Origin: Cloacibacterium rupense
Lineage (GTDB): Bacteria; Bacteroidota; Bacteroidia; Flavobacteriales; Weeksellaceae
DNA length: 64,000 nucleotides
Assembly: GCF_014645495.1 (NCBI RefSeq)
Contig: NZ_BMLV01000004.1
Coordinates: forward strand, 186,001 to 250,000
Direction of reading: 5' to 3'
The translations under genes were made by a program, and so were the position numbers. This document shows, one piece after another, positions 1-64,000 of this stretch (positions are counted from its first letter, which is position 1; every line of letters begins with the position of its first letter). The notes below the pieces were generated by a model. It saw only the letters and a program-made list of their open reading frames with translations, was not told the origin of the DNA and searched no databases.

Positions 1-1
1 T

Positions 2-1579
2 GGTTTGGCAACGGTTCTTTATGGTGCATTTATCAGTGAAAGAACTTGGGAAGAAGAATTGAATGAAATCTCAGAATGCGAAAAAATAACGAAAGACGAG
101 GTAGTAAATTTTGCACAAAATTTCTTTAAAGACAATTATGTTGCCATCAAAAAAGAAAGAGGAGCCAATGAAGATCTCATCAGAGTAGAAAATCCTGGGA
201 TTACACCGATTAAAATCAACAGAGAGGTTCAATCTGAGTTTTTGACTGAAATTCTTAACGAAAAGTCATCGGAGATTAAACCTCAATTCATTGATTATCA
301 AAATGAAATAGAAGTAGCCGATGTGAAAGATAAAAAAGTGAGTTTTGTAAAAAATAAGTACAACAACATTGCACAAGTTCACTTGATTTACAAAATGGGA
401 ACAGACCACGACAAAGAACTTTCCTTAGCAATAGATGTTTTGCAGTTTTTGGGAACAGAAGAATTGCTTCCACATCAATTAAAAGAGGAATTTTATAAAA
501 TTGGTATCAGCTATAATTTTTATACTTCGGCAGATATTTTCAGAATTTCACTCAGTGGTTTAGAAGAAAATATAGTAAAAGGTTTAGGTTTAATGAAACA
601 TTGGCTTACTTCCGTGAGACCAGATTCTGAAGTCTATGAAGGAACGGTGGACTTGATTTTAGAAAGCAGAGAAGTAGCCAAAAAAGACAAAAATAAAATA
701 ATGTCTGCACTCACTCAATATGCCAAATTTGGTGAAAATTCTAGATTAAGAGACGTAATTTCAGAGGCAAGGCTTAAGGAAATTCAAGTAGAAGAATTGA
801 CGGATAAAATTAAAAATTTAGTCAATTTTCCTTACGAAATTTTCTTTTATGGTAAAGATTTTAATGGGTTTAAAGCGATTGCAGATGATTATATAGAAGT
901 TTCAATATTAGATATTCCCGAAGCGAGAATTTTCCCAGAGCTTGAAACTCAAGGAAAGGTATTTTTTATCGATTATGATATGGTACAAGTAGAAATGAGC
1001 AAAATTGGTAGAGCTAACGAAATTAATACGTCTAATTTTGGAAAAATTAATGTTTTTAATGAATATTTCGGACGAGGATTGTCTTCTGTGGTTTTTCAGG
1101 AGCTGAGAGAAAGCAAGAGTTTGGCGTATTCAGCGTATGTAAATTATGCCAACGCTAATGCGATAGGAAAACGTAATTATGTAGCTGCTTACATCGGAAC
1201 TCAGGCAAATAAATTACATTTGGCGGTAGATGCTATGGATGATTTGATGAAAGATTTGCCTAGAATTTCTGCGCAGTTCGAAAATGCTAAAAATTCTGCT
1301 TTGAAACAAATTGCTTCTACCAGAATTACTAGAACTAATATTTTCTTCAATTATTTGAATTTGAATAAACTAGATATTTATCACGACATTAGAAAAGATA
1401 TCTACCACGAAATAGAATGTCTAACGATAGATGATTTGGCAGCGTTTTATCATCAAGAAATAAAACCTGTTCAGTATAATGTAGCACTAATTGGTAAAAA
1501 GGAAAATCTTGATATGAAAGCTATTGAGAATCTCGGCGAGTTTCAAGAAGTGACTTTGGAAGAAATTTTTGGGTATTAA
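2..1579 (+). CDS. M16 family metallopeptidase, C-terminal part (5' truncated by window edge)
   Basis: The reading frame is open from the first bases, and the first candidate start is only an internal TTG, so the gene begins outside the window. About 525 residues are visible. They resemble the C-terminal half of insulinase/pitrilysin-type (M16) proteins of Bacteroidetes, with motifs such as FGRGLSSVVFQELRESKSLAYS near residue 360; in this family that stretch sits in the second, non-catalytic M16 domain. No HxxEH zinc motif is visible, as expected if it lies upstream. Such proteins are usually periplasmic or outer-membrane-associated peptidases of about 900 residues. The last 62 bp of the gene recur in degraded form after the next gene (1951-2012). 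Confidence 0.8.
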   Translation, partial: GLATVLYGAFISERTWEEELNEISECEKITKDEVVNFAQNFFKDNYVAIKKERGANEDLIRVENPGITPIKINREVQSEFLTEILNEKSSEIKPQFIDYQNEIEVADVKDKKVSFVKNKYNNIAQVHLIYKMGTDHDKELSLAIDVLQFLGTEELLPHQLKEEFYKIGISYNFYTSADIFRISLSGLEENIVKGLGLMKHWLTSVRPDSEVYEGTVDLILESREVAKKDKNKIMSALTQYAKFGENSRLRDVISEARLKEIQVEELTDKIKNLVNFPYEIFFYGKDFNGFKAIADDYIEVSILDIPEARIFPELETQGKVFFIDYDMVQVEMSKIGRANEINTSNFGKINVFNEYFGRGLSSVVFQELRESKSLAYSAYVNYANANAIGKRNYVAAYIGTQANKLHLAVDAMDDLMKDLPRISAQFENAKNSALKQIASTRITRTNIFFNYLNLNKLDIYHDIRKDIYHEIECLTIDDLAAFYHQEIKPVQYNVALIGKKENLDMKAIENLGEFQEVTLEEIFGY

Positions 1580-1599
1580 TTGATAATGAGTAAAGAAAT

Positions 1600-1950
1600 A
1601 TGAAAAATTTAATTTTAGGATTATTTTTGATGGTGTCTATCAAAAATTTTTCGCAAGAAAACCAAGAAGGGCAAAAATTCAGATTGTCGCCTGAACAAAA
1701 ACAAAAATCCATCGAAATTCATAAAAAATTTGATGCAGATTTGCTAAAACTTAAAACCAAGCAAGAAAATCAACTCGCCAAAACTAAAAGCGAAAGAAAA
1801 ATTAATAGGTTAAAAAAAATTCATAAAAAACAAATAGATAGTTTGCACGAAGCTCACGAAAAAGAAACCGAACAAATCTATACACCAGAACAATTGGAAC
1901 GTATAAAAAATATGAAAAAGAAAAGACTAGAAAAAAGAAAATCTAGTTAG
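1600..1950 (+). CDS. Small secreted charged protein, unknown function
   Basis: This 116-aa protein starts with a signal peptide (MKNLILGLFLMVSIKNFSQ) ending in the Ser-Gln pair common at flavobacterial cleavage sites. The mature part is about one third Lys/Arg and one fifth Glu and is predicted to be a long helix. It has an LSPEQKQK motif and a later YTPEQLERI motif, which recall the LTxxQ repeats of Spy/CpxP-type periplasmic proteins; that link is only an inference. The gene starts 20 bp after the M16 stop, so it is probably co-transcribed. It sits between the M16 3' end and a second degraded copy of that end, which suggests it arrived or was duplicated with it. Confidence 0.7.
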   Translation: MKNLILGLFLMVSIKNFSQENQEGQKFRLSPEQKQKSIEIHKKFDADLLKLKTKQENQLAKTKSERKINRLKKIHKKQIDSLHEAHEKETEQIYTPEQLERIKNMKKKRLEKRKSS

Positions 1951-2012
1951 AAAGCTATTGAGCATCTCTGCGAGTTTCAAGGATTGACTTTAGAAGAGAT
2001 TTTTGGGTATTG
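1951..2012 (+). pseudogene. Degraded duplicate of the M16 gene 3' end
   Basis: The 62 bases from GAAAGCTATTGAGCATCTC to the TGA stop align without gaps to 1516-1579 of the upstream M16 gene (GAAAGCTATTGAGAATCTC...), with fewer than ten mismatches. The shared codons encode the terminal residues KAIE.L.EFQ...LEEIFGY. The copy follows directly after the stop codon of the 116-aa gene and has no start of its own. It is best read as a remnant of a tandem duplication or gene-conversion event, not as an expressed gene. Confidence 0.75.
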
Positions 2013-2023
2013 ATTTTCAAGAC

Positions 2024-2060
2024 AAAAAAAGAGGCGGTCCAAAACTTTTTAGACAGCCTC
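2024..2060 (-). terminator. Rho-independent terminator of the DPP11 gene
   Basis: Arms GAGGCGGTC (2031-2039) and GACAGCCTC (2052-2060) form a 9-bp stem with one mismatch. Read on the minus strand the stem is followed by seven T residues (complement of 2024-2030). It lies about 20 bp past the stop of the minus-strand peptidase gene. Confidence 0.75.
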
Positions 2061-2080
2061 CTACATATAGATTTTAAAAT

Positions 2081-4219
2081 TTATTTCACAATTTTCATTT
2101 CATCTAAGAGCCATTTTGCGCCTGCAAATTTATCAATAATGAAGAGAATGTATTTCGTTTGAACCATTATATTTCTACTGAATCTAGGGTCGTAATTAAT
2201 GTCGCTCATCGTTCCTTCCCATTGTCTGTCGAAATTTAATCCTACCAGATTTCCGTTCGCGTCTAGAGCAGGGCTTCCAGAATTTCCACCAGTGGTGTGA
2301 TTGGTCGCCGTAAATGCTAATGGAATTTTGCCAGCCGCATTTTTATAAGTTCCGTAATCTTTAGAATTGTACAATTCTATTAATTTCTGTGGAACATCAA
2401 ATTCATAATCTCCAGGCACATATTTTTCCATTACACCATCTAAAGTAGTTTCATAGTGGTAAGAAATAGCATCTGCAGGATTAGAACCTTTTACTTTACC
2501 ATACGTTACTCTAAGCGTAGAATTGGCATCTGGGAAGAATTTTCTGTCTTTATCTGCTGCCATCATCTGAGCTAGATATTTCTTTTGAAGCGCATCTATT
2601 TTATCTTGCAAGGTCATAAATTCACCATCAGCTTTAGATAAATACGTTTCTTTCATTTGGGTTAAAGTCTGAAAAATAGGGTCAGCTTTTACCGTTTTTA
2701 CCAACTCTGGAAGGTTAGAAAACACTTTGTTGATGTCAGAATACATGGTAGCTCCATTCACCGAATTTCTACCAGAAATCACAGAATTTCTGCTCCAATT
2801 TTCTAGAATTTGAAGATTTTGGTTGATATCTTTGAATTGTTCAAAACCTTTTGGTAAAAATTCTGGTTGCGTTTTATTGGCGTAAAGTGCTAATAATTTG
2901 GCAGTAACTTTAGCATCTAATTCTCCGTCATAATCTTTGTAAAAAGCAGACAATCTGTTTTTGAAATTATTGACAGATTTTTCGTCAGTTTTTCCTGCTT
3001 CATAAGCTTGGATAAAACTATAGAATTGATTGGCTAATGTAAGCGTTTCGGCATTTCTAAGAATTTCTGTATAATAAGCGTTGTTGAGTGCATAAGGCGC
3101 TTGTTGATTATAAAATGTATTAAATTCTGAAAGCGAATTTTTAATTTCAGGATTTTTTGAAATTAAAGAATTTTCGTATTGTTGTTTTTTGGCAACAGCA
3201 TTAGATTTTTTAAGACCTTTGGTTTCGCCAATCCATTTTTTCCAATAATTGGCTACAGATGCGTATTTGGAAGCATATTTAATTCTGGTAGCATCATCTG
3301 CACGCATTTTTTCGTCAAGAGTTTTTAGGGCGATGTCTCTTACTTCTATTCTTGCAGGATTGGTGTCGGTAATAATTTTTTCGATGGCAATGCTTGGCAA
3401 ATATTCATTGGTTCTGCCTGGAAATCCGAAAACGAAAGTGAAATCATTTTCTTTAATATCTTTTACAGAAATTGGCAAATAATGTTTTGGTGTAAAAGGA
3501 ACGTTATCTGGTGAATAATCTGCTGGCTTGTTGTTTTTATTGGCATACACTCTAAAGATTGAAAAATCACCAGTATGTCTTGGCCAAACCCAATTGTCTG
3601 TATCCGAACCAAATTTACCAATGCTTTGTGGTGGTGCACCTACCAATCTGATGTCTTTGAAAGTCTCTACTGTAAACGCATAATACTTATTACCGGCAAA
3701 CATAGGTCTCACCAAAATACTTTGGTATTCTTCTAATTTTTGAGATTTTCTGTATTGGTCAATATTTTCTTCAATTTTTTTATTGAGTTCTTTGTCGGTA
3801 AGTCCAGTTGTATTTCCTAGAATTTCTTTGGTAATATCTTTAATATCTGTTACGAAATCTACCACCATACCTGGATTGGTGAGTTCGCCTTTATTGTCTT
3901 TAGCCCAAAAACCATTAGAAAGCAAGTCGTTTTCTACCGTAGAATGACTTTGAATGGCACTATAACCGCAATGGTGATTGGTCAATAAAAGACCTTTCGG
4001 AGAGATAATTTCGCCAGTGCAACCTCTGTTAAATTGTACCACAGCATCTTTTATGCTTGGTTTTTGAGTACTCCAAATATCAGTGGCATTTATTTTCATT
4101 CCTAGAGATTTCATCTCTTTTTCATTGATTTCAGTAGGAATCCACATTCCGCCGTATTGTTGAGAAAAAAACGCAACAGCTTGGAATAATGATGCTATAA
4201 TAATTGTTTTCTTTAGCAT
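2081..4219 (-). CDS. dpp11: S46 family dipeptidyl-peptidase, Asp/Glu-specific (DPP11 type)
   Basis: This 712-aa periplasmic serine exopeptidase removes dipeptides from peptide N-termini. A signal peptide (to about residue 20) precedes the family N-terminus QYGGMWIP. The triad can be placed: His83 in TNHHCGY, Asp218 in RHTGDFSIFR, Ser647 in GGNSGSPALD. Eighteen residues after the serine is Arg665 (NFDRQWEG). In the characterised Porphyromonas enzymes the corresponding residue separates DPP11 (Arg, acidic P1) from DPP7 (Gly, hydrophobic P1), so Asp/Glu specificity is expected here. The length matches the family (about 710-720). It is a single-gene unit ending in the terminator at 2024-2060, convergent with the M16 gene. 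In asaccharolytic Bacteroidetes these enzymes feed amino-acid catabolism. Confidence 0.92.
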   Translation of the reverse strand: MLKKTIIIASLFQAVAFFSQQYGGMWIPTEINEKEMKSLGMKINATDIWSTQKPSIKDAVVQFNRGCTGEIISPKGLLLTNHHCGYSAIQSHSTVENDLLSNGFWAKDNKGELTNPGMVVDFVTDIKDITKEILGNTTGLTDKELNKKIEENIDQYRKSQKLEEYQSILVRPMFAGNKYYAFTVETFKDIRLVGAPPQSIGKFGSDTDNWVWPRHTGDFSIFRVYANKNNKPADYSPDNVPFTPKHYLPISVKDIKENDFTFVFGFPGRTNEYLPSIAIEKIITDTNPARIEVRDIALKTLDEKMRADDATRIKYASKYASVANYWKKWIGETKGLKKSNAVAKKQQYENSLISKNPEIKNSLSEFNTFYNQQAPYALNNAYYTEILRNAETLTLANQFYSFIQAYEAGKTDEKSVNNFKNRLSAFYKDYDGELDAKVTAKLLALYANKTQPEFLPKGFEQFKDINQNLQILENWSRNSVISGRNSVNGATMYSDINKVFSNLPELVKTVKADPIFQTLTQMKETYLSKADGEFMTLQDKIDALQKKYLAQMMAADKDRKFFPDANSTLRVTYGKVKGSNPADAISYHYETTLDGVMEKYVPGDYEFDVPQKLIELYNSKDYGTYKNAAGKIPLAFTATNHTTGGNSGSPALDANGNLVGLNFDRQWEGTMSDINYDPRFSRNIMVQTKYILFIIDKFAGAKWLLDEMKIVK

Positions 4220-4309
4220 TGTATTGAATTATTTGTTTAAAAAATTAGGAATGCTAAAATTAGGGAAATTTATTTCAATGAGCAATTATTAAAGGTCAGA
4301 GTCAAGAAT

Positions 4310-5875
4310 TTAATGAGCACTGGCTGCGGTTTCTACCGTTTTTATGTTGATTAACTCTAATTGAATGTGTCTGTCGTGAGCTTTAACCACAAAATCCGAG
4401 ATAATTTCTAAAACATCGTGGTCTATAAAATGAATGTTAGTTCCATCTATAATTAATGAAGAATAGGGAGGTACTTTGTCTAGTGTATTTTTAATTTCTA
4501 CTTTGTTTAGGAAAGTCACGTTGCTGTGTAATTTCAGAATATATTGGTCAATGCCTTGATAATGAGTTTTTTCTAAGTCATAACTTTCTTTGAAATTCTC
4601 TTTAATGATGTAGTAAATAGAAATTAATAGACCGATGCTTACCCCAATTAATAAATCTGTTGCCAAAATAATAACGATGGTAATAATGAAAGGAACAAAT
4701 TGTTTCCAGCCGAGGTTGAATAAGCTTTTGTAGATTTTAATTTTTGTCAGTCCAAAACCAGTGAGGATAAGAATAGCAGATAGCGAAGCATAAGGAATTA
4801 GATTAATCAAAAACGGAATTAGAAGTACCGATAGCAATAAAAATACACCGTGTACAAATGATGAAACCTTGGTTTTAGCGCCAGCTTGTATATTGGCAGA
4901 ACCTCTAACAACAACAGCAGTTAAAGGAATAGCACCCAATAATCCACAGAAAAAATTACCTACTCCTTGCGCCATTAACTCTCTATTTACTGGTGTAATT
5001 CTGTTGTGTTTATCCAGTTTGTCCATTGCTTCAATACTGAGTAAGGTTTCTAGAGTAGCTAGAGTTCCGATTAATAAACCATTTTTCCAAATTTCAATAT
5101 TGCTTAGAATTTTAGTGAAATCAGGGAATTTAAGTTCTGCAAAAATATTAGAAGGGATATTGACCAATTGATTGGATTTCAGTGCGTAAGAAGAACCGAA
5201 ATAAGTCAAAAGATAATTAATAGCAATCCCGAAAATCACCACCACTAATGAAGCAGGAAGAATGTTGTACTTCTTATTTTTGGGTTGTTTTAGGAAAATA
5301 AGAATCGCCAAAGAGATAAAAGAAATAAAGACCGCACCTCTGGTAATATTTGCATTGAATTCTTTTAAGTTTCCTAAGAAATTCGTTGAGGTGAAAATCT
5401 GTATGAAACCACTGCTCCAAAAGTCTGGTTGATTATAACCTAACGCTAGCGGAATTTGTTTTGAAATTAGAATAATACCAATGGCAGCCATCATTCCTTT
5501 AATCACCGAACTGGGGAAATAACTTGCGAAAACGCCTAATTTAAGTACCCCAAGTAATATTTGGAAAACTCCGGCAATCATTACTGCTAAAAGAAAAGTT
5601 TCAAAATTACCAAGGCTTATAATCGCTGCCGAAACCAGTGTAGTAAGACCAGCAGCAGGACCAGAAACCGCCAATTGAGAACCGCTAATTACAGAAACTA
5701 CAACTCCACCAATGATTCCTGATAAAATCCCAGAATAGAGTGGTGCACCAGAAGCCAAAGCAACACCTAAACAAAGAGGAAGTGCCACCAAAAAAACCGT
5801 AAGACCTGCTGCTAAATCGTGTTTTTTGAACATTAACCAATAATACTTGAATGTTCGGTCTAGGTGCAACTCCAT
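4310..5875 (-). CDS. SulP family anion transporter with C-terminal STAS domain
   Basis: This 521-aa inner-membrane protein has about 10-12 hydrophobic segments. The N-terminal SulP signature is clear (DLAAGLTVFLVALPLCLGVA, then SGSQLAVSGPAAGLT, residues about 20-80). The last 100 residues form a STAS-like domain (SSLIIDGTNIHFIDHDVLE). SulP members move sulfate, bicarbonate or other anions. The conserved GLTVFLVALPLCLG form is common in the Bacteroidetes group, for which bicarbonate has been suggested, but the substrate cannot be read from sequence. An exact -7 element (TAAATTTG, 5899-5892 on the minus strand) lies 17 bp before the start. Confidence 0.88.
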   Translation of the reverse strand: MELHLDRTFKYYWLMFKKHDLAAGLTVFLVALPLCLGVALASGAPLYSGILSGIIGGVVVSVISGSQLAVSGPAAGLTTLVSAAIISLGNFETFLLAVMIAGVFQILLGVLKLGVFASYFPSSVIKGMMAAIGIILISKQIPLALGYNQPDFWSSGFIQIFTSTNFLGNLKEFNANITRGAVFISFISLAILIFLKQPKNKKYNILPASLVVVIFGIAINYLLTYFGSSYALKSNQLVNIPSNIFAELKFPDFTKILSNIEIWKNGLLIGTLATLETLLSIEAMDKLDKHNRITPVNRELMAQGVGNFFCGLLGAIPLTAVVVRGSANIQAGAKTKVSSFVHGVFLLLSVLLIPFLINLIPYASLSAILILTGFGLTKIKIYKSLFNLGWKQFVPFIITIVIILATDLLIGVSIGLLISIYYIIKENFKESYDLEKTHYQGIDQYILKLHSNVTFLNKVEIKNTLDKVPPYSSLIIDGTNIHFIDHDVLEIISDFVVKAHDRHIQLELINIKTVETAASAH

Positions 5876-5891
5876 TTTTTCTAATTTTTTA

Positions 5892-5899
5892 CAAATTTA
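5892..5899 (-). promoter_or_regulatory. Flavobacterial -7 element for the SulP gene
   Basis: On the minus strand the sequence is TAAATTTG, an exact match to TAnnTTTG, 17 bp upstream of the SulP ATG. No clear TTG box is visible at the proper distance, so this is a partial promoter call. Confidence 0.5.
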
Positions 5900-5986
5900 G
5901 GGAATAATTGAGCGGTGAATAGGAGTTTTTGCTAAAAATTATAATGATTTACCTCATCCAACCTTCGATGATGTAGTTTTTGGGAA

Positions 5987-6460
5987 TTATTGAACCACAA
6001 GAAACGTAAGTTTATAAGAATCTTTTCCGAATTTTTCTTCTTGATAGTTTTCTATTTTAGTGATTTTTAACCTACAAGTAATATTTTTGTTTGAAGAAAA
6101 TACAGTTAGCAGATCTTTTTTAACTTTATAATTGTATTTAATTTTTGCAATCGAAATACTAGGTGGTTCATTACATTCATCTCCATAATTGATTGTAAGA
6201 AAATTCTTTGGATAAAAGATGAATAATTTACTTTTACAAAATGGAAGATTCGATGTAGTATAAAAAGATATGGTATCATTTTCTTTAAAAGGCTCGATAT
6301 TGTCCGTCCATAATTTATTATCAATACCATATTCTGTTATTTTGGCATTTGCTCTTTTTTCAGTTTCTGTAATTATTTTCTTTAATTGTTTATTCAAAGA
6401 GCTTTGTCCAAAACCAAAATTGAACATTAAAATTAAAACCAAAAATATTCTATTTCTCAT
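5987..6460 (-). CDS. Secreted protein of unknown function
   Basis: I place the start at 6460: the resulting 157-aa protein begins with a good signal peptide (MRNRIFLVLILMFNFGFGQ) and the start is preceded by GGAGAATTGATA. A start at 6487 would overlap ligA and put nine hydrophilic residues before the signal peptide. The mature protein has no recognised domain. It is rich in Lys, Ile and Asn and has two cysteines (FCKSKLF and GDECNEP) plus a third near the end (ITCRLKI). It lies 17 bp downstream of ligA on the same strand and is probably transcribed with it. It may be an outer-envelope or periplasmic beta-rich protein; no function is assigned. Confidence 0.7.
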   Translation of the reverse strand: MRNRIFLVLILMFNFGFGQSSLNKQLKKIITETEKRANAKITEYGIDNKLWTDNIEPFKENDTISFYTTSNLPFCKSKLFIFYPKNFLTINYGDECNEPPSISIAKIKYNYKVKKDLLTVFSSNKNITCRLKITKIENYQEEKFGKDSYKLTFLVVQ

Positions 6461-6476
6461 TATCAATTCTCCATTT

Positions 6477-8531
<2,055 letters not shown>

Positions 8532-8643
8532 TTATTAGGGTTTTCTAGGATTGAAGGAGATTGAATTTTTGAGCGTCTTATCATGATGGTTATGTGTGGA
8601 TTGACATTGGGAAATAGGTGAGTAAAGTTGGGTTTTCTTTTTT

Positions 8644-8775
8644 CATACATGATTCATACATCAGCTATACTTCAGCCATACATGAGCTATGTGTTTGCCA
8701 TGCATTTTTCATACACTATCCATACACCATCCATACACTATCTATGCTTTATCTATAGACTTTCTATACCTTTGG
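8644..8775. repeat. Twelve degenerate 11-bp tandem repeats (YATaC-anchored)
   Basis: From 8644 the sequence divides into twelve consecutive 11-mers with no phase slip: catacatgatt, catacatcagc, tatacttcagc, catacatgagc, tatgtgtttgc, catgcattttt, catacactatc, catacaccatc, catacactatc, tatgctttatc, tatagactttc, tatacctttgg. Each begins with C/T-A-T-A/G; the rest drifts. It fills the gap between ligA and the cold-shock gene. An 85-codon open frame (8628-8885) runs through it, but its composition is that of the repeat and it has no recognisable product. Confidence 0.85.
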
Positions 8776-8816
8776 TAAGCTGTAGGATTTTCATAAATTT
8801 TTTAGTTTTGGAGTAT

Positions 8817-8848
8817 AAAAAAAGGCGGTCTCATAGGAGGCCGCCTTT
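8817..8848 (-). terminator. Rho-independent terminator of the cold-shock gene
   Basis: AAAGGCGG (8821-8828) pairs with CCGCCTTT (8841-8848). On the minus strand the stem runs into a stretch of seven T residues, about 25 bp after the csp stop codon. Confidence 0.8.
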
Positions 8849-8873
8849 CCATTTTATAGAAAATACTCGTGTA

Positions 8874-9071
8874 TTAGTTCGCTAACTTAACGTTTACTGC
8901 GTTTAATCCTTTTTTTCCTTGGGTAACTTCATAAGTTACTTTGTCATTTTCACGGATGGTTCTTGTAGCCAAACCTGAGGTATGAACAAAAATGTCTTCT
9001 CCACCGTTAGATGGAGTAATAAATCCGAAACCTTTGGTTTCGTTGAAGAATTTTACGGTGCCTTCTTGCAT
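8874..9071 (-). CDS. CspA-family cold-shock protein
   Basis: This 65-aa single cold-shock-domain protein binds single-stranded RNA or DNA and prevents RNA secondary structure. The RNP1 motif KGFGFITP and RNP2 motif DIFVHTSGL are intact, and the start MQEGTVKFFNETKGFGF is standard for flavobacterial Csp. The length equals that of the family. The larger cold-shock protein lies 24 bp upstream on the same strand, so the two may share a transcript ending at the terminator at 8817-8848. Confidence 0.95.
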   Translation of the reverse strand: MQEGTVKFFNETKGFGFITPSNGGEDIFVHTSGLATRTIRENDKVTYEVTQGKKGLNAVNVKLAN

Positions 9072-9094
9072 AGTAATGTGAATATAAATTGTTA

Positions 9095-9523
9095 TTATTT
9101 TACTAATTGAATGTTGATGGCTGAAAAGCCTTTAGCGGATTTTTCTTTTTCAAAAGAAACTTTGTTTCCTTTTTTCAAAGGAACAGGACAGTTGTTTTGG
9201 TGGAAAAAAACGTTTTCTTTAGAGCGGTCTTCGGTAATGAATCCATAGCCTTTTTCGCTAAAGAAAGTGATGATACCCGTTTTGGTAGTTTCTTCAGCTT
9301 CAATAGGAGCGGCTCCTAATTGGATGTCTTCTAGAGAGATTTCGTCTCTTTTTTCAGGAGGTGTATTGGTAATTCTCCCGAATTCATCTACATAGGAAAA
9401 CATTTCTTCTAAATTTTTTCCTTTGTTGTTGTTTTCTTTACGCTCTTCTCTTCTGAGCGCTTTTTCTTTTTGTTTTTGAAGTTTTTTCTTAAAATTTTCT
9501 TTTTTTGAAAAAGAATCTGCCAT
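9095..9523 (-). CDS. Cold-shock-domain protein with basic N-terminal extension
   Basis: This 142-aa protein carries a cold-shock domain in residues about 79-142 (TGIITFFSEKGYGFITE with RNP1-like KGYGFI, then NVFFHQNN for RNP2). The first 40 residues are a very basic, probably disordered helix (FSKKENFKKKLQKQKEKALR), and a conserved linker (EEMFSYVDEFGRITNTPPEK) follows. This architecture is frequent in Bacteroidetes and likely makes an RNA-binding or ribosome-associated protein; the exact role is unknown. A near-consensus -7 element (TACCTTTA, 9557-9550 on the minus strand) precedes it. It is followed by the smaller csp gene at 24 bp. Confidence 0.88.
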   Translation of the reverse strand: MADSFSKKENFKKKLQKQKEKALRREERKENNNKGKNLEEMFSYVDEFGRITNTPPEKRDEISLEDIQLGAAPIEAEETTKTGIITFFSEKGYGFITEDRSKENVFFHQNNCPVPLKKGNKVSFEKEKSAKGFSAINIQLVK

Positions 9524-9855
9524 AAATAATGCTCTTTTTGTTTTAAAATTAAAGGTATAACCAAATGGTATTGGTGTAGTTTTTCATAAGGAGAATTGTT
9601 TCAATCTGCATTTAAACGAGGTTTCAGCTTATGTAATGTCTTACTCTGAATATCGATAAAGAGGTTTTATTTGTTCTTGCCCTCCGTTATGTTTATCAAT
9701 AATGATTGAAACTAAAAAAGAGGTTGCTCTGAGCAAAAACTGAAAAAGAAATAAAGAATATTCTAAACAGTAACAGCATGGCAAGATACTTACCTAAGTA
9801 TTAATAATTGACAAAGGTAAGTTAAATAATTGAGATGACCTAATTGGGGGAGGGT

Positions 9856-9995
9856 GATGAGTGGATGAGTGGTAGAGTGGAAGAGGTGAAGTTGTAAAGT
9901 TGTGAAGTTGTAAAGTTGTAAAGTTGTGAAGTTGTGAAGTTGTGAAGTTGTAAAGTTGTAAAGTTGTAAAGTTGTTAAGAGGTGAAGTTGTGAAG
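9856..9995. repeat. Octamer tandem repeat tract, cluster 1
   Basis: The tract splits into 17.5 consecutive octamers in perfect phase: gatgagtg twice, gtagagtg, gaagaggt, then a run of gaagttgt and aaagttgt units, one taagaggt, and gaagttgt again. The plus strand has no C at all across it. The first two bases and the fourth (A/G, A, G) are the steadiest. A period of 8 excludes coding constraint. Confidence 0.9.
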
Positions 9996-10094
9996 ATTTT
10001 ATTGTCCTAGGTCCTAAAGGAAGTAAAATCTTCCATTTTTTTCTTGAGTTATTTTTGAAATTTTTGAAATTTCTACAGGTAGGTTTATTAGATT

Positions 10095-10157
10095 TTTTTA
10101 ACGCAAAGATTCATTTTTGTGGATGGATATTTTAAGGAAGCAAAGGCATAAATGCTT
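10095..10157 (+). repeat. 63-bp direct repeat, copy 1
   Basis: The segment TTTTTAACGCAAAGATTCAT ... AAGGCATAAATGCTT recurs at 10222-10284 with a single A/G difference. The sequence between the copies (AGTGTTCTTAGTGAAACC, CTTAGTGCTCTTTGTGTTTAA) is of the kind scattered between genes in flavobacterial genomes, so this is probably a dispersed intergenic repeat. Confidence 0.85.
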
Positions 10158-10221
10158 GTGGAGGTTATTTCTAATCATAGTGTTCTTAGTGAAACCTTAG
10201 TGCTCTTTGTGTTTAAATAAA

Positions 10222-10284
10222 TTTTTAACGCAAAGATTCATTTTTGTGGATGGATATTTTAAGGGAGCAAAGGCATAAATGCTT
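10222..10284 (+). repeat. 63-bp direct repeat, copy 2
   Basis: Second copy of the 10095-10157 element in the same orientation, one substitution apart. It ends in TGCTTCGCGAAGG, whose core TTCGCGAA is palindromic, and it leads directly into the next octamer tract. Confidence 0.85.
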
Positions 10285-10299
10285 CGCGAAGGGTGTGGA

Positions 10300-10425
10300 G
10301 GTTAGGAGGTGAAGTTGAGGAGTGGTAGAGTGGTAGAGTGGTAGAGTGGTAGAGTGGAAGAGGTTAGGAGGTGAAGAGGTGAAGTTGTGAAGTTGAGGAG
10401 GTGAAAAAAAAGTTGAGGGTGGAGT
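10300..10425. repeat. Octamer tandem repeat tract, cluster 2
   Basis: C-free purine-rich sequence with units such as gtggtaga (four in a row), gaggtgaa and gttgtgaa, 8-bp phased for most of its length with some 1-2 base slips. Same family as clusters at 9856, 11408 and 12160. Confidence 0.8.
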
Positions 10426-10510
10426 TGTTTAATTTAGTAATTTTAAGGATTGAAAAATATAAAACCAATAATAACCTAAAAAAGTCTTCTTTTATGAAGG
10501 CACTACCGCT

Positions 10511-11407
10511 ATGAACAGAAATTTTATTCTCTTTTTATTCCTTGTTTTTAATTTGAGTTTTGGGCAGAATACGCCTGTTTTGATACCCGGAACCTCTTAC
10601 TCTATGGTTCCACCAGAGGGTTTTGTGGTGTCTGCTAATTTTTCGGGGTTCCAGAATAATGAAACAGGTTCTTCTATTATTGTGGCTGATTTTCCGGCTT
10701 CCTATGAAGAATTGGTAAAGGGTTTTACGAAGGAAGCTTTGAAAACAAAAGGAATGGAATTGATTTCTAAAGAAACTGTGTCTTACCAACAAAAAGAGGC
10801 CATGCTCTACAAGGTAAGTCAGATAGCTAATGGGATAACCTATCTCAAGCAGATATTATTGTTTGGAGACCTTAAGAATACGGTTATGGTCAATGGCATC
10901 TATCCCGAGTTGTTTAGTGCTCAAGAAAAAGCAATGCGCACGAGTTTGTTTTCCATAAAAATGAACGAAAAACAAATTGCCAACCCTCTAGAAGCTGCCC
11001 CTTACGCCATAGATGTCAGTGGTACAAGTTATGTTTTTGTGAAATCAATGGCTGGTTCTTTGCTGTATAGTGAAGATGGTCAACTGCCTAGTAAAAAAGG
11101 AATGCTTATCATAAGTAATTCTCTCGGCAACAAAGTCTATACTGATGAAAAGCAACAAGCTATAGAAAGATTAAAAAAACTACCCAATGCCAGTAAAGCC
11201 ATCATTCAAAAAGTTGAAAAGGTCAATATTTCGGATATGCAAGGGTACGAAATTGTGGCTCAAGGAGATAAGGGGCAATTGCTCTACGAGGTGATGCTTT
11301 TTAATTCTGAACGTGAATATTACCTGATTGTAGGAGAAGCCAACGAAAATAAAGTCAAAAACCTAGAAGTATTTCAGAAAGTAGCCAGAACTTTTCGGGT
11401 AAAATAA
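10511..11407 (+). CDS. Secreted protein of unknown function (298 aa)
   Basis: A signal peptide (MNRNFILFLFLVFNLSFGQ) is followed by a soluble domain that opens with IPGTSYSMVPPEGFVVS. This hydrophobic-strand, PxGF-turn pattern is also seen in the secreted protein at 25663 (FKMDLPRGFTKMD). A second part (residues about 150-298) contains SGTSYVFVKSMAGSLLYSED and ends in VFQKVARTFRVK. I do not recognise a named family; a periplasmic or surface role is inferred only from the signal. The gene is flanked on both sides by octamer repeat tracts and separated by another tract from a further secreted-protein gene at 11639. Confidence 0.75.
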   Translation: MNRNFILFLFLVFNLSFGQNTPVLIPGTSYSMVPPEGFVVSANFSGFQNNETGSSIIVADFPASYEELVKGFTKEALKTKGMELISKETVSYQQKEAMLYKVSQIANGITYLKQILLFGDLKNTVMVNGIYPELFSAQEKAMRTSLFSIKMNEKQIANPLEAAPYAIDVSGTSYVFVKSMAGSLLYSEDGQLPSKKGMLIISNSLGNKVYTDEKQQAIERLKKLPNASKAIIQKVEKVNISDMQGYEIVAQGDKGQLLYEVMLFNSEREYYLIVGEANENKVKNLEVFQKVARTFRVK

Positions 11408-11530
11408 ATGTAGGTTAGGAGGTTAAGAGGTGAAGTTGAGGAGTGGTAGAGTGAAGAGTGGTAGAGTTAAGAGTGGAAGAGGTGAAGTTGTGAAGTTGTA
11501 AAGTTGTGAAGTTGTGAAGTTGTGAAGAGG
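11408..11530. repeat. Octamer tandem repeat tract, cluster 3
   Basis: C-free tract directly after the stop codon, with units such as gtggtaga, gaggtgaa, gttgtgaa and gttgtaaa. It is followed by short near-repeats (catcagtcat, catcaattgtcaa, attattagtcat) up to the next gene. Confidence 0.8.
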
Positions 11531-11638
11531 TTAGAGAGTTAGTGTTATCTATAGTCTCATCTCTATCAATCATCAGTCATCAATTGTCAATTATTAGTCA
11601 TTTATATCGATAATCAAAAACCAATAAAATCATCAGTT

Positions 11639-12136
11639 ATGAAAAATGTAAAAACATTATTCTTTTTTCTTTTCTTTTTACCATTTGTTATTTTTGGACA
11701 AGAAACGGTTTACACGACATTGACCACCAATGCTGGAGAAGTGAAAATTCCTGGGGAATGGAAACAGCACAATACCATGGATGATTCTGGGCAAACTTAT
11801 CTAAGCAATCAAGAGCACGTCATTATTGCTATTGCCAGAAATCCACAAAAAGCCTACCCATTTTATAAAAGTACTTATTCTGATTTTGAAAATGTAAAGG
11901 CCTTTTACCAATGGGATCCAGACTACCGAAGAGAAAACCATTATAAAACCCAGCATTTAAAAGACAATACAGAATTGCAGTATGTCATTTGGAAATACCA
12001 TGATGGGAAACTGGATAATATTTTTTTATTTGGGGTTTCTAAGAAAGATTTCTTGAACTTAATGGTTTATACCGATAAGTGGAGTGAAGAGGAACAAATT
12101 AAGTTTCTGGAAAATTTATTTAAGCTGAATAAGTAG
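11639..12136 (+). CDS. Secreted protein of unknown function (165 aa)
   Basis: The signal peptide is MKNVKTLFFFLFFLPFVIFGQ. The mature 145 residues contain a strand-rich pattern (TTNAGEVKIPGEWKQ, YVIWKYHDGKLDNIFLF) and end in EEEQIKFLENLFKLNK. I recognise no domain. The layout (short strand, P-G-x-W turn, closing amphipathic helix) is broadly like the 298-aa neighbour, so the two may be distant relatives; this is inference. The ATG follows a 100-bp spacer of AT-rich near-repeats, and the next octamer tract starts shortly after the stop. Confidence 0.72.
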   Translation: MKNVKTLFFFLFFLPFVIFGQETVYTTLTTNAGEVKIPGEWKQHNTMDDSGQTYLSNQEHVIIAIARNPQKAYPFYKSTYSDFENVKAFYQWDPDYRRENHYKTQHLKDNTELQYVIWKYHDGKLDNIFLFGVSKKDFLNLMVYTDKWSEEEQIKFLENLFKLNK

Positions 12137-12159
12137 GTAGTTGGCGTTTGAACGGAGAA

Positions 12160-12315
12160 CTGGTAGAGTGGGTTGGTGAAGGGGTTAGGAGGTGAAGTTG
12201 TAAAGATGTAAAGATGTAAAGATGTGAAGATGTGAAGATGTGAAGTTGAGGAGTGGTAGAGTGAAGAATGGTAGAGTGGAAGAGTGTAAGAGTGTAAGAG
12301 TGGAAGATTGAAGAG
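12160..12315. repeat. Octamer tandem repeat tract, cluster 4
   Basis: Units gatgtaaa (three) and gatgtgaa (two), then gtggtaga, gtgaagaa, gtaagagt and related octamers, again without C on the plus strand apart from the edges. It belongs to the same family as the three clusters upstream. A minus-strand 87-codon open frame across it is an artefact of composition. Confidence 0.8.
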
Positions 12316-12397
12316 GTATATGCTTCGCAAAGGGTGGTTGGTATTTTTTATTTCATGGTATTTTCTTTTGGTGTTCTTTCAGTTTTGTTTTGGTTTT

Positions 12398-12425
12398 CTT
12401 CGGAAAAAGAGACGTTTTTCCGAAG
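12398..12425. repeat. Perfect 11-bp inverted repeat
   Basis: CTTCGGAAAAA (12398-12408) and TTTTTCCGAAG (12415-12425) are exact reverse complements around a 6-base loop GAGACG. It lies 262 bp past the stop of the 165-aa gene and touches the 11-bp tandem repeats. It could act as a terminator on either strand, but no clean T run follows. Confidence 0.75.
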
Positions 12426-12460
12426 GACTCCCGAAGAAGTCTCGAAGGAGACTCGAAGGA
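12421..12460. repeat. 11-bp tandem repeats (CGAAG-anchored)
   Basis: Three consecutive 11-mers (cgaaggactcc, cgaagaagtct, cgaaggagact) and a partial fourth (cgaagga). The first overlaps the right arm of the inverted repeat, so the hairpin arm may have seeded the repeat. Confidence 0.8.
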
Positions 12461-12480
12461 TTGTAGGAGAGGGGTGGTCA

Positions 12481-12560
12481 AATCTGGACATTACTGGACA
12501 TTAGTGGACAAATAAGGACAATAGTGGACAAAACTGGACATTAGCGGACAAAGGTGGACA
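12481..12560. repeat. Eight 10-bp repeats, NNNNNGGACA, helically phased
   Basis: Eight consecutive decamers all end in GGACA with variable first halves: aatct, ttact, ttagt, aataa, atagt, aaact, ttagc, aaggt. The phase never slips. The last GGACA ends 14 bp before the -33 box of a strong predicted promoter at 12575-12605, so all copies face one side of the helix just upstream of it. Confidence 0.9.
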
Positions 12561-12574
12561 TTTTTATTTTCTGT

Positions 12575-12605
12575 TTTGTTTCCATTGGCCTTTTGATTAT
12601 ATTTG
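12575..12605 (+). promoter_or_regulatory. Consensus flavobacterial promoter
   Basis: TTTG (12575-12578), a 19-bp spacer and TATATTTG (12598-12605) match the TTTG-N19-TAnnTTTG consensus exactly. Transcription would start near 12611, which makes the ATG at 12634 a better start for the following gene than the ATG at 12616. Confidence 0.75.
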
Positions 12606-12633
12606 ATGGAAATACATGAAAGTAAATTCTACC

Positions 12634-12837
12634 ATGAAAAAATACATCATACTTACCCCAGAGGGACAAACCCTAGCGCCTAATGCAGAAGTGGAGGTAG
12701 AGAATTTGCAAGTGCTGGGCGTGGTAGAGGGCGTAAGAGACGAGAATGAAGCCATTATCAAACTGTTGCAAGAAAATAGTTGGATTATCGATGCGGAATA
12801 TAATGTGGCAGAATTTATTGTCTATGAATTACTTTAG
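12634..12837 (+). CDS. Small protein of unknown function (67 aa)
   Basis: The product starts MKKYIILTPEGQTLAPNAEV and contains a predicted beta-alpha-beta arrangement (VENLQVLGVVEGV, DENEAIIKLLQENSWI, EYNVAEFIVYELL). No family is recognised. An in-frame ATG 18 bp earlier (12616) would lie almost at the predicted transcription start, so I prefer 12634. Its 3' end overlaps that of the convergent methyltransferase gene by 9 bp, which ties the two into one inherited cassette. A role linked to the methyltransferase or to mobile DNA is possible but unproven. Confidence 0.65.
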   Translation: MKKYIILTPEGQTLAPNAEVEVENLQVLGVVEGVRDENEAIIKLLQENSWIIDAEYNVAEFIVYELL

Positions 12838-13308
12838 TCTGATGAATTTTCCTTCGATATGGGCTTGTTCTAGCAGGTCTGCATTTTCTTTGCCATAGGC
12901 TATCAAAATACTGGGAGCACCGGGAGTACCTTTTTGTTCGCCATCTGTGTTATAGAATTTTATTCTGCCTTTTACAAATAATACCGCGTGGGCATCGTTC
13001 CAGATGTGATTAAAGAAGCATTTGGTTTCTGTTCTAGCGAAGATTAGGGCAATGCCGTTGCCATGTATTTTCAGTTTTTCCATCCATTTTTCCATTCCTT
13101 TGCCATAGGGCGGATTCATGTAAACTCTGCCGAACCATTGTTTTTGCAGTCCATCATCATTGATATTGAAGTTGGTTTTAGCATGTACGAAAGGCGGATT
13201 GACGGGAGTGCAAGGATCTAAATCAAAATCGCCTAATTTTTTGACTAAATCAGGGGGTGTCAACCATTCTATGGTGGTGTTTATTGATTTTTCGAAGCTT
13301 ACATTCAT
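12829..13308 (-). CDS. Phage-type DNA N6-adenine methyltransferase (Dam family)
   Basis: This 159-aa protein matches the compact Dam-like methyltransferases of phages and mobile elements. It has the entry motif EWLTPPDLVKKLGDFDLDPC (residues 14-33), the catalytic NPPYGKGMEKW motif (about 65-75), the FARTETKCFF helix and a KGRIKFYN strand. Such enzymes methylate adenine using S-adenosylmethionine. The target site cannot be read off, although several relatives modify GATC. No restriction endonuclease is adjacent, so it is an orphan. It lies upstream of and divergent from cas9, with the tracrRNA between them, and overlaps the 67-aa gene end to end. Confidence 0.88.
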   Translation of the reverse strand: MNVSFEKSINTTIEWLTPPDLVKKLGDFDLDPCTPVNPPFVHAKTNFNINDDGLQKQWFGRVYMNPPYGKGMEKWMEKLKIHGNGIALIFARTETKCFFNHIWNDAHAVLFVKGRIKFYNTDGEQKGTPGAPSILIAYGKENADLLEQAHIEGKFIRLK

Positions 13309-13737
13309 TGATTTTTTTTGGCAAATATGTGATCAATTTTTCAATTATGCAAGTGTAAATAGATCTAAATCAATAAGTTGCGTGAAATAAGTATCATTTT
13401 TATTGGATTGGAATTTTGTAAGTTTTTCTATGGCAGGAGGTTAGGGGATAAAATAAAAAATAAAAAAAGTCTTATTGTATAATTTATTAAAATAAAGTTA
13501 TAAAAAAAATATAATAAAAATCGGGGAACCCGTATTTTCATGTGAAGTATTTTTTTTAAATTTATAAATTATTAAAAACTGATAATTATGAATAGACTAT
13601 GACTAGAATTCTAGTTCTTACTAATGAAAATAAAAATCCCACGGAAGTACGCAGGATTAAGTTTTTCTACGGCTTAAAAGCCTTGTTAGAAAAAGTATCT
13701 CAGAATTTATTAAAACAAATTTATAAAAATATTTAAT
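13309..13737. other. Intergenic region between the methyltransferase and cas9
   Basis: 429 bp, very AT-rich. It contains the tracrRNA (13627-13710, minus strand) with its promoter, a perfect 14-bp palindrome ACTAGAATTCTAGT (13602-13615) just beyond the tracrRNA terminator, and a small CGGG-GAA-CCCG hairpin near 13523. I found no exact TAnnTTTG element on the plus strand for cas9, so its promoter is unassigned. Confidence 0.6.
13627..13710 (-). ncRNA. tracrRNA of the type II-C system
   Basis: Read on the minus strand, the antirepeat has two blocks. TAATAAATTCTG (13712-13701) pairs perfectly with 12 bases of the array repeat and CTTTTTCTAAC (13695-13685) with 11 more; they are separated by a 5-base bulge (AGATA) opposite CTTT. 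This is the normal crRNA:tracrRNA duplex. Next comes AA plus a nexus-like hairpin GGCTT-TT-AAGCC (13682-13671). A terminator hairpin follows, ATCCTGCG-TACTTC-CGTGGGAT (13657-13636, two G-U pairs), then TTTTATTTT. Only the minus strand gives antirepeat, nexus and terminator in the right order. The predicted 5' end is near 13710, from the promoter at 13716-13745. Expected length is about 80-85 nt. Confidence 0.85.
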
Positions 13738-13745
13738 ATGAGCAA
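13716..13745 (-). promoter_or_regulatory. tracrRNA promoter
   Basis: On the minus strand TTG (13745-13743), 19 bases, then TAAATTTG (13723-13716) fits the flavobacterial consensus exactly. The -33 box lies inside the first codons of cas9, so tracrRNA and cas9 transcription start regions overlap in opposite directions. Confidence 0.72.
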
Positions 13746-16700
13746 TAAAAAATTTGGAATTGATTTAGGAACAAATTCATATGGTTGGGCAATTAGAAAT
13801 TTTGATTTGGAAGAAAATCAGATAGAAAAAGCTGGAGTAATCAGATTTGGTAGTGGTGTAGGAATTGATAAATCTGGAAGTGTTTTTACTTTTGCTTCAG
13901 TAAGAACAAAGGGAAGAGGAGTAAGAAATAGATATAAATCTGAAAAAAATAGAAAATTTGAGTTATTAAAATATCTTATTAAGTATAAATACGTGCCATT
14001 AACAGAAAATGAATTAAAATCTTGGAAAAATTATGTACATCCTAATTTAAGAACTAACGAAATTATTTCACGTAAATTTCCAAAAGAAAATATTAAATTT
14101 CTAAATTGGTTACAAAATGATTTTTCTTATTTAGATTTTGATGAGAAATTAAATATATACGAGATCAGAGCAAAATTAGTAAATGAAAAAATTGAAGATG
14201 AAATTTTAAGAAAGCATCTTCTTGGGAGAGTTTTATATCATATTGCTAATCATAGAGGATTCAAAAGTAGTAAAAAAGTAAAAGAAAATATAGAAGATGA
14301 TAATGCGGAAGATGATATTTCTTTAAATAGAAAAAATCCTATTGGTGCAGAAAGAAAAAAAGCTAGTAAAATTGAAGAAATAGCTTTAAAATATAATGTA
14401 AAAACCATAGGGGAAGCTTTTGCTAAAGAAATTTCTTTCGGAAATAGAGTAAGACAAGAGTTACAACAATATGCAATCAGAATAAAACAAGAGGAGGAGG
14501 TAAAACTTATTTTTGAAAAGCAAGGTTATGTATTGGAAAGTGAGGAATTTAAAAATCTATTCAAATCTGTTTTTTTTCAAAAAAAACTTAAGTCACAAAA
14601 AGGAAATGTTGGAAACTGTACATTAGAGAAAAACAAAACAAGATGTTATTTAAGTCATTATGATTTTGAGGAATTTTCTGTTAGAGAGTTTTTAAATAAT
14701 GTTCGAATTAATAGAAAGCCTTTGACTAAAAATATAAAAGATATTTTGTGGAATGATTTTTTCTTAAAAAGAGTAAAAAGTAATTTTAAGTTTTCTGAAA
14801 TTAAAGAGTTTCTCTATGTAAATTTTTATTGTAAAGAAACTGATTATTTTAATTATAGAGATAAACAAACTATTGGAGGATGTCCTATATCAAGTTACTT
14901 TTTTAAGATCTTTGGTGAGAATTGGCGTGATTTAAGAATTGAGACTAATCTTCAAAAAGCAAATGCAAAAAGAAAAGATAAAAGAATCATTTACAATATT
15001 GAAGATGTATGGCATTTACTTTTAGATGAAGAGGATGACGAAAATCTAAAAACAATTTTTCTGAATAAATATAATTTTTCTGAAAAACAGATAATTGATT
15101 TATTAAAATGTAGCAGAAAGTTTGAACAGGGTTTTGCTTCTTTATCTCTTAATGCAATTAGAAAAATTCTAGTTTTCTTAAGAGAAGATTTTGACAATGT
15201 GAGTGCAAAACTTTTAGCAAATGTACCAATAGTTATAGGAAAAGAGCAATATGAATCAAATAGAAAAAAAATAATAGAGTTTTTAATAAATATACAAGAT
15301 GAAGTGAACTTTGAGAAGTTAACATCTAATATCGTTAATGAACTTATTTATGAATGGAAAAATGAAGAACAAAAGAGAGGTTATAGAGACGTAGAATATA
15401 AACTTTCAAATAATGTTGAAGGAAAAGATATTTTGAACAAACTACAAATACGTTTTGGAAAAGATACCTGGACTGATTATTCTGAAGAAATAAAAAAGAA
15501 ATACTATAATACATGTTTTAATAAATTTCAATTTTTTTTCAAAACAAGTAAGCGTGAGTTTATAAAATTACCAACTTTAAAAGATACGTTTAAGGGGTAT
15601 TTGAAAAATAATTTTTTGAGTCATTTTTCAGAAGATACAATTAACAAAAAATTAGAAAGAATATACCATCCATCAGAGACAATTATATATCAAAAACCTG
15701 AAAACTCTGATGTTATTCTTCAATTAGGAAGTCCAAAACATCCTGCATTGAAGCAGCCAAAGGCACTTAAATCTTTACATATTTTAAAAAATCATCTCAA
15801 TCAACTTTTGAAAGAAGAGATTATTGATAGTGATACAGAAATTATTATTGAGATTGCAAGAGAATTAAATGATATTAATAGAGCGTGGGCAATTGAACAA
15901 TATCAGAAGAAGCAAGAACAAGAAAGGGAAGAAATAAAAGTATTATTAGAAGAATATTTTCTTTCAAATGGATTAAATGTAAATCCTCAAAGTGAGGATG
16001 ATAATGATAAAATGAGATTGGCAATTGAGCAAATCGAAATGGAAGAAAAAGATTATGATTATTCTATAAAAGAAAACTCAAAAACGAAAGAAAAAAAGTG
16101 GGATTATTTCATAAAACAAGAGAAATCAAAAATAGAAAAGTATGTTGATAAAATAAAACTATGGAAAGAACAAAATTTCAGGTGTATTTATACAAACAAA
16201 AGTATTTCTTTTAAAGATTTGTTTAATGATAGAATTGTTGATTTTGAGCATACAATTCCCTATGAAATTTCACAAGATAATTCTTTACGAAATAAAACCC
16301 TTTGTTATTCACATTACAATACTAATATAAAAAAAGCAAAAATTCCAACAGAACTGATTGATGATTATGAAACTATAAGAAATAATATAGAACATTGGGT
16401 TCAAAAAGTTAAATTTATTGAAGATAGAATAGAATTTTGGAAGTTAGAATCTAAAAAAGCTGTAGGAGATAAAGAGAGAAAAGATTCAGCAATTAGAGAA
16501 AGACATTTATGGAGTTTAGAATTGAATTATTGGAAAGGAAAAGTAGAAGGGTTTTTAGTAAAAGAAATAACAGAAAAGTGGTTGAATTCTCAATTAGTTG
16601 ATACTCAAATAATGACAAAATATGCCTATCATTTTTTGAAAACAATATTTAATAAAGTAAGAGTTGTAAAAGGAAATGATACAAAAGAATTTAGAAAAAT

Positions 16701-18126
16701 ATTACAAGTACAACCAAAAGAAGAGCTAGAAAAAAACAGAACACACCACTCCCATCATGCAATAGATGCTGCTGTTTTAACACTAATACCCCCAAGTCCA
16801 GAAAAAGAAAGAATAAAAGTTATAGCAGAAGAATTTCGTAAAAAATACAAAAAACAATATCATGATTATGTGCCTTATCGAAATTATAGTTCGGAACATG
16901 TTTTAAAAATTAAAGACGAAATAATAATTAATTATAAAGAAAAAGATAAGATTTTTTCATCTTTTGTGAAAAATTTAAAAAAGAATGGGAAAAGAATTCC
17001 TTTAGAAATATATAACAAACAAACTAATAAAAAAGAGATTGTTTATCAAAAAAATGAAAAAGGTGAAATTGAATTTAGAAAATATGAGGATGGCAACTTT
17101 ATAATTAAGAAAGATCAATTTGGCAATCCGATAAAAGATCAGTTTGGCGGAAAAATTCCTATTCCTGAATATAAAAAAATGAAAGGGGATGGTTTTAGAG
17201 GTTCTATTTTTCAAGACTCTTTTTATAGTGAATTAAGTTATTTTGAAAGAGATGAGAATGGTAATTTTAAATTTGATAAGGAAGGTAATCATATTTTGAA
17301 AAAAAATGTGATAGCAAAACGAATTCCTATAGATGATGCCAAGAAAAAAATAGATGCAATAATTGATTTTCAAGTAAAAGAAAATGTAAAAAAAGAAATA
17401 GAACGTATAAAAGAAGAAGAAAATTTATTGAAAGATAATAAACTTGAATTAGTTGATAAAAAAATATACCAATTAAACAGAAAAGGAGAAAGGGTAAAAG
17501 ATCAGTTTGGGAAATTTATTACTTATAGACATGTGAGATGTGCAATTCCAAATACTAAAGTAGTTCCAATAAAAAATCATTTATATGGAGATAATAGACA
17601 TTATCTTGCGCAACATGAAGAGGTGAGTTTAGCAGCAATCTATGAAATTAAAACAAAAAATAAAATAAAGAGAGAATTAAAGACACTAAATCCTATACAC
17701 ATTGCAGAATTGAAAAATAATCTGAACATACTTGACAAAAAAGATTTTTTTGAATATTTAATTGATGAAAAAACAGGTGAAATTATTTATCCAAAATATG
17801 TTTTCTCTAAAAAAACTAAGGTACTATTCTATGGTAATGAAACTATAGAAGATTTGAAAAGAATTTATAATGAAGGAAATATTGAAGATATTCAAAAAAG
17901 ATTTTTTATGATTTCAGGTATTGAAGAAAATAAAGCAGGAAAAAAAATTATTTTCCAGAATTGTTTTATGGCAGGAGATGCTTTAAAAAGTCTACCAAAA
18001 AATTTATCAGAATTAAATCTAAATGAGAATGTAGAAACTTATAAACTTTCACAAGGGAATTGGAATTTTATTATGGAGGGTTATGATTTTAAAATTAATG
18101 CATTAGGTGAAATAGAATTCAAATAA
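13738..18126 (+). CDS. cas9: CRISPR-associated endonuclease Cas9, type II-C, large form
   Basis: This 1462-aa RNA-guided nuclease cuts DNA matching the crRNA. Catalytic residues are all present: RuvC-I Asp9 (FGIDLGTNSYGWAI), RuvC-II Glu705 (EIIIEIAREL), HNH His838 (DFEHTIPYE) with Asn861 (SHYNTNIKK), and RuvC-III His1007/Asp1010 (HHSHHAIDAAVL). An Arg-rich bridge helix lies near residues 55-78 (RTKGRGVRNRYKSEKNRKF). The C-terminal PAM-interacting part is long and holds RHVRC (1264-1268) and three KDQFG motifs (1125, 1133, 1254). Bacteroidetes II-C Cas9 proteins often reach about 1400-1500 aa, longer than Neisseria or Campylobacter forms. cas1 follows 8 bp downstream. There is no csn2 or cas4, which supports II-C. 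Confidence 0.98.
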   Translation: MSNKKFGIDLGTNSYGWAIRNFDLEENQIEKAGVIRFGSGVGIDKSGSVFTFASVRTKGRGVRNRYKSEKNRKFELLKYLIKYKYVPLTENELKSWKNYVHPNLRTNEIISRKFPKENIKFLNWLQNDFSYLDFDEKLNIYEIRAKLVNEKIEDEILRKHLLGRVLYHIANHRGFKSSKKVKENIEDDNAEDDISLNRKNPIGAERKKASKIEEIALKYNVKTIGEAFAKEISFGNRVRQELQQYAIRIKQEEEVKLIFEKQGYVLESEEFKNLFKSVFFQKKLKSQKGNVGNCTLEKNKTRCYLSHYDFEEFSVREFLNNVRINRKPLTKNIKDILWNDFFLKRVKSNFKFSEIKEFLYVNFYCKETDYFNYRDKQTIGGCPISSYFFKIFGENWRDLRIETNLQKANAKRKDKRIIYNIEDVWHLLLDEEDDENLKTIFLNKYNFSEKQIIDLLKCSRKFEQGFASLSLNAIRKILVFLREDFDNVSAKLLANVPIVIGKEQYESNRKKIIEFLINIQDEVNFEKLTSNIVNELIYEWKNEEQKRGYRDVEYKLSNNVEGKDILNKLQIRFGKDTWTDYSEEIKKKYYNTCFNKFQFFFKTSKREFIKLPTLKDTFKGYLKNNFLSHFSEDTINKKLERIYHPSETIIYQKPENSDVILQLGSPKHPALKQPKALKSLHILKNHLNQLLKEEIIDSDTEIIIEIARELNDINRAWAIEQYQKKQEQEREEIKVLLEEYFLSNGLNVNPQSEDDNDKMRLAIEQIEMEEKDYDYSIKENSKTKEKKWDYFIKQEKSKIEKYVDKIKLWKEQNFRCIYTNKSISFKDLFNDRIVDFEHTIPYEISQDNSLRNKTLCYSHYNTNIKKAKIPTELIDDYETIRNNIEHWVQKVKFIEDRIEFWKLESKKAVGDKERKDSAIRERHLWSLELNYWKGKVEGFLVKEITEKWLNSQLVDTQIMTKYAYHFLKTIFNKVRVVKGNDTKEFRKILQVQPKEELEKNRTHHSHHAIDAAVLTLIPPSPEKERIKVIAEEFRKKYKKQYHDYVPYRNYSSEHVLKIKDEIIINYKEKDKIFSSFVKNLKKNGKRIPLEIYNKQTNKKEIVYQKNEKGEIEFRKYEDGNFIIKKDQFGNPIKDQFGGKIPIPEYKKMKGDGFRGSIFQDSFYSELSYFERDENGNFKFDKEGNHILKKNVIAKRIPIDDAKKKIDAIIDFQVKENVKKEIERIKEEENLLKDNKLELVDKKIYQLNRKGERVKDQFGKFITYRHVRCAIPNTKVVPIKNHLYGDNRHYLAQHEEVSLAAIYEIKTKNKIKRELKTLNPIHIAELKNNLNILDKKDFFEYLIDEKTGEIIYPKYVFSKKTKVLFYGNETIEDLKRIYNEGNIEDIQKRFFMISGIEENKAGKKIIFQNCFMAGDALKSLPKNLSELNLNENVETYKLSQGNWNFIMEGYDFKINALGEIEFK

Positions 18127-18134
18127 AACGCAAT

Positions 18135-19363
<1,229 letters not shown>

Positions 19364-19387
19364 ATTTTGAATCCTAAAAATGAAAAT

Positions 19388-19410
19388 AATCCACTGTAAT
19401 TCAGTGGATT
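19388..19410. terminator. Bidirectional terminator between cas2 and the array
   Basis: AATCCACTG (19388-19396) and CAGTGGATT (19402-19410) form a perfect 9-bp stem with a 5-base loop. The plus strand continues AAATTTTGAG. The minus strand continues ATTTTCATTTTT, a better T-rich tail, suited to ending crRNA transcription coming from the array. Confidence 0.75.
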
Positions 19411-19420
19411 AAATTTTGAG

Positions 19421-22400
19421 GTTGTGCTTTATCACAAAGCTAATAAATTCTGAAAGCTTTTTCTAACTATAGGAGATCCTAGAAAGATGCAACACCCGTT
19501 GTGCTTTATCACAAAGCTAATAAATTCTGAAAGCTTTTTCTAACCTTAAAAAAGATCAAGAGCCACTGTTCTCTGTTGTGCTTTATCACAAAGCTAATAA
19601 ATTCTGAAAGCTTTTTCTAACTAAATCTAGTTCCTAAGTGCCACATTCTAGGTTGTGCTTTATCACAAAGCTAATAAATTCTGAAAGCTTTTTCTAACTT
19701 AAGAGAAGAATTATATCAAAACCTAGATGTTGTGCTTTATCACAAAGCTAATAAATTCTGAAAGCTTTTTCTAACAGTTCCCAGATTTGTTTGCAGAAAA
19801 GTTTGGTTGTGCTTTATCACAAAGCTAATAAATTCTGAAAGCTTTTTCTAACTACTACATTACCTATTACGAGTTTTTATATGTTGTGCTTTATCACAAA
19901 GCTAATAAATTCTGAAAGCTTTTTCTAACCATTAATGCGAGTTGCTCTTCCCTAGTTAAGTTGTGCTTTATCACAAAGCTAATAAATTCTGAAAGCTTTT
20001 TCTAACGCAAAAGATGCGCAAAAAGCACAAGAAGATGTTGTGCTTTATCACAAAGCTAATAAATTCTGAAAGCTTTTTCTAACTTTAACATTAAAGTGGT
20101 TTTTTTGGTGGTTGTTGTGCTTTATCACAAAGCTAATAAATTCTGAAAGCTTTTTCTAACTTCACAACGAACGTCGTGAAATGCTTCTTGGTTGTGCTTT
20201 ATCACAAAGCTAATAAATTCTGAAAGCTTTTTCTAACTTTCTTCTGTGAGTGGGATTTTTTCAAAATGTTGTGCTTTATCACAAAGCTAATAAATTCTGA
20301 AAGCTTTTTCTAACCATATATCTAACTTCGGAATTCAAGAATTCGTTGTGCTTTATCACAAAGCTAATAAATTCTGAAAGCTTTTTCTAACCATAAAAAA
20401 GAAGTAAATGAAGAAACAACAGTTGTGCTTTATCACAAAGCTAATAAATTCTGAAAGCTTTTTCTAACTAATTAAGAATAACAATGTAGAACGGAAAAGT
20501 TGTGCTTTATCACAAAGCTAATAAATTCTGAAAGCTTTTTCTAACTAGCGGTCAAGTTTGATGTTTTTACGGTAAGTTGTGCTTTATCACAAAGCTAATA
20601 AATTCTGAAAGCTTTTTCTAACCATAATCATTGTATTTATAACCTAATTGTTGTTGTGCTTTATCACAAAGCTAATAAATTCTGAAAGCTTTTTCTAACA
20701 AACTTTCTTTTTTCATCAAAAAAGAAATTGTTGTGCTTTATCACAAAGCTAATAAATTCTGAAAGCTTTTTCTAACCACCGCCGACTGCGTATATATCTT
20801 TTGATAGTTGTGCTTTATCACAAAGCTAATAAATTCTGAAAGCTTTTTCTAACTTCAATCAACGTACTATTACATTTTGCACTGTTGTGCTTTATCACAA
20901 AGCTAATAAATTCTGAAAGCTTTTTCTAACTACCAGAACCGTCTATGTAATTTCTACGCAGTTGTGCTTTATCACAAAGCTAATAAATTCTGAAAGCTTT
21001 TTCTAACTACCAAGTATTTCTTTCAGTATCAGATTTTGTTGTGCTTTATCACAAAGCTAATAAATTCTGAAAGCTTTTTCTAACTTTTAAAGGCTTGGGT
21101 TAAATTAGGAGTTAGTTGTGCTTTATCACAAAGCTAATAAATTCTGAAAGCTTTTTCTAACAGTCTTACTGAACCCGATCATTCATTAACTGTTGTGCTT
21201 TATCACAAAGCTAATAAATTCTGAAAGCTTTTTCTAACATTATAAATTCTGGCCTTCAAGATTGGGTTGTTGTGCTTTATCACAAAGCTAATAAATTCTG
21301 AAAGCTTTTTCTAACATTTCTAGAAATACCTAGTATTTGTGAAAAGTTGTGCTTTATCACAAAGCTAATAAATTCTGAAAGCTTTTTCTAACGTCAGCAT
21401 TATCAATTATTTTTTGCGCTTCGTTGTGCTTTATCACAAAGCTAATAAATTCTGAAAGCTTTTTCTAACCTGAATTGAATTATAAAGTAGAATTGCTTTG
21501 TTGTGCTTTATCACAAAGCTAATAAATTCTGAAAGCTTTTTCTAACTATCTTTAACATCTTTATTTGTTAGAGATTGTTGTGCTTTATCACAAAGCTAAT
21601 AAATTCTGAAAGCTTTTTCTAACTTGGTTGCTGCTCATCCTAATTTACCAATTGTTGTGCTTTATCACAAAGCTAATAAATTCTGAAAGCTTTTTCTAAC
21701 TATTGGTAGATGATGACCGATATGTAGAACGTTGTGCTTTATCACAAAGCTAATAAATTCTGAAAGCTTTTTCTAACTATGAAGGACTTGATCTTACAAT
21801 TTTAGACGTTGTGCTTTATCACAAAGCTAATAAATTCTGAAAGCTTTTTCTAACTCGAAAGTGGTTATCAATCTGCAGAATTCTGTTGTGCTTTATCACA
21901 AAGCTAATAAATTCTGAAAGCTTTTTCTAACCAGCGGCTATTTTGCCATATTGGACCACTTGTTGTGCTTTATCACAAAGCTAATAAATTCTGAAAGCTT
22001 TTTCTAACTGTCACGTTTGACAAAATTTCAAATTGCATGTTGTGCTTTATCACAAAGCTAATAAATTCTGAAAGCTTTTTCTAACCTTTGAAGTTTTCAT
22101 CAGACTTAGCGCTCCGTTGTGCTTTATCACAAAGCTAATAAATTCTGAAAGCTTTTTCTAACAATAAAGAAGTAGATGCTACACCTACATCTGTTGTGCT
22201 TTATCACAAAGCTAATAAATTCTGAAAGCTTTTTCTAACTCTAATTGCTTTTGGTCAGTATTATAAGAAGTTGTGCTTTATCACAAAGCTAATAAATTCT
22301 GAAAGCTTTTTCTAACTATGAAAATCACCAAAGAATTTAAAGACAAGTTGTGCTTTATCACAAAGCTAATAAATTCTGAAAGCTTTTTCTAACTATTTTG

Positions 22401-24999
22401 GTCTCAATTCCTTTGGGGGGTTTGTTGTGCTTTATCACAAAGCTAATAAATTCTGAAAGCTTTTTCTAACTGGAAGAGAGAGAAAAAATTGCACTTAACA
22501 GTTGTGCTTTATCACAAAGCTAATAAATTCTGAAAGCTTTTTCTAACGATGATAGCACGTCTACTAATGAAAATGATGTTGTGCTTTATCACAAAGCTAA
22601 TAAATTCTGAAAGCTTTTTCTAACCGTGAAGTTCTGAAGAATCTGTGGCGGTAAGTTGTGCTTTATCACAAAGCTAATAAATTCTGAAAGCTTTTTCTAA
22701 CTGAAGTGTTATAGCAAAAAGAATCTGCGTTGTTGTGCTTTATCACAAAGCTAATAAATTCTGAAAGCTTTTTCTAACCTTCTATACTATCAAATCTTGC
22801 TTCTATTCGTTGTGCTTTATCACAAAGCTAATAAATTCTGAAAGCTTTTTCTAACCAAATTTTAGATAAATACCAAGAGCTTTGCGTTGTGCTTTATCAC
22901 AAAGCTAATAAATTCTGAAAGCTTTTTCTAACTTACCCAAGAAGTAGATAAGGCTTTCGTAGGTTGTGCTTTATCACAAAGCTAATAAATTCTGAAAGCT
23001 TTTTCTAACAATTCATGTTGAGCTCTATAGAAAGAACCGGTTGTGCTTTATCACAAAGCTAATAAATTCTGAAAGCTTTTTCTAACAATAAAGATTTTGG
23101 AGTTGATGGAGAAATAGTTGTGCTTTATCACAAAGCTAATAAATTCTGAAAGCTTTTTCTAACTAACATTATCATTTACATTCTCATTAACAGTTGTGCT
23201 TTATCACAAAGCTAATAAATTCTGAAAGCTTTTTCTAACTAGAAGCAGAAAAGCAAATGGAGCTACAAAGTTGTGCTTTATCACAAAGCTAATAAATTCT
23301 GAAAGCTTTTTCTAACATTGAGAGAATTAAGCAAGAAGCTCTGATTGTTGTGCTTTATCACAAAGCTAATAAATTCTGAAAGCTTTTTCTAACATTTAAT
23401 TTTATATATTTCTCGAATTCAAAGTTGTGCTTTATCACAAAGCTAATAAATTCTGAAAGCTTTTTCTAACCTTACTGAGGCTCAATCTACAGAGAATAAA
23501 GTTGTGCTTTATCACAAAGCTAATAAATTCTGAAAGCTTTTTCTAACTATGAGAAAGTAGGTGCTGAGATTGGTAAGTTGTGCTTTATCACAAAGCTAAT
23601 AAATTCTGAAAGCTTTTTCTAACTGCAACGGAATTGAAAAAGTGATATTTGTCGTTGTGCTTTATCACAAAGCTAATAAATTCTGAAAGCTTTTTCTAAC
23701 ATTTCCCTTGACTTTTCGTAATTTTTGTAAGTTGTGCTTTATCACAAAGCTAATAAATTCTGAAAGCTTTTTCTAACCTGCAGGTTATGAAGGTGAGATA
23801 GATAGTTGTTGTGCTTTATCACAAAGCTAATAAATTCTGAAAGCTTTTTCTAACCTTGAAGCTTTTGAATTTCTGGTTCTATTAGTTGTGCTTTATCACA
23901 AAGCTAATAAATTCTGAAAGCTTTTTCTAACTTTAAAAGGTTTTAAACGTTTTTTTTAAATGTTGTGCTTTATCACAAAGCTAATAAATTCTGAAAGCTT
24001 TTTCTAACTTCACGCGTTGTATTTCTCTCATGTATTCTGTTGTGCTTTATCACAAAGCTAATAAATTCTGAAAGCTTTTTCTAACTCGTTGATGTTTTGT
24101 TTTAGAAATTCTGCAGTTGTGCTTTATCACAAAGCTAATAAATTCTGAAAGCTTTTTCTAACTAGCTGCTGTAAGTGATGTTCAAAAGCAAAGTTGTGCT
24201 TTATCACAAAGCTAATAAATTCTGAAAGCTTTTTCTAACCTTTGGGAATTGCTGGAATTGGTAATTTATGTTGTGCTTTATCACAAAGCTAATAAATTCT
24301 GAAAGCTTTTTCTAACGTGTAGATTTGCAGGGAATTTACCCGAAATGTTGTGCTTTATCACAAAGCTAATAAATTCTGAAAGCTTTTTCTAACTTAGATT
24401 AAGAACAGATATTTTTATTGAAAGTTGTGCTTTATCACAAAGCTAATAAATTCTGAAAGCTTTTTCTAACTAGCCAAACTTCAACGATTGAAATGTCCGT
24501 GTTGTGCTTTATCACAAAGCTAATAAATTCTGAAAGCTTTTTCTAACCGAAATTAACATCGCCATCCAAATGACCGAGTTGTGCTTTATCACAAAGCTAA
24601 TAAATTCTGAAAGCTTTTTCTAACTTACGTTTTATTTTAGATGGTTATCCAGACGTTGTGCTTTATCACAAAGCTAATAAATTCTGAAAGCTTTTTCTAA
24701 CTAGAGCAGATTAAAATGATTTTTTTCATAGGTTGTGCTTTATCACAAAGCTAATAAATTCTGAAAGCTTTTTCTAACAAAGGTATTTGTGGTCCATTTT
24801 AAAATAATGTTGTGCTTTATCACAAAGCTAATAAATTCTGAAAGCTTTTTCTAACCAGAAATTCTAATTCCACCAGCATAATATGGTTGTGCTTTATCAC
24901 AAAGCTAATAAATTCTGAAAGCTTTTTCTAACAAGAAGCTACAATCACCTTTATTATATTTGGTTGTGCTTTATCACAAAGCTAATAAATTCTGAAAGC
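19421..24999 (-). CRISPR. Type II-C CRISPR array: 73 repeats (last truncated), 72 spacers
   Basis: Repeats are 47 bp and begin GTTGTGCTTTATCACAAAGC and end CTGAAAGCTTTTTCTAAC; the 72 full copies appear identical. I located each repeat start: spacing is 77 bp (30-bp spacers) except for spacers 49 and 54, which are 29 bp. The last repeat (24963-24999) keeps only its first 37 bp and then fuses to a 95-bp tandem repeat block. I assign the minus strand as transcribed because the tracrRNA antirepeat is complementary to the minus-strand repeat with correct downstream hairpins. Also, each repeat contains TAGCTTTG on that strand (repeat positions 22 to 15), an exact -7 box placed so that transcription would start 6-10 nt before the spacer. 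No two spacers look alike. Spacer 38 resembles the start of a coding sequence (ATGAAAATCACC). Confidence 0.99.
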
Positions 25000-25590
25000 A
25001 ATTGACTCACTACGTTCGTCGAAGCTTCGCTTTCACAACAAATAAGTCAGAGAAAGAATCGATAAGTTTTAGATATTAAATGAATTATGAGAACAATTGA
25101 CTCACTACGTTCGTCGAAGCTTTGCTTTCACAACAAAGAAGTCAGAGAAAGAATCAATAAGTTTTAGATATTAAATGAATTCTGAAAGCAATTTACTTAC
25201 AACGTTCGTCGAAGCTTCGCTTTCACAACAAAGAAGTCAGAGAAAGAATCGATAAGTTTTAGATATTAAATGCATTATGAAAGAAATTTGCTTACAACGT
25301 TCGTCGAAGCTTCGCTTTCACAACAAATAAGTCAGAGAAAGAATCAATAAGTTTTAGATATTAAATGAATTATGAGAACAATTGACTCACTGCGTTCGTC
25401 GAAGCTTCGCTTTCACAACAAAGAAGTCAGAGAAAGAATCAATAAGTTTTAGATATTAAATGATTTCTAAGAGCAATTGAAACATTATGTTCTTCGAAGC
25501 TTCGTTTTCACCAGATTATATTTTTAAAACATTGATAAGCATTAGATAGGGAATGATTTCAATAGTACTTTAGATAAAATAGGGCATGTA
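25000..25590. repeat. 95-bp tandem repeats abutting the CRISPR array
   Basis: Units begin at 24989 (overlapping the truncated CRISPR repeat), 25084, 25179, 25274 and 25369, each exactly 95 bp. A diverged copy starts at 25464 and the start of a seventh at 25557. Each unit contains a variable head (ATTCTGAAAGC or ATTATGAGAAC), the core ACGTTCGTCGAAGCTTCGCT with the palindrome CGAAGCTTCG, then TTTCACAAC and the tail AATAAGTTTTAGATATTAAATG. The head shares AATTCTGAAAGC with the CRISPR repeat, the point where array and block are joined. No gene runs through the block. Confidence 0.93.
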
Positions 25591-25662
25591 GACTTTACTT
25601 TTTATATGATTTGTTTGAAAAATCTTGTTTTCATTGATCAACTAAAATGGTATATTTACGGT

Positions 25663-26256
25663 ATGAAATACAGATTAAGATTGTTGATTTTATGTTTTGC
25701 TTTTTTAAGCATTTATAAAATTTATGCACAAAATAGCACTAATCCCATCCATATCGTAGATAAGGAGTTGGGTTTTAAAATGGATTTGCCGAGAGGTTTT
25801 ACGAAAATGGACAGTAAGGAAGTGGGTGCTGCATTGCAGATGGGTAAGAAGCAGATTGATAAAATATATGATACCGATTTTAATATCAATGGTTTAGAGC
25901 CTAATTTGTTTAAAAAAGATGATAATAATTATTTTATCATCAATATTAAGGATTTCCCTGACTCTGAGGAAGCCTATCAAAAAGAAGTAGCCAAATATAA
26001 TAGGTTGATGTATACTACTTATCAAAAATCTTTTCCCAATGTTGAGCTTACTGAGTCTACAGAAACTAAAAAAATAGGGAATGAGGTCTTTACGAAATAT
26101 TCTTTGAAGGCTGTAGTATCAAAGGCTTTGACTATGAAAGTTTTTAATTTTAATTCTTTGTATAAAGGCAAAGATGTTACTTTGGCTGCGGTGTACGTGG
26201 ATGATGAGGTAGGGCAAGAAATTCTAAAAGCTGTAGAAAGTGCCAGTTTTAAATAA
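25663..26256 (+). CDS. Secreted protein of unknown function (197 aa)
   Basis: I place the start at 25663, giving the signal peptide MKYRLRLLILCFAFLSIYKIYAQ. The earlier in-frame ATG at 25606 would add 19 residues before it. The mature part begins HIVDKELGFKMDLPRGFTKM and ends EVGQEILKAVESASFK, a strand-turn-strand opening followed by a mixed domain with a closing helix. This resembles the organisation of the 10511 gene (IPGTSYSMVPPEGF), suggesting a shared fold; no named family is recognised. It is a single-gene unit with its own terminator at 26285-26315, right after the CRISPR-associated tandem repeats. Confidence 0.72.
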   Translation: MKYRLRLLILCFAFLSIYKIYAQNSTNPIHIVDKELGFKMDLPRGFTKMDSKEVGAALQMGKKQIDKIYDTDFNINGLEPNLFKKDDNNYFIINIKDFPDSEEAYQKEVAKYNRLMYTTYQKSFPNVELTESTETKKIGNEVFTKYSLKAVVSKALTMKVFNFNSLYKGKDVTLAAVYVDDEVGQEILKAVESASFK

Positions 26257-26284
26257 AACGGAAGGTTTATCTACGATAAAAAGG

Positions 26285-26315
26285 AGGGCTGCAGAGTATT
26301 GTAGCTCTTTTTTTT
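26285..26315 (+). terminator. Rho-independent terminator
   Basis: AGGGCTGCA (26285-26293) pairs with TGTAGCTCT (26300-26308) with two G-U pairs, followed by eight T residues. It is 29 bp after the stop of the 197-aa secreted protein. Confidence 0.8.
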
Positions 26316-26365
26316 GGTTAAAGTAAGCAAGAGTTTTTGATAGAATGCAAGAAATGGGTAGCTAT

Positions 26366-26405
26366 AAAAATCCCCCCTCTATCAAGTGGTATAATAGGGG
26401 GGGGA
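26366..26405 (-). terminator. Rho-independent terminator of the amidohydrolase gene
   Basis: A CCCCCCT/AGGGGGG stem (26372-26378 with 26394-26401 region) extended by TAT/ATA is followed on the minus strand by ATTTTTATAG. It lies about 30 bp past the stop of the gene at 26433. Confidence 0.72.
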
Positions 26406-26432
26406 GAGAAATATAGTGGTAATACAAAAATT

Positions 26433-28157
26433 CTATTTTTTGGTATAGATGGCTTTGCCTTCTTTGATGGTTTGTAGTACGGAGATGTCTTTAATTTTTA
26501 GGGGGTCTATTTTAAGAGGGTTTTGGTCTAGGATGACAAGGTCTGCCAATTTACCTTTTTTGATAGAGCCTTTAAGGTTTTCTTCTTTAAATTCATAAGC
26601 TCCCCAGATGGTGATAGCTTTTAAAGCTTGATAAGGGGTCAATCTTTCTTCTTTACCCATGATGTCACCACTTCTGCTTTGTCTATTGATGGAGGTCCAT
26701 AGAATCATCATCATATTTGGGAGTGCAACGGGAGCATCGGTATGGGTGTTGATGTGTACTCCTTTTTTGAGTGCAGATTGCACGGGGCTTATTTCTCTGG
26801 CTGCTTTGTCCCCGATGATTTTCTTGTACCAGTCTCCCCAATAGAAGGTGTGCATAGGGAAGAAAGAGCCAAAGATTTGGTATTTTGCAAGGCTGTCTAT
26901 TTGGTCTTTTCTAATGAGTTGACCATGGATGAATATATGTCTACGGTCTTGTTTTGGGAATTTTTTTTCAGCGTTATGAATGGCTTTGATGAATTGGTCT
27001 CCAGCAGCATCGCCATTGCAATGGGCTTTAATTTGTAAATTTCTTTGGTATGCTAGGTCAACCGCACTTTGTACCTGTTCGTCAGTCATTTGTGCATAAC
27101 CTTTATACCCAGTTTTTTGACCATCAGGAGGAATTAAATACGGGATAGTTCTCCAAGCAGTTCTACCTTGTGGTGAACCGTCTAGAGTTATTTTTAAGCC
27201 TCCAATTCTATAGTGGTTGGTGTATTTTGTGCTATTCCATTCGCTATCAAGGAATTTAGCCATGCTAGGGTCAAGAAAAGACAAAAGGTCTAATTTTAGT
27301 TTTCCTTTTTTGGCGTATTCTACAAATTGCAAGTGGTTTTCATAGGTTTTACCTTCGTTTAGGGTGGTGTATCCATAGCTTAGAGCCATTTCTTGTCCTT
27401 TATCCATGTAATATTCTGCATATTTACTTTCAGGAAAGAATAGTTTAAAAATAACGGGCGTAGCCGTGTTTTCCTCTAAAACGCCATTAGGTTCTTGAGA
27501 ATTAGGCAGTCTTCTAATGACTCCACCAGGAACAGCTTTCGTTTGAGCATTTATATTCATTACTTCTAAGCCTTTGCTGTTTAAGACACAGAAATGACCA
27601 GAAATGTGCAATACACAAATGGGGATATCTTTAGAAACTTTATCGAGGTCTTCTCTGGTAGGGAATCTATTTTCTTTAAGAACGGCATCGTCAAATCCCA
27701 TTCCTAGAATCCATCCTTTGGTTTTGTCGGTACCATTTTTGGTATGCCAATCTTTTAATTCGGCAATTAAATCATTCATGGAATTGCATTTGCCGTCAGG
27801 GCTTGCTAAAAGATTAGCCGTAACGGCCTGAGCACCGAAGCCGGCGAAATGGGCATGTCCATCGATAAAACCTGGGGTCATGGTTTTTCCGTTGAGGTCA
27901 ACTCTTTCTGCATCAGGGCTTAGTTTTTCGGCCTCTTTTAGGTTTCCAACAAAAGCTATTTTACCATCTTTTACCCAAACAGCTTCTGCATATTCTGGGG
28001 TCTCGCCTCCTTCGGCAGTGATGATGTCTCCCCCGTAATATAAAGTTCCGTTTTTGCCTTCTTGGGTTACTTCGGTGAAGTTTTTTCCGGGTTTAGCACA
28101 GGCGATGATTGCAGTAACAAGAATGAATCTCAAAGCTGTTTTAATTAATTTTTTCAT
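26433..28157 (-). CDS. Amidohydrolase family lipoprotein (YtcJ-like)
   Basis: This 574-aa metal-dependent hydrolase of the amidohydrolase 3 group has a lipoprotein signal (VTAIIAC, Cys20), so it is likely anchored in the cell envelope. Metal-binding motifs are present: GHAHFAGFG near residue 100, a central Lys-containing strand, IKAHCNGDAAGD near 360, and HTDAPVALPN near 470. The C-terminal half has the typical composite domain (GSIKKGKLADLVILDQNPLK). Substrates of YtcJ-like enzymes are mostly unknown. A paralogue with the same architecture lies at 29708-31426. A 24-bp motif shared with that operon sits 31 nt upstream of its -7 element, so the two are probably co-regulated. Confidence 0.9.
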   Translation of the reverse strand: MKKLIKTALRFILVTAIIACAKPGKNFTEVTQEGKNGTLYYGGDIITAEGGETPEYAEAVWVKDGKIAFVGNLKEAEKLSPDAERVDLNGKTMTPGFIDGHAHFAGFGAQAVTANLLASPDGKCNSMNDLIAELKDWHTKNGTDKTKGWILGMGFDDAVLKENRFPTREDLDKVSKDIPICVLHISGHFCVLNSKGLEVMNINAQTKAVPGGVIRRLPNSQEPNGVLEENTATPVIFKLFFPESKYAEYYMDKGQEMALSYGYTTLNEGKTYENHLQFVEYAKKGKLKLDLLSFLDPSMAKFLDSEWNSTKYTNHYRIGGLKITLDGSPQGRTAWRTIPYLIPPDGQKTGYKGYAQMTDEQVQSAVDLAYQRNLQIKAHCNGDAAGDQFIKAIHNAEKKFPKQDRRHIFIHGQLIRKDQIDSLAKYQIFGSFFPMHTFYWGDWYKKIIGDKAAREISPVQSALKKGVHINTHTDAPVALPNMMMILWTSINRQSRSGDIMGKEERLTPYQALKAITIWGAYEFKEENLKGSIKKGKLADLVILDQNPLKIDPLKIKDISVLQTIKEGKAIYTKK

Positions 28158-28479
28158 CGTAGTTTTTGGTTTAAAGGAAGTAGTGAGTTTTATAAAATGA
28201 GATAATACCCAAAATTAATACAGTTTGTAATACAAAATTCAAGAGGTTACCTGCATAAAGATGTGTAATAACTGGGAGTAGATTATAGGATAGATAAGGC
28301 AGAAAAGGATGGGGAGTAAAACGAACTCCATCTCAATGATTTGGGATGGAGTGTCGTAAATTTGTACTGGATTAACAGTAATTGAGGAAAATTAGGAATG
28401 TTTTTTTTTCATTATTGTGAGTTTAGAATCTTATATAAAAAATGTTTGGAATTATTATTGAGAATTTTAATTTAAGAAT
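28158..28479. other. Intergenic region with promoter, operator and terminator-like hairpin
   Basis: 322 bp between the porin gene and the downstream amidohydrolase. Besides the regulatory element at 28210-28271, it holds a hairpin at 28321-28357: ACTCCATC (28325-28332) pairs with GATGGAGT (28345-28352), and the stem is extended by ACGA/TCGT past one bulged G. On the minus strand it is followed by TTTACTCC, a weak terminator for the porin operon. No coding sequence is apparent. Confidence 0.6.
28210..28271 (-). promoter_or_regulatory. Promoter with shared 24-bp operator (site A)
   Basis: On the minus strand an exact -7 box TAATTTTG (28217-28210) and a TTG (28242-28240, 22-bp spacer) precede the amidohydrolase gene. 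Just upstream lies a 24-bp motif (28248-28271, plus strand TACCTGCATAAAGATGTGTA plus ATAA) that recurs with one difference at 31488-31511. Its core ACAT/GCAT-AAAG-ATGT is an imperfect inverted repeat. The position just upstream of the -33 box fits an activator site. Confidence 0.68.
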
Positions 28480-29703
28480 TTAAAATAATTGCACCCCAAA
28501 AACAAATCTTTGATTATCCCATTTCTTACCAGATAAATCTTCTCTGGTGCCATACCAATATTCTATACCAACGGTTAAGAATTTTTTAATTTTCCACATG
28601 GTGTTTATACCTAACTGTGTAGATCTATACGTAAAAATAGAAGGATAATCTGTTCGGTTATCTAGTATCACCATACCACTCATTACGTTAGAGCGCAAGA
28701 CGTCATTCCATTTATGTTGTAAAGCAAGATAATGGCCCATAGATTTTCTTAAAGATAATTTGTCATTAGGAATAATAATGCCAGCAGCAAGAGGGTCTGC
28801 TCCTACCATATAGTTTCCTATACCTGCGCCGGTAGAAAATACATATTGAAGTCTTGTTTTAGGTGAAAAGTTGTAATGAGTACCTGCAGATAAAGCCCAT
28901 CCAATTTTTTTGTATTCTACATCATTTTTATCGGTAAGCCAGAAGTTTCTTAATAGGCCACCTATGAAGAAGTGAGTTTTGAATTGAGGATGTACCCATG
29001 ATAAGTTTGTAGTAACTGTAGGAGCGATTCTGTTTTTAATTTCTGAACCAAGAACATCTGCATTTGGCGCATTTTCTACAGAAGTAGAGAATTTGAAATT
29101 AGGAGAAAGTAATTGAGTCCATTTAATCTGTTCTTGTCTTTCATTTACCATTAATCCACTTACAGTAGGTTCAGAAAGAGCGTCGGGGACAGAATAAACG
29201 TCTCCGATGTTGCTAAAATATTTACCGGCAAGGAATTCGGTTTTACCAGATTTAGTAGTAATTGTTAAGTAAGCAACTCTAAAAGAGAAGTTAGTAGGTT
29301 CTCCTCTAAAATTCCATTCTACATAGCCTTTAAATTTTAAGCCTTCTACATCTGTAAGAGCGGTTAGGGTAATTCTGGTGGCTCTAGCATCTATGTAAGA
29401 TTGCCCATGTTGAGCAGCATCTACCCCTGGAATGCCCAGATAACCAGGCATACTAGCGTCTAGTTTCATTTCGCTTTTGGTATCAACAATACCAAGTGTT
29501 TTAAAAAAGCCACCAATAGCTAATACACCATATTTAGAACGAGAAACAATTGCAGCACCTGGAATTTCGGCTTTACTTACTTGCTCAGCATTAATGTCGC
29601 CAATAGGGTTTCTACCAATTACTATAGAATCTTTGCTACTAGTTTGAGCAAAAATTACTGAGCTAGAGAGTATTAATGTTATTTTAAAAATATTGTTAAT
29701 CAT
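28480..29703 (-). CDS. DcaP-like outer-membrane porin
   Basis: This 407-aa protein has a signal peptide (MINNIFKITLILSSSVIFAQ), then an N-terminal plug-like segment (RNPIGDINAEQVSKAEIPGA) and a series of amphipathic beta strands ending in a C-terminal aromatic (FVFGVQLF), as in beta-barrel proteins. Motifs such as GYLGIPGVDAAQHGQSYIDA and ARATRITLTALTD resemble the DcaP trimeric porins, which in Acinetobacter import dicarboxylates and related small anionic compounds. It begins 5 bp after the stop of the upstream amidohydrolase gene and must be co-transcribed, so it probably admits the substrate of that enzyme or lets its product through. Confidence 0.78.
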   Translation of the reverse strand: MINNIFKITLILSSSVIFAQTSSKDSIVIGRNPIGDINAEQVSKAEIPGAAIVSRSKYGVLAIGGFFKTLGIVDTKSEMKLDASMPGYLGIPGVDAAQHGQSYIDARATRITLTALTDVEGLKFKGYVEWNFRGEPTNFSFRVAYLTITTKSGKTEFLAGKYFSNIGDVYSVPDALSEPTVSGLMVNERQEQIKWTQLLSPNFKFSTSVENAPNADVLGSEIKNRIAPTVTTNLSWVHPQFKTHFFIGGLLRNFWLTDKNDVEYKKIGWALSAGTHYNFSPKTRLQYVFSTGAGIGNYMVGADPLAAGIIIPNDKLSLRKSMGHYLALQHKWNDVLRSNVMSGMVILDNRTDYPSIFTYRSTQLGINTMWKIKKFLTVGIEYWYGTREDLSGKKWDNQRFVFGVQLF

Positions 29704-29707
29704 TTTA

Positions 29708-31426
29708 TTATAGTTTATAAACAGATTTGCCTCCTTTAAAAGTTTCTTGCACTTTAATGTTTTTAATGTCTAAAACATTTACTTTTAGAGGGTTTTTATC
29801 TAAAATAACTAAATCAGCTTTTTTACCAGCTTTAATAGAACCTTTGGTGTTTTCTTCAAAACATTCATAAGCGCCATTAACAGTAAGTGCTAATAAACCT
29901 TGATAAGGCGTGATTCTTTGGTTAGCACCAATCACTTTATTTGTTCTAGAAAGTCTATTAACCGAAGTCCAAAGTAGAAACATTTGATCCATAGGAGTTA
30001 CAGTACAATCTGTGTGATTGGTACATATTACGCCATTATCAAAAGCGTCTTTCATAGGGCTTAAATAATTGGCGCGTTCTTGGCCAAGATTATCTACATG
30101 AACATCTCCCCAGTAGTAAGTATGATTAGTAAAGAAAGAAGGTAATAATTTGTATTCTTTGTATTTCTTCATTTGGTCTGGTCTCATAATTTGAGAATGG
30201 ATAATAACGGTTCTTCTGTCTTTATCTTTATCTCCTAATTTTTGAGTTGCAAATTCGTGACCTTTAATCATCATATCCACAGAAGCATCACCATTGCAAT
30301 GAGAATACAATTGAATATTATTTTTATAACATACAGTAAACAATTCATTTACCATATCTTGAGTCATTGCGGGGAAGCCTTTACAATCATGAGTGCATCC
30401 TTCTACTTCTGTAAGGTATGGTTTTGTAATGTAAGCGGTTTTACCTTGTGGAGAACCGTCAACAGCTAATTTAAGACCTTGAAATTTAAGATGATTTTGA
30501 TATTTTCCCCATTGCATATTAGGGTCTGCTATTACTTCTTTAGCATAGATATAAGCAGGTAAGGCAACGATATCTAAAAATAGTTTATTATTTTTTGCAG
30601 CTTTTTGTAGGAGTGTAATTTTGGTGTCCATAGCCAAATGTTCTGCTGCTGTAGTAACGCCACAAGAAGCGTAATAATTTTGTGCTCTGGTAAGTTTGTC
30701 AAATTCTTTTTCATCTGCTCCTACTTTCATTACAAAAGGAATGAAAGGTTGCATAGCCGTTTCTTGTACAAGACCTTCTAATTCTTTAGAGCCTTTTTTT
30801 CTGATAAAAGTTCCACCGGTAGGATCTGGGGTGTCTGCAGAGATACCTGCCATTTTAAAAGCAGCGGTATTACAAACTAGCATGTGCCCAGAAGTATGTT
30901 TTAGAATTACAGGATTGGTAGGGAAAGCTTTGTCTAGTTCAGCAGCCGTAGGATGTCTTTTTTCTGCTAGAAAATTTTGGTCATAACCGCTACCCATAAT
31001 GATATCTGTATCTGAAGCGTTATTAGTTTTTTTAATTTCTTTAAGTTTTTCTATGATTTGTGGTATGTTTTCTACCTCGCCAATTGGAGGAGGATTGAGA
31101 TTGGCTTGTAAAAGTTCATCAGCATACATACAAATATGGCTATGGCCATCTACAAAGCCAGGTAAAAGAGTTTTGCCTTTAAGGTCTATCATTTCTGTAT
31201 TGCTGGCATGGTATTTTTCGGCTTCATTTTTACTGCCAGCAAAAATGATGTCATCTCCTTTTGTTACTACGGCTTCTACATATTGAGGGGTATTGCCTTC
31301 CATAGTGATGATGTCTCCATTATAGAAAATCTTATCACTTGAAAATTCTTTGCTTTTGTTTGAGAATGAGCAATGATTAAATGAAATTATTATTATCATC
31401 GCAAATGTCATTTTTAGTATTTTCAT
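29708..31426 (-). CDS. Amidohydrolase family lipoprotein, paralogue
   Basis: This 572-aa protein has a lipoprotein-type signal (MIIIISFNHC, Cys19) and the same architecture as the 26433 gene. Motifs are GHSHICMYADELL (about residue 97), QLYSHCNGDASVD (about 355), NHTDCTVTPM (about 470) and the closing GSIKAGKKADLVILDKNPLK. Shared stretches such as LAVDGSPQGKTA and LTLDGSPQGRTA show common descent. The enzyme should hydrolyse an amide or related bond in the periplasm or at the surface; the substrate is unknown. The porin gene follows after 4 bp. The divergent two-component system begins 106 bp upstream and is the likely regulator. Confidence 0.9.
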   Translation of the reverse strand: MKILKMTFAMIIIISFNHCSFSNKSKEFSSDKIFYNGDIITMEGNTPQYVEAVVTKGDDIIFAGSKNEAEKYHASNTEMIDLKGKTLLPGFVDGHSHICMYADELLQANLNPPPIGEVENIPQIIEKLKEIKKTNNASDTDIIMGSGYDQNFLAEKRHPTAAELDKAFPTNPVILKHTSGHMLVCNTAAFKMAGISADTPDPTGGTFIRKKGSKELEGLVQETAMQPFIPFVMKVGADEKEFDKLTRAQNYYASCGVTTAAEHLAMDTKITLLQKAAKNNKLFLDIVALPAYIYAKEVIADPNMQWGKYQNHLKFQGLKLAVDGSPQGKTAYITKPYLTEVEGCTHDCKGFPAMTQDMVNELFTVCYKNNIQLYSHCNGDASVDMMIKGHEFATQKLGDKDKDRRTVIIHSQIMRPDQMKKYKEYKLLPSFFTNHTYYWGDVHVDNLGQERANYLSPMKDAFDNGVICTNHTDCTVTPMDQMFLLWTSVNRLSRTNKVIGANQRITPYQGLLALTVNGAYECFEENTKGSIKAGKKADLVILDKNPLKVNVLDIKNIKVQETFKGGKSVYKL

Positions 31427-31448
31427 TTTAATTCAATTTAGTTGACGA

Positions 31449-31511
31449 TAAAATTATTACATTTACATTTTATAAGTGATTGTTTAATACCTACATAAAG
31501 ATGTGTAATAA
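31449..31511 (-). promoter_or_regulatory. Promoter region with shared 24-bp operator (site B)
   Basis: The motif at 31488-31511 (plus strand TACCTACATAAAGATGTGTA plus ATAA) is the second copy of site A, 23 of 24 bases identical. On the minus strand the near-consensus -7 box TAATTTTA (31456-31449) lies 31 nt from it, against 30 nt at site A. The motif is also 22 bp before the ATG of the divergent histidine kinase gene, where it could autoregulate. Confidence 0.68.
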
Positions 31512-31532
31512 GATAAAAAAGTATTTTTAGAA

Positions 31533-34385
31533 ATGAGAATATTTAAAAATTTCATAAAAAAGGGTAGGTTATTGTCGTTGGTTATGGTGTTAGTGTTTGA
31601 ATTTGTATTTTCTCAACCTCAATATGATAAGATAATATATGACTCTTACAATGGATTTACCAATACTCTAAATGATTTAGTGCAAGATGAAGAGAAGATG
31701 CTTTGGCTATCTACAGAAGATGGATTATGGAAATTTGATGGGTACAATCCTGTTCGTATAAAAAATAGATATGAGAGAGAAACAGGTAGGTCTGCAATAA
31801 AATCAATAGTATATAAAGGATATATATATACCATATTTACAGAAAGAGGATGTATTTCTTACAACTTGACAACAGGTGAAGAGCAACTATTAACACTACA
31901 TGAAGTACATGATATATCTATAGAAGGCAACAAAATATATCTATTGCTTAAAAATTTAGATATTCTTATCATCAGAGATCATCAACAGACCCTTTACAAG
32001 ACAGGTTTTAAGCGTACAGTTTCGGGATATAAGAGAGCAAGTATAGTGGTCAAGAATGGAGTTATTTTTCTTTCTATACCTTTATTAGGGTTTTACAAAA
32101 TAGAAGATAATAATCTAATGAAATACTCTCATGTGGAAGGAGCACTTTTGCCAGGGGGTGTTTTTGGAGAGCATTTTAAAATCTATTCTGAGTCCATTTT
32201 TTATTCTGGATTAAAGTATCCTATAGTCATTAGGAAAAATAATATTGTAAGTCAACCATTAAAAGGTCTAGTCTATCATAGGATTAATGATTTTGATGTG
32301 TTTCAGGGCAAGAGGTATTTCATAAAAGATAGTAAATCAGTATATCTAGAGCGAGGGGTAGGTCAATACGAATTGATTATGAGTATAGAAAATGTAGAGT
32401 TGAGGAAAATTCTGGTAGATGGGCAGCATATTTATATTGCGACCAATCAAGGGCTGATAGATGTGGTGAAAAAGCAAGATTACCTGGTGAATTTAAAAGA
32501 TGATGTGTTTAGTCAAAGGTTTCGGGTGAGGAGAAAAATTATTGCACAAGAAAATGGTTTGTACCTATTCAGTAACCCTAATATTTTGTGGTATGGGCAA
32601 GACCAAACCTTAAAAAGAGTAGCTCAGCCAGCGCTATCTGTATATGATGCAGCAAAGGTAGAAGGAGGTTTTTTGTTGGGCACAGAAGGTAAAGGTCTTT
32701 TATTTGCCCATCAAGATTTTACGAATTTTAAGTCAATATTGCCATCAGATAGCAACAATCCGGTATGTACGGTGTATTATGACCCGCGACTTAATAGGGT
32801 CTATGCAGGTGATTACCATTACCTCTACCTCATTAATGATTATGGAAAGCCAGCGCAAAAAATAATAAAAGTGCCGAATCTTTTTAATGATAAGATGATA
32901 AAAGCGGTGGCCATAGATGAGGAAAACAATAGGATTTTGGTAGGAACAGATGGTGGGATGTTTGTTGTGAATGGCAAGAATCTGAAGTATGTGAAATTCA
33001 ACATTAGAAATAGAATTATAGGAGATATTTTAATTGATAAAGGGCAAAAGTTGGCTTATATAGGAGATGATAAAGGCTTGAGTATACTTAGATTAAAGGA
33101 TTTAAGAATTGTAAAACAACTGGCTTTTGATTTTATGTATCCCTCTAAAATCACAGGATTGTTACAAGATGAGAAAGGGAGGTTATGGGCCAGTACTTAT
33201 AGTGGTATTGTAGGTTATGATTATGCCAAGGACCTTATGATTAATCTACGAAAGAAAAATGGACTGATGAATACCGAGTATAACTATAAAGCTAAGGCCA
33301 AGATGCAAGATGGGCGATTGATTTTCGGGGGGCTGAACGGGTATGACATCATAAACCCTCAAAAAATGAATTTCAGTTTGAATAAAGAAAAAGGGGTCGT
33401 CTCTGGATATCATTTGATAGGTAAAGACAGTCTCTACCGAAAGATGATGAAAGATGAGAGCATCAGTTACCGAGGAGATACCTATTATTCTAGACTATAC
33501 CTAAGTGTACCAAGTACATTGCAAAGACACCAATGCACGTTTGAGTATCGGGTAAATCAAGGGGCTTGGAATGCTCTGAAGGATAGATATTACATAGATT
33601 TCATAGGATTGTCGGCAGATGTTTATCATATAGAAGTTCGGGGAAGTGATGAGTTAGGAAAGAAGATTCCGTTCCAGCCTATTACTATAAAAGTAAAAGA
33701 ATCTTTTTATGAGAGTAGTTATTTTATAGTAGGGAGTCTGATTCTTATTTTTTCATTGGCCATATTGGTATTTTATTTGACCAACAGAAACCTCAATGTA
33801 AAGAATGAGATTTATGAAAGGGTAAGCATGGATTTGCACGATGAGGTGGGAACAGTACTTTCTAAAACCTCATTGATCTTGCAATATTTTAAAACGATAG
33901 ATGATGAGCAAAAGAATAAAATTGTAGAAAACATAAACCAGGCTAATTTCAGTTTACGGGCTTATATCAATAACAGTAAGCATCAAGAAGTCGCCATAAT
34001 GGATTTGTATGACCACTGCAAAGAGTTTGTGACGGAGACTCTGAGCATAAAAGGGATAGATTTAGATTTTAATTACCAAGGGAGTGACCAAGACAAGATA
34101 GGTTCTGAGCTGAATAGAGATGTGACGATGTGTATGTACGAAATCACCAATAACATTATTAAGCATTCATCTGCCAGTAAAGTAAGTATTCTCTTTGAAT
34201 GGAGTAAAAAGTTTCTATCGATAAAGGTAGAAGAACATGGAGGGCAATTAATGGTAAAAGAAGGCAGTGTGGGGCATGGGATTAAAAATTTAGAAAAGAG
34301 AGTATTAAGAAATCAAGGAAATATAGACATTGTAAATGATGCGGAACACCAGAAAATGGTGATAAGCATAGGCTTTAAAATATAA
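31533..34385 (+). CDS. Sensor histidine kinase with periplasmic beta-propeller (HPK7/NarX type)
   Basis: This 950-aa membrane sensor starts with a signal anchor (LLSLVMVLVFEFVFSQ). About 650 residues of regulator-propeller repeats follow (DLVQDEEKMLWLSTEDGLW; later LLQDEKGRLWASTYSGIVGYD), then a Y_Y_Y-like beta sandwich (about 640-720). One transmembrane helix (FIVGSLILIFSLAILVFYL, about 730-748) leads to a HisKA_3 dimerisation domain with phospho-acceptor His769 (SMDLHDEVGTVLSK) and a HATPase domain. The kinase lacks the receiver and AraC domains of Bacteroides hybrid sensors; its receiver is encoded separately 8 bp downstream. It is divergent from the amidohydrolase/porin operon and likely senses its substrate. 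Confidence 0.9.
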   Translation: MRIFKNFIKKGRLLSLVMVLVFEFVFSQPQYDKIIYDSYNGFTNTLNDLVQDEEKMLWLSTEDGLWKFDGYNPVRIKNRYERETGRSAIKSIVYKGYIYTIFTERGCISYNLTTGEEQLLTLHEVHDISIEGNKIYLLLKNLDILIIRDHQQTLYKTGFKRTVSGYKRASIVVKNGVIFLSIPLLGFYKIEDNNLMKYSHVEGALLPGGVFGEHFKIYSESIFYSGLKYPIVIRKNNIVSQPLKGLVYHRINDFDVFQGKRYFIKDSKSVYLERGVGQYELIMSIENVELRKILVDGQHIYIATNQGLIDVVKKQDYLVNLKDDVFSQRFRVRRKIIAQENGLYLFSNPNILWYGQDQTLKRVAQPALSVYDAAKVEGGFLLGTEGKGLLFAHQDFTNFKSILPSDSNNPVCTVYYDPRLNRVYAGDYHYLYLINDYGKPAQKIIKVPNLFNDKMIKAVAIDEENNRILVGTDGGMFVVNGKNLKYVKFNIRNRIIGDILIDKGQKLAYIGDDKGLSILRLKDLRIVKQLAFDFMYPSKITGLLQDEKGRLWASTYSGIVGYDYAKDLMINLRKKNGLMNTEYNYKAKAKMQDGRLIFGGLNGYDIINPQKMNFSLNKEKGVVSGYHLIGKDSLYRKMMKDESISYRGDTYYSRLYLSVPSTLQRHQCTFEYRVNQGAWNALKDRYYIDFIGLSADVYHIEVRGSDELGKKIPFQPITIKVKESFYESSYFIVGSLILIFSLAILVFYLTNRNLNVKNEIYERVSMDLHDEVGTVLSKTSLILQYFKTIDDEQKNKIVENINQANFSLRAYINNSKHQEVAIMDLYDHCKEFVTETLSIKGIDLDFNYQGSDQDKIGSELNRDVTMCMYEITNNIIKHSSASKVSILFEWSKKFLSIKVEEHGGQLMVKEGSVGHGIKNLEKRVLRNQGNIDIVNDAEHQKMVISIGFKI

Positions 34386-34393
34386 AAAATCAT

Positions 34394-35026
34394 ATGAAAA
34401 CCTATAGAGTAGTCATAATAGAAGATGATGCAGAGTTTGCAGAATTGCAAATGAGGATAGTAAATGAGATTTCGCAGTTTGATTGTGAAAAATATTACGT
34501 GAACGCTTTGGATTTTATATCACAACATCAGGACGAGGTAGATATTCTTCTTTTGGATATCATATTGCCACAACTGGATGGGATAAAAGCCATCCCGATG
34601 ATTCTTGCTAAATATCCGAAGGTATCTATTATTGTCAATTCTATACGAGATGATACAGAAACCATCTTAGAAGCACTAAGACAAGGAGCAGTAGGGTATA
34701 TTGATAAGCAAGATTTTGTGCAGTATATTGAAAAAGTATTGTTTTCTGTGATGGATGAAGGGGCATTTATGACTCCAAAGATTGCCAAAAAGGTTTTTAA
34801 TTTTTTTCAGGTTAAAAAGAACCATTTAGAAAATTTGACAGAGAGAGAAACGCAGGTGGCTCACGGCATCATCGATGGGCTTTCGTATAAATTGGTAGCC
34901 GATAGGTTGGGTATTTCTATAGATACCGTAAGGATGAACATTAGAAATATCTATAAAAAAATGAATATCCATAGCAAATCTGAATTGATAAGTTATGTGG
35001 TAGGTCAACAATATAAAAACAGATAA
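34394..35026 (+). CDS. NarL/LuxR-family response regulator
   Basis: This 210-aa regulator pairs a receiver domain (acidic pocket IIEDDAEF, phospho-acceptor Asp55 in LLLDIILPQ, Lys near 105 in GYIDKQDF) with a C-terminal LuxR helix-turn-helix (LTERETQVAHGIIDGLSYKL, then VADRLGISIDTVRMNIRNIY). It follows the kinase gene by 8 bp and forms a cognate pair with it, since HisKA_3 kinases typically phosphorylate NarL-type regulators. The repeated ACAT-AAAG-ATGT motif in the two nearby amidohydrolase promoters is a good candidate for its binding site; that is inference. Confidence 0.93.
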   Translation: MKTYRVVIIEDDAEFAELQMRIVNEISQFDCEKYYVNALDFISQHQDEVDILLLDIILPQLDGIKAIPMILAKYPKVSIIVNSIRDDTETILEALRQGAVGYIDKQDFVQYIEKVLFSVMDEGAFMTPKIAKKVFNFFQVKKNHLENLTERETQVAHGIIDGLSYKLVADRLGISIDTVRMNIRNIYKKMNIHSKSELISYVVGQQYKNR

Positions 35027-35325
35027 AAAGGCGGTTGATTTTTTCACTGGATTTATCTGGATTAGACTTGAAGTTTTGTAAAATTGACTTCAAAAGAAGT
35101 TGTTTCTTGGATGATAAATGTTTGTTTTTTCGATTTGGGAATCAAAAAGAGGGCTGAAAAGTCTAATAAAAAATAAGGTTATATATGATAAGCTTACATG
35201 GCCTATTGTTGTAAGTGATTGATAAGTAGTGTTTTAGGGGTAGAGTAGTACTAAAATGGTACTTCTAAAATTACATGTGTAATGGTTTTTAGCATTTAAT
35301 TTGCGGCTAGAAATTAAAAACACAA
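35027..35325. other. Intergenic region upstream of the surface-protein cluster
   Basis: 299 bp. It contains an inverted repeat TTGAAGT/ACTTCAA (about 35068-35094), a small palindromic AGTAC-TAAAATG-GTACT (35247-35263), and TTACATGTGTAA (35271-35282). The last shares ATGTGTAAT with the operators at 28248 and 31488. A TTAATTTG near-match to the -7 box lies at 35296-35303, so the region is probably the promoter of the gene at 35326. Confidence 0.5.
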
Positions 35326-35946
35326 ATGACAATCAAAACACTTTTGGTGAAACAAAAACCAGCCTATTTCTGCATTCGTAGAAATATGGTTGGTTTTTTT
35401 TTGATGCTCATTGTGTCTTTTTTTAGGGGCAATACTTTAGATAAAAAATATGAACCTTCTGAGGGTTCAAAAGTATACACTGCAGATACGCTGCAAGTAA
35501 ATCAAGCTAAAGGGGTAATATACCTCACCGGAGGAGCTACCATTATAGATACTGAGGGGGCGCTGCATCATTATGAGTTGGTGGTAAAAAAGGCAACTCA
35601 AAATAAAAAGAAGCCTTCTCCATCTAAACGAATAGCTTTGGCAAAGAAGAAGGTTCAGAGGCCAGTTCAGGTGAAGAATATTTCGACCTATGAGCATTAT
35701 GAAACTGTACCAGCATCTAAAGAGGTTATGTATGGTTTTCATGAGCATGTTGTGGTATGTAGTACCCAGCAAAATCATTACCAGAGGTCAATGGCGGTAT
35801 TGGGAAGTTATTGTGAATATTTAATTTTCTATGCCGATTCTGATGATTTGATAAGGGAAGTTCGTTTGGACTTTTTGTCTATATCTGAAGATTTTTTCTC
35901 AGTGAGGCCACCGCCGGTTTCTACAACTAATTCTCTTTTTATCTAA
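35326..35946 (+). CDS. Protein of unknown function, possibly secreted (206 aa)
   Basis: The N-terminus has a hydrophobic segment after an internal Met (MVGFFLMLIVSFFRG, start 35386), which may be the true start with a signal anchor. A following strand pair (VYTADTLQVNQAKGVIYLTG then GATIIDTEGALHHYELVVKK) has the look of the repeating strands of OstA/LptA-like domains, but this is a weak resemblance. A central Lys-rich linker follows (QNKKKPSPSKRIALAKKK), then a second strand-rich part with FHEHVVVCSTQQ. The Pro- and Thr-rich C-terminus carries no known sorting signal. It opens the surface-protein cluster, 47 bp before the next gene. Confidence 0.62.
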   Translation: MTIKTLLVKQKPAYFCIRRNMVGFFLMLIVSFFRGNTLDKKYEPSEGSKVYTADTLQVNQAKGVIYLTGGATIIDTEGALHHYELVVKKATQNKKKPSPSKRIALAKKKVQRPVQVKNISTYEHYETVPASKEVMYGFHEHVVVCSTQQNHYQRSMAVLGSYCEYLIFYADSDDLIREVRLDFLSISEDFFSVRPPPVSTTNSLFI

Positions 35947-35993
35947 AAACTAATTTTAGAAAATTTCTTCTTTCAACTTTAAAATAACTTCTA

Positions 35994-38900
35994 ATGAATA
36001 TAGATTTATCTTTTTTTAGATATATCAAAAGAATAGTATATTTATTTATTCTCTTGATATTTAGTGTAGGGTATTCACAATGTCCACAGAGTATTGTTTT
36101 CCCTAATTCTCAGACTGATGCTGTTGCTCATATTAATTCTAGTAATTACAAGCTAGGGAATTCTGTGCTTTCTTTGTCCCATCAAAGATATGGCTCTGCA
36201 GGTACTTATACAGTAGACATTGCAAACAATCACCAAGATGCTTTTGGAATTAGGACACAAATTGGCTCTAATAGTAGTACGTTAAATAATAGGGTTGAAA
36301 ATCAATTATCTTTTTCTTCACCAGTTTACAACTTAACATTTGATGTGAATGATGTAGATGATCTTGATGTGATAATTATTGAAGCTTATGATCAAAATAA
36401 TGCTATCATCCCAATGTCTGCTTCTAGGTATACATTATATACAGGCACATTTGTAACCTATAATTCAACCAATAAAACATTTACCGCTAGTAGTAGTGGA
36501 TCAAATAAGAATGATACAGAAGCTAGAGTAAGCTTTAATTTTAATGGATTGTATGTTTCTAAATTTATTATGAAATATTATGATGGGGATAGTGATGGTT
36601 CTGTAACTATAGCTAATTTGCAATCACCATCTCTTTGTGCCAATGCGGATGCTTATACAGGTACTTCGGGAACAGCATTTACTACTACTTCTGTTTTGGC
36701 TAATGATTCTCACCTTGGAGTTGCTGCTAACATAACTAACGTTACCGTATCTGCGGTAGGTGTTTTACCTGCTGGTTTTACATTGAATAGTAATGGGACT
36801 ATTACGGTAGCAAATACAGTAGTAGGTGGTACTTATGTTATAAATTACAGAATATGTTCTACTATTCAACCTACCAATTGTGCAACATCTACAGCGACAA
36901 TTACTATAGCTGATAATCCTTGTGGTAAAACTGATAGTGATGGAGATGGCGTTTTTGATAGTTGTGATTTAGATGATGATAACGATGGGATTTTAGATAC
37001 AGCAGAATGTGCAGCTACCGCAGGAACTATGGTCTCTTGGTTTAATGGTAATACACCCCAAGGAAATTTTGGAGCGACATTAGCTTCACCATATACAACT
37101 ACTGATTTCACAGCTGCAAGTATTGCTTCTACGGATATAGGTTCAGGTGTAACAGTTGGCTGGATTGGTTCTCCTCAATATTATCAAACGATAAGTAATG
37201 TTAATGCTACTACAGAAGCTGAAGCAATTACCAATAATGAGTATATGCAATATCGTATTACAGTTGGCAATAGCCCATTTGTACTTACGCAATTAGGGTG
37301 GTATGTAATTCCTTCTTCTGTAGATGGTACGCAATATACATTCTCAGTAAGAATGTCAGATAATAATTTTAGTTCTAATCGCAGCATACTTGGCGGTACC
37401 AGTTATGTGCCAGCTGGTGGTGCAAATGCAACCGCTAATGTAGTAAGTGGACCGATTTATTTAGACGCTAATAAAACTTATACTTTTAGAATATATTTTT
37501 ATAATCCAGGTGGAGGATCTTCTGCAAATTTTGGGTATGATGATTTTAGACTTATTGGCTATAAGGATTGTGATACTGATGGAGATTTTATCCCCAATAG
37601 AATAGATTTAGATTCTGATGGAGATACTTGTCCAGACGTTATAGAAGGAGGTGCAACTTTCTTACCAGGAGCTACCTATATCACAGGGAACAGAATAAAT
37701 ACAGCGGTTAATACAAGTGGTGTACCAGCAGTGCCTACATCAACACCTGCAGTAATAGGATATACACAAGCTGCGGGGCAAACGGTTAATCAATCACAAA
37801 CCATAAATCCTACAGTGGTAGCTGGTACAGCTTCAAGTAACCAACTGATTTCATCAGGAGATACACCCAGTACGTTGTCATTAACAGGTTATACAGGAAT
37901 AACGATTCAATGGCAAGTTTCTACTGATAATATTAGTTTTACCAATATTACAGGAGAAACTGCTGCAACATATTCTCCTGGAGCATTAACTGCAACTACC
38001 TACTACAGAGCTGTGGTAGGCAGTGCAGGAGGTTGTACTGCAATCAGCAATGTAGTTACTATTACGGTATGTGCATCTGGAACAGCAGCTCCCATTATAA
38101 ATGATGCAACGAATTATATAGCAATTAATAGTGCATATTCTATTCCTTGTGGTAGTACAACGGCAGATTTAAGTGGTTTAACAGCCTCTAATAAGCCAGC
38201 ACCAGCTAGTGTAATTCTAACTTGGCATAGTGCAAGCCCAGCTACCACGGCAAACAGAATTAATCCTGTAACAGCGGTTACTGGCGCAACAAGAAAAATC
38301 TACGCTGCGTTTTATGATACTACTAATAATTGTTTTTCAGGTACTAAAGAAATTACACTTTACGCTCCTATTTGTGCTGTAGATGATAACTATGTAGCTA
38401 CCCCTATTATTTCTGGGGTAGGAGGTACATTGCCAAGTGTTTTAGGAAATGATACCTACAATGGCAGCATTATATCTACTTTACCCACAGGTACCGTAAA
38501 TTTAGGTTATTCATCTTGGAATATAACCTATATCACCTTAAACCCAGATGGTACGGTAGAAGTACTTCCTGGCACACCACCAGGAACATATACATACACC
38601 TATGAAATTTGTGATAACGATCCAGATGCCGTTGTAAATAGCAGTTGTAGATATGCAACAGTTACAGTAAAGGTAGTAGGGAATCCAGTTTGCTACGAAG
38701 ACCCAAGCTTAGTAAATGGTGCAACATATCCTGTAAAACATGGTATTACAATATTGGGAAGAGCAGGAGAGGATAACGGCAATTGGCCAATGCTTAGAAA
38801 CTCTGCTTACACCGCAATAGAAAGTAAAACCAAAGGTTTTGTGATTACCAGAATGACGAGTGACCCAGCATTGACATCAGCAGATAATCATATTTCTAAA

Positions 38901-39029
38901 ATTACAGCTCCAGTAATAGGAATGATGGTTTTTGATACATATGAAGATGGTGGAAAAGGATGTTTGAAAATCAATACCGACGGTACTACCACAGGCTGGA
39001 AATGTTTCAACAAACAAAGTTGTCCTTAA
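35994..39029 (+). CDS. Large cell-surface protein with TSP3 calcium-binding and Ig-like repeats
   Basis: This 1011-aa secreted protein has a signal peptide (residues 1-29, ending FSVGYSQ). An N-terminal beta domain is followed by a cadherin/Big-like region (VLANDSHLGVAANITN near 235). A Ca-binding thrombospondin type 3 segment lies near 310-335 (DSDGDGVFDSCDLDDDNDG), with a second stretch near 525 (CDTDGDFIPNRIDLDSDGD). An Ig-like domain near 630-690 has IQWQVSTDNISFTNITGETA. The C-terminus (GGKGCLKINTDGTTTGWKCF) is a module often seen at the end of Chryseobacterium-type surface proteins; it is not a standard type IX secretion tail. Codon usage is Thr/Ala/Ser-rich, unlike its neighbours. Adhesion or matrix formation is a reasonable inference. 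Confidence 0.82.
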   Translation: MNIDLSFFRYIKRIVYLFILLIFSVGYSQCPQSIVFPNSQTDAVAHINSSNYKLGNSVLSLSHQRYGSAGTYTVDIANNHQDAFGIRTQIGSNSSTLNNRVENQLSFSSPVYNLTFDVNDVDDLDVIIIEAYDQNNAIIPMSASRYTLYTGTFVTYNSTNKTFTASSSGSNKNDTEARVSFNFNGLYVSKFIMKYYDGDSDGSVTIANLQSPSLCANADAYTGTSGTAFTTTSVLANDSHLGVAANITNVTVSAVGVLPAGFTLNSNGTITVANTVVGGTYVINYRICSTIQPTNCATSTATITIADNPCGKTDSDGDGVFDSCDLDDDNDGILDTAECAATAGTMVSWFNGNTPQGNFGATLASPYTTTDFTAASIASTDIGSGVTVGWIGSPQYYQTISNVNATTEAEAITNNEYMQYRITVGNSPFVLTQLGWYVIPSSVDGTQYTFSVRMSDNNFSSNRSILGGTSYVPAGGANATANVVSGPIYLDANKTYTFRIYFYNPGGGSSANFGYDDFRLIGYKDCDTDGDFIPNRIDLDSDGDTCPDVIEGGATFLPGATYITGNRINTAVNTSGVPAVPTSTPAVIGYTQAAGQTVNQSQTINPTVVAGTASSNQLISSGDTPSTLSLTGYTGITIQWQVSTDNISFTNITGETAATYSPGALTATTYYRAVVGSAGGCTAISNVVTITVCASGTAAPIINDATNYIAINSAYSIPCGSTTADLSGLTASNKPAPASVILTWHSASPATTANRINPVTAVTGATRKIYAAFYDTTNNCFSGTKEITLYAPICAVDDNYVATPIISGVGGTLPSVLGNDTYNGSIISTLPTGTVNLGYSSWNITYITLNPDGTVEVLPGTPPGTYTYTYEICDNDPDAVVNSSCRYATVTVKVVGNPVCYEDPSLVNGATYPVKHGITILGRAGEDNGNWPMLRNSAYTAIESKTKGFVITRMTSDPALTSADNHISKITAPVIGMMVFDTYEDGGKGCLKINTDGTTTGWKCFNKQSCP

Positions 39030-39051
39030 TTGGTAATAATTAATAAACCCT

Positions 39052-39084
39052 AAACCTTCAAGGTTTTCAAAACCTTGAAGGTTT
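39052..39084 (+). repeat. Perfect 16-bp inverted repeat
   Basis: AAACCTTCAAGGTTTT and AAAACCTTGAAGGTTT are exact complements around a single C, followed by TCTAAAAAAATAAA. It lies between two co-directional genes. The sequence is itself made of AAACCTTCAAGGTTT, whose core ACCTTCAAGGT is also near-palindromic. It may be a dispersed element, a partial terminator or an mRNA stabiliser. Confidence 0.8.
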
Positions 39085-39100
39085 CTAAAAAAATAAAACA

Positions 39101-39694
39101 ATGAAAAAAATAATAGTAACATTGTTGGTTTCCATTTCTATATTGAGTTTTTCACAAGTAAGAATAGGAGCAAACAATGCAGTAAATAGTCTAACGAATA
39201 CAACCTCAGTTTTGTTAGAATTTGGAACAGATAAAGACAAAGGAATCATACTCCCTTATGTAGAAACAGTGCCAAGTGGAGCCAACGATGCCAAAGGCGG
39301 AACCCTTATTTTTGATGTTTCTGCAACAACAGAAAATCCTAATGGAGAATACAAAGTAAAAGTAAAAAACGAAACCACAGGATGGAGTGATTTATCAGTT
39401 CAATCAGGTTATTCTACAACAGTAGAAACAGATGTAAAAGATCCGCAAGCTACGCCATTAGCAGACAAAGCAGGCGCAAAAGTTATTATTGGGAACAAAG
39501 ATACCACAACAGACGGTGTTTTGGTTTTGGATTCTAATGATAAAGCAATGATATTACCCATCGTAGACGATTACAAAGCCATCAAAAATCCATCCGCTGG
39601 GATGATGGCATTTCTAAAACACCCAACAGACAATACCAAACACCGTTTAATTGTCTTCAACGGACAAAAATGGACGTTTTGGGAGGCGAATTAG
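39101..39694 (+). CDS. Secreted protein of unknown function (197 aa)
   Basis: The signal peptide is MKKIIVTLLVSISILSFSQ. The mature protein has a repeated scheme: IGANNAVNSLTNTTSVLLEF / KGIILPYVETVPSGAND, then GAKVIIGNKDTTTDGVLVLD / KAMILPIVDDYKAIKNP. Both halves end in an AxGGTLIFD or AGMMAFL strand, so it is likely an internal duplication. The closing HRLIVFNGQKWTFWEAN matches the role of the C-terminal module of the preceding large protein (GMMVFDTYEDGGKGCLKI). The two probably act together at the cell surface. It is followed by a terminator at 39786-39823. Confidence 0.72.
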   Translation: MKKIIVTLLVSISILSFSQVRIGANNAVNSLTNTTSVLLEFGTDKDKGIILPYVETVPSGANDAKGGTLIFDVSATTENPNGEYKVKVKNETTGWSDLSVQSGYSTTVETDVKDPQATPLADKAGAKVIIGNKDTTTDGVLVLDSNDKAMILPIVDDYKAIKNPSAGMMAFLKHPTDNTKHRLIVFNGQKWTFWEAN

Positions 39695-39785
39695 TGTTCT
39701 TTTCAAATTATTAAGGTTTTAACTTAAAATTAGTTTCAATATATAGAAAGTAAATTCAATCAATAAGATTATAACCAAGAAAGTA

Positions 39786-39823
39786 GGCTGTTCTCATCAT
39801 TCTTAGAGACAGCCCTCTTTTTT
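39786..39823 (+). terminator. Rho-independent terminator of the surface-protein cluster
   Basis: GGCTGTTCTC pairs with GAGACAGCC (one bulged T) around a 10-base loop, followed by CTCTTTTTT. It ends the unit 35326-39694. The remaining sequence up to 39962 is AT-rich and empty. Confidence 0.75.
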
Positions 39824-39962
39824 GGACACTAAAAAAGAGAAATATAATTTTCCTTAAAATTTTTGATAATAGTTCTTTATAATTCATTTTTTAGTAGTTG
39901 TAAATTGAATCATTAATTCGTATTATTGTAAATGATTATTTTGATTAAATTCGTTTTAATAA

Positions 39963-41399
39963 ATGAGTATTAAAATAAATTGGATATTTAGTGTATTCGC
40001 AATATCCTTAATAGTTAGTTTTTCTTATGGGCAGACCCCCAAAAAAGAGTTAGACTCTCTATTTGAAAACAATGTAAAGTCTCTTTTTCTAAAAGGGGAG
40101 TATGAGCAATCTTTGGCTTTATGTAAAAAAGTAATTGCAGGATATGAAGAGCTGAATGATAAGGAAAGTACTTTAAAAGCTTATCTTTATGCTGCAAATA
40201 TTTGCAGTAATATTTACAGAATTCAAGAAAGTCTACATTACTTGGATCTTGCATCAGTATATACAAATGATATTGATAATCCCAGATTATTATCTAAATT
40301 AAATGCCTGTTATAGCAGAAACTTTTATTATTTAGGATATAAAAAAAATGCAATTATTTATATTGATAAGGCCATAAATAACCTAATTGATAATAGCGAT
40401 AAATACAAGAAAGAACTTCAATATTACTACGGGGTTAAAGCCCTTATATATGAAGATGAAAATAATATAAAAGAATTGTATCATAATTTGAAATTATCTC
40501 ATAAGGCTTATCCAGATGTTTACTCATCTGCAAGGTTGGCAAGGTACTTTATCAATTTTAATAAAAATCTAGATTCGGCAAAATATTATTTAGATTTTGG
40601 AGATCAACTTAACAGCACAGGAAAGTTTCCTATTTATCAAAAATCAATATTGAAAAGAAACTGGGGAAGGTACTATCTAGAAAAAAAGCAATATCAGGAT
40701 GCAGTGATCAATTTTGAAGAATCTCTGGCTATTTTGAAGAATCTCAAAAAAAATCAAGATATTAAAGATGCTTATAAATTACTTTATGAAGCTTATAAAA
40801 AACAAAATAATGATAAAAAAGCGAGCCTATATCTAGAAAAATACTCTCATTTGAATGACAGTATAAAAATAATAAACCAAAAATTACAAGAAATACCACT
40901 GCATAAATTTTTAAAAGAAAAAGAAATTTATGTAGAGAAAAAATCAAATAGAAAGATATATTTTATTGTTTTTGCCTTTGTATTATTTTCTTTGCTTGCT
41001 TGGGTATTCTATAGAAAAAGAGTCAAAGTATTTCTTCAAGACAAGCAAAAAACTAAAATAGAAACTGATGTTTTAAAACTTAAAATCAATGATTCTTTTC
41101 AAGAATTGGTGAAACTAGCCAAAGAAAATGCACCAGAGTTTTTTGCCAAGTTTAAAGAAACATATCCTAGAGTGGTTGTAAAAATTTTAGAAATAAATCC
41201 AAGTCTTAGGGTTTCTGAACTTACTTTATGTGCTTATATTTTTTTAGGGTTTAATGCAAAAGATATTGCCAGATATACTCATAAATCTATCAATACCATT
41301 AGAAATAGAAAATACAACTTAAGAAAGAAACTGAATCTCTCAGAAGAAGTGGATATCAGTTTATGGTTTAGAAATTTTGATAATGAGAAGAATGATTAG
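39963..41399 (+). CDS. TPR membrane protein with C-terminal helix-turn-helix (regulator)
   Basis: This 478-aa protein has a signal peptide (ending FSYGQ). A periplasmic tetratricopeptide region covers residues about 40-300 (e.g. AYLYAANICSNIYRIQESLHYL). One transmembrane helix (IYFIVFAFVLFSLLAWVFYR, about 328-347) is followed by a short coiled coil. The cytoplasmic end has a LuxR-like DNA-binding helix pair (LRVSELTLCAYIFLGFNAKD then INTIRNRKYNLRKKL). This layout is a common Bacteroidetes one-component regulator that may couple periplasmic protein contacts to transcription. The next gene encodes a paralogue and overlaps its 3' end. Targets are unknown; the neighbouring surface-protein genes are candidates. 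Confidence 0.82.
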   Translation: MSIKINWIFSVFAISLIVSFSYGQTPKKELDSLFENNVKSLFLKGEYEQSLALCKKVIAGYEELNDKESTLKAYLYAANICSNIYRIQESLHYLDLASVYTNDIDNPRLLSKLNACYSRNFYYLGYKKNAIIYIDKAINNLIDNSDKYKKELQYYYGVKALIYEDENNIKELYHNLKLSHKAYPDVYSSARLARYFINFNKNLDSAKYYLDFGDQLNSTGKFPIYQKSILKRNWGRYYLEKKQYQDAVINFEESLAILKNLKKNQDIKDAYKLLYEAYKKQNNDKKASLYLEKYSHLNDSIKIINQKLQEIPLHKFLKEKEIYVEKKSNRKIYFIVFAFVLFSLLAWVFYRKRVKVFLQDKQKTKIETDVLKLKINDSFQELVKLAKENAPEFFAKFKETYPRVVVKILEINPSLRVSELTLCAYIFLGFNAKDIARYTHKSINTIRNRKYNLRKKLNLSEEVDISLWFRNFDNEKND

Positions 41400-42894
41400 A
41401 AATAAGATACATTTTAAAGACCTATTTTTTAACGATAATTTGTTGTCAATTGATATGTTGATGGTCTTCGTTATTTTGTTTCTCTGTCCAAGTATACTGA
41501 AGGCACAATATACACCAAAGGAAATAGATTCTCTGATGACTAAAGAAGTTTATCGATTGAGAGACGAAAACAATATCCAAGAAATAGCAAATCTTAGTAG
41601 GAAAGCAATACAATATTCTAAAAAAATCAATTATAAAAAAGGAGAAATTTATGGATATGCAAGGCTAGGAAATGCTCTTTGTAATCTTAAAAAATACAAA
41701 GAAAGCTTAGAAGCATTAAACACAGCACAAAGGATTATAGAAACATCTAATATAAAGGATAATGTAATTTCTGCTAGTATATTTTTGGGGATGGGAAGGT
41801 GTTATTCTGAATCTAAGACTTCATATGATAATGCGATAATTCAATTTGAGAACTCCTTGAATTTTGCCAATAGAATTCTTGATAAAAATGATAAAAATCT
41901 ATATTTGTCAATAATCTATTCTAATCTATATTCTGTATATAGTAATATGAATAATAAAAATGAAGCAGTAAAATACCTTTACAAAGGCTTATCTATAAAG
42001 GAAGATCCCTATGCATGCATTTGTTTAGCAAACCATCATAATTTGAATAAAAATATTGATTCTGCAAAATTTTATTTAAAAAAGGCTGAAACCTACAATC
42101 TAAACGATTTTAATAAAGCCACACTTGATAATGAATGGGGAAAATACTATGAAGAAAAAAAAGATTATGCTAAAGCTATTTTGCATTATCAATCTGCTGA
42201 GGATTTAGCAAAGAAAATAAATGAAATGCTAATACTAGATAAGGCATATTCAGGATTGTACAGTTCGTATCATAATATAGGGAACTTAGAAAAAGCTATT
42301 GATTATTCTGATAAGAGGGTAATGTTAAAAGATAGTATTGTGAATAAGCAATCAAGTAATTCTGAAATAACCATTAATGATATTGTTAGAAAAAAAGAGA
42401 AATTAATTCACAAAGAATTTTCAAAATCACAAAAATTATATTTTATATTAGGGGTTTTAGTCTTACTTATTCTCTCGTTTTTAGCCTTTAAAATATACAA
42501 AAACAGCAAAGAGAAAAATAAGGTTCAAAAATTAATCGAAGAAAAAGAAATAGAGATTAAAGAAAAAGAAACTCTAGCAGAAAATCTTCAGCTCAAAATA
42601 AATGATTCTTTTGACGAATTGATTAATTTGGCCAAAAGCAATAGTCCTGAGTTTTTCACCCGATTCAAAGAAGTTTATCCTGAAAAGATAGATGCATTAT
42701 TAGCAATCAATGACAAATTGCGCGTTACAGAGCTTACCCTATGTGCTTATATTTTCTTAGGATTTAAGACCAAAGACATCGCCTTATTCACTTTCAAATC
42801 TATCAACACCATAAGAAATAGAAAGTACAATCTGCGAAAAAAATTGTTTATAGAAGAAGACCAAGATATGGAAATATGGTTTAAAAAGCTATAA
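41377..42894 (+). CDS. TPR membrane protein with C-terminal helix-turn-helix, tandem paralogue
   Basis: This protein of up to 505 aa has the same order as its upstream paralogue. It begins with a hydrophobic N-terminus (MLMVFVILFLCPSILKAQ) and TPR repeats (residues about 60-320). A transmembrane helix (LYFILGVLVLLILSFLAFKI) leads to a coiled coil rich in Glu/Lys, then the helix-turn-helix (LRVTELTLCAYIFLGFKTKD, INTIRNRKYNLRKKLF). The start is uncertain: ATG codons at 41377, 41383 and 41392 all lie inside the upstream gene, and 41392 would give an 8-bp overlap. The near-identical DNA-binding helices suggest both bind similar sites, while the TPR parts have diverged. Confidence 0.8.
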   Translation: MIMRRMIRNKIHFKDLFFNDNLLSIDMLMVFVILFLCPSILKAQYTPKEIDSLMTKEVYRLRDENNIQEIANLSRKAIQYSKKINYKKGEIYGYARLGNALCNLKKYKESLEALNTAQRIIETSNIKDNVISASIFLGMGRCYSESKTSYDNAIIQFENSLNFANRILDKNDKNLYLSIIYSNLYSVYSNMNNKNEAVKYLYKGLSIKEDPYACICLANHHNLNKNIDSAKFYLKKAETYNLNDFNKATLDNEWGKYYEEKKDYAKAILHYQSAEDLAKKINEMLILDKAYSGLYSSYHNIGNLEKAIDYSDKRVMLKDSIVNKQSSNSEITINDIVRKKEKLIHKEFSKSQKLYFILGVLVLLILSFLAFKIYKNSKEKNKVQKLIEEKEIEIKEKETLAENLQLKINDSFDELINLAKSNSPEFFTRFKEVYPEKIDALLAINDKLRVTELTLCAYIFLGFKTKDIALFTFKSINTIRNRKYNLRKKLFIEEDQDMEIWFKKL

Positions 42895-43231
42895 TACATC
42901 CCTAAATAAGGTTTTTTAAACAAAATGGTACTCTAATGGTATGCCTATTTTTTGGCTTTAGATTAGAAATAGAGTTCCTTTGTACCATTAAAAAATTATT
43001 TTTTTAATTATAGTTTTACCATCATTACTTTACTTTCTAGTATAGAAGTCTTAATGTGTTTTTAGAAAGAGTAGCGTTTTTTTCAATTTCTTTACGAAGA
43101 AAGGAGTAATGATAAAACTAGGTCATTTACAATTAATCCCATCCGCCCACTGGGCGGATTTTTTATTGTTAATAGGAGAAGAGATTTTATAAAAAAAAAG
43201 TAAATCTATCTTTATTTTCACCAATTGATTT
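42895..43231. other. Intergenic region with strong plus-strand terminator
   Basis: 337 bp, AT-rich. AATGGTAC (42924-42931) and GTACCATT (42979-42986) are exact complements, and AAAATGGTACT also occurs at 35253-35263 upstream of the surface-protein cluster. A strong terminator (TCCGCCCACTGGGCGGA, 43142-43158, then TTTTTT) lies about 250 nt after the last stop codon. The transcript therefore has a long 3' UTR, or an unrecognised small RNA ends here. No open frame is convincing. Confidence 0.55.
43142..43164 (+). terminator. Rho-independent terminator
   Basis: TCCGCCC-ACT-GGGCGGA followed by TTTTTTATTG: a 7-bp GC-rich stem with a tight loop and a T run, the strongest terminator in the window. 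Confidence 0.9.
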
Positions 43232-44017
43232 CTAAAAGTTCTTCACCAATCCTAATCCTAAAGCTTGGTCTTGATAAAAGGGAGCGATGATGATGGCCGA
43301 TTGGTTGTTGTTTTTAAAGAGCCACTGTTTAATTTTAGGGTAAAGCCAATAGGCCAATTCTGTAGATAAGATTCCAAAACCAGCACCTGCTACTACATCA
43401 CCTACCCAATGTTTATTGTTAAGCGCTCTGTATACCCCAGTGAAAATGGCAATAGGATAGCCTGAGAGGCTGAGCCAAAAATGGGTGTCTTTGTATTCTC
43501 TAAATAAAAATTGAGCTGATGAAAAGGCTGTGGTGGTGTGCCCTGAGGGAAAAGAAAGTGCATTAGAACCATCTGGTCTTTCTTCTTGGGTTAGGTGTTT
43601 CAGGGGAGTAACTAAAGAGGCAGCAATCAATTGAGAGGTGGCATAGATGAGGGTTCTGTCTTTAAGATGGTGTTTTCCTTCTACTCCTGCCCAATTGAGT
43701 CCGTACACCATCACCGCAGGTAGGTATTGGGTATAATTGTCTAGTTTTATTTTATCAGGTCGATGTTCTGTGATTTCGTATCGGGTAGAAAGATTGAGTT
43801 GTTTGAGGCCATCTATGGACAAGCTAGCCACGCCATAACCAATTAAAATACTTGGTATGATTAGTCTTTTAGGCGTTATTCTGTAATCGTTTTCTGATGG
43901 TTTTATACTGTCTTTTGAGGCAGAATACGAGGTAGAGACGGTGTTTTGTGCCCCAACTAAAGAAGTTCCGTAGATTAATTGTATAAAAAGGGCTAAAAAA
44001 AAGCATTTAATTTTCAT
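43232..44017 (-). CDS. PAP2 superfamily phosphatase, secreted or membrane-bound
   Basis: I place the start at 44017 (MKIKCFFLALFIQLIYGTSL signal sequence, about 261 aa). An ATG at 44041 would overlap the predicted -7 element. The three PAP2 motifs are complete: KHLTQEERPDGSN, SFPSGHTTT, and RALNNKHWVGDVVAG with the catalytic histidine before W. Such enzymes dephosphorylate lipid phosphates (phosphatidate, undecaprenyl pyrophosphate or lipid A phosphates); which one cannot be decided here. Hydrophobic segments around the motifs support a membrane location. The gene is a single unit, convergent with the TPR regulators. Confidence 0.9.
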   Translation of the reverse strand: MKIKCFFLALFIQLIYGTSLVGAQNTVSTSYSASKDSIKPSENDYRITPKRLIIPSILIGYGVASLSIDGLKQLNLSTRYEITEHRPDKIKLDNYTQYLPAVMVYGLNWAGVEGKHHLKDRTLIYATSQLIAASLVTPLKHLTQEERPDGSNALSFPSGHTTTAFSSAQFLFREYKDTHFWLSLSGYPIAIFTGVYRALNNKHWVGDVVAGAGFGILSTELAYWLYPKIKQWLFKNNNQSAIIIAPFYQDQALGLGLVKNF

Positions 44018-44038
44018 GGAATAATAACAATAAATACC

Positions 44039-44046
44039 CAAAAATA
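44039..44046 (-). promoter_or_regulatory. -7 element of the PAP2 phosphatase gene
   Basis: TATTTTTG on the minus strand, an exact TAnnTTTG match. Transcription would start near 44032, which supports the ATG at 44017 rather than 44041. Confidence 0.55.
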
Positions 44047-44174
44047 GTATTCAGGAAGGACTAAAACAGTGATTTTGGAGCTTATAAAGGTCTCAAAACG
44101 AGTAAAAAGGGTATAAAATGCACATTTTGTGATAAAAAATAATAGAAATTATAACAACAATTGCATTATTATTC

Positions 44175-44182
44175 TATATTTG
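44175..44182 (+). promoter_or_regulatory. -7 element of the histone H1-like gene
   Basis: TATATTTG, an exact TAnnTTTG match, with predicted transcription start about 24 bp upstream of the ATG at 44213. No TTG box at standard spacing is visible. Confidence 0.55.
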
Positions 44183-44212
44183 CTACTACTAACATTATAA
44201 TTAAATAAACCT

Positions 44213-44389
44213 ATGAAAGAATTGATCGAAAAAATCAATGGAGAATTTGAAGCTTTCGCTAAAGAAGCACAACAACAAGCTGAAAAAGGAAATAAGGCTG
44301 CAGGTACTAGAGCTAGAAAATCTGCTTTAGAATTGAGCAAACTTTTCAAAGAATTCAGAAAAGTATCTGTGGAAGAAGCTAAAAAATAA
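44213..44389 (+). CDS. Histone H1-like protein (Hc1 family), 58 aa
   Basis: This small gene encodes MKELIEKINGEFEAFAKEAQ, followed by a Lys/Ala-rich helix with GNKAAGTRARKSALELSKLF and ending EFRKVSVEEAKK. It matches the short histone H1-like DNA-binding proteins found throughout Flavobacteriia, related to chlamydial Hc1. They are thought to compact or shape the nucleoid. A consensus -7 box at 44175-44182 and a terminator at 44418-44447 make it an independent, probably strongly expressed unit. A minus-strand frame over the same bases is a shadow. Confidence 0.85.
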   Translation: MKELIEKINGEFEAFAKEAQQQAEKGNKAAGTRARKSALELSKLFKEFRKVSVEEAKK

Positions 44390-44417
44390 TCTTCCTCAAA
44401 AGAACAAAGAATTAAGA

Positions 44418-44447
44418 AGCATAGAATTTTTTTTCTGTGCTTTTTTT
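44418..44447 (+). terminator. Rho-independent terminator of the H1-like gene
   Basis: AGCATAGA (44418-44425) pairs with TCTGTGCT (44434-44441, one G-U pair), followed by seven T residues. Confidence 0.78.
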
Positions 44448-44495
44448 ATGGGGTAATGTTAGTGGCTATTACTTTTATTAAATTAACAGTAAAAA

Positions 44496-45809
44496 TTATT
44501 TTTTATCTATCATAGATTGTCCTTCGTGGTTTTCGTACCTAGAATGTTTGGCTTCTCCAATGATTTGTTTTCCGTAGATGCTGTTGTGTCCTGATAAAAG
44601 ATAAGAGACTACACATGCAATGGCCATGTAAATTCCGGTTTCAGCACCGAACAATTCTATTCCCATGAGCATACAAGCCAAAGGAGTGTTGGTAGCCCCT
44701 GCAAAAACGGCTACAAAACCCATGCCTGCTAAAAGTGCCGTAGGAAGAGGTATAAATAAGGAAAGTGCACTGCCCAAAGTAGCGCCAATAAAGAAGAGCG
44801 GGGTGACTTCGCCTCCTTTGAAGCCTGCTGCCAAAGTAATGATGGTGAAGGCCATTTTAAGGGCAAATACATAAGTTGGTTCTTGGGTTTGAAAAGCTTC
44901 AATAATGGTAGGAATGCCAAGGCCAATGTATTTGGTAGTTCCCATGATAAATACCAAAGCAGCAACGATGATGCCACCTACTACAGGTCTTAGTGGGGGA
45001 AATTTAATTTTAGATTTGAATATTTTGGTCAGAAAATGAATGGTTTTGCTGAAGGCGGCTGCGCATAATCCGAAGGCAATTCCCGCCAAAATACTATATA
45101 AAATAGGCAAAACTTCTAGTTTGGGGATAAGGTCTACATGATAGTGGGTATGTTTTACAGGCCAAAGGTTGGTTACGATATCAGCTAAAATAGCCGAAGC
45201 AAAAGCTGGGAAAATGGCATTGTATCTTATTTTGCCAATCAAGAAAACCTCTAACCCGAATAAAGCACCCGCTAAAGGAGTGCCAAAAACAGAGCCAAAA
45301 CCAGCCGCTATGGCAGCGATGAGCAGAATTTTTCTTTCGTCTTTGTTGAGGTGTAAAGGTTTTGTGAGTTGGTCTGCAATAGCACCTGCCATTTGCAGTG
45401 CTGTGCCTTCTCTACCAGCAGAGCCCCCGAAGAAGTGGGTAGCGATGGTCCCGATATATACAAAAGGAGCCATTCTGAAGGGGATGGTTTCTTTGGGATT
45501 GTGTATGCTGTCTATTAATAAATTATTACCCGCCTCAATATCTGTACCTAAATAGTAGTACAATAATCCGATTAAAAAACCGCCGATAGGGAGTAGGGCA
45601 ATAAGCCAAAGGTGATTTTCTCTAAAGTTGGTGGCCCAATCTAGAGAGATTAAGAATCCTGCAGAGGCAGAGCCTACGGAAATACCAATGATGGAACTTA
45701 TGAGTAGCCATTTTAGGATATAAGGTAGGGCAGGATATTTCCTGAAAAATAGGGCAATAAAGAGTTTTGGTTTTTTGATGAACGATTTATTGTTGTAATG
45801 ATTTTGCAT
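44496..45809 (-). CDS. eriC: CLC-type fluoride/proton antiporter
   Basis: This 437-aa membrane protein is of the CLC family. The gating glutamate is Glu134 in GSAGREGTALQM. The helix-D signature is GNNLLIDSIH (residues 94-103) instead of the chloride-type GSGIPE, and the later motif is GGEVTPLFFIGATLGS. The GNNL and GREGT forms are typical of the fluoride-exporting CLC-F branch, which protects cells from F-. The assignment is strongly backed by the fluoride riboswitch in its own 5' UTR. The gene is alone on its transcript, with its stop near 44496 facing the H1-like gene's terminator. Confidence 0.9.
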   Translation of the reverse strand: MQNHYNNKSFIKKPKLFIALFFRKYPALPYILKWLLISSIIGISVGSASAGFLISLDWATNFRENHLWLIALLPIGGFLIGLLYYYLGTDIEAGNNLLIDSIHNPKETIPFRMAPFVYIGTIATHFFGGSAGREGTALQMAGAIADQLTKPLHLNKDERKILLIAAIAAGFGSVFGTPLAGALFGLEVFLIGKIRYNAIFPAFASAILADIVTNLWPVKHTHYHVDLIPKLEVLPILYSILAGIAFGLCAAAFSKTIHFLTKIFKSKIKFPPLRPVVGGIIVAALVFIMGTTKYIGLGIPTIIEAFQTQEPTYVFALKMAFTIITLAAGFKGGEVTPLFFIGATLGSALSLFIPLPTALLAGMGFVAVFAGATNTPLACMLMGIELFGAETGIYMAIACVVSYLLSGHNSIYGKQIIGEAKHSRYENHEGQSMIDKK

Positions 45810-45906
45810 AATTCTCCTGATTAAAATTGATTGTTTTAATTTGATAATCAGGCGTCATCAGCTCTTACAGAGCGGTTGGGTTAGGAAGAACACCATTTCC
45901 TATGAG
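45810..45906 (-). promoter_or_regulatory. Fluoride riboswitch (crcB motif) with translational expression platform
   Basis: On the minus strand the leader contains the fluoride aptamer consensus: AGGAAATGGTGTTCTTCC, AACCGC, a small GCTCT-GTA-AGAGC hairpin and GCTGATGACGCCT (about 45904-45848). GGTGT pairs with ACGCC as in the known motif. Just after it, CCTGATTA (45852-45845) is an exact complement of TAATCAGG (45823-45816), which includes part of the AGGAG Shine-Dalgarno sequence before the ATG. A competing hairpin ATTAAAA/TTTTAAT (45840-45834 with 45826-45820) would leave the site free. Fluoride binding is expected to favour the open form and raise antiporter synthesis. Confidence 0.92.
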
Positions 45907-45907
45907 A

Positions 45908-45915
45908 CAAAGATA
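45908..45915 (-). promoter_or_regulatory. -7 element of the fluoride-riboswitch transcript
   Basis: TATCTTTG on the minus strand, exact TAnnTTTG; a TTG lies 16 bp upstream (45934-45932). Transcription would start near 45902, so the aptamer begins almost at the RNA 5' end. Confidence 0.65.
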
Positions 45916-45941
45916 TTAAATTTTGAAAAATCAAAAAAAAG

Positions 45942-46397
45942 TTATTCAGATTTTTCTTCTTGCATTCTTTGGGCTAAGAGGTAGATGGCTTTCAGTACCC
46001 GTTCGCATCTTGTGATGTCTGGGGAAAGGGAGAAAAAATCTACTTTAGAAACTAAAAGACCATTATACAATTTAATTTTTTCACCATTTGTTTGTAAACT
46101 GAATTGGTAATTTTTACCATCAGGCTTACATTTAACCTCAGAAATGATGAGGTCTTTCACATTAAACGAAGTGTTTTCTGAGAGCAAGATAACACCATCG
46201 GCGTTTACAGAACCCGTTTTTTTGGTGATAAGGCCTTCCTTGGTTACCGAGAATTCGTTGGCTCCATTATTAAAATATCCTAGAAGGTCAGACGCATAAG
46301 CATTGAGCCAAGCTGAGATGTCTTCTTTGGATTGAGCAAAGGAAATTATGGGTAAAATGAGTAAAAAGGAAGCAATAAATTTTTTTGTTTTTTTCAT
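45942..46397 (-). CDS. Secreted protein of unknown function (151 aa)
   Basis: The signal peptide is MKKTKKFIASFLLILPIISFAQ. The mature 129 residues contain an N-terminal helix (KEDISAWLNAYASDLLGYFN), a beta-rich middle (GANEFSVTKEGLITKKTGSV) and two cysteines (EVKCKPDG, ITRCERVL). I recognise no family. An exact -7 box (TATATTTG on the minus strand, 46422-46415) lies about 18 bp before the ATG, giving a short leader. It is transcribed independently of the fluoride antiporter downstream, which has its own promoter just after this gene's stop. Confidence 0.72.
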   Translation of the reverse strand: MKKTKKFIASFLLILPIISFAQSKEDISAWLNAYASDLLGYFNNGANEFSVTKEGLITKKTGSVNADGVILLSENTSFNVKDLIISEVKCKPDGKNYQFSLQTNGEKIKLYNGLLVSKVDFFSLSPDITRCERVLKAIYLLAQRMQEEKSE

Positions 46398-46496
46398 ATT
46401 TGTGAATAGATATACAAATATAAAATATTATCTCATCAAATGACCTTTTGATATTGAAGGAGCATTATTTTTTTTGATTTAATTTGTTTTCTGGTC

Positions 46497-46859
46497 TTGA
46501 AGAAAGGTGTTTTTGAGGAAACTGATGAAGCATTCAAGTTAATTTTTCAGGGTATGACATTTGTCATCTTTTGGATTTTGTATATACTTTTCTCTATTTT
46601 TGCAAAAATCGGGTTTATGGAAAAAAAACCTTATCAGGAGAGCCCATTAAGAAAATATGGGATTTATTCTACCATTGTGTTTCAGATGTTGTTTATCATC
46701 GCCATTTCATTTTGGGGAGGCAATAAGATAAGTGAATATTATGAACTTAAAACCAAATTGTTAACCGTAGGAATTGGTTTTGCGGGGTTGTGTTTGGCGA
46801 TGTATGTAACCCTAAAGAGATTGAACGAAATCAATAAAGAAGAAGAGAATGAAAAATAA
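46497..46859 (+). CDS. Small membrane protein preceding the ATP synthase operon
   Basis: The start is uncertain: TTG at 46497 gives MKKGVFEETDEAFKLIFQGM (120 aa), while the first ATG is at 46554. Three hydrophobic segments are visible: TFVIFWILYILFSIFAKIGF, YSTIVFQMLFIIAISFWGG and LTVGIGFAGLCLAMYVTLKR. The tail is charged (NEINKEEENEK). It overlaps the next gene by 11 bp and stands where AtpI/AtpZ-type assembly proteins usually precede atpB. I do not see the AtpZ signature, so an assembly role is inferred only from position. Confidence 0.62.
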   Translation: MKKGVFEETDEAFKLIFQGMTFVIFWILYILFSIFAKIGFMEKKPYQESPLRKYGIYSTIVFQMLFIIAISFWGGNKISEYYELKTKLLTVGIGFAGLCLAMYVTLKRLNEINKEEENEK

Positions 46860-47211
46860 TATATTGTGGATAGGTTTTGTAGTGGTGATGATGGTTCATT
46901 TAATCATTTGGACTCAGGTAGAGCATCTGGCTCCGCTATTGCTTATCAAATTTTATGTTTTTTTAAGTGTGATGTTTCTAATGCTGATTACGGTGATTAA
47001 TATTATTAATAGAACCGTGCCAGAGTTTTTAGGATTATCATTTATAGGAATTATTTTGTTGAAATTTGTGTTGATGTATTTGATAAGAATGAAGTTGGAT
47101 TTTGAGCAAGTTCCGCATTATAAATTTCATTTTATTATTCCGTATTTCGTTCTTACAGGGCTACTTACGTACTACACGATTCAATTATTGAATCAAGAAA
47201 AAAAACATTAA
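46849..47211 (+). CDS. Membrane protein preceding atpB, AtpI-like position
   Basis: This 120-aa protein has four predicted transmembrane segments: NILWIGFVVVMMVHLIIWTQ; LLLIKFYVFLSVMFLMLITV; FLGLSFIGIILLKFVLMYLI; and FHFIIPYFVLTGLLTYYTIQ. It lies 62 bp upstream of atpB. The arrangement of two small membrane genes before atpB is standard in Flavobacteriia, where AtpI helps c-ring assembly. The sequence is too diverged to name firmly. Confidence 0.65.
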   Translation: MKNNILWIGFVVVMMVHLIIWTQVEHLAPLLLIKFYVFLSVMFLMLITVINIINRTVPEFLGLSFIGIILLKFVLMYLIRMKLDFEQVPHYKFHFIIPYFVLTGLLTYYTIQLLNQEKKH

Positions 47212-47273
47212 ATATTTTCTTTTATACTCCGAAAAAATATCATATTTTTGCACAACTAAAAAAAAAGACTCTA

Positions 47274-48407
47274 ATGCTTAAGAAAACAGCACTTATAATT
47301 AGTACCATTTTTACTTTGACTTTTGCATTTGCTAATCAGGAAACACCTGTAGCAGAAGCACATAGTACAGAAGCACATGCGGAAGCTAAGCCTTTATCAG
47401 AGAAAGAAAAGATTGCTGAAGAAAATAAAGAATTTATTCAGCATCACTTGTTAGATGCTCATGATTTTACCATTATGGTAGATGTAGACGGTCATCATAT
47501 AGGTTTTCCGTTGCCTGTGATTATCTATGATGGAGGATTTCATTTCTTCATGAGTAACAAAAATAATTTCTCTCATGTAAACAATGAGGGCAAAAGTGCT
47601 GAAAATATAGTAGAGAGCAATGGAAACTATTATAGACTTTTCCATGAGAAAATATACAAAACAGATGCTTCTGGTGATTTGAAATTAGATGCGCATCATC
47701 ATCCAACGGTAGAAAAAGTTTTAGACCTTTCTATTACTAAATCTGTGTTGATGATATTGTTTGTTTCCATTTTGATGTTGGTTATTTTTGGAGGAATGGC
47801 CAAATCTTACAAGAAATCTTTGGTGCCATCTGGGGCTGCAAAAATATTTGAACCATTGATTATCTTCATTAGAGACGATATAGCTATCCCGAATATTGGG
47901 CATAAATACAGAAGATATATGGGTTATTTGTTAACTGTATTTTTCTTTATCTTGTTCTTGAATGTTATTGGTTTAATGCCTTTTGGGGTAAACGTAACGG
48001 GTAATATTACCATTACTTTCTTCTTGGCTATATTCACTTATCTTATTACCAACATTTCTGCCAACAAAGATTATTGGAAGCATATTTTCTGGATGCCAGG
48101 TGTTCCTTTCCCAATGCAATTGATTTTATTGCCAATCGAATTATTAGGGACTTTGACAAAGCCATTTGCATTGATGATACGTCTTTTTGCGAACATGTCT
48201 GCTGGTCACATTGTGGTCATGAGTTTGATAGGTTTGATTTATTATTTTAAGAATGTTGTAGCTGGAGTGTCTTTTCCGCTTTTAGCATTGGTAATATATG
48301 TGTTAGAGGTATTGGTAGCATTTTTACAAGCTTATATCTTTACGATGCTTTCAGCATTATTTATTGGTATGGCTGTACAAGATCATGAGCATGAGCACGC
48401 TCATTAA
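47274..48407 (+). CDS. atpB: F0F1 ATP synthase subunit a
   Basis: This 377-aa subunit forms the proton half-channels with the c-ring. The essential arginine is in the conserved helix MIRLFANMSAGHIVVMSL (about residue 305). As in other Bacteroidetes the N-terminus is long, with a signal-like segment (MLKKTALIISTIFTLTFAFA) and about 110 extracytoplasmic residues including a His-rich stretch (DAHHHPTVEK) before the first membrane helix. The C-terminus is His-rich too (DHEHEHAH). Subunit c follows after 36 bp. Confidence 0.97.
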   Translation: MLKKTALIISTIFTLTFAFANQETPVAEAHSTEAHAEAKPLSEKEKIAEENKEFIQHHLLDAHDFTIMVDVDGHHIGFPLPVIIYDGGFHFFMSNKNNFSHVNNEGKSAENIVESNGNYYRLFHEKIYKTDASGDLKLDAHHHPTVEKVLDLSITKSVLMILFVSILMLVIFGGMAKSYKKSLVPSGAAKIFEPLIIFIRDDIAIPNIGHKYRRYMGYLLTVFFFILFLNVIGLMPFGVNVTGNITITFFLAIFTYLITNISANKDYWKHIFWMPGVPFPMQLILLPIELLGTLTKPFALMIRLFANMSAGHIVVMSLIGLIYYFKNVVAGVSFPLLALVIYVLEVLVAFLQAYIFTMLSALFIGMAVQDHEHEHAH

Positions 48408-48443
48408 TAGAATTATTAAAACAATTTTTTAAATTTTTATATT

Positions 48444-48638
48444 ATGGAAATTCCTAAAATTATTGGTGCAGGTTTAGTAGTAATCGGTGCAGGTATCGGT
48501 ATCGGTAAAATTGGTGCTGCTGCTTTAGAAGCTATCGCTAGACAACCAGAGCAATCAGGTAAATTACAAACTGCGATGCTTATCGCTGCGGCTCTTGTAG
48601 AAGGGGTAGCGTTCGCTGCATTATTTGCTGTAAACTAA
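48444..48638 (+). CDS. atpE: F0F1 ATP synthase subunit c
   Basis: This 64-aa double-helix hairpin forms the rotor ring. The Gly-rich first helix is GAGLVVIGAGIGIGKIGAAA, the polar loop is ARQPEQSGKLQ, and the proton-carrying glutamate is in ALVEGVAFAALF (second helix). The residues around the glutamate do not show the Na+-binding signature, so a proton-driven ring is likely. A hairpin-like CTGTAAGG..GCTTGCAG spacer precedes atpF, as often found after the highly expressed c gene. Confidence 0.96.
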   Translation: MEIPKIIGAGLVVIGAGIGIGKIGAAALEAIARQPEQSGKLQTAMLIAAALVEGVAFAALFAVN

Positions 48639-48724
48639 TTGCTTAGAAAAATTTCATTGACTGTAAGGGTTGCTTGCAGTCAGTGATTTTTTAAACAAAA
48701 ATTTTAAAAAACATTAATCTACAT

Positions 48725-49222
48725 ATGGAATTAATTAATCAATTTCAATCAGGATTGTTTATCATCCAATCTATTATCTTCATAGCGCTTTTGCTTTTAT
48801 TAGGAAAGTTTGCTTGGAAGCCAATTCTTAACTCTATCAACGAGAGAGAAACTAACATTATGGATGCTCTTAACCAAGCACAGTTAGCAAAAGAAGAAAT
48901 GGCACAGCTAAAATCTGATAACGAAAGAATCATCAGAGAAGCAAAAGCAGAGAGAGATGCTATCTTAAAAGAAGCTAGAGAAATTAAAGAAAAAATAGTT
49001 TCTGATGCTAAAGAAGTAGCTAAAGTAGAAGGGGATAAAATGATTGCTCAAGCAAGACAGTCTATCGTTGCTGAAAAGACGGCTGCAGTAGCTGAAATCA
49101 AAAACCAAATTGGTGCTCTTTCAGTACAAATTGCAGAATCTATCTTGAAACAAAAGCTAGATACTACTGAAGCACACAATCAATTGGTAGAAAATATCCT
49201 TAAACAACCTAATCAGAACTAA
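48725..49222 (+). CDS. atpF: F0F1 ATP synthase subunit b
   Basis: This 165-aa peripheral stalk subunit has one N-terminal transmembrane helix (GLFIIQSIIFIALLLLLGKF) and a long charged coiled coil (EEMAQLKSDNERIIREAKAE onward). The length is normal. The stop is followed by the atpH start after 2 bp. Confidence 0.95.
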   Translation: MELINQFQSGLFIIQSIIFIALLLLLGKFAWKPILNSINERETNIMDALNQAQLAKEEMAQLKSDNERIIREAKAERDAILKEAREIKEKIVSDAKEVAKVEGDKMIAQARQSIVAEKTAAVAEIKNQIGALSVQIAESILKQKLDTTEAHNQLVENILKQPNQN

Positions 49223-49224
49223 CA

Positions 49225-49764
49225 ATGCTTACATCTAAAGTAGCAAAAAGATACGCACAAGGTTTACTTGATTTCACACAGGAGTCAGGTAATACTGCAA
49301 CTGTATTTGCAGAGATGAAAGATGTGGTAAAGATTATGAAAGATTCTAAGGAACTGAAAAATTTCTTTGCTTCACCTATTATTGATGCGAAAAAGAAAAT
49401 AGCGGTAGCTTCACAAGTTTTCGTTAGTTTTTCTGCAGTTGCCCAAAACTTAATCACCCTAGTTATCAAACAAGGTAGAGAAAGTCATCTGCAAGACATA
49501 GCACAAGAATTCATCAACAAAGTAGAAGATTTACAAGGAGTACAGAGAGTGACATTGACAGTAGCATCTGAGCTATCTCCTAAAAACATTGAAGAGATTG
49601 TAAAATCTACTTCTTTGGTAGATCATTCTAAAAACAGTGATTTAAAAGTGGTGGTGAATCCAGAAATTATAGGTGGTTATATCCTAAGAGTAGGAGACCA
49701 ACAGGTAGATGCTTCTGTAAAAACTAAGCTAAGCCTAGTAAAAAAAGAATTTCAATTAAATTAA
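49225..49764 (+). CDS. atpH: F0F1 ATP synthase subunit delta
   Basis: This 179-aa subunit links the b dimer to the alpha subunits. The N-terminal helical bundle starts SKVAKRYAQGLLDFTQESGN, and the C-terminal conserved strand is KVVVNPEIIGGYILRVGDQQ followed by VDASVKTKLS. It lies 2 bp after atpF and 17 bp before atpA. Confidence 0.95.
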   Translation: MLTSKVAKRYAQGLLDFTQESGNTATVFAEMKDVVKIMKDSKELKNFFASPIIDAKKKIAVASQVFVSFSAVAQNLITLVIKQGRESHLQDIAQEFINKVEDLQGVQRVTLTVASELSPKNIEEIVKSTSLVDHSKNSDLKVVVNPEIIGGYILRVGDQQVDASVKTKLSLVKKEFQLN

Positions 49765-49781
49765 GTTAAAACAACCATAAA

Positions 49782-51359
49782 ATGGCAGAAATAAATCCGG
49801 CTGAAGTTTCAGCAATTTTAAAACAACAATTGGCCAACTTTGATACGCAATCCAACGTAGAAGAAGTAGGTACAGTATTACAAATTGGAGATGGTATTGC
49901 TCTTGTTTACGGTTTAGAAAACGTACAATACGGTGAATTGGTAAAATTCCAAAGTGGTATTGAAGGTATTGTATTGAATCTAGCTGAAGACAACGTAGGT
50001 GTTGCGCTTTTAGGAGAATCTAAAAATGTAAAAGAAGGAGATACCGTAAAAAGAACCCAAAGAATCTCTTCTATTAGAGTAGGTGAAGGTATGCTAGGTA
50101 GAGTAGTAGATACTCTTGGTAATCCTATCGATGGTAAAGGGCCTATCTCTGGTGACCTTTACGAAATGCCACTTGAAAGAAAAGCTCCAGGTGTAATTTT
50201 CCGTCAACCGGTAAATGAACCTTTACAAACGGGTATCGTAGCGATTGACTCTATGATTCCGATCGGAAGAGGACAAAGAGAGCTTATCATTGGTGACAGA
50301 CAAACTGGTAAAACAACTGTTGCGATTGATACCATTCTTAACCAAAAAGAATTTTTCGATGCTGGTGAACCAGTATTTTGTATCTACGTAGCAGTAGGGC
50401 AAAAAGGTTCTACCGTAGCACAAATCGTAAAAACTTTAGAAGATAAAGGAGCTATGGCTTATACTGTAGTAGTAGCAGCTAATGCTTCAGACCCTTCTCC
50501 AATGCAGGTATATGCTCCTATGGCAGGTGCTGCAATTGGTGAGTATTTCAGAGACACAGGTAGACCAGCATTAATCATTTATGATGATTTATCTAAACAA
50601 GCGGTAGCTTACCGTGAGCTTTCTTTATTATTAAGAAGACCACCGGGCCGTGAAGCATATCCAGGTGACGTATTCTACTTGCACTCTAGATTATTAGAAA
50701 GAGCTGCTAAAGTGATTAAAGATGATACGATTGCTGCTCAAATGAATGATTTGCCAGAATCTCTAAAACCAATGGTAAAAGGTGGTGGTTCTCTTACGGC
50801 TTTACCAATTATCGAAACTCAAGCGGGTGACGTATCTGCCTATATCCCAACCAACGTAATTTCTATTACAGATGGTCAGATTTTCTTAGAGTCAGATTTA
50901 TTCAACTCTGGGGTAAGACCAGCAATCAACGTAGGTATCTCTGTATCTAGAGTAGGGGGTAATGCACAGATTAAATCAATGAAAAAAGTATCTGGTACTT
51001 TGAAATTAGACCAGGCACAATATAAAGAACTAGAAGCTTTCGCAAAATTCGGTTCAGACTTAGATGCGGCTACTATGGCGGTAATCTCTAAGGGTGAAAG
51101 AAACGTAGAAATCTTAAAACAACCTGTAAACTCTCCACTACCAGTAGATGCACAGATTGCAATGATTTACTCAGGAACTGAAAACCTATTGAGAAACGTA
51201 CCGATTAGAAAAGTAAAAGAATTCCAAGTAGAATATATTGATTTCCTAAGAAACAAGCATCCAGAAGTAATGGCAGCTTTGAAATCTGGTAAAATTGATG
51301 ATTCATTAACAGGAGTTCTAAAACAAGTAGCTACAGATTTAGCAGCTAAATATAACTAA
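49782..51359 (+). CDS. atpA: F0F1 ATP synthase subunit alpha
   Basis: This 525-aa non-catalytic nucleotide-binding subunit has the P-loop [15 protein letters not shown] (near residue 171). The alpha signature [14 protein letters not shown] lies near 375 and the arginine finger is in VSRVGGNAQ. The length and the N-terminal [15 protein letters not shown] delta-binding helix are normal. Beta and epsilon are not in this operon, which is usual for Bacteroidetes. Confidence 0.98.
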
Positions 51360-51444
51360 TATTAGTTGATGGTTTTTGGTTGATAGTTGACAGAAAATTC
51401 TAAAACTAACAACCAACAACCGACAACCAACAACTAAAAAAATT
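51360..51444. repeat. Imperfect inverted repeat between atpA and atpG
   Basis: TTGATGGTTTTTGGTTGATA (51366-51385) can fold back on CAACAACCGACAACCAACAA (about 51412-51433), about 20 of 26 positions pairing. The right arm is itself a 7-bp tandem repeat (acaacca units). The two parts of one operon are thus separated by a filler of the same low-complexity kind as found elsewhere in the window. Confidence 0.6.
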
Positions 51445-52302
51445 ATGGCAAATTTAAAAGAAATTAGAGGCAGAATAACATCTATATCATCTACGATGCA
51501 GATTACGAGTGCTATGAAAATGGTTTCGGCTGCGAAACTTAAAAAAGCACAAGACGCTATCGTAATGCTAAGACCTTATTCAGAAAAACTTCAAGAAATC
51601 ATTCAGAATGTGAGTTCTAATTCAGATTCTGAGAATGTTTCGGTTTTTGCACAAAAGAGAGAGGTAAAAAAGGTGCTTATTATAGCGGTAACTTCTAACA
51701 GAGGTTTAGCAGGAGCATTCAACTCTTCTATTGTAAAAGAACTGAATCATAAAATTGCTGAAACACCTGTAGAAGTTGAAGTTTTGACCATCGGAAAAAA
51801 AGTTTTTGATGCGGTTAAAAGAAGCAGAACGGTATATGATAATCAAAGTGCCATCTTTGACCATATGAGTTTTGAAAAAGTATCAAAAGTGTCTTCTAAA
51901 GTGATGAAAGCTTTTAAGGAAGGACAGTTCGATGAAGTGCATTTAATTTATAACAAATTTATCAATGCTGCTACTCAAGAAGTAAAAACTGAACAATTAT
52001 TACCAATAGAAATGCCGGAAAACACTGGTAATGTTGTAAGTGATTATATTTTTGAGCCTAGCAGAAAAGAAATTATCGAAAGTTTGATTCCTAAATCAAT
52101 CAAAACTCAGGTTTATAAAGCAGTATTAGACTCTATCGCTTCTGAACATGGTGCTAGAATGACAGCCATGCACAAAGCAACAGATAATGCGCAAGCTCTA
52201 AAAAATGAATTGGTGATTTTCTATAACAAAGCCAGACAGGCGGCGATTACCAATGAAATTCTTGAGATTGTATCTGGAGCAGAAGCCCTTAAAAATAGTT
52301 AA
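51445..52302 (+). CDS. atpG: F0F1 ATP synthase subunit gamma
   Basis: This 285-aa central rotor shaft starts MANLKEIRGRITSISSTMQI. The conserved C-terminal helix SEHGARMTAMHKATDNAQAL ends near residue 245 and is followed by YNKARQAAITNEILEIVSGA. The length is typical. A terminator follows at 52325-52356, so it closes the operon. Confidence 0.97.
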   Translation: MANLKEIRGRITSISSTMQITSAMKMVSAAKLKKAQDAIVMLRPYSEKLQEIIQNVSSNSDSENVSVFAQKREVKKVLIIAVTSNRGLAGAFNSSIVKELNHKIAETPVEVEVLTIGKKVFDAVKRSRTVYDNQSAIFDHMSFEKVSKVSSKVMKAFKEGQFDEVHLIYNKFINAATQEVKTEQLLPIEMPENTGNVVSDYIFEPSRKEIIESLIPKSIKTQVYKAVLDSIASEHGARMTAMHKATDNAQALKNELVIFYNKARQAAITNEILEIVSGAEALKNS

Positions 52303-52324
52303 TCTAATTATAAGATATCAATTA

Positions 52325-52356
52325 AAAGCATCAACGAGAGTTGGTGCTTTTTTTTA
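52325..52356 (+). terminator. Rho-independent terminator of the ATP synthase operon
   Basis: AAAGCATCAAC-GAGA-GTTGGTGCTTT (one T-G pair) followed by six T residues, 22 bp after the atpG stop. Confidence 0.9.
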
Positions 52357-52434
52357 TAAATATTCTCTGTTAAATATAATTATGTTAAATTTAGATGAGA
52401 TAATAAATGCGTAATTTTGCAAAACTAGTAAGCT

Positions 52435-53862
52435 ATGATTGTTCCTAAAAACACTTTTTTCAGATATAAGATATTTTTTGCAATTGTGTCATTAAATTTA
52501 ATATTTGTGACCACCATGGCTTTGTTCAATTTTTACAAAGATTCATTGCGTTTACAGCGTGCCAAAAAGCAAGAACTTATCGCTCTAGAGAATAAAGTAC
52601 AAGACACTTATCATTATATTCTTACCAGACATTCTGAATTATCTCAAAAGGAGCAATTTTTGGAATTGATGAAAGATAGGATTTTTGAGATTTCAGATGT
52701 GAATCATGTGACCATTAGCATTTATGATTTTAAAGGCAATTTATTAGCGAGCAGCAGACATGAAAAAGAACCGCTAGAAACTTCAGTATTAGAAAGACTA
52801 GAAAAGACCAAAAAAAGAGTAATCGAAGAATCTGTACAAGAAAAAAAAGGGATTACACAATATCATTCTTATAATTATTTAATGGCAGAGAATAAAGCCA
52901 TTGCAATTTTTGAGGTAAGTAATCTGGGAACTAGTTCTTCGTTATTTGTTCATTTTAAACTATTGGCTAAACAATATTTTTTGGCCATTATCATCTTATT
53001 TATTTTAAGTGGCTATGCAGCATGGTTTATCTCCAAAAGCCTCACTCAGAAAATAGATGCTATTTCTAAAAAACTGAGCAAAACCAATGTAGAATATCTG
53101 GATACCCCTATAGACTACTCTGATGAAGACGAGATAAAACCCTTGGTAGATTCTTATAATACCATGTTGGGTAAATTGCAAGAACAAACCCATCAATTGG
53201 CCAAAACAGAAAGAGAAGAAGCATGGCGAGAAATGGCAAGGCAAGTGGCCCATGAAATCAATAATCCACTTACCCCATTAAAGCTATCGGTGCAGAATTT
53301 CCAAAGGAAGTACAAAGCAGATGACCCAGATAATGATGAAAAAATAAAGAACCTGACGCAGGTGGTGGTGCATCAAATAGATATTATATACTCTATTGCC
53401 AAGTCTTTTTCGGATTTTGCCAAGATGCCTATCAGCAATGATACCCTGATTGATGTGGTGAAAACGGTAAAGTATTCTGTAGACATCTTCCCAGAGCATA
53501 TCATAGAATTTTATAGCAACGTAGATGAATTGTACTATAAGATAGACGGGATTTACCTCACGAGGATTATTACCAATATTGTAAAAAATGGAATACAATC
53601 TATACAACATAACGATAAAAAAGTAAGGGTAGAAATTAAAAATAAGCCAGACAAATTTACCATCAGTATAGAAGATAACGGAAGTGGTATTCCAGAAGAG
53701 CATCTGGATAGGGTATTTGAACATAAGTTTACGACCAAATCTTCTGGAATGGGACTAGGACTATCTATGGTAAAAAAGATTGTAGAAGATTATCATGGGA
53801 AAATATGGTTCGAAACAGAAGTAGATGTAGGAACTACCTTTTATATAGAATTTATAAAATAG
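52435..53862 (+). CDS. Membrane sensor histidine kinase (NtrY-like)
   Basis: This 475-aa kinase has a first transmembrane helix at about 10-32 and an extracytoplasmic sensor domain (about 33-180, FDFKGNLLASSRHEKEP-like strands). A second helix (FLAIIILFILSGYAAWFIS) is followed by a HAMP-like linker (YSDEDEIKPLVDSYNTM). The HisKA domain has His273 (REMARQVAHEINNPLTPLKL) and the HATPase domain shows N, G1 and G2 boxes (NIVKNGIQSI, DNGSGIPEE, GMGLGLSMVKK). The EINNPLTPLKLS form is typical of NtrY/NtrB-type kinases. No response regulator is adjacent. The coiled-coil protein at 53912 follows after 49 bp. Confidence 0.9.
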   Translation: MIVPKNTFFRYKIFFAIVSLNLIFVTTMALFNFYKDSLRLQRAKKQELIALENKVQDTYHYILTRHSELSQKEQFLELMKDRIFEISDVNHVTISIYDFKGNLLASSRHEKEPLETSVLERLEKTKKRVIEESVQEKKGITQYHSYNYLMAENKAIAIFEVSNLGTSSSLFVHFKLLAKQYFLAIIILFILSGYAAWFISKSLTQKIDAISKKLSKTNVEYLDTPIDYSDEDEIKPLVDSYNTMLGKLQEQTHQLAKTEREEAWREMARQVAHEINNPLTPLKLSVQNFQRKYKADDPDNDEKIKNLTQVVVHQIDIIYSIAKSFSDFAKMPISNDTLIDVVKTVKYSVDIFPEHIIEFYSNVDELYYKIDGIYLTRIITNIVKNGIQSIQHNDKKVRVEIKNKPDKFTISIEDNGSGIPEEHLDRVFEHKFTTKSSGMGLGLSMVKKIVEDYHGKIWFETEVDVGTTFYIEFIK

Positions 53863-53911
53863 CAATTTAATGGATTGCATTTAACCATAAAAAACAAATA
53901 AAAAACAACAT

Positions 53912-54805
53912 ATGAAGACTAAAATTATTGGATTACTCTCTGCAATTGTACTTGCATTATCAGGATATTTGCTCTATGACAGTTTGAATACAGAGATGAG
54001 TGAAGCGGAAATACAAACCCAATTTGCAGATTTAAAAGCAGATTATCAATACATTAAAGAAGATTTAGAATTTGCTGTAAAGGATTTGAATTTTAACAGC
54101 AAAGAAATTATTTCTCAAAAGCAAAAGATAGAAAAACTGGTGAGTAAAAATAATCTGACCCAAGAAGAATTGATAGAGGCCAAAAAGATTATGAGTACCT
54201 TATCTAAAACCATTCTTAAAAATTTTAAGGAAAAAGTGATAGTTTTAGAAGATGAGAAGTTGAAGTTATTGAATGAAAAAGACAAAATCGTAATAGAAGT
54301 GACTAAACTGAAGGATCAGGTAGAAGATTTGGACCATAGAATCATTAATGAAAAGAAAATTTCTGAGAAAAAAGATCAGTTGATTACTTACGCTTCTAAG
54401 TTGACCCTTTCTAATTTTAAACTCAATAGTTTTAAAGTAAGAAGTAGTGGAAAAGAGGTGCAGACTGATAAAGCTTCTAGGATTGATAGAATTAAGGTGA
54501 GTTTTGATATTAATGAAAATATATTAGCCCCTTCTGGTGCCAAAAATCTCTATATGGTGATTAAGAAGCCAACAGGAGAAACGGTAACCTTTACCAACAA
54601 GCCTTCCGGTATTTTTATGTTGGGAAACAAAAAAGTGGTATATTCTGACAAGATAGATTTCAACTACGAAAAAGGAAAAGAACAATCTCTAGAATTCGTT
54701 TGGGATAATGAGGAATTTAGCAGAGGAGATTACATGATGGAAGTTTATGAGAAAACCCCAACAGGAATTGTGATGATAGGTAAGGTGACTAAGACCTTAG
54801 AGTAA
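53912..54805 (+). CDS. Membrane-anchored coiled-coil protein with C-terminal beta domain
   Basis: This 297-aa protein has an N-terminal membrane anchor or signal (IIGLLSAIVLALSGYLLYDS). A long coiled coil covers residues about 30-165 (DLKADYQYIKEDLEFAVKDL; ENEKDKIVIEVTKLKDQVED-like heptads). The C-terminal soluble domain, about 175-297, is strand-rich (KVSFDINENILAPSGAKNLY, FVWDNEEFSRGDYMMEVYEK). I have seen this domain order in flavobacterial proteins of unknown function. The gene follows the NtrY-like kinase and may act with it, but nothing in the sequence proves this. Confidence 0.7.
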   Translation: MKTKIIGLLSAIVLALSGYLLYDSLNTEMSEAEIQTQFADLKADYQYIKEDLEFAVKDLNFNSKEIISQKQKIEKLVSKNNLTQEELIEAKKIMSTLSKTILKNFKEKVIVLEDEKLKLLNEKDKIVIEVTKLKDQVEDLDHRIINEKKISEKKDQLITYASKLTLSNFKLNSFKVRSSGKEVQTDKASRIDRIKVSFDINENILAPSGAKNLYMVIKKPTGETVTFTNKPSGIFMLGNKKVVYSDKIDFNYEKGKEQSLEFVWDNEEFSRGDYMMEVYEKTPTGIVMIGKVTKTLE

Positions 54806-54917
54806 TTTAACATAAAATACGTAAATTAACGTATTGATTATCATGTTGGTTTAACATAATTTTGACATGTAAAATTGAAACACCAAAAAATTTATATATA
54901 ACTACACAAAAGTGTAA

Positions 54918-54948
54918 TTGACGAGGATTAGTATAAGTTTTAAATTTG
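54918..54948 (+). promoter_or_regulatory. Flavobacterial promoter of the candidate small RNA
   Basis: TTG (54918-54920), 20 bp, then TAAATTTG (54941-54948), an exact -7 match with normal spacing. No annotated-size gene follows before the next terminator. Confidence 0.68.
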
Positions 54949-54954
54949 TATTTA

Positions 54955-55055
54955 ATTATTAGTAACCAGGAAAACACAAATGATGCTAAACTCTACTACG
55001 GAAAATTAAAGCATTTGTTAATTTAAAATTTTTTTTTCTGTAGTAGTTTTTTTTT
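54955..55055 (+). ncRNA. Candidate small RNA with possible 9-residue leader peptide
   Basis: From the predicted start to a terminator-like fold: CTACTAC (54993-54999) pairs with GTAGTAG (55040-55046), an inner AAATTAA/TTAATTT pair sits in the loop, and nine T residues follow. Inside lies a tiny open frame at 54980 (ATGATGCTAAACTCTACTAC, stop TAA at 55007) reading MMLNSTTEN, preceded by CAGGAAAACACAA. The codons overlap the terminator stem, a layout seen in translation-coupled leaders. It may equally be a plain small RNA such as a 6S-like RNA; I could not match it to a known family. Confidence 0.45.
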
Positions 55056-55099
55056 AAAAGTAGTAATTTTCTTCATATTTCGATTTTTAGACCCAAACG

Positions 55100-55129
55100 A
55101 AGGATACACGTTTCTAGTGTATCCTTTTT
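55100..55129 (+). terminator. Strong Rho-independent terminator
   Basis: AAGGATACAC (55100-55109) and GTGTATCCTT (55117-55126) form a perfect 10-bp stem with a 7-base loop, followed by TTTTTG. It isolates the transporter gene from upstream transcription. Confidence 0.88.
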
Positions 55130-55168
55130 GTTGTCTCATATATAAAAAATTGTTTTTAATAATTTTTA

Positions 55169-55176
55169 TATCTTTG
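55169..55176 (+). promoter_or_regulatory. -7 element of the CNNM/HlyC transporter gene
   Basis: TATCTTTG, an exact TAnnTTTG match, with TTG at 55150-55152 (16-bp spacer). The predicted start lies about 17 bp before the ATG. Confidence 0.62.
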
Positions 55177-55199
55177 CAGTAATTGTTTAAATAAAATAA

Positions 55200-56549
55200 A
55201 TGGACCCCGATAGTTTTGTCAAACTTCTCATCGCATTATTGTTAGTATTATTGAACGGTTTTTTCGTAGCCGCAGAATTCTCCATCGTAAAAGTTCGCTA
55301 TTCTCAGATACAAATAAAAGCTGCCGAAGGAAACAAAATGGCAAAGCAAGCAGAATTGATTATCAAGAATCTAGATGCTTATCTATCTGCTACACAATTA
55401 GGAATTACTCTAGCATCCTTAGCCTTAGGTTGGGTAGGAGAGAGTGCCCTAGAGCATGTTTTCCATGATGTATTCAGTTATTTTAATCTAGAAGTATCAC
55501 AATCTATACTTACTACCATCTCTATAGTGGTTAGTTTTTCTATCATTACGGTAATGCACATTGTTTTCGGGGAGTTGGTTCCTAAGTCCATCGCCATCAG
55601 AAAATCTGAAGCTACCACCTTATTTATTGCATCGCCTCTTCGATTTTTTTATTTTATTTTCAAGCCTATTATTTGGTTAATGAATGTCATTTCTAATGCT
55701 TTTCTAAGATTAATTGGGATACACCCTGCTTCTGACCAAGAAATACACTCTACCGAAGAATTGCAACTTTTGGTTAAACAATCTGCCGATAGTGGAGAAA
55801 TTGAAGAAGAAAACTACGAAATCATCAAAAACGCTTTTGATTTTACAGACCATACGGCAAAGCAAGTCATGATTCCTAGGCAAAATATTTTTTCTATTGA
55901 TATTGAAGATTCTAAAGAAGAAATCATCAAACAAATCATGGAGAGTGGATATTCTAGAATACCCGTTTATGAAAACTCTATAGACAATGTTATTGGTATT
56001 TTTTACACCAAAGAAATCATAAGAGAATATGTAAAACACATCGATAATCTTGAGAATTTTGATTTAAAAGATTATCTCAGAGAAGCCTTCTTTGTGGTGG
56101 GGAGTAAAAAAGTATCAGATTTATTGAAAGTTTTCCAATTAAAGAAACAGCATTTAGCCATTGTAATTGATGAATTTGGAGGAACTGAAGGAATATTGAC
56201 TTTAGAAGATATTTTAGAGGAATTGGTAGGTGAAATACAAGATGAAGAAGACGAAGAAGAGAAAATTGTAGATAAAGTAGGGGAAAATGTATTTTGGGTA
56301 CAAGCTACGCAACCACTAGAAGAAATCAATGAACACTTACCCAAGTCTTTGCCCGAAAATGCAGAGTATAATACTTTGGCAGGATATATTTTACACCAAT
56401 TAGAAGATATACCAGAAGAAAATCAAGAATTTAAATTAGATGATTATCAATTTAAAATTCTGAAAATGAATAACAAGAGTGTAGAATTGGTACAATTGAC
56501 CTACCAAGAACCTGATTTAATAGAAGATATTATTGAAGAAATAGAGTAG
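55200..56549 (+). CDS. HlyC/CorC (CNNM) family divalent-cation transporter
   Basis: This 449-aa membrane protein has the three-domain layout of the family. The DUF21 transmembrane domain (residues 1-190) includes NGFFVAAEFSIVKVR and ATQLGITLASLALGWVGE. Two CBS domains follow (about 205-330: VMIPRQNIFSIDIEDSKEEI and HLAIVIDEFGGTEGILTLED). A CorC_HlyC domain closes the protein (about 350-440, LPENAEYNTLAGYIL). Members export or import Mg2+ or Co2+; the older name hemolysin is misleading. It has its own promoter and lies 98 bp before clpS. Confidence 0.93.
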   Translation: MDPDSFVKLLIALLLVLLNGFFVAAEFSIVKVRYSQIQIKAAEGNKMAKQAELIIKNLDAYLSATQLGITLASLALGWVGESALEHVFHDVFSYFNLEVSQSILTTISIVVSFSIITVMHIVFGELVPKSIAIRKSEATTLFIASPLRFFYFIFKPIIWLMNVISNAFLRLIGIHPASDQEIHSTEELQLLVKQSADSGEIEEENYEIIKNAFDFTDHTAKQVMIPRQNIFSIDIEDSKEEIIKQIMESGYSRIPVYENSIDNVIGIFYTKEIIREYVKHIDNLENFDLKDYLREAFFVVGSKKVSDLLKVFQLKKQHLAIVIDEFGGTEGILTLEDILEELVGEIQDEEDEEEKIVDKVGENVFWVQATQPLEEINEHLPKSLPENAEYNTLAGYILHQLEDIPEENQEFKLDDYQFKILKMNNKSVELVQLTYQEPDLIEDIIEEIE

Positions 56550-56573
56550 GCTTGATGGAGGTGCATGAGATTA

Positions 56574-56640
56574 AAAGATGGAAGATGGAAGATGGAAGAT
56601 GAATCCTGAACTCTGAACTTTGAACTCGAAACCCGAAACC
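56574..56640. repeat. Short tandem repeats upstream of clpS
   Basis: A 7-bp run (agatgga, four copies) is followed by degenerate 7-8-bp units (ctgaact, ctgaact, ttgaact, cgaaacc, cgaaacc) reaching the clpS start. It resembles the other periodic fillers in this window. Confidence 0.7.
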
Positions 56641-56647
56641 TTTTAGA

Positions 56648-56938
56648 ATGATTAGATTTTACGATAAACCACAGCGTGAGTACGAAGAAGATGTAGCCTT
56701 GTTAGAAAAAGAAGACGAGGTTTATAAATTGGTACTTCATAATGATGATGTCAATACCTTTGATTTTGTCATAGAATGTTTGATAGAAATCTGCAAGCAT
56801 ACCCTAGAACAAGCCGAACAATGCACCATTTTGGTTCATTATAAAGGCAAATGCACGGTAAAAACAGGCAGCATGGAACTCCTAAAACCTATGCACGAAA
56901 AATTAATTTCCAGAGGTCTTACTTCTGAGATTGTATAA
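56648..56938 (+). CDS. clpS: ATP-dependent Clp protease adaptor ClpS
   Basis: This 96-aa adaptor delivers N-degron substrates to the ClpAP/ClpCP protease. The core motif YKLVLHNDDVNTFDFVIECL includes the N-degron pocket residues (HNDDVNTF), and the second conserved segment is CTILVHYKGKCTVKTGSMEL. The short N-terminal extension (MIRFYDKPQREYEEDVALLE) is normal for Bacteroidetes. It is followed by a bidirectional terminator at 56939-56966. Confidence 0.95.
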   Translation: MIRFYDKPQREYEEDVALLEKEDEVYKLVLHNDDVNTFDFVIECLIEICKHTLEQAEQCTILVHYKGKCTVKTGSMELLKPMHEKLISRGLTSEIV

Positions 56939-56966
56939 AAAAAACTCGCTGATTAGCGAGTTTTTT
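56939..56966. terminator. Bidirectional terminator between clpS and the membrane-protein gene
   Basis: ACTCGC-TGATTA-GCGAGT flanked by A run and T run on opposite sides, so that both convergent transcripts end in a T-rich tail. Confidence 0.9.
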
Positions 56967-56969
56967 GGT

Positions 56970-57422
56970 TTATATTTTTTCCCATTGAGCTTTTATTTTG
57001 CTCATTTTCATCAAATATGGAATAAGGAACAAAAGTTCTAATCGGAAAGAAAAACTGTGGTTGTATAATGGTAAAACGAACATAGAAATTGTACAAATAA
57101 TAATTCCTAATACTGCATCAATTTGTGCCATATTTACGCCCCAATTTTTTTCGAACCATAATCCATAAGATACAGAACCCTTTAAAATAAATAATAGCAT
57201 TACAGATATCCCTATCAAAGATTTAGGATTAGTGGTCGTCAAGCCATATAGAGATAAATCTATATTGTCTGCAAAAGGTGTCATTAGAAGTAGTATAACT
57301 CCTAATACCCCAAAGAAAAAGAAAATCCAAATAAAAACTTTAATCCATATAGGCAATAATTTTCTTCTTTGATTTTTAATATTTAAATTGTCAAACTCAT
57401 CAAAATTTGATATTTCTTCCAT
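56970..57422 (-). CDS. Membrane protein of unknown function (150 aa)
   Basis: Four hydrophobic segments are visible: IWIKVFIWIFFFFGVLGVIL; SLIGISVMLLFILKGSVSYG; IDAVLGIIICTISMFVLPLY; and a final shorter one (LELLFLIPYLMKM). The N-terminus is acidic (MEEISNFDEFDNLNI). I recognise no domain. It lies 15 bp downstream of the M28 peptidase gene on the same strand and is probably co-transcribed with it. Confidence 0.75.
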   Translation of the reverse strand: MEEISNFDEFDNLNIKNQRRKLLPIWIKVFIWIFFFFGVLGVILLLMTPFADNIDLSLYGLTTTNPKSLIGISVMLLFILKGSVSYGLWFEKNWGVNMAQIDAVLGIIICTISMFVLPLYNHSFSFRLELLFLIPYLMKMSKIKAQWEKI

Positions 57423-57437
57423 GATTATTAATTTTGA

Positions 57438-59639
57438 TTAAAACTTCACCTTAAACACCTTCTTTTCACCATTTCTAATTACGGTAACGTCTTTTTCGTC
57501 GCCAGCGTTTAGTTTGGAAAGGCATTCCATATAAGAATAGACTTCAGTGATTTTGCAATCTCCTATTTGAACCAAAATATCGCCAGAAACAATTCCAGCT
57601 ACTGCAGCAGGTCTTCCGTCTGTTACGCCATCTATATGCAGTCCGTCTTTGGTATCAGCATAACTAGGCATAATCCCAAGCGTTACTTTGTATTTAGGGG
57701 CAGATTTGGTAGCGGTTGTTTTAGTTTTGGTGAAAGGAATTTCAGATTTTTGACTCAATTCATTGGCAATCCCGAAAACATAATTAGTAATGGTTTTTAC
57801 ACCTTCGAAATTAATCTTTTCGGTATCATCACTTGGTTTATGATAATCTTCGTGCGTTCCGGTAAAGAAAAATAATACAGGGATGTCTTTTAAATAAAAA
57901 CTGGTGTGGTCGCTTGGTCCGGTTCCAGATTCATCTAATGCCAAGTTATAACCAGCTGGTTTGTATTTTTCTATCAATTCTTTGAAAATAGGGCTGCTGC
58001 CAATTCCGCCTACATTCAAGACTTTGTCTTGGTTTAGTCTGCCTACCATATCCATATTAATCATGGCTACCACATTAGGGAATTTGGTTTTTACCTCTTC
58101 GGCTAGTTTTTTAGAACCAATAAGACCATCTTCTTCGGCAGAGAAAAGAGCAAAAACATAGTTTACTTTTTCTTGGGTTTTGTTTTGAGAAAACATTCTT
58201 GCCAATTCCATTACGGCAGTTACCCCAGAAGCATTATCATCTGCACCGTTATGGATTTGTCCGTCAGAATTCATCAAGGTAGAGTGGTGGTGTTCATTTA
58301 ATCCTAAATGGTCGTAATGCGCACCAATGATAATGGTTTTCGAGGCTTTATTGTCTAGATAACCAATGATGTTAGTCCCTTTACTTGGCGTAGAAGAATT
58401 TTCATCGTGAGGATTAAGTTTCACTGAATATTCAAACGGTTGTAGTTCTGTTTTTAATCCTAATTTTCTGAAATTTTTACTGATGTATTCAGCTGCTTTT
58501 TTTTCACCTTCACTTCCTGCCAATCTTCCTTTCAAATCATCTGAAGCAAGAAAAGAAAGATTCGATTTTAGATGTTCTTCATTTACATTTTCTGTGGGTT
58601 CATCATCTACCCAATCAGCGATAAAAACGTTGGTTTCTCTAGGTTTAGACTGATTTCTATTGCTGCTGAAAACCAGTTTTTTGCCATCTTTAGAAAACAT
58701 AGGGAAGGCATTGAATTCGCTGGCGTAAGTAATTTGTTTTAAATTTTTACCATCTAAATCTATGGTGTATAATTGGAAATCATATCCTCTGGTAGAGTGG
58801 TGGTTGCTAGAAAAAATGATTTTCTTATCATTGGGTGTAAAATAAGGCGCCCAATTGGCTTTGCCAAGATGTGTAATTTGTTTTAAATCTGTACCATCTG
58901 CATTGATGGTGTAAATCTCCATATTGGTAGGAGCTACCAAATTCTGAGCGAGATAGTCTTTGTATTCTTTAATTTCGGCATCGGTTTTGGGTCTAGAAGC
59001 ACGAAATACAATTTTTTTTGAGTCATGAGAGAAAAAAGCACCACCGTCGTAACCTAAACCTGAAGTCAATTGCTTTTGGTTTTTGCCATCAATATCCATG
59101 GTCCAAAGTTCTAAGTCGCCACTTCTGGTAGAGGTAAATACTATTTTTTTACCATCTGGCGAAACTACCGCTTCTGCATCATAACCTGGCGAATTGGTGA
59201 GTTTTTTGGTGATTTTACCATTCAAATCGGCTACATAAATATCAAAATCTGAATAAATAGCCCAAAGGTATTTCCCGTCTTTAGGAACTGGTGGCGGTGG
59301 ACATGCAGCAGAACCTTCGTGAGTAGAAGCATACAAAACGTGCTTGTTATCTGGCATAAAGAAAGAGCAAGTGGTTCTTCCTTTACCTGTGGAAACTAGT
59401 TTTAGATTAGCGGATTTTTTAGATGCATCTTTAGAAAGGTCGTACACAAAAATCTGGTCGCACTCTGCACCTAATTCTTTGTTGGTTACCTGCATGGTAA
59501 GAAATTTGCCATCTGGCGAAAAGTAGGCTTCTGCATTATCACCACCATCGGTAAGCATGGTGATGTTTTTTAGATTTTTTTCTTGAGAAAATAACGTTGC
59601 ACTCGTAATAAGTGCCATTAAGATATATTTATTTTTCAT
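57438..59639 (-). CDS. M28 family aminopeptidase with PD40 propeller and PDZ domain
   Basis: This 733-aa secreted zinc peptidase has a signal peptide (to about residue 20). A TolB-like beta-propeller of PD40 repeats covers about 30-345 (AYFSPDGKFLTMQV, AVVSPDGKKIVFTSTRSGDL, APYFTPNDKKIIFSSN). The M28 domain carries zinc ligands in GAHYDHLGL, GADDNASGV, FSAEEDGLIGS, NMDMVGR and PSDHTSFY (about 435-615). A C-terminal PDZ domain (GIVSGDILVQIGDCKI, about 665-733) completes it. Propeller-plus-M28 proteins of Bacteroidetes digest peptides in the periplasm or at the surface. Together with DPP11 and the M16 protein this points to a protein-based diet. Confidence 0.93.
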   Translation of the reverse strand: MKNKYILMALITSATLFSQEKNLKNITMLTDGGDNAEAYFSPDGKFLTMQVTNKELGAECDQIFVYDLSKDASKKSANLKLVSTGKGRTTCSFFMPDNKHVLYASTHEGSAACPPPPVPKDGKYLWAIYSDFDIYVADLNGKITKKLTNSPGYDAEAVVSPDGKKIVFTSTRSGDLELWTMDIDGKNQKQLTSGLGYDGGAFFSHDSKKIVFRASRPKTDAEIKEYKDYLAQNLVAPTNMEIYTINADGTDLKQITHLGKANWAPYFTPNDKKIIFSSNHHSTRGYDFQLYTIDLDGKNLKQITYASEFNAFPMFSKDGKKLVFSSNRNQSKPRETNVFIADWVDDEPTENVNEEHLKSNLSFLASDDLKGRLAGSEGEKKAAEYISKNFRKLGLKTELQPFEYSVKLNPHDENSSTPSKGTNIIGYLDNKASKTIIIGAHYDHLGLNEHHHSTLMNSDGQIHNGADDNASGVTAVMELARMFSQNKTQEKVNYVFALFSAEEDGLIGSKKLAEEVKTKFPNVVAMINMDMVGRLNQDKVLNVGGIGSSPIFKELIEKYKPAGYNLALDESGTGPSDHTSFYLKDIPVLFFFTGTHEDYHKPSDDTEKINFEGVKTITNYVFGIANELSQKSEIPFTKTKTTATKSAPKYKVTLGIMPSYADTKDGLHIDGVTDGRPAAVAGIVSGDILVQIGDCKITEVYSYMECLSKLNAGDEKDVTVIRNGEKKVFKVKF

Positions 59640-59659
59640 ATACTAAGTAGAAATTTTTA

Positions 59660-62236
59660 TTAGAATGGATACCCAATTGAGAAATTGAGGGTTGGTTTTA
59701 AAGGTTGAATTTTATCGATCACCCATCTTTCACCTTTAGGTTGATTAGGGTCGTGCATTTTATAGGCAAGGTCTAGTCTTACGGTGATGTAGGCTACGTG
59801 AATTCTAAGACCTAAACCACTACCCAAGCCCATTTGAGGGATGAATTTTTTGAATTTGAATTCATCTCCTATACCTGTATCTTTTAAACTCCAGATGTTC
59901 CCTGCATCTGTAAACACAGCGCCTTCAAACATTTTATTAATAGGGAATCTGTACTCTATATTGGTGGTTAATTTTACGTTGCCCATCATATAATCTCTTA
60001 CTCTTTTATCAACATCAGAATCAGCAGGCCCCAATCCGCCAAAAGCAATCCAAGCTCTTACATCATTACTTCCTCCACTGAAATAAGACCTTACAAAAGG
60101 CATGCTAGAAGAGTTGCCATACGGAATACCTACCCCTACCACTTGTCTAATAATGAATTGGTGTTTGTTTTGGAAGGTAAAATATTTTCTAATATCTACA
60201 TCAAACTTCACAAACTGAGAAATGGGAATCCCGAAAATCTGTCTGCTATTAGCACTTAATCCGTTTGATGTATTTATTTTTTTACTTACTAAACTCAAAA
60301 GATTACCAGCTAGTTCAAATTTACCATCGAAATAAAAGGGGTTATCATATCCTTTTTTTCCTATTTCGTTGTAGGTGTAGTTGTAAAATAAAGAATTGAT
60401 GATAACGTTCTGAGTAATTCTTTCTTTTTTGTAAATGACTTGAAAGTAATTGAGTAAAAGTTGAAACTCTTCTGGGGTTGTAAAAGAATTAGGAAATCCA
60501 CTGTCTGCCAAAATAATATTGGTCACATCATCTTTCGTTAATGTCCCATTACCATTGTTATATTGGGCACCTACACTAGGATTGTAGATAAAGTATTTAT
60601 CAAAAACTTGTTCTCTTACAGCATCATCTGCGGGAAAATAGTCATAATAAGCACTCTTGTTTCTGGTGATGCTCAATTGGGTGTTAAATAAAGATAATTT
60701 ATGAATCACACGGTCTCCAACATTTAGAAAATAATTAAAGCCTGCATTGAAGATTCTTCTATCCATCCCAATGTTGTTTTGCGCAGAAACCCCAATGTTA
60801 ATGGTTGACACGGGAGAGTATCTGTTGGGAACCAATTTTTCTGTATTGAAAGGCAGCAATAATCTTGGGAAATTTAAACCGAATTGTAGAGAAAATTCTG
60901 AGGCATTAAGAAAAGCATCAGGATTTTTTTGGGTATATACCGTTCCAAAAGTTCCAGAAAGGCTAGTAGTAAGGTTTTCGGCACCCTTAAAAATATTTCT
61001 AGCGGTTAATTCTACAGATGGTGAAAATCCAAAATTTAAAATCTGAGAGTAGTGCACGTCAAAACCCGTTTTAAAGTTGTATCTAGGCAGCGGAACCAAT
61101 CTGTATTTTACATTAATTACGGTATCATTAGGTTTTATGGTTTCTCTGTAATCAGCAATGCTGAAGTTATTCAAAGCCATAAAATTTCTTTTGGTAAGGT
61201 CTAGATTTTTTTGGAAATAAACTTCCCCTCTTTTAAGGGTAATAGGCCTCCAAAGTGTTTTTACTTTATATTCTTCGTCTATTCTTTTGATTTTTACCCC
61301 ATGGTATAAGGTATCTAGAGTAGCATTTTCAGTGATGTTATTAATGTATTCTACTTCTACATCACCTATGGTGTATTTTTTATAAGGAGAATTAATAGAA
61401 TCTTTCAAAATTTGCATAGAAAGGGGCACCTGTTTACGGCTGGTAAGGGTGTCTGCGGTGAAAAAAATTTCGCCACCATCTCTGTTGAAAGAGAAATAAC
61501 CATTCTCCTGCATTTGTTCTGTAATTCTTTTTACTTCTTCTTCTAGATTGACTTGATTAAGGATGGTTCCAGATTTTACATAGCTGTCTTTAATGTTGGC
61601 CTCGTAGAGCGCTCTAATATTATCATAAGGAATGTTGTAGGTATAATCCTTTATAAATGTAGGGTCTTTATAAGTGATTTTATAGGTGGCTTGTGCTTTT
61701 TTAGCAGCAGAATCTTTTTTGGTGCTATAATCTACATGACTGTCCCAATAGCCTCTGTATACTAGAAATTGTCTCATTTTTTCGGCACTGCTGGCTGTTT
61801 TTGCTTCGTCTAAAATCACAGGAGGCCTACCAATTGTATGGAATAATCTACTCCAGAAAATACTTTTACCTACAAATTCTGGTTTATTGTATTTTCTAAA
61901 AAGAGAGTCTCTTAGTTTTTGAGTTCTCAGATTATTAGGAAAGGTCATATATTCTGAGACGATGCTGTCATATTTAGGATTTCCCATATTATAGATGAGT
62001 AATCTGGTAGGGAGAAACATAAGGTCTCTTTTATTGGGTTTTTGGGCTGCATAATCAGGGATTTCATCTTTATAATGGTCAGCGTCTTTATACTCAAAAT
62101 GATTTTTGGTAAGCAAATATTGTCCTGCTGGAACTTTTTTGGTACTATTGCAAGCGTACAAAACCAATAGCAAAATTGCGAAAGAAAAAAATATGTGGTA
62201 TTTTTGAAAATATTTCGGATAATGCTTACTGCTCAT
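59660..62236 (-). CDS. tamL: Translocation and assembly module lipoprotein TamL (Omp85 family)
   Basis: This protein of about 858 aa is the Bacteroidetes lipoprotein form of TamA. The start at 62236 (MSSKHYPKYFQKYHIFFSFA) gives the lipobox VLYAC followed by NSTKKVPAGQYLLTKNHFEY, the TamL signature. POTRA-like domains occupy about 150-380. A 16-strand Omp85 barrel ends in TLNFSIGYPF with the terminal Phe and contains the loop-6 region VRSYFSGGSNDVRAWIAFGG (RxF/SGGxxSxRG-type). With TamB it helps insert outer-membrane proteins. Its first codons overlap head to head with the trmH-like gene, and its promoter lies inside that gene (62279-62310). An earlier ATG at 62254 is less likely. Confidence 0.9.
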   Translation of the reverse strand: MSSKHYPKYFQKYHIFFSFAILLLVLYACNSTKKVPAGQYLLTKNHFEYKDADHYKDEIPDYAAQKPNKRDLMFLPTRLLIYNMGNPKYDSIVSEYMTFPNNLRTQKLRDSLFRKYNKPEFVGKSIFWSRLFHTIGRPPVILDEAKTASSAEKMRQFLVYRGYWDSHVDYSTKKDSAAKKAQATYKITYKDPTFIKDYTYNIPYDNIRALYEANIKDSYVKSGTILNQVNLEEEVKRITEQMQENGYFSFNRDGGEIFFTADTLTSRKQVPLSMQILKDSINSPYKKYTIGDVEVEYINNITENATLDTLYHGVKIKRIDEEYKVKTLWRPITLKRGEVYFQKNLDLTKRNFMALNNFSIADYRETIKPNDTVINVKYRLVPLPRYNFKTGFDVHYSQILNFGFSPSVELTARNIFKGAENLTTSLSGTFGTVYTQKNPDAFLNASEFSLQFGLNFPRLLLPFNTEKLVPNRYSPVSTINIGVSAQNNIGMDRRIFNAGFNYFLNVGDRVIHKLSLFNTQLSITRNKSAYYDYFPADDAVREQVFDKYFIYNPSVGAQYNNGNGTLTKDDVTNIILADSGFPNSFTTPEEFQLLLNYFQVIYKKERITQNVIINSLFYNYTYNEIGKKGYDNPFYFDGKFELAGNLLSLVSKKINTSNGLSANSRQIFGIPISQFVKFDVDIRKYFTFQNKHQFIIRQVVGVGIPYGNSSSMPFVRSYFSGGSNDVRAWIAFGGLGPADSDVDKRVRDYMMGNVKLTTNIEYRFPINKMFEGAVFTDAGNIWSLKDTGIGDEFKFKKFIPQMGLGSGLGLRIHVAYITVRLDLAYKMHDPNQPKGERWVIDKIQPLKPTLNFSIGYPF
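62176..62206 (+). promoter_or_regulatory. Promoter of the trmH-like gene inside tamL
   Basis: TTG (62176-62178), 20 bp, TATTTTTG (62199-62206): full consensus, with predicted start about 10 bp before the ATG at 62222. It lies within the tamL signal-peptide codons on the opposite strand. Confidence 0.68.
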
Positions 62237-62950
62237 AAAATAAAAGTTTTTCAATCTTTAGATAAAAAGAAGTTCAGACAAAAATACAATTTGTTTTTGG
62301 TTGAAGGCAATAAAATCATCTCTGAACTCAAAAATTCTTCCTATAAAATTACTGAAATTTTCAGTACCAATCCCTCTGCGTTGTCATTTTTATCTTCAGA
62401 AGCTCATCTGATTACAGAAAAGGATTTAAAAAAAATAAGTTTTTTACAAACGCCTAAGGATTCTGTAGCCGTAGTAGAGTTGCCTAATTCTATAGAATTG
62501 CCAAATCAAAACATACAAATCATTCTAGACGGCATACAAGACCCTGGCAATTTAGGGACTATTATCAGGCTTTGCGATTGGTTTGGTATTGCACAAATTA
62601 TTTGTAGTCAAGACACCGTAGACTTCTACAATCCAAAAGTAATACAATCTACCAAAGGTTCTTTTGCCAGAGTTAATGTAGTGTATACCGATTTAGAAAA
62701 TTATCTGAGCCAAACCGAAGTGCCAAATATCGGGACAGACATGGTAGGTGAAAATCTTTATCAATTTGATTTTCCTAAAAAATTCAATCTTATTTTAGGA
62801 AATGAAGGCAATGGTATGCGCCCTAGTGTAGAAAAATTGGTAACAAAGAATATTACCATTCCACGCTTTGGTAAGCATCAATCTACCGAAAGTCTCAATG
62901 TTTCTATGGCCACAGGAATTATTCTGGGACAATTGTTTTCTAAATTCTAG
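62222..62950 (+). CDS. TrmH/SpoU-family RNA 2'-O-methyltransferase
   Basis: The 242-aa product (start MLTAHKIKVFQSLDKKKFRQ) has the N-terminal substrate-binding domain (QKYNLFLVEGNKIISELKNS) and the C-terminal SPOUT knot with its three motifs: DGIQDPGNLGTIIRLCDWFG; LILGNEGNGM; and IPRFGKHQSTESLNVSMATG. It methylates a ribose in rRNA or tRNA (RlmB-like); the exact nucleotide is not known. A frame open from 62195 is disfavoured because the start at 62222 gives the family N-terminus and follows a full promoter. It overlaps tamL by 15 bp in divergent orientation. Confidence 0.92.
   Translation: MLTAHKIKVFQSLDKKKFRQKYNLFLVEGNKIISELKNSSYKITEIFSTNPSALSFLSSEAHLITEKDLKKISFLQTPKDSVAVVELPNSIELPNQNIQIILDGIQDPGNLGTIIRLCDWFGIAQIICSQDTVDFYNPKVIQSTKGSFARVNVVYTDLENYLSQTEVPNIGTDMVGENLYQFDFPKKFNLILGNEGNGMRPSVEKLVTKNITIPRFGKHQSTESLNVSMATGIILGQLFSKF
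62279..62310 (-). promoter_or_regulatory. Promoter of tamL inside the trmH-like gene
   Basis: On the minus strand TTG (62310-62308), 21 bp, TATTTTTG (62286-62279): full consensus, with the start of transcription near 62273 and a leader of about 37 nt to the tamL ATG at 62236. Confidence 0.66.
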
Positions 62951-63058
62951 AAAATTAAAGGTCGGATTTTTGAATTCCGAAAAATGATTATCTTTAAATT
63001 TTTGTAAAAATCTATGAAGTGTACTTCATAAGCCACCCTAATCCTATTTTAAATTTAG

Positions 63059-63988
63059 ATGCAGAAAATTGCCTTTTTTATAAATCCCACCATTAGAAAT
63101 TTCAGAAACATAGAAATAGAATTGCAACATCATTTTATTGATTTCGACTATCAATTTTTTATTTCAGAATATCATGGCCATTTGTTAGAGCTTCCTCTGA
63201 AGGCAATTAAAGAAGGATATAATTGCATGATTGCCGTAGGTGGAGACGGCACATTAAATGAAATTGTGAATGGTACGTTAAAAGCCTTTAAAAATGGTGA
63301 TTCTTATGATTGGGAAGCTATTTCTAACATTAAAATCGGGGTGTTTCCTACAGGAAGTGGAAATGATTTTGTGAGAAATATTTATGATTCTAAAGTTTCT
63401 ACTTTATTAAATTTGATTCAGAACCAGCGCTCTGAGTTGATTGATGTAGGGCTTGCCACTTTTTCTAATGAAAATGGGGTAGAGGAACAACGTTTTTTTA
63501 TGAATATTACAGATGTAGGCATCGGTGGTGAGGTGGTAATAACTAAAGAAAAAATGCCTGCTTTTTTCTCTGCCAAGTTCAATTACCTTGTCTCTATTCT
63601 CTATGTAATGGCTACTTATAAAAAGCATCAGGTAAAAATAAAGACAGATAAAGATTCTTATCAAGGAAAAATTTTGAACTTTGTGATTGCCAACGGAAAA
63701 TATTTTGGAAACGCCATTGGCATTGCGCCTCATGCTTTACTAGATGATGGTTTGTTTTCTATTACCAATATTGGTAACGTAAGCCTTTTGGATTATTTTC
63801 TGCATATAGGAAAGGCAAAAAAATGTCAAAAAATTAATCATCCTCAGGTAAGTTATACTTTTTCTAAAGAGGTCTTTGTAGAAAGTGCTGACCATAGAAA
63901 AATAACCATTGACATGGATGGCGAATTTGTAGGCTTTGCCCCTATTGCAATAACTTGTCTTGAGAAGAAGATTCGTTTTTTGAAATGA
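63059..63988 (+). CDS. YegS/DAGK-family lipid kinase
   Basis: This 309-aa protein of the diacylglycerol kinase catalytic family has the nucleotide-binding motif VGGDGTLNEIVNGTL (residues about 60-74) and the PTGSGNDFVRNIYDS motif (about 98-112). The C-terminal beta-sandwich contains IGVFPTGSGND-linked strands and DDGLFSITNIGNVSLLDYF near 235. Such enzymes phosphorylate diacylglycerol, phosphatidylglycerol or sphingoid lipids. Sphingolipids occur in some Bacteroidetes, so a sphingosine-kinase-like role is possible but unproven. It begins 108 bp after the trmH-like gene on the same strand. Confidence 0.92.
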   Translation: MQKIAFFINPTIRNFRNIEIELQHHFIDFDYQFFISEYHGHLLELPLKAIKEGYNCMIAVGGDGTLNEIVNGTLKAFKNGDSYDWEAISNIKIGVFPTGSGNDFVRNIYDSKVSTLLNLIQNQRSELIDVGLATFSNENGVEEQRFFMNITDVGIGGEVVITKEKMPAFFSAKFNYLVSILYVMATYKKHQVKIKTDKDSYQGKILNFVIANGKYFGNAIGIAPHALLDDGLFSITNIGNVSLLDYFLHIGKAKKCQKINHPQVSYTFSKEVFVESADHRKITIDMDGEFVGFAPIAITCLEKKIRFLK

Positions 63989-64000
63989 TTTTCTACAATT

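Follow-up and report, generated by a model that had tools for sequence, protein, structure and literature searches.

A tandem block at the old end of the type II-C CRISPR array of Cloacibacterium rupense, probably derived from an insert-split extra repeat

Introduction

In a type II-C CRISPR array, the repeat that is transcribed first lacks a spacer, and an extraneous crRNA would arise from it. According to the available part of Feussner et al. 2025 (PMC12080349), three counter-measures are found in II-C systems: mutation of the repeat, an upstream terminator, and a hairpin that involves the guide. In that part of the work, the mutation analysis dropped the repeats that differed in length by at least two nucleotides, so that repeats split by an insert would fall outside it.

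The accessible text on Flavobacterium columnare reports that its II-C array is transcribed towards the leader, on the basis of only eight reads (PMC8092290). The oldest end of II-C arrays is easily missed in array prediction, as stated in the available sections of PMC4869251. Here we describe this end of the array of Cloacibacterium rupense, in a stretch of 64,000 nucleotides of contig NZ_BMLV01000004.1 (referred to as the window), where tandem units of 95 bp adjoin the last repeat.

Results

Anatomy and polarity of the locus

The window (contig C4 of genome G000) contains a type II-C locus made of a tracrRNA antirepeat, cas9, cas1, cas2, a 57-bp leader and an array. The assignment is based on protein models, open reading frames and the antirepeat: cas9, cas1, cas2 and the antirepeat are present, and the array is reached without any further cas gene. 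The features are the following (positions in the window).

13600..13716, minus strand: predicted tracrRNA, from the sequence; its antirepeat (13685-13713) forms a duplex of -29.3 kcal/mol with the current repeat (GTTAGAAAAAG..CAGAATTTATTA)
13738..18126, plus strand: cas9, 1462 aa (TIGR01865, 288.7 bits)
18135..19028, plus strand: cas1, type II (TIGR03639, 288.8 bits)
19019..19363, plus strand: cas2 (TIGR01573, 57.3 bits)
19364..19420, no strand: leader, expected spacer-uptake end; resembles the leaders of relatives, and its hairpin 19387-19411 resembles a minus-strand array terminator
19421..24962, minus strand: body of the array, 72 identical 47-bp repeats and 72 spacers (array analysis)
24963..24999, minus strand: last (oldest) repeat, the extra repeat; agrees with the current repeat over 37 of 47 bp, minus-strand TAGCTTTG among them
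24988..25082, no strand: 95-bp unit 1, whose head is the end of the last repeat (unit alignment, as for all units)
25000..25039, no strand: putative ancestral repeat end, AATT (25000-25003) and CACAAC (25034-25039) with a 30-bp insert between them (25004-25033), from the repeat ends of the family and the sequence
25000..25049, minus strand: predicted hairpin covering what would be the guide of the extraneous crRNA, -16.1 kcal/mol
25083..25177, no strand: 95-bp unit 2
25178..25272, no strand: 95-bp unit 3, whose head AATTCTGAAAGCAATTTAC is the best match to the putative ancestral repeat type
25273..25367, no strand: 95-bp unit 4
25368..25462, no strand: 95-bp unit 5
25463..25557, no strand: decayed unit 6, 43 of 95 mismatches

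This cas9 is of a rare kind, found at E<=1e-150 in 3 of 320 family genomes (G000, G300 and G316; the last two are 40% identical to that of the window), and cas1 is up to 94% identical to that of the loci common in the family; it is therefore likely that either cas9 or the cas1–cas2 module has been swapped. No confirmed relative of cas9 came out of a search of genome contigs, nor of cas1 out of a search of viral contigs, and nothing in Rfam matched within 13300-25800. At 9889-12562, upstream of the CRISPR locus, there is a cluster of several short tandem repeats (8-bp AAGTTGTA, GAGTGGTA and AAGATGTA, and 10-bp ones of the TGGACA type), and the stretch 12829-13308 gives a weak match, below the cut-off (23 bits against 97), to a model of phage N-6-adenine methyltransferase.

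The strand of the antirepeat upstream of cas9 and the terminator-like hairpin of the leader, on the minus strand, support the idea that the crRNA would be transcribed from the minus strand, from the block towards cas2. The minus strand of the repeat also holds TAGCTTTG, which fits TAnnTTTG, the -7 consensus of flavobacteria. Together with the published behavior of the II-C systems of relatives, these signs of polarity indicate that position 24999 should be the oldest end of the array for spacer uptake, and the first to be transcribed into crRNA.

The antirepeat strand and the leader hairpin thus support the original prediction that the block is upstream of the array in the direction of crRNA transcription. 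Its suggestion that the block is a converted leader does not agree with the anatomy: the leader-like sequence common to relatives (the congener G004 and family members) is the 57 bp after cas2 (19364-19420), and the uptake site of a CRISPR leader is expected beside cas2 in these loci, at the opposite end of the array from the block. Nor does the block fit a boundary that stops the growth of the array, since growth is expected at the other end.

The junction and the 95-bp units

The array (19421-24999) has 72 repeats of 47 bp without any mismatch and 72 spacers without duplicates, followed by a last repeat that matches for 37 bp. Eight of its 47 positions differ from the current repeat, all of them among the ten positions of the handle end that pair with the tracrRNA. 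In the block, TRF detects a period of 95 with 5.6 copies (score 832), a copy number that comes from one assembly and could be wrong there. Units 1 to 5 have 3, 3, 5, 7 and 3 mismatches to the unit consensus and differ from each other by 2 to 10 bases; the degenerate extras that were thought to follow these five exact-length units amount to one decayed sixth unit (43 of 95 mismatches).

The stop of the last repeat after 37 of 47 bp, next to the units, is real, and the 37-bp match is in register with the block: unit 1 has the AATTCTGAAAGC of the last repeat as its head. Past the junction, exact AATTCTGAAAGC recurs only in unit 3, starting at 25178 rather than 25179. Two motifs had been attributed to every unit. 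The first, CGAAGCTTCG, is present in five of the six (unit 2 has CGAAGCTTTG), and the second, CTTTCACAAC, in units 1 to 5 but not in unit 6.

The last repeat does not seem to have been simply cut. The junction keeps AAGCAATT, which is followed by a 30-bp insert and then by CACAAC, so that GAAAGC-AATT, 30 bases and CACAAC read as the usual repeat end of the family with an insert.

Repeat ends and trailers in the family

A cas1 match at E<=1e-90 was found in 151 family genomes, from which 80 loci were taken, non-randomly, those with long contigs and a cas1 of high identity being preferred. Once the window is added, 71 of the 81 loci have an array of at least three regular repeats; the ten others are L056 (which has a run of N), L065, L066, L074, L104, L111, L116, L120, L123 and L129. 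The repeats of these 71 arrays end in AAGCAATTCACAAC (68) or GAGCAATTCACAAC (2), that is in A or G followed by AGCAATTCACAAC in 70 cases; the end AAGCTTTTTCTAAC occurs in the window only.

The trailer-side end of the last repeat, in the 69 arrays that are not too close to a contig end (two were omitted), is lost in 40 (more than 4 mismatches out of 14), partial in 8 and intact in 21, which shows that such a loss is normal there. Tandem blocks other than ordinary spacer arrays (TRF, periods of at least 40) are present in only 4 of the 69 trailers, those of the window, L052, L054 and L057; the TRF blocks of L078, L081 and L119 are CRISPR repeats with spacers and were counted as ordinary. A trailer common to the window and the congener G004 (TAGATATTAAAT) was considered and rejected, its likeness to the block being reached by 244 and 76 of 1000 shuffles in a trailer that has a 2-base N gap; no ancestral state was thus found within the genus. 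In another locus (L175, G059:C38), the array is inverted relative to cas1–cas2 and its decayed end is beside cas2.

Similarity of the units to CRISPR repeats

When the junction fragment is removed, the block still matches CRISPR repeats, which suggests that its junction with the array is more than chance. The score is 19 with the repeat of G316 (0 of 1000 shuffles of the repeat and 0 of 300 shuffles of the block), a repeat that was chosen post hoc, after the match was seen, from one of the two genomes with the nearest cas9. It is 15 with the repeat of the window itself (3 to 5 of 1000 shuffles), and 12 to 15.25 with the repeats of two other genomes (3 to 46 of 1000 shuffles). The G316 repeat ranks first against the block among all 71 repeats (42 distinct); when this selection is corrected for, 1 of 200 shuffled blocks gave a score of 19 with its best repeat among the 42. 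The mean score of the block over the 71 repeats is 14.1 in the forward direction and 10.3 for the reverse complement.

Because the block matches the repeat of G316, and this repeat ranks first of 71, the units probably come from an older type of CRISPR repeat; the support for this descent is good, in our opinion, without being overwhelming. It is the new repeat type (GTTAGAAAAAG) that the antirepeat of the present tracrRNA fits. As for the second repeat system that was supposed to have recombined with the array by microhomology, a recombination at the shared stretch is likely, but a separate system is disfavored, since what the two have in common is consistent with homology to the ancestral CRISPR repeat.

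Within the genome the units occur at one locus only, and none of the 320 family genomes (one genome per species) matches them convincingly. Their dispersal as an ordinary intergenic repeat, which would have spoken against the original prediction, is therefore not what is seen. Short matches in G068, G132 and G310 (E 2.9e-4 to 9.2e-4), a match in G005 located inside an open reading stretch and a short match in a Steroidobacteraceae MAG were all regarded as chance. Phages gave no match for the array and the block, and plasmids none for the block.

Insert-split repeats in relatives

Three genomes of another genus (g20; loci L052, L054 and L057) have 113-bp blocks of insert-split repeats at the same array end. 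Their unit is the CRISPR repeat split by an insert (TTTTTGAAA, then TCCGC..GAGTC, then AAAGCAATTCACA), without spacers, and similar insert-split repeats with copies of the leader are also found at the leader side. A 41-base core pattern (at most 3 mismatches) has 4, 6 and 7 copies in the three genomes, always at the locus, and 0 copies in four other genomes tested. The first 35 bp of the junction repeat have 2, 1 and 0 changes relative to the repeat of the species itself, and the repeat halves of the next units are decayed. Compared to these multi-unit blocks, G135 has a single chimeric unit, with the same flanking gene and flank, which suggests that the copy number changes at a fixed place. 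This, and a junction repeat that follows the repeat of the species, is as recombination between repeats predicts.

A model (R1) built from ten insert-split repeats was searched over the 320 genomes, and 51 matches are listed at E<=0.01, in 26 genomes. Of these, 35 are strong (E<=1e-5); they come from 12 genomes belonging to 6 genera, and by their coordinates each of them is at most about 10 kb downstream of a cas1 hit. Sequences from six of the 12 genomes had been used to train the model, and the remaining six, with 8 matches, contributed none. In the loci that were read (at least one per genome), the insert has one site and one orientation, within a repeat at the array boundary or next to a copy of the leader. 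Three of the 16 weaker matches were inspected (L178, L179 and L180), and the remaining 13 may be chance or located elsewhere; L179 is the last repeat of an array and L180 a lone insert-split repeat. The predicted structure of R1 has an AATCC/GGATT stem, without covariation.

Searched with the model, the window gives nothing at E<=1 and G000 nothing at E<=0.01, so that we count the insert of the window as an analogue of that of the relatives, rather than as a proven member. Two derivations were tried and set aside. An inverted copy of the relatives' insert in the window was reached by 3 of 1000 shuffles with cheap gaps, but by 120 of 1000 with standard gaps, among 24 comparisons, and is unproven. 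A tracrRNA origin of the g20 insert gave scores of 11-13, on both strands and scattered over five cas9 upstream regions, which as raw scores were judged to be background.

The insert is also present inside repeats of L055, L084 and L139; wherever such repeats were read, they were confined to the boundaries of arrays or adjoined a copy of the leader. In L065 (G292) and L173 (G272), cas1–cas2 is followed by two leader copies with one insert-split repeat each, and a regular array is absent. The second insert-split repeat of L065 is followed by a stretch as long as a spacer and then by a decayed repeat; the contig of G272 ends at this point. In L178 (G324:C43:30518-30720), two insert-split repeats flank a 30-base, spacer-length stretch, which is what one would see if an insert-split repeat had been copied during spacer uptake; G324 is absent from the listed genomes with a cas1 match.

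Pairing and folding of the extra repeat

The extra repeat has two marks of the decayed extra repeats of PMC12080349, changes in the first 15 nt of the handle and a weaker predicted duplex with the tracrRNA than that of the consensus. The predicted duplex is -29.3 kcal/mol for the current repeat and -16.6 kcal/mol for the extra repeat, the loss being at the handle end. Random 10-mers at the handle give -19.2 kcal/mol on average (sd 2.1), so that the weaker duplex shows a loss and is not proof of selection.

The hairpin predicted in the 50 nt upstream (-16.1 kcal/mol) is reached by 1 of 300 shuffles, and that of 60 nt by 7 of 300; at other lengths the counts are 205 (40 nt), 37 (80 nt) and 77 (100 nt) of 300. 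Its energy in units 2-6 is -13.8, -8.6, -10.1, -13.5 and -3.1 kcal/mol, hence strongest beside the array. Since the hairpin does not stand out at 40, 80 or 100 nt, and is weaker in the other copies, selection is not demonstrated. A scan of the block for terminator-like sites gave none. The junction repeat retains an intact promoter-like TAGCTTTG, and TAnnTTTG is present on the minus strand of 0 of 6 unit stretches.

In relatives, insert-split repeats are also predicted to pair more weakly (from -27.5 to -18.4 kcal/mol in L052, -29.2 to -21.1 in L057 and -24.9 to -20.2 in L084), but their lower stem still pairs, which makes silencing by the insert uncertain. Silencing of the extraneous crRNA by the worn array end of the window is a plausible consequence of these predictions.

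Discussion

We argue that the block is probably an ancestral extra repeat that was amplified in tandem and fused again to the array by recombination, and that little or no extraneous crRNA would result. The anatomy of the locus, the elements of polarity, the descent from a CRISPR repeat, the restriction to the locus and the analogues in relatives are the parts that sequence supports; we infer the order of the events, the recombination and the RNA outcome.

In this scenario, an old terminal repeat of the ancestral type (ending in GAAAGCAATT..CACAAC) would have gained the 30-bp insert. Slippage or unequal crossing-over would then have multiplied the insert-split repeat and its degenerate flank into tandem 95-bp units. 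At a later stage, the last ten bases of the array repeat would have become TTTTTCTAAC, which matches the present tracrRNA antirepeat, and all younger repeats would have copied the TTTTTCTAAC form. Recombination of a current repeat with unit 1, within GAAAGC and the preceding bases, would have produced the chimeric last repeat, with the current sequence on the array side and that of the unit beyond. The extra repeat would keep the promoter-like half, able to start the oldest crRNA, without the half that pairs with the tracrRNA and with a predicted hairpin at the false guide; because of the last two features, little or no extraneous crRNA is expected.

One may add to this explanation, rather than oppose to it, that selection has kept the block as an insulator, the disrupted first repeat and the hairpin stopping the extraneous crRNA and the copy number being maintained for that. 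Two of the three strategies described for II-C systems in the available part of PMC12080349 do occur together here, the hairpin is strongest in the copy that adjoins the array, and inserts are found in boundary repeats of several genera. We nevertheless consider such selection rather unlikely, since the extra copies contribute nothing to the junction, the loss of pairing is about that expected from random bases, and ends are often decayed in arrays that have no tandem block (decay in 40 of 69, blocks in 4 of 69).

It is also unlikely, in our opinion, that an unrelated intergenic minisatellite was joined to the array by a 12-base microhomology. In favor of it, most of the unit outside GAAAGC..CACAAC has no clear similarity to CRISPR, the repeat of the window itself is matched with a modest score of 15, and the best match remains at 1 of 200 after allowing for the choice among 42 repeats. 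Against it, the match between the block and the repeat of a relative extends past the shared 12-mer (AGAT..AAT.AATTCTGAAAGCAATT.AC), AATT and CACAAC are in the ancestral order around the insert, there is no real copy of the unit elsewhere in the genome or the 320 family genomes, and other genomes share the architecture with units that are clearly derived from CRISPR.

A converted leader or promoter block that drives the transcription of the array from outside is very improbable. The consensus of sigma-70-type promoters does not fit this phylum. The block is directly upstream of the array in the crRNA direction, and 24900-25700 contains 8 sigma-70-type sites for 3.3 expected; but five of the eight are one site repeated on the plus strand, directed away from the array, the sole minus-strand site is in unit 6, TAnnTTTG is in the repeats and in none of the six minus-strand unit stretches, and the leader-like sequence is at cas2. 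An artefact of assembly in the copy number or the junction is just as hard to sustain, for, although 95-bp tandem repeats beside a 5.6-kb array are difficult for short reads and the assembly consists of 13 contigs, there are 2 to 10 differences between any two of units 1-5, which share an exact register with the repeat, and analogous junctions exist in other genomes, one of them (G117) in a single contig.

The amplified and re-fused extra repeat thus remains our preferred explanation, and the block seems to preserve an older repeat type, as a record of the change of the repeat to fit the present tracrRNA. More tentatively, and with more doubt than confidence, it may be that II-C arrays of the family share a recurrent boundary module, an extra repeat split by an insert at the junction of the crRNA:tracrRNA stem and sometimes amplified in tandem, of which the block of the window would be an independent or far-diverged case. 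If this is true, the module would be a fourth route, beside the three that are published, to silence the extraneous crRNA. Tandem insert-split end repeats suggest that the end of the array evolves as a structure and has undergone recombination of its own; they are also natural variants with which to test whether II-C systems must silence the extraneous crRNA.

Among the literature matches listed, judged by title and start of abstract and with subscription journals mostly outside the coverage, none describes tandem or insert-split end repeats. Among the closest known systems is the II-C locus of Riemerella, whose available description (PMC6008519) gives the same cas9-cas1-cas2-leader-array order, 47-bp repeats and 30-bp spacers. 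Uptake at the leader is common to Riemerella and Flavobacterium (PMC6008519, PMC8092290, from the parts available), and transcription towards the leader, with few reads, to F. columnare (PMC8092290); unlike the window, these loci have no such block mentioned in those parts. The available sections on CRISPRDetect (PMC4869251) likewise describe a leader-distal end that gathers mutations, insertions and deletions, and do not mention the tandem amplification of a decayed repeat. The extra repeat of II-C systems, as presented in the accessible part of PMC12080349, is alike in being the oldest and first-transcribed repeat, with handle changes in the first 15 nt, weaker pairing with the tracrRNA and a hairpin at the false guide; unlike it, the decayed repeat of the window carries an insert and would have been amplified into a tandem block.
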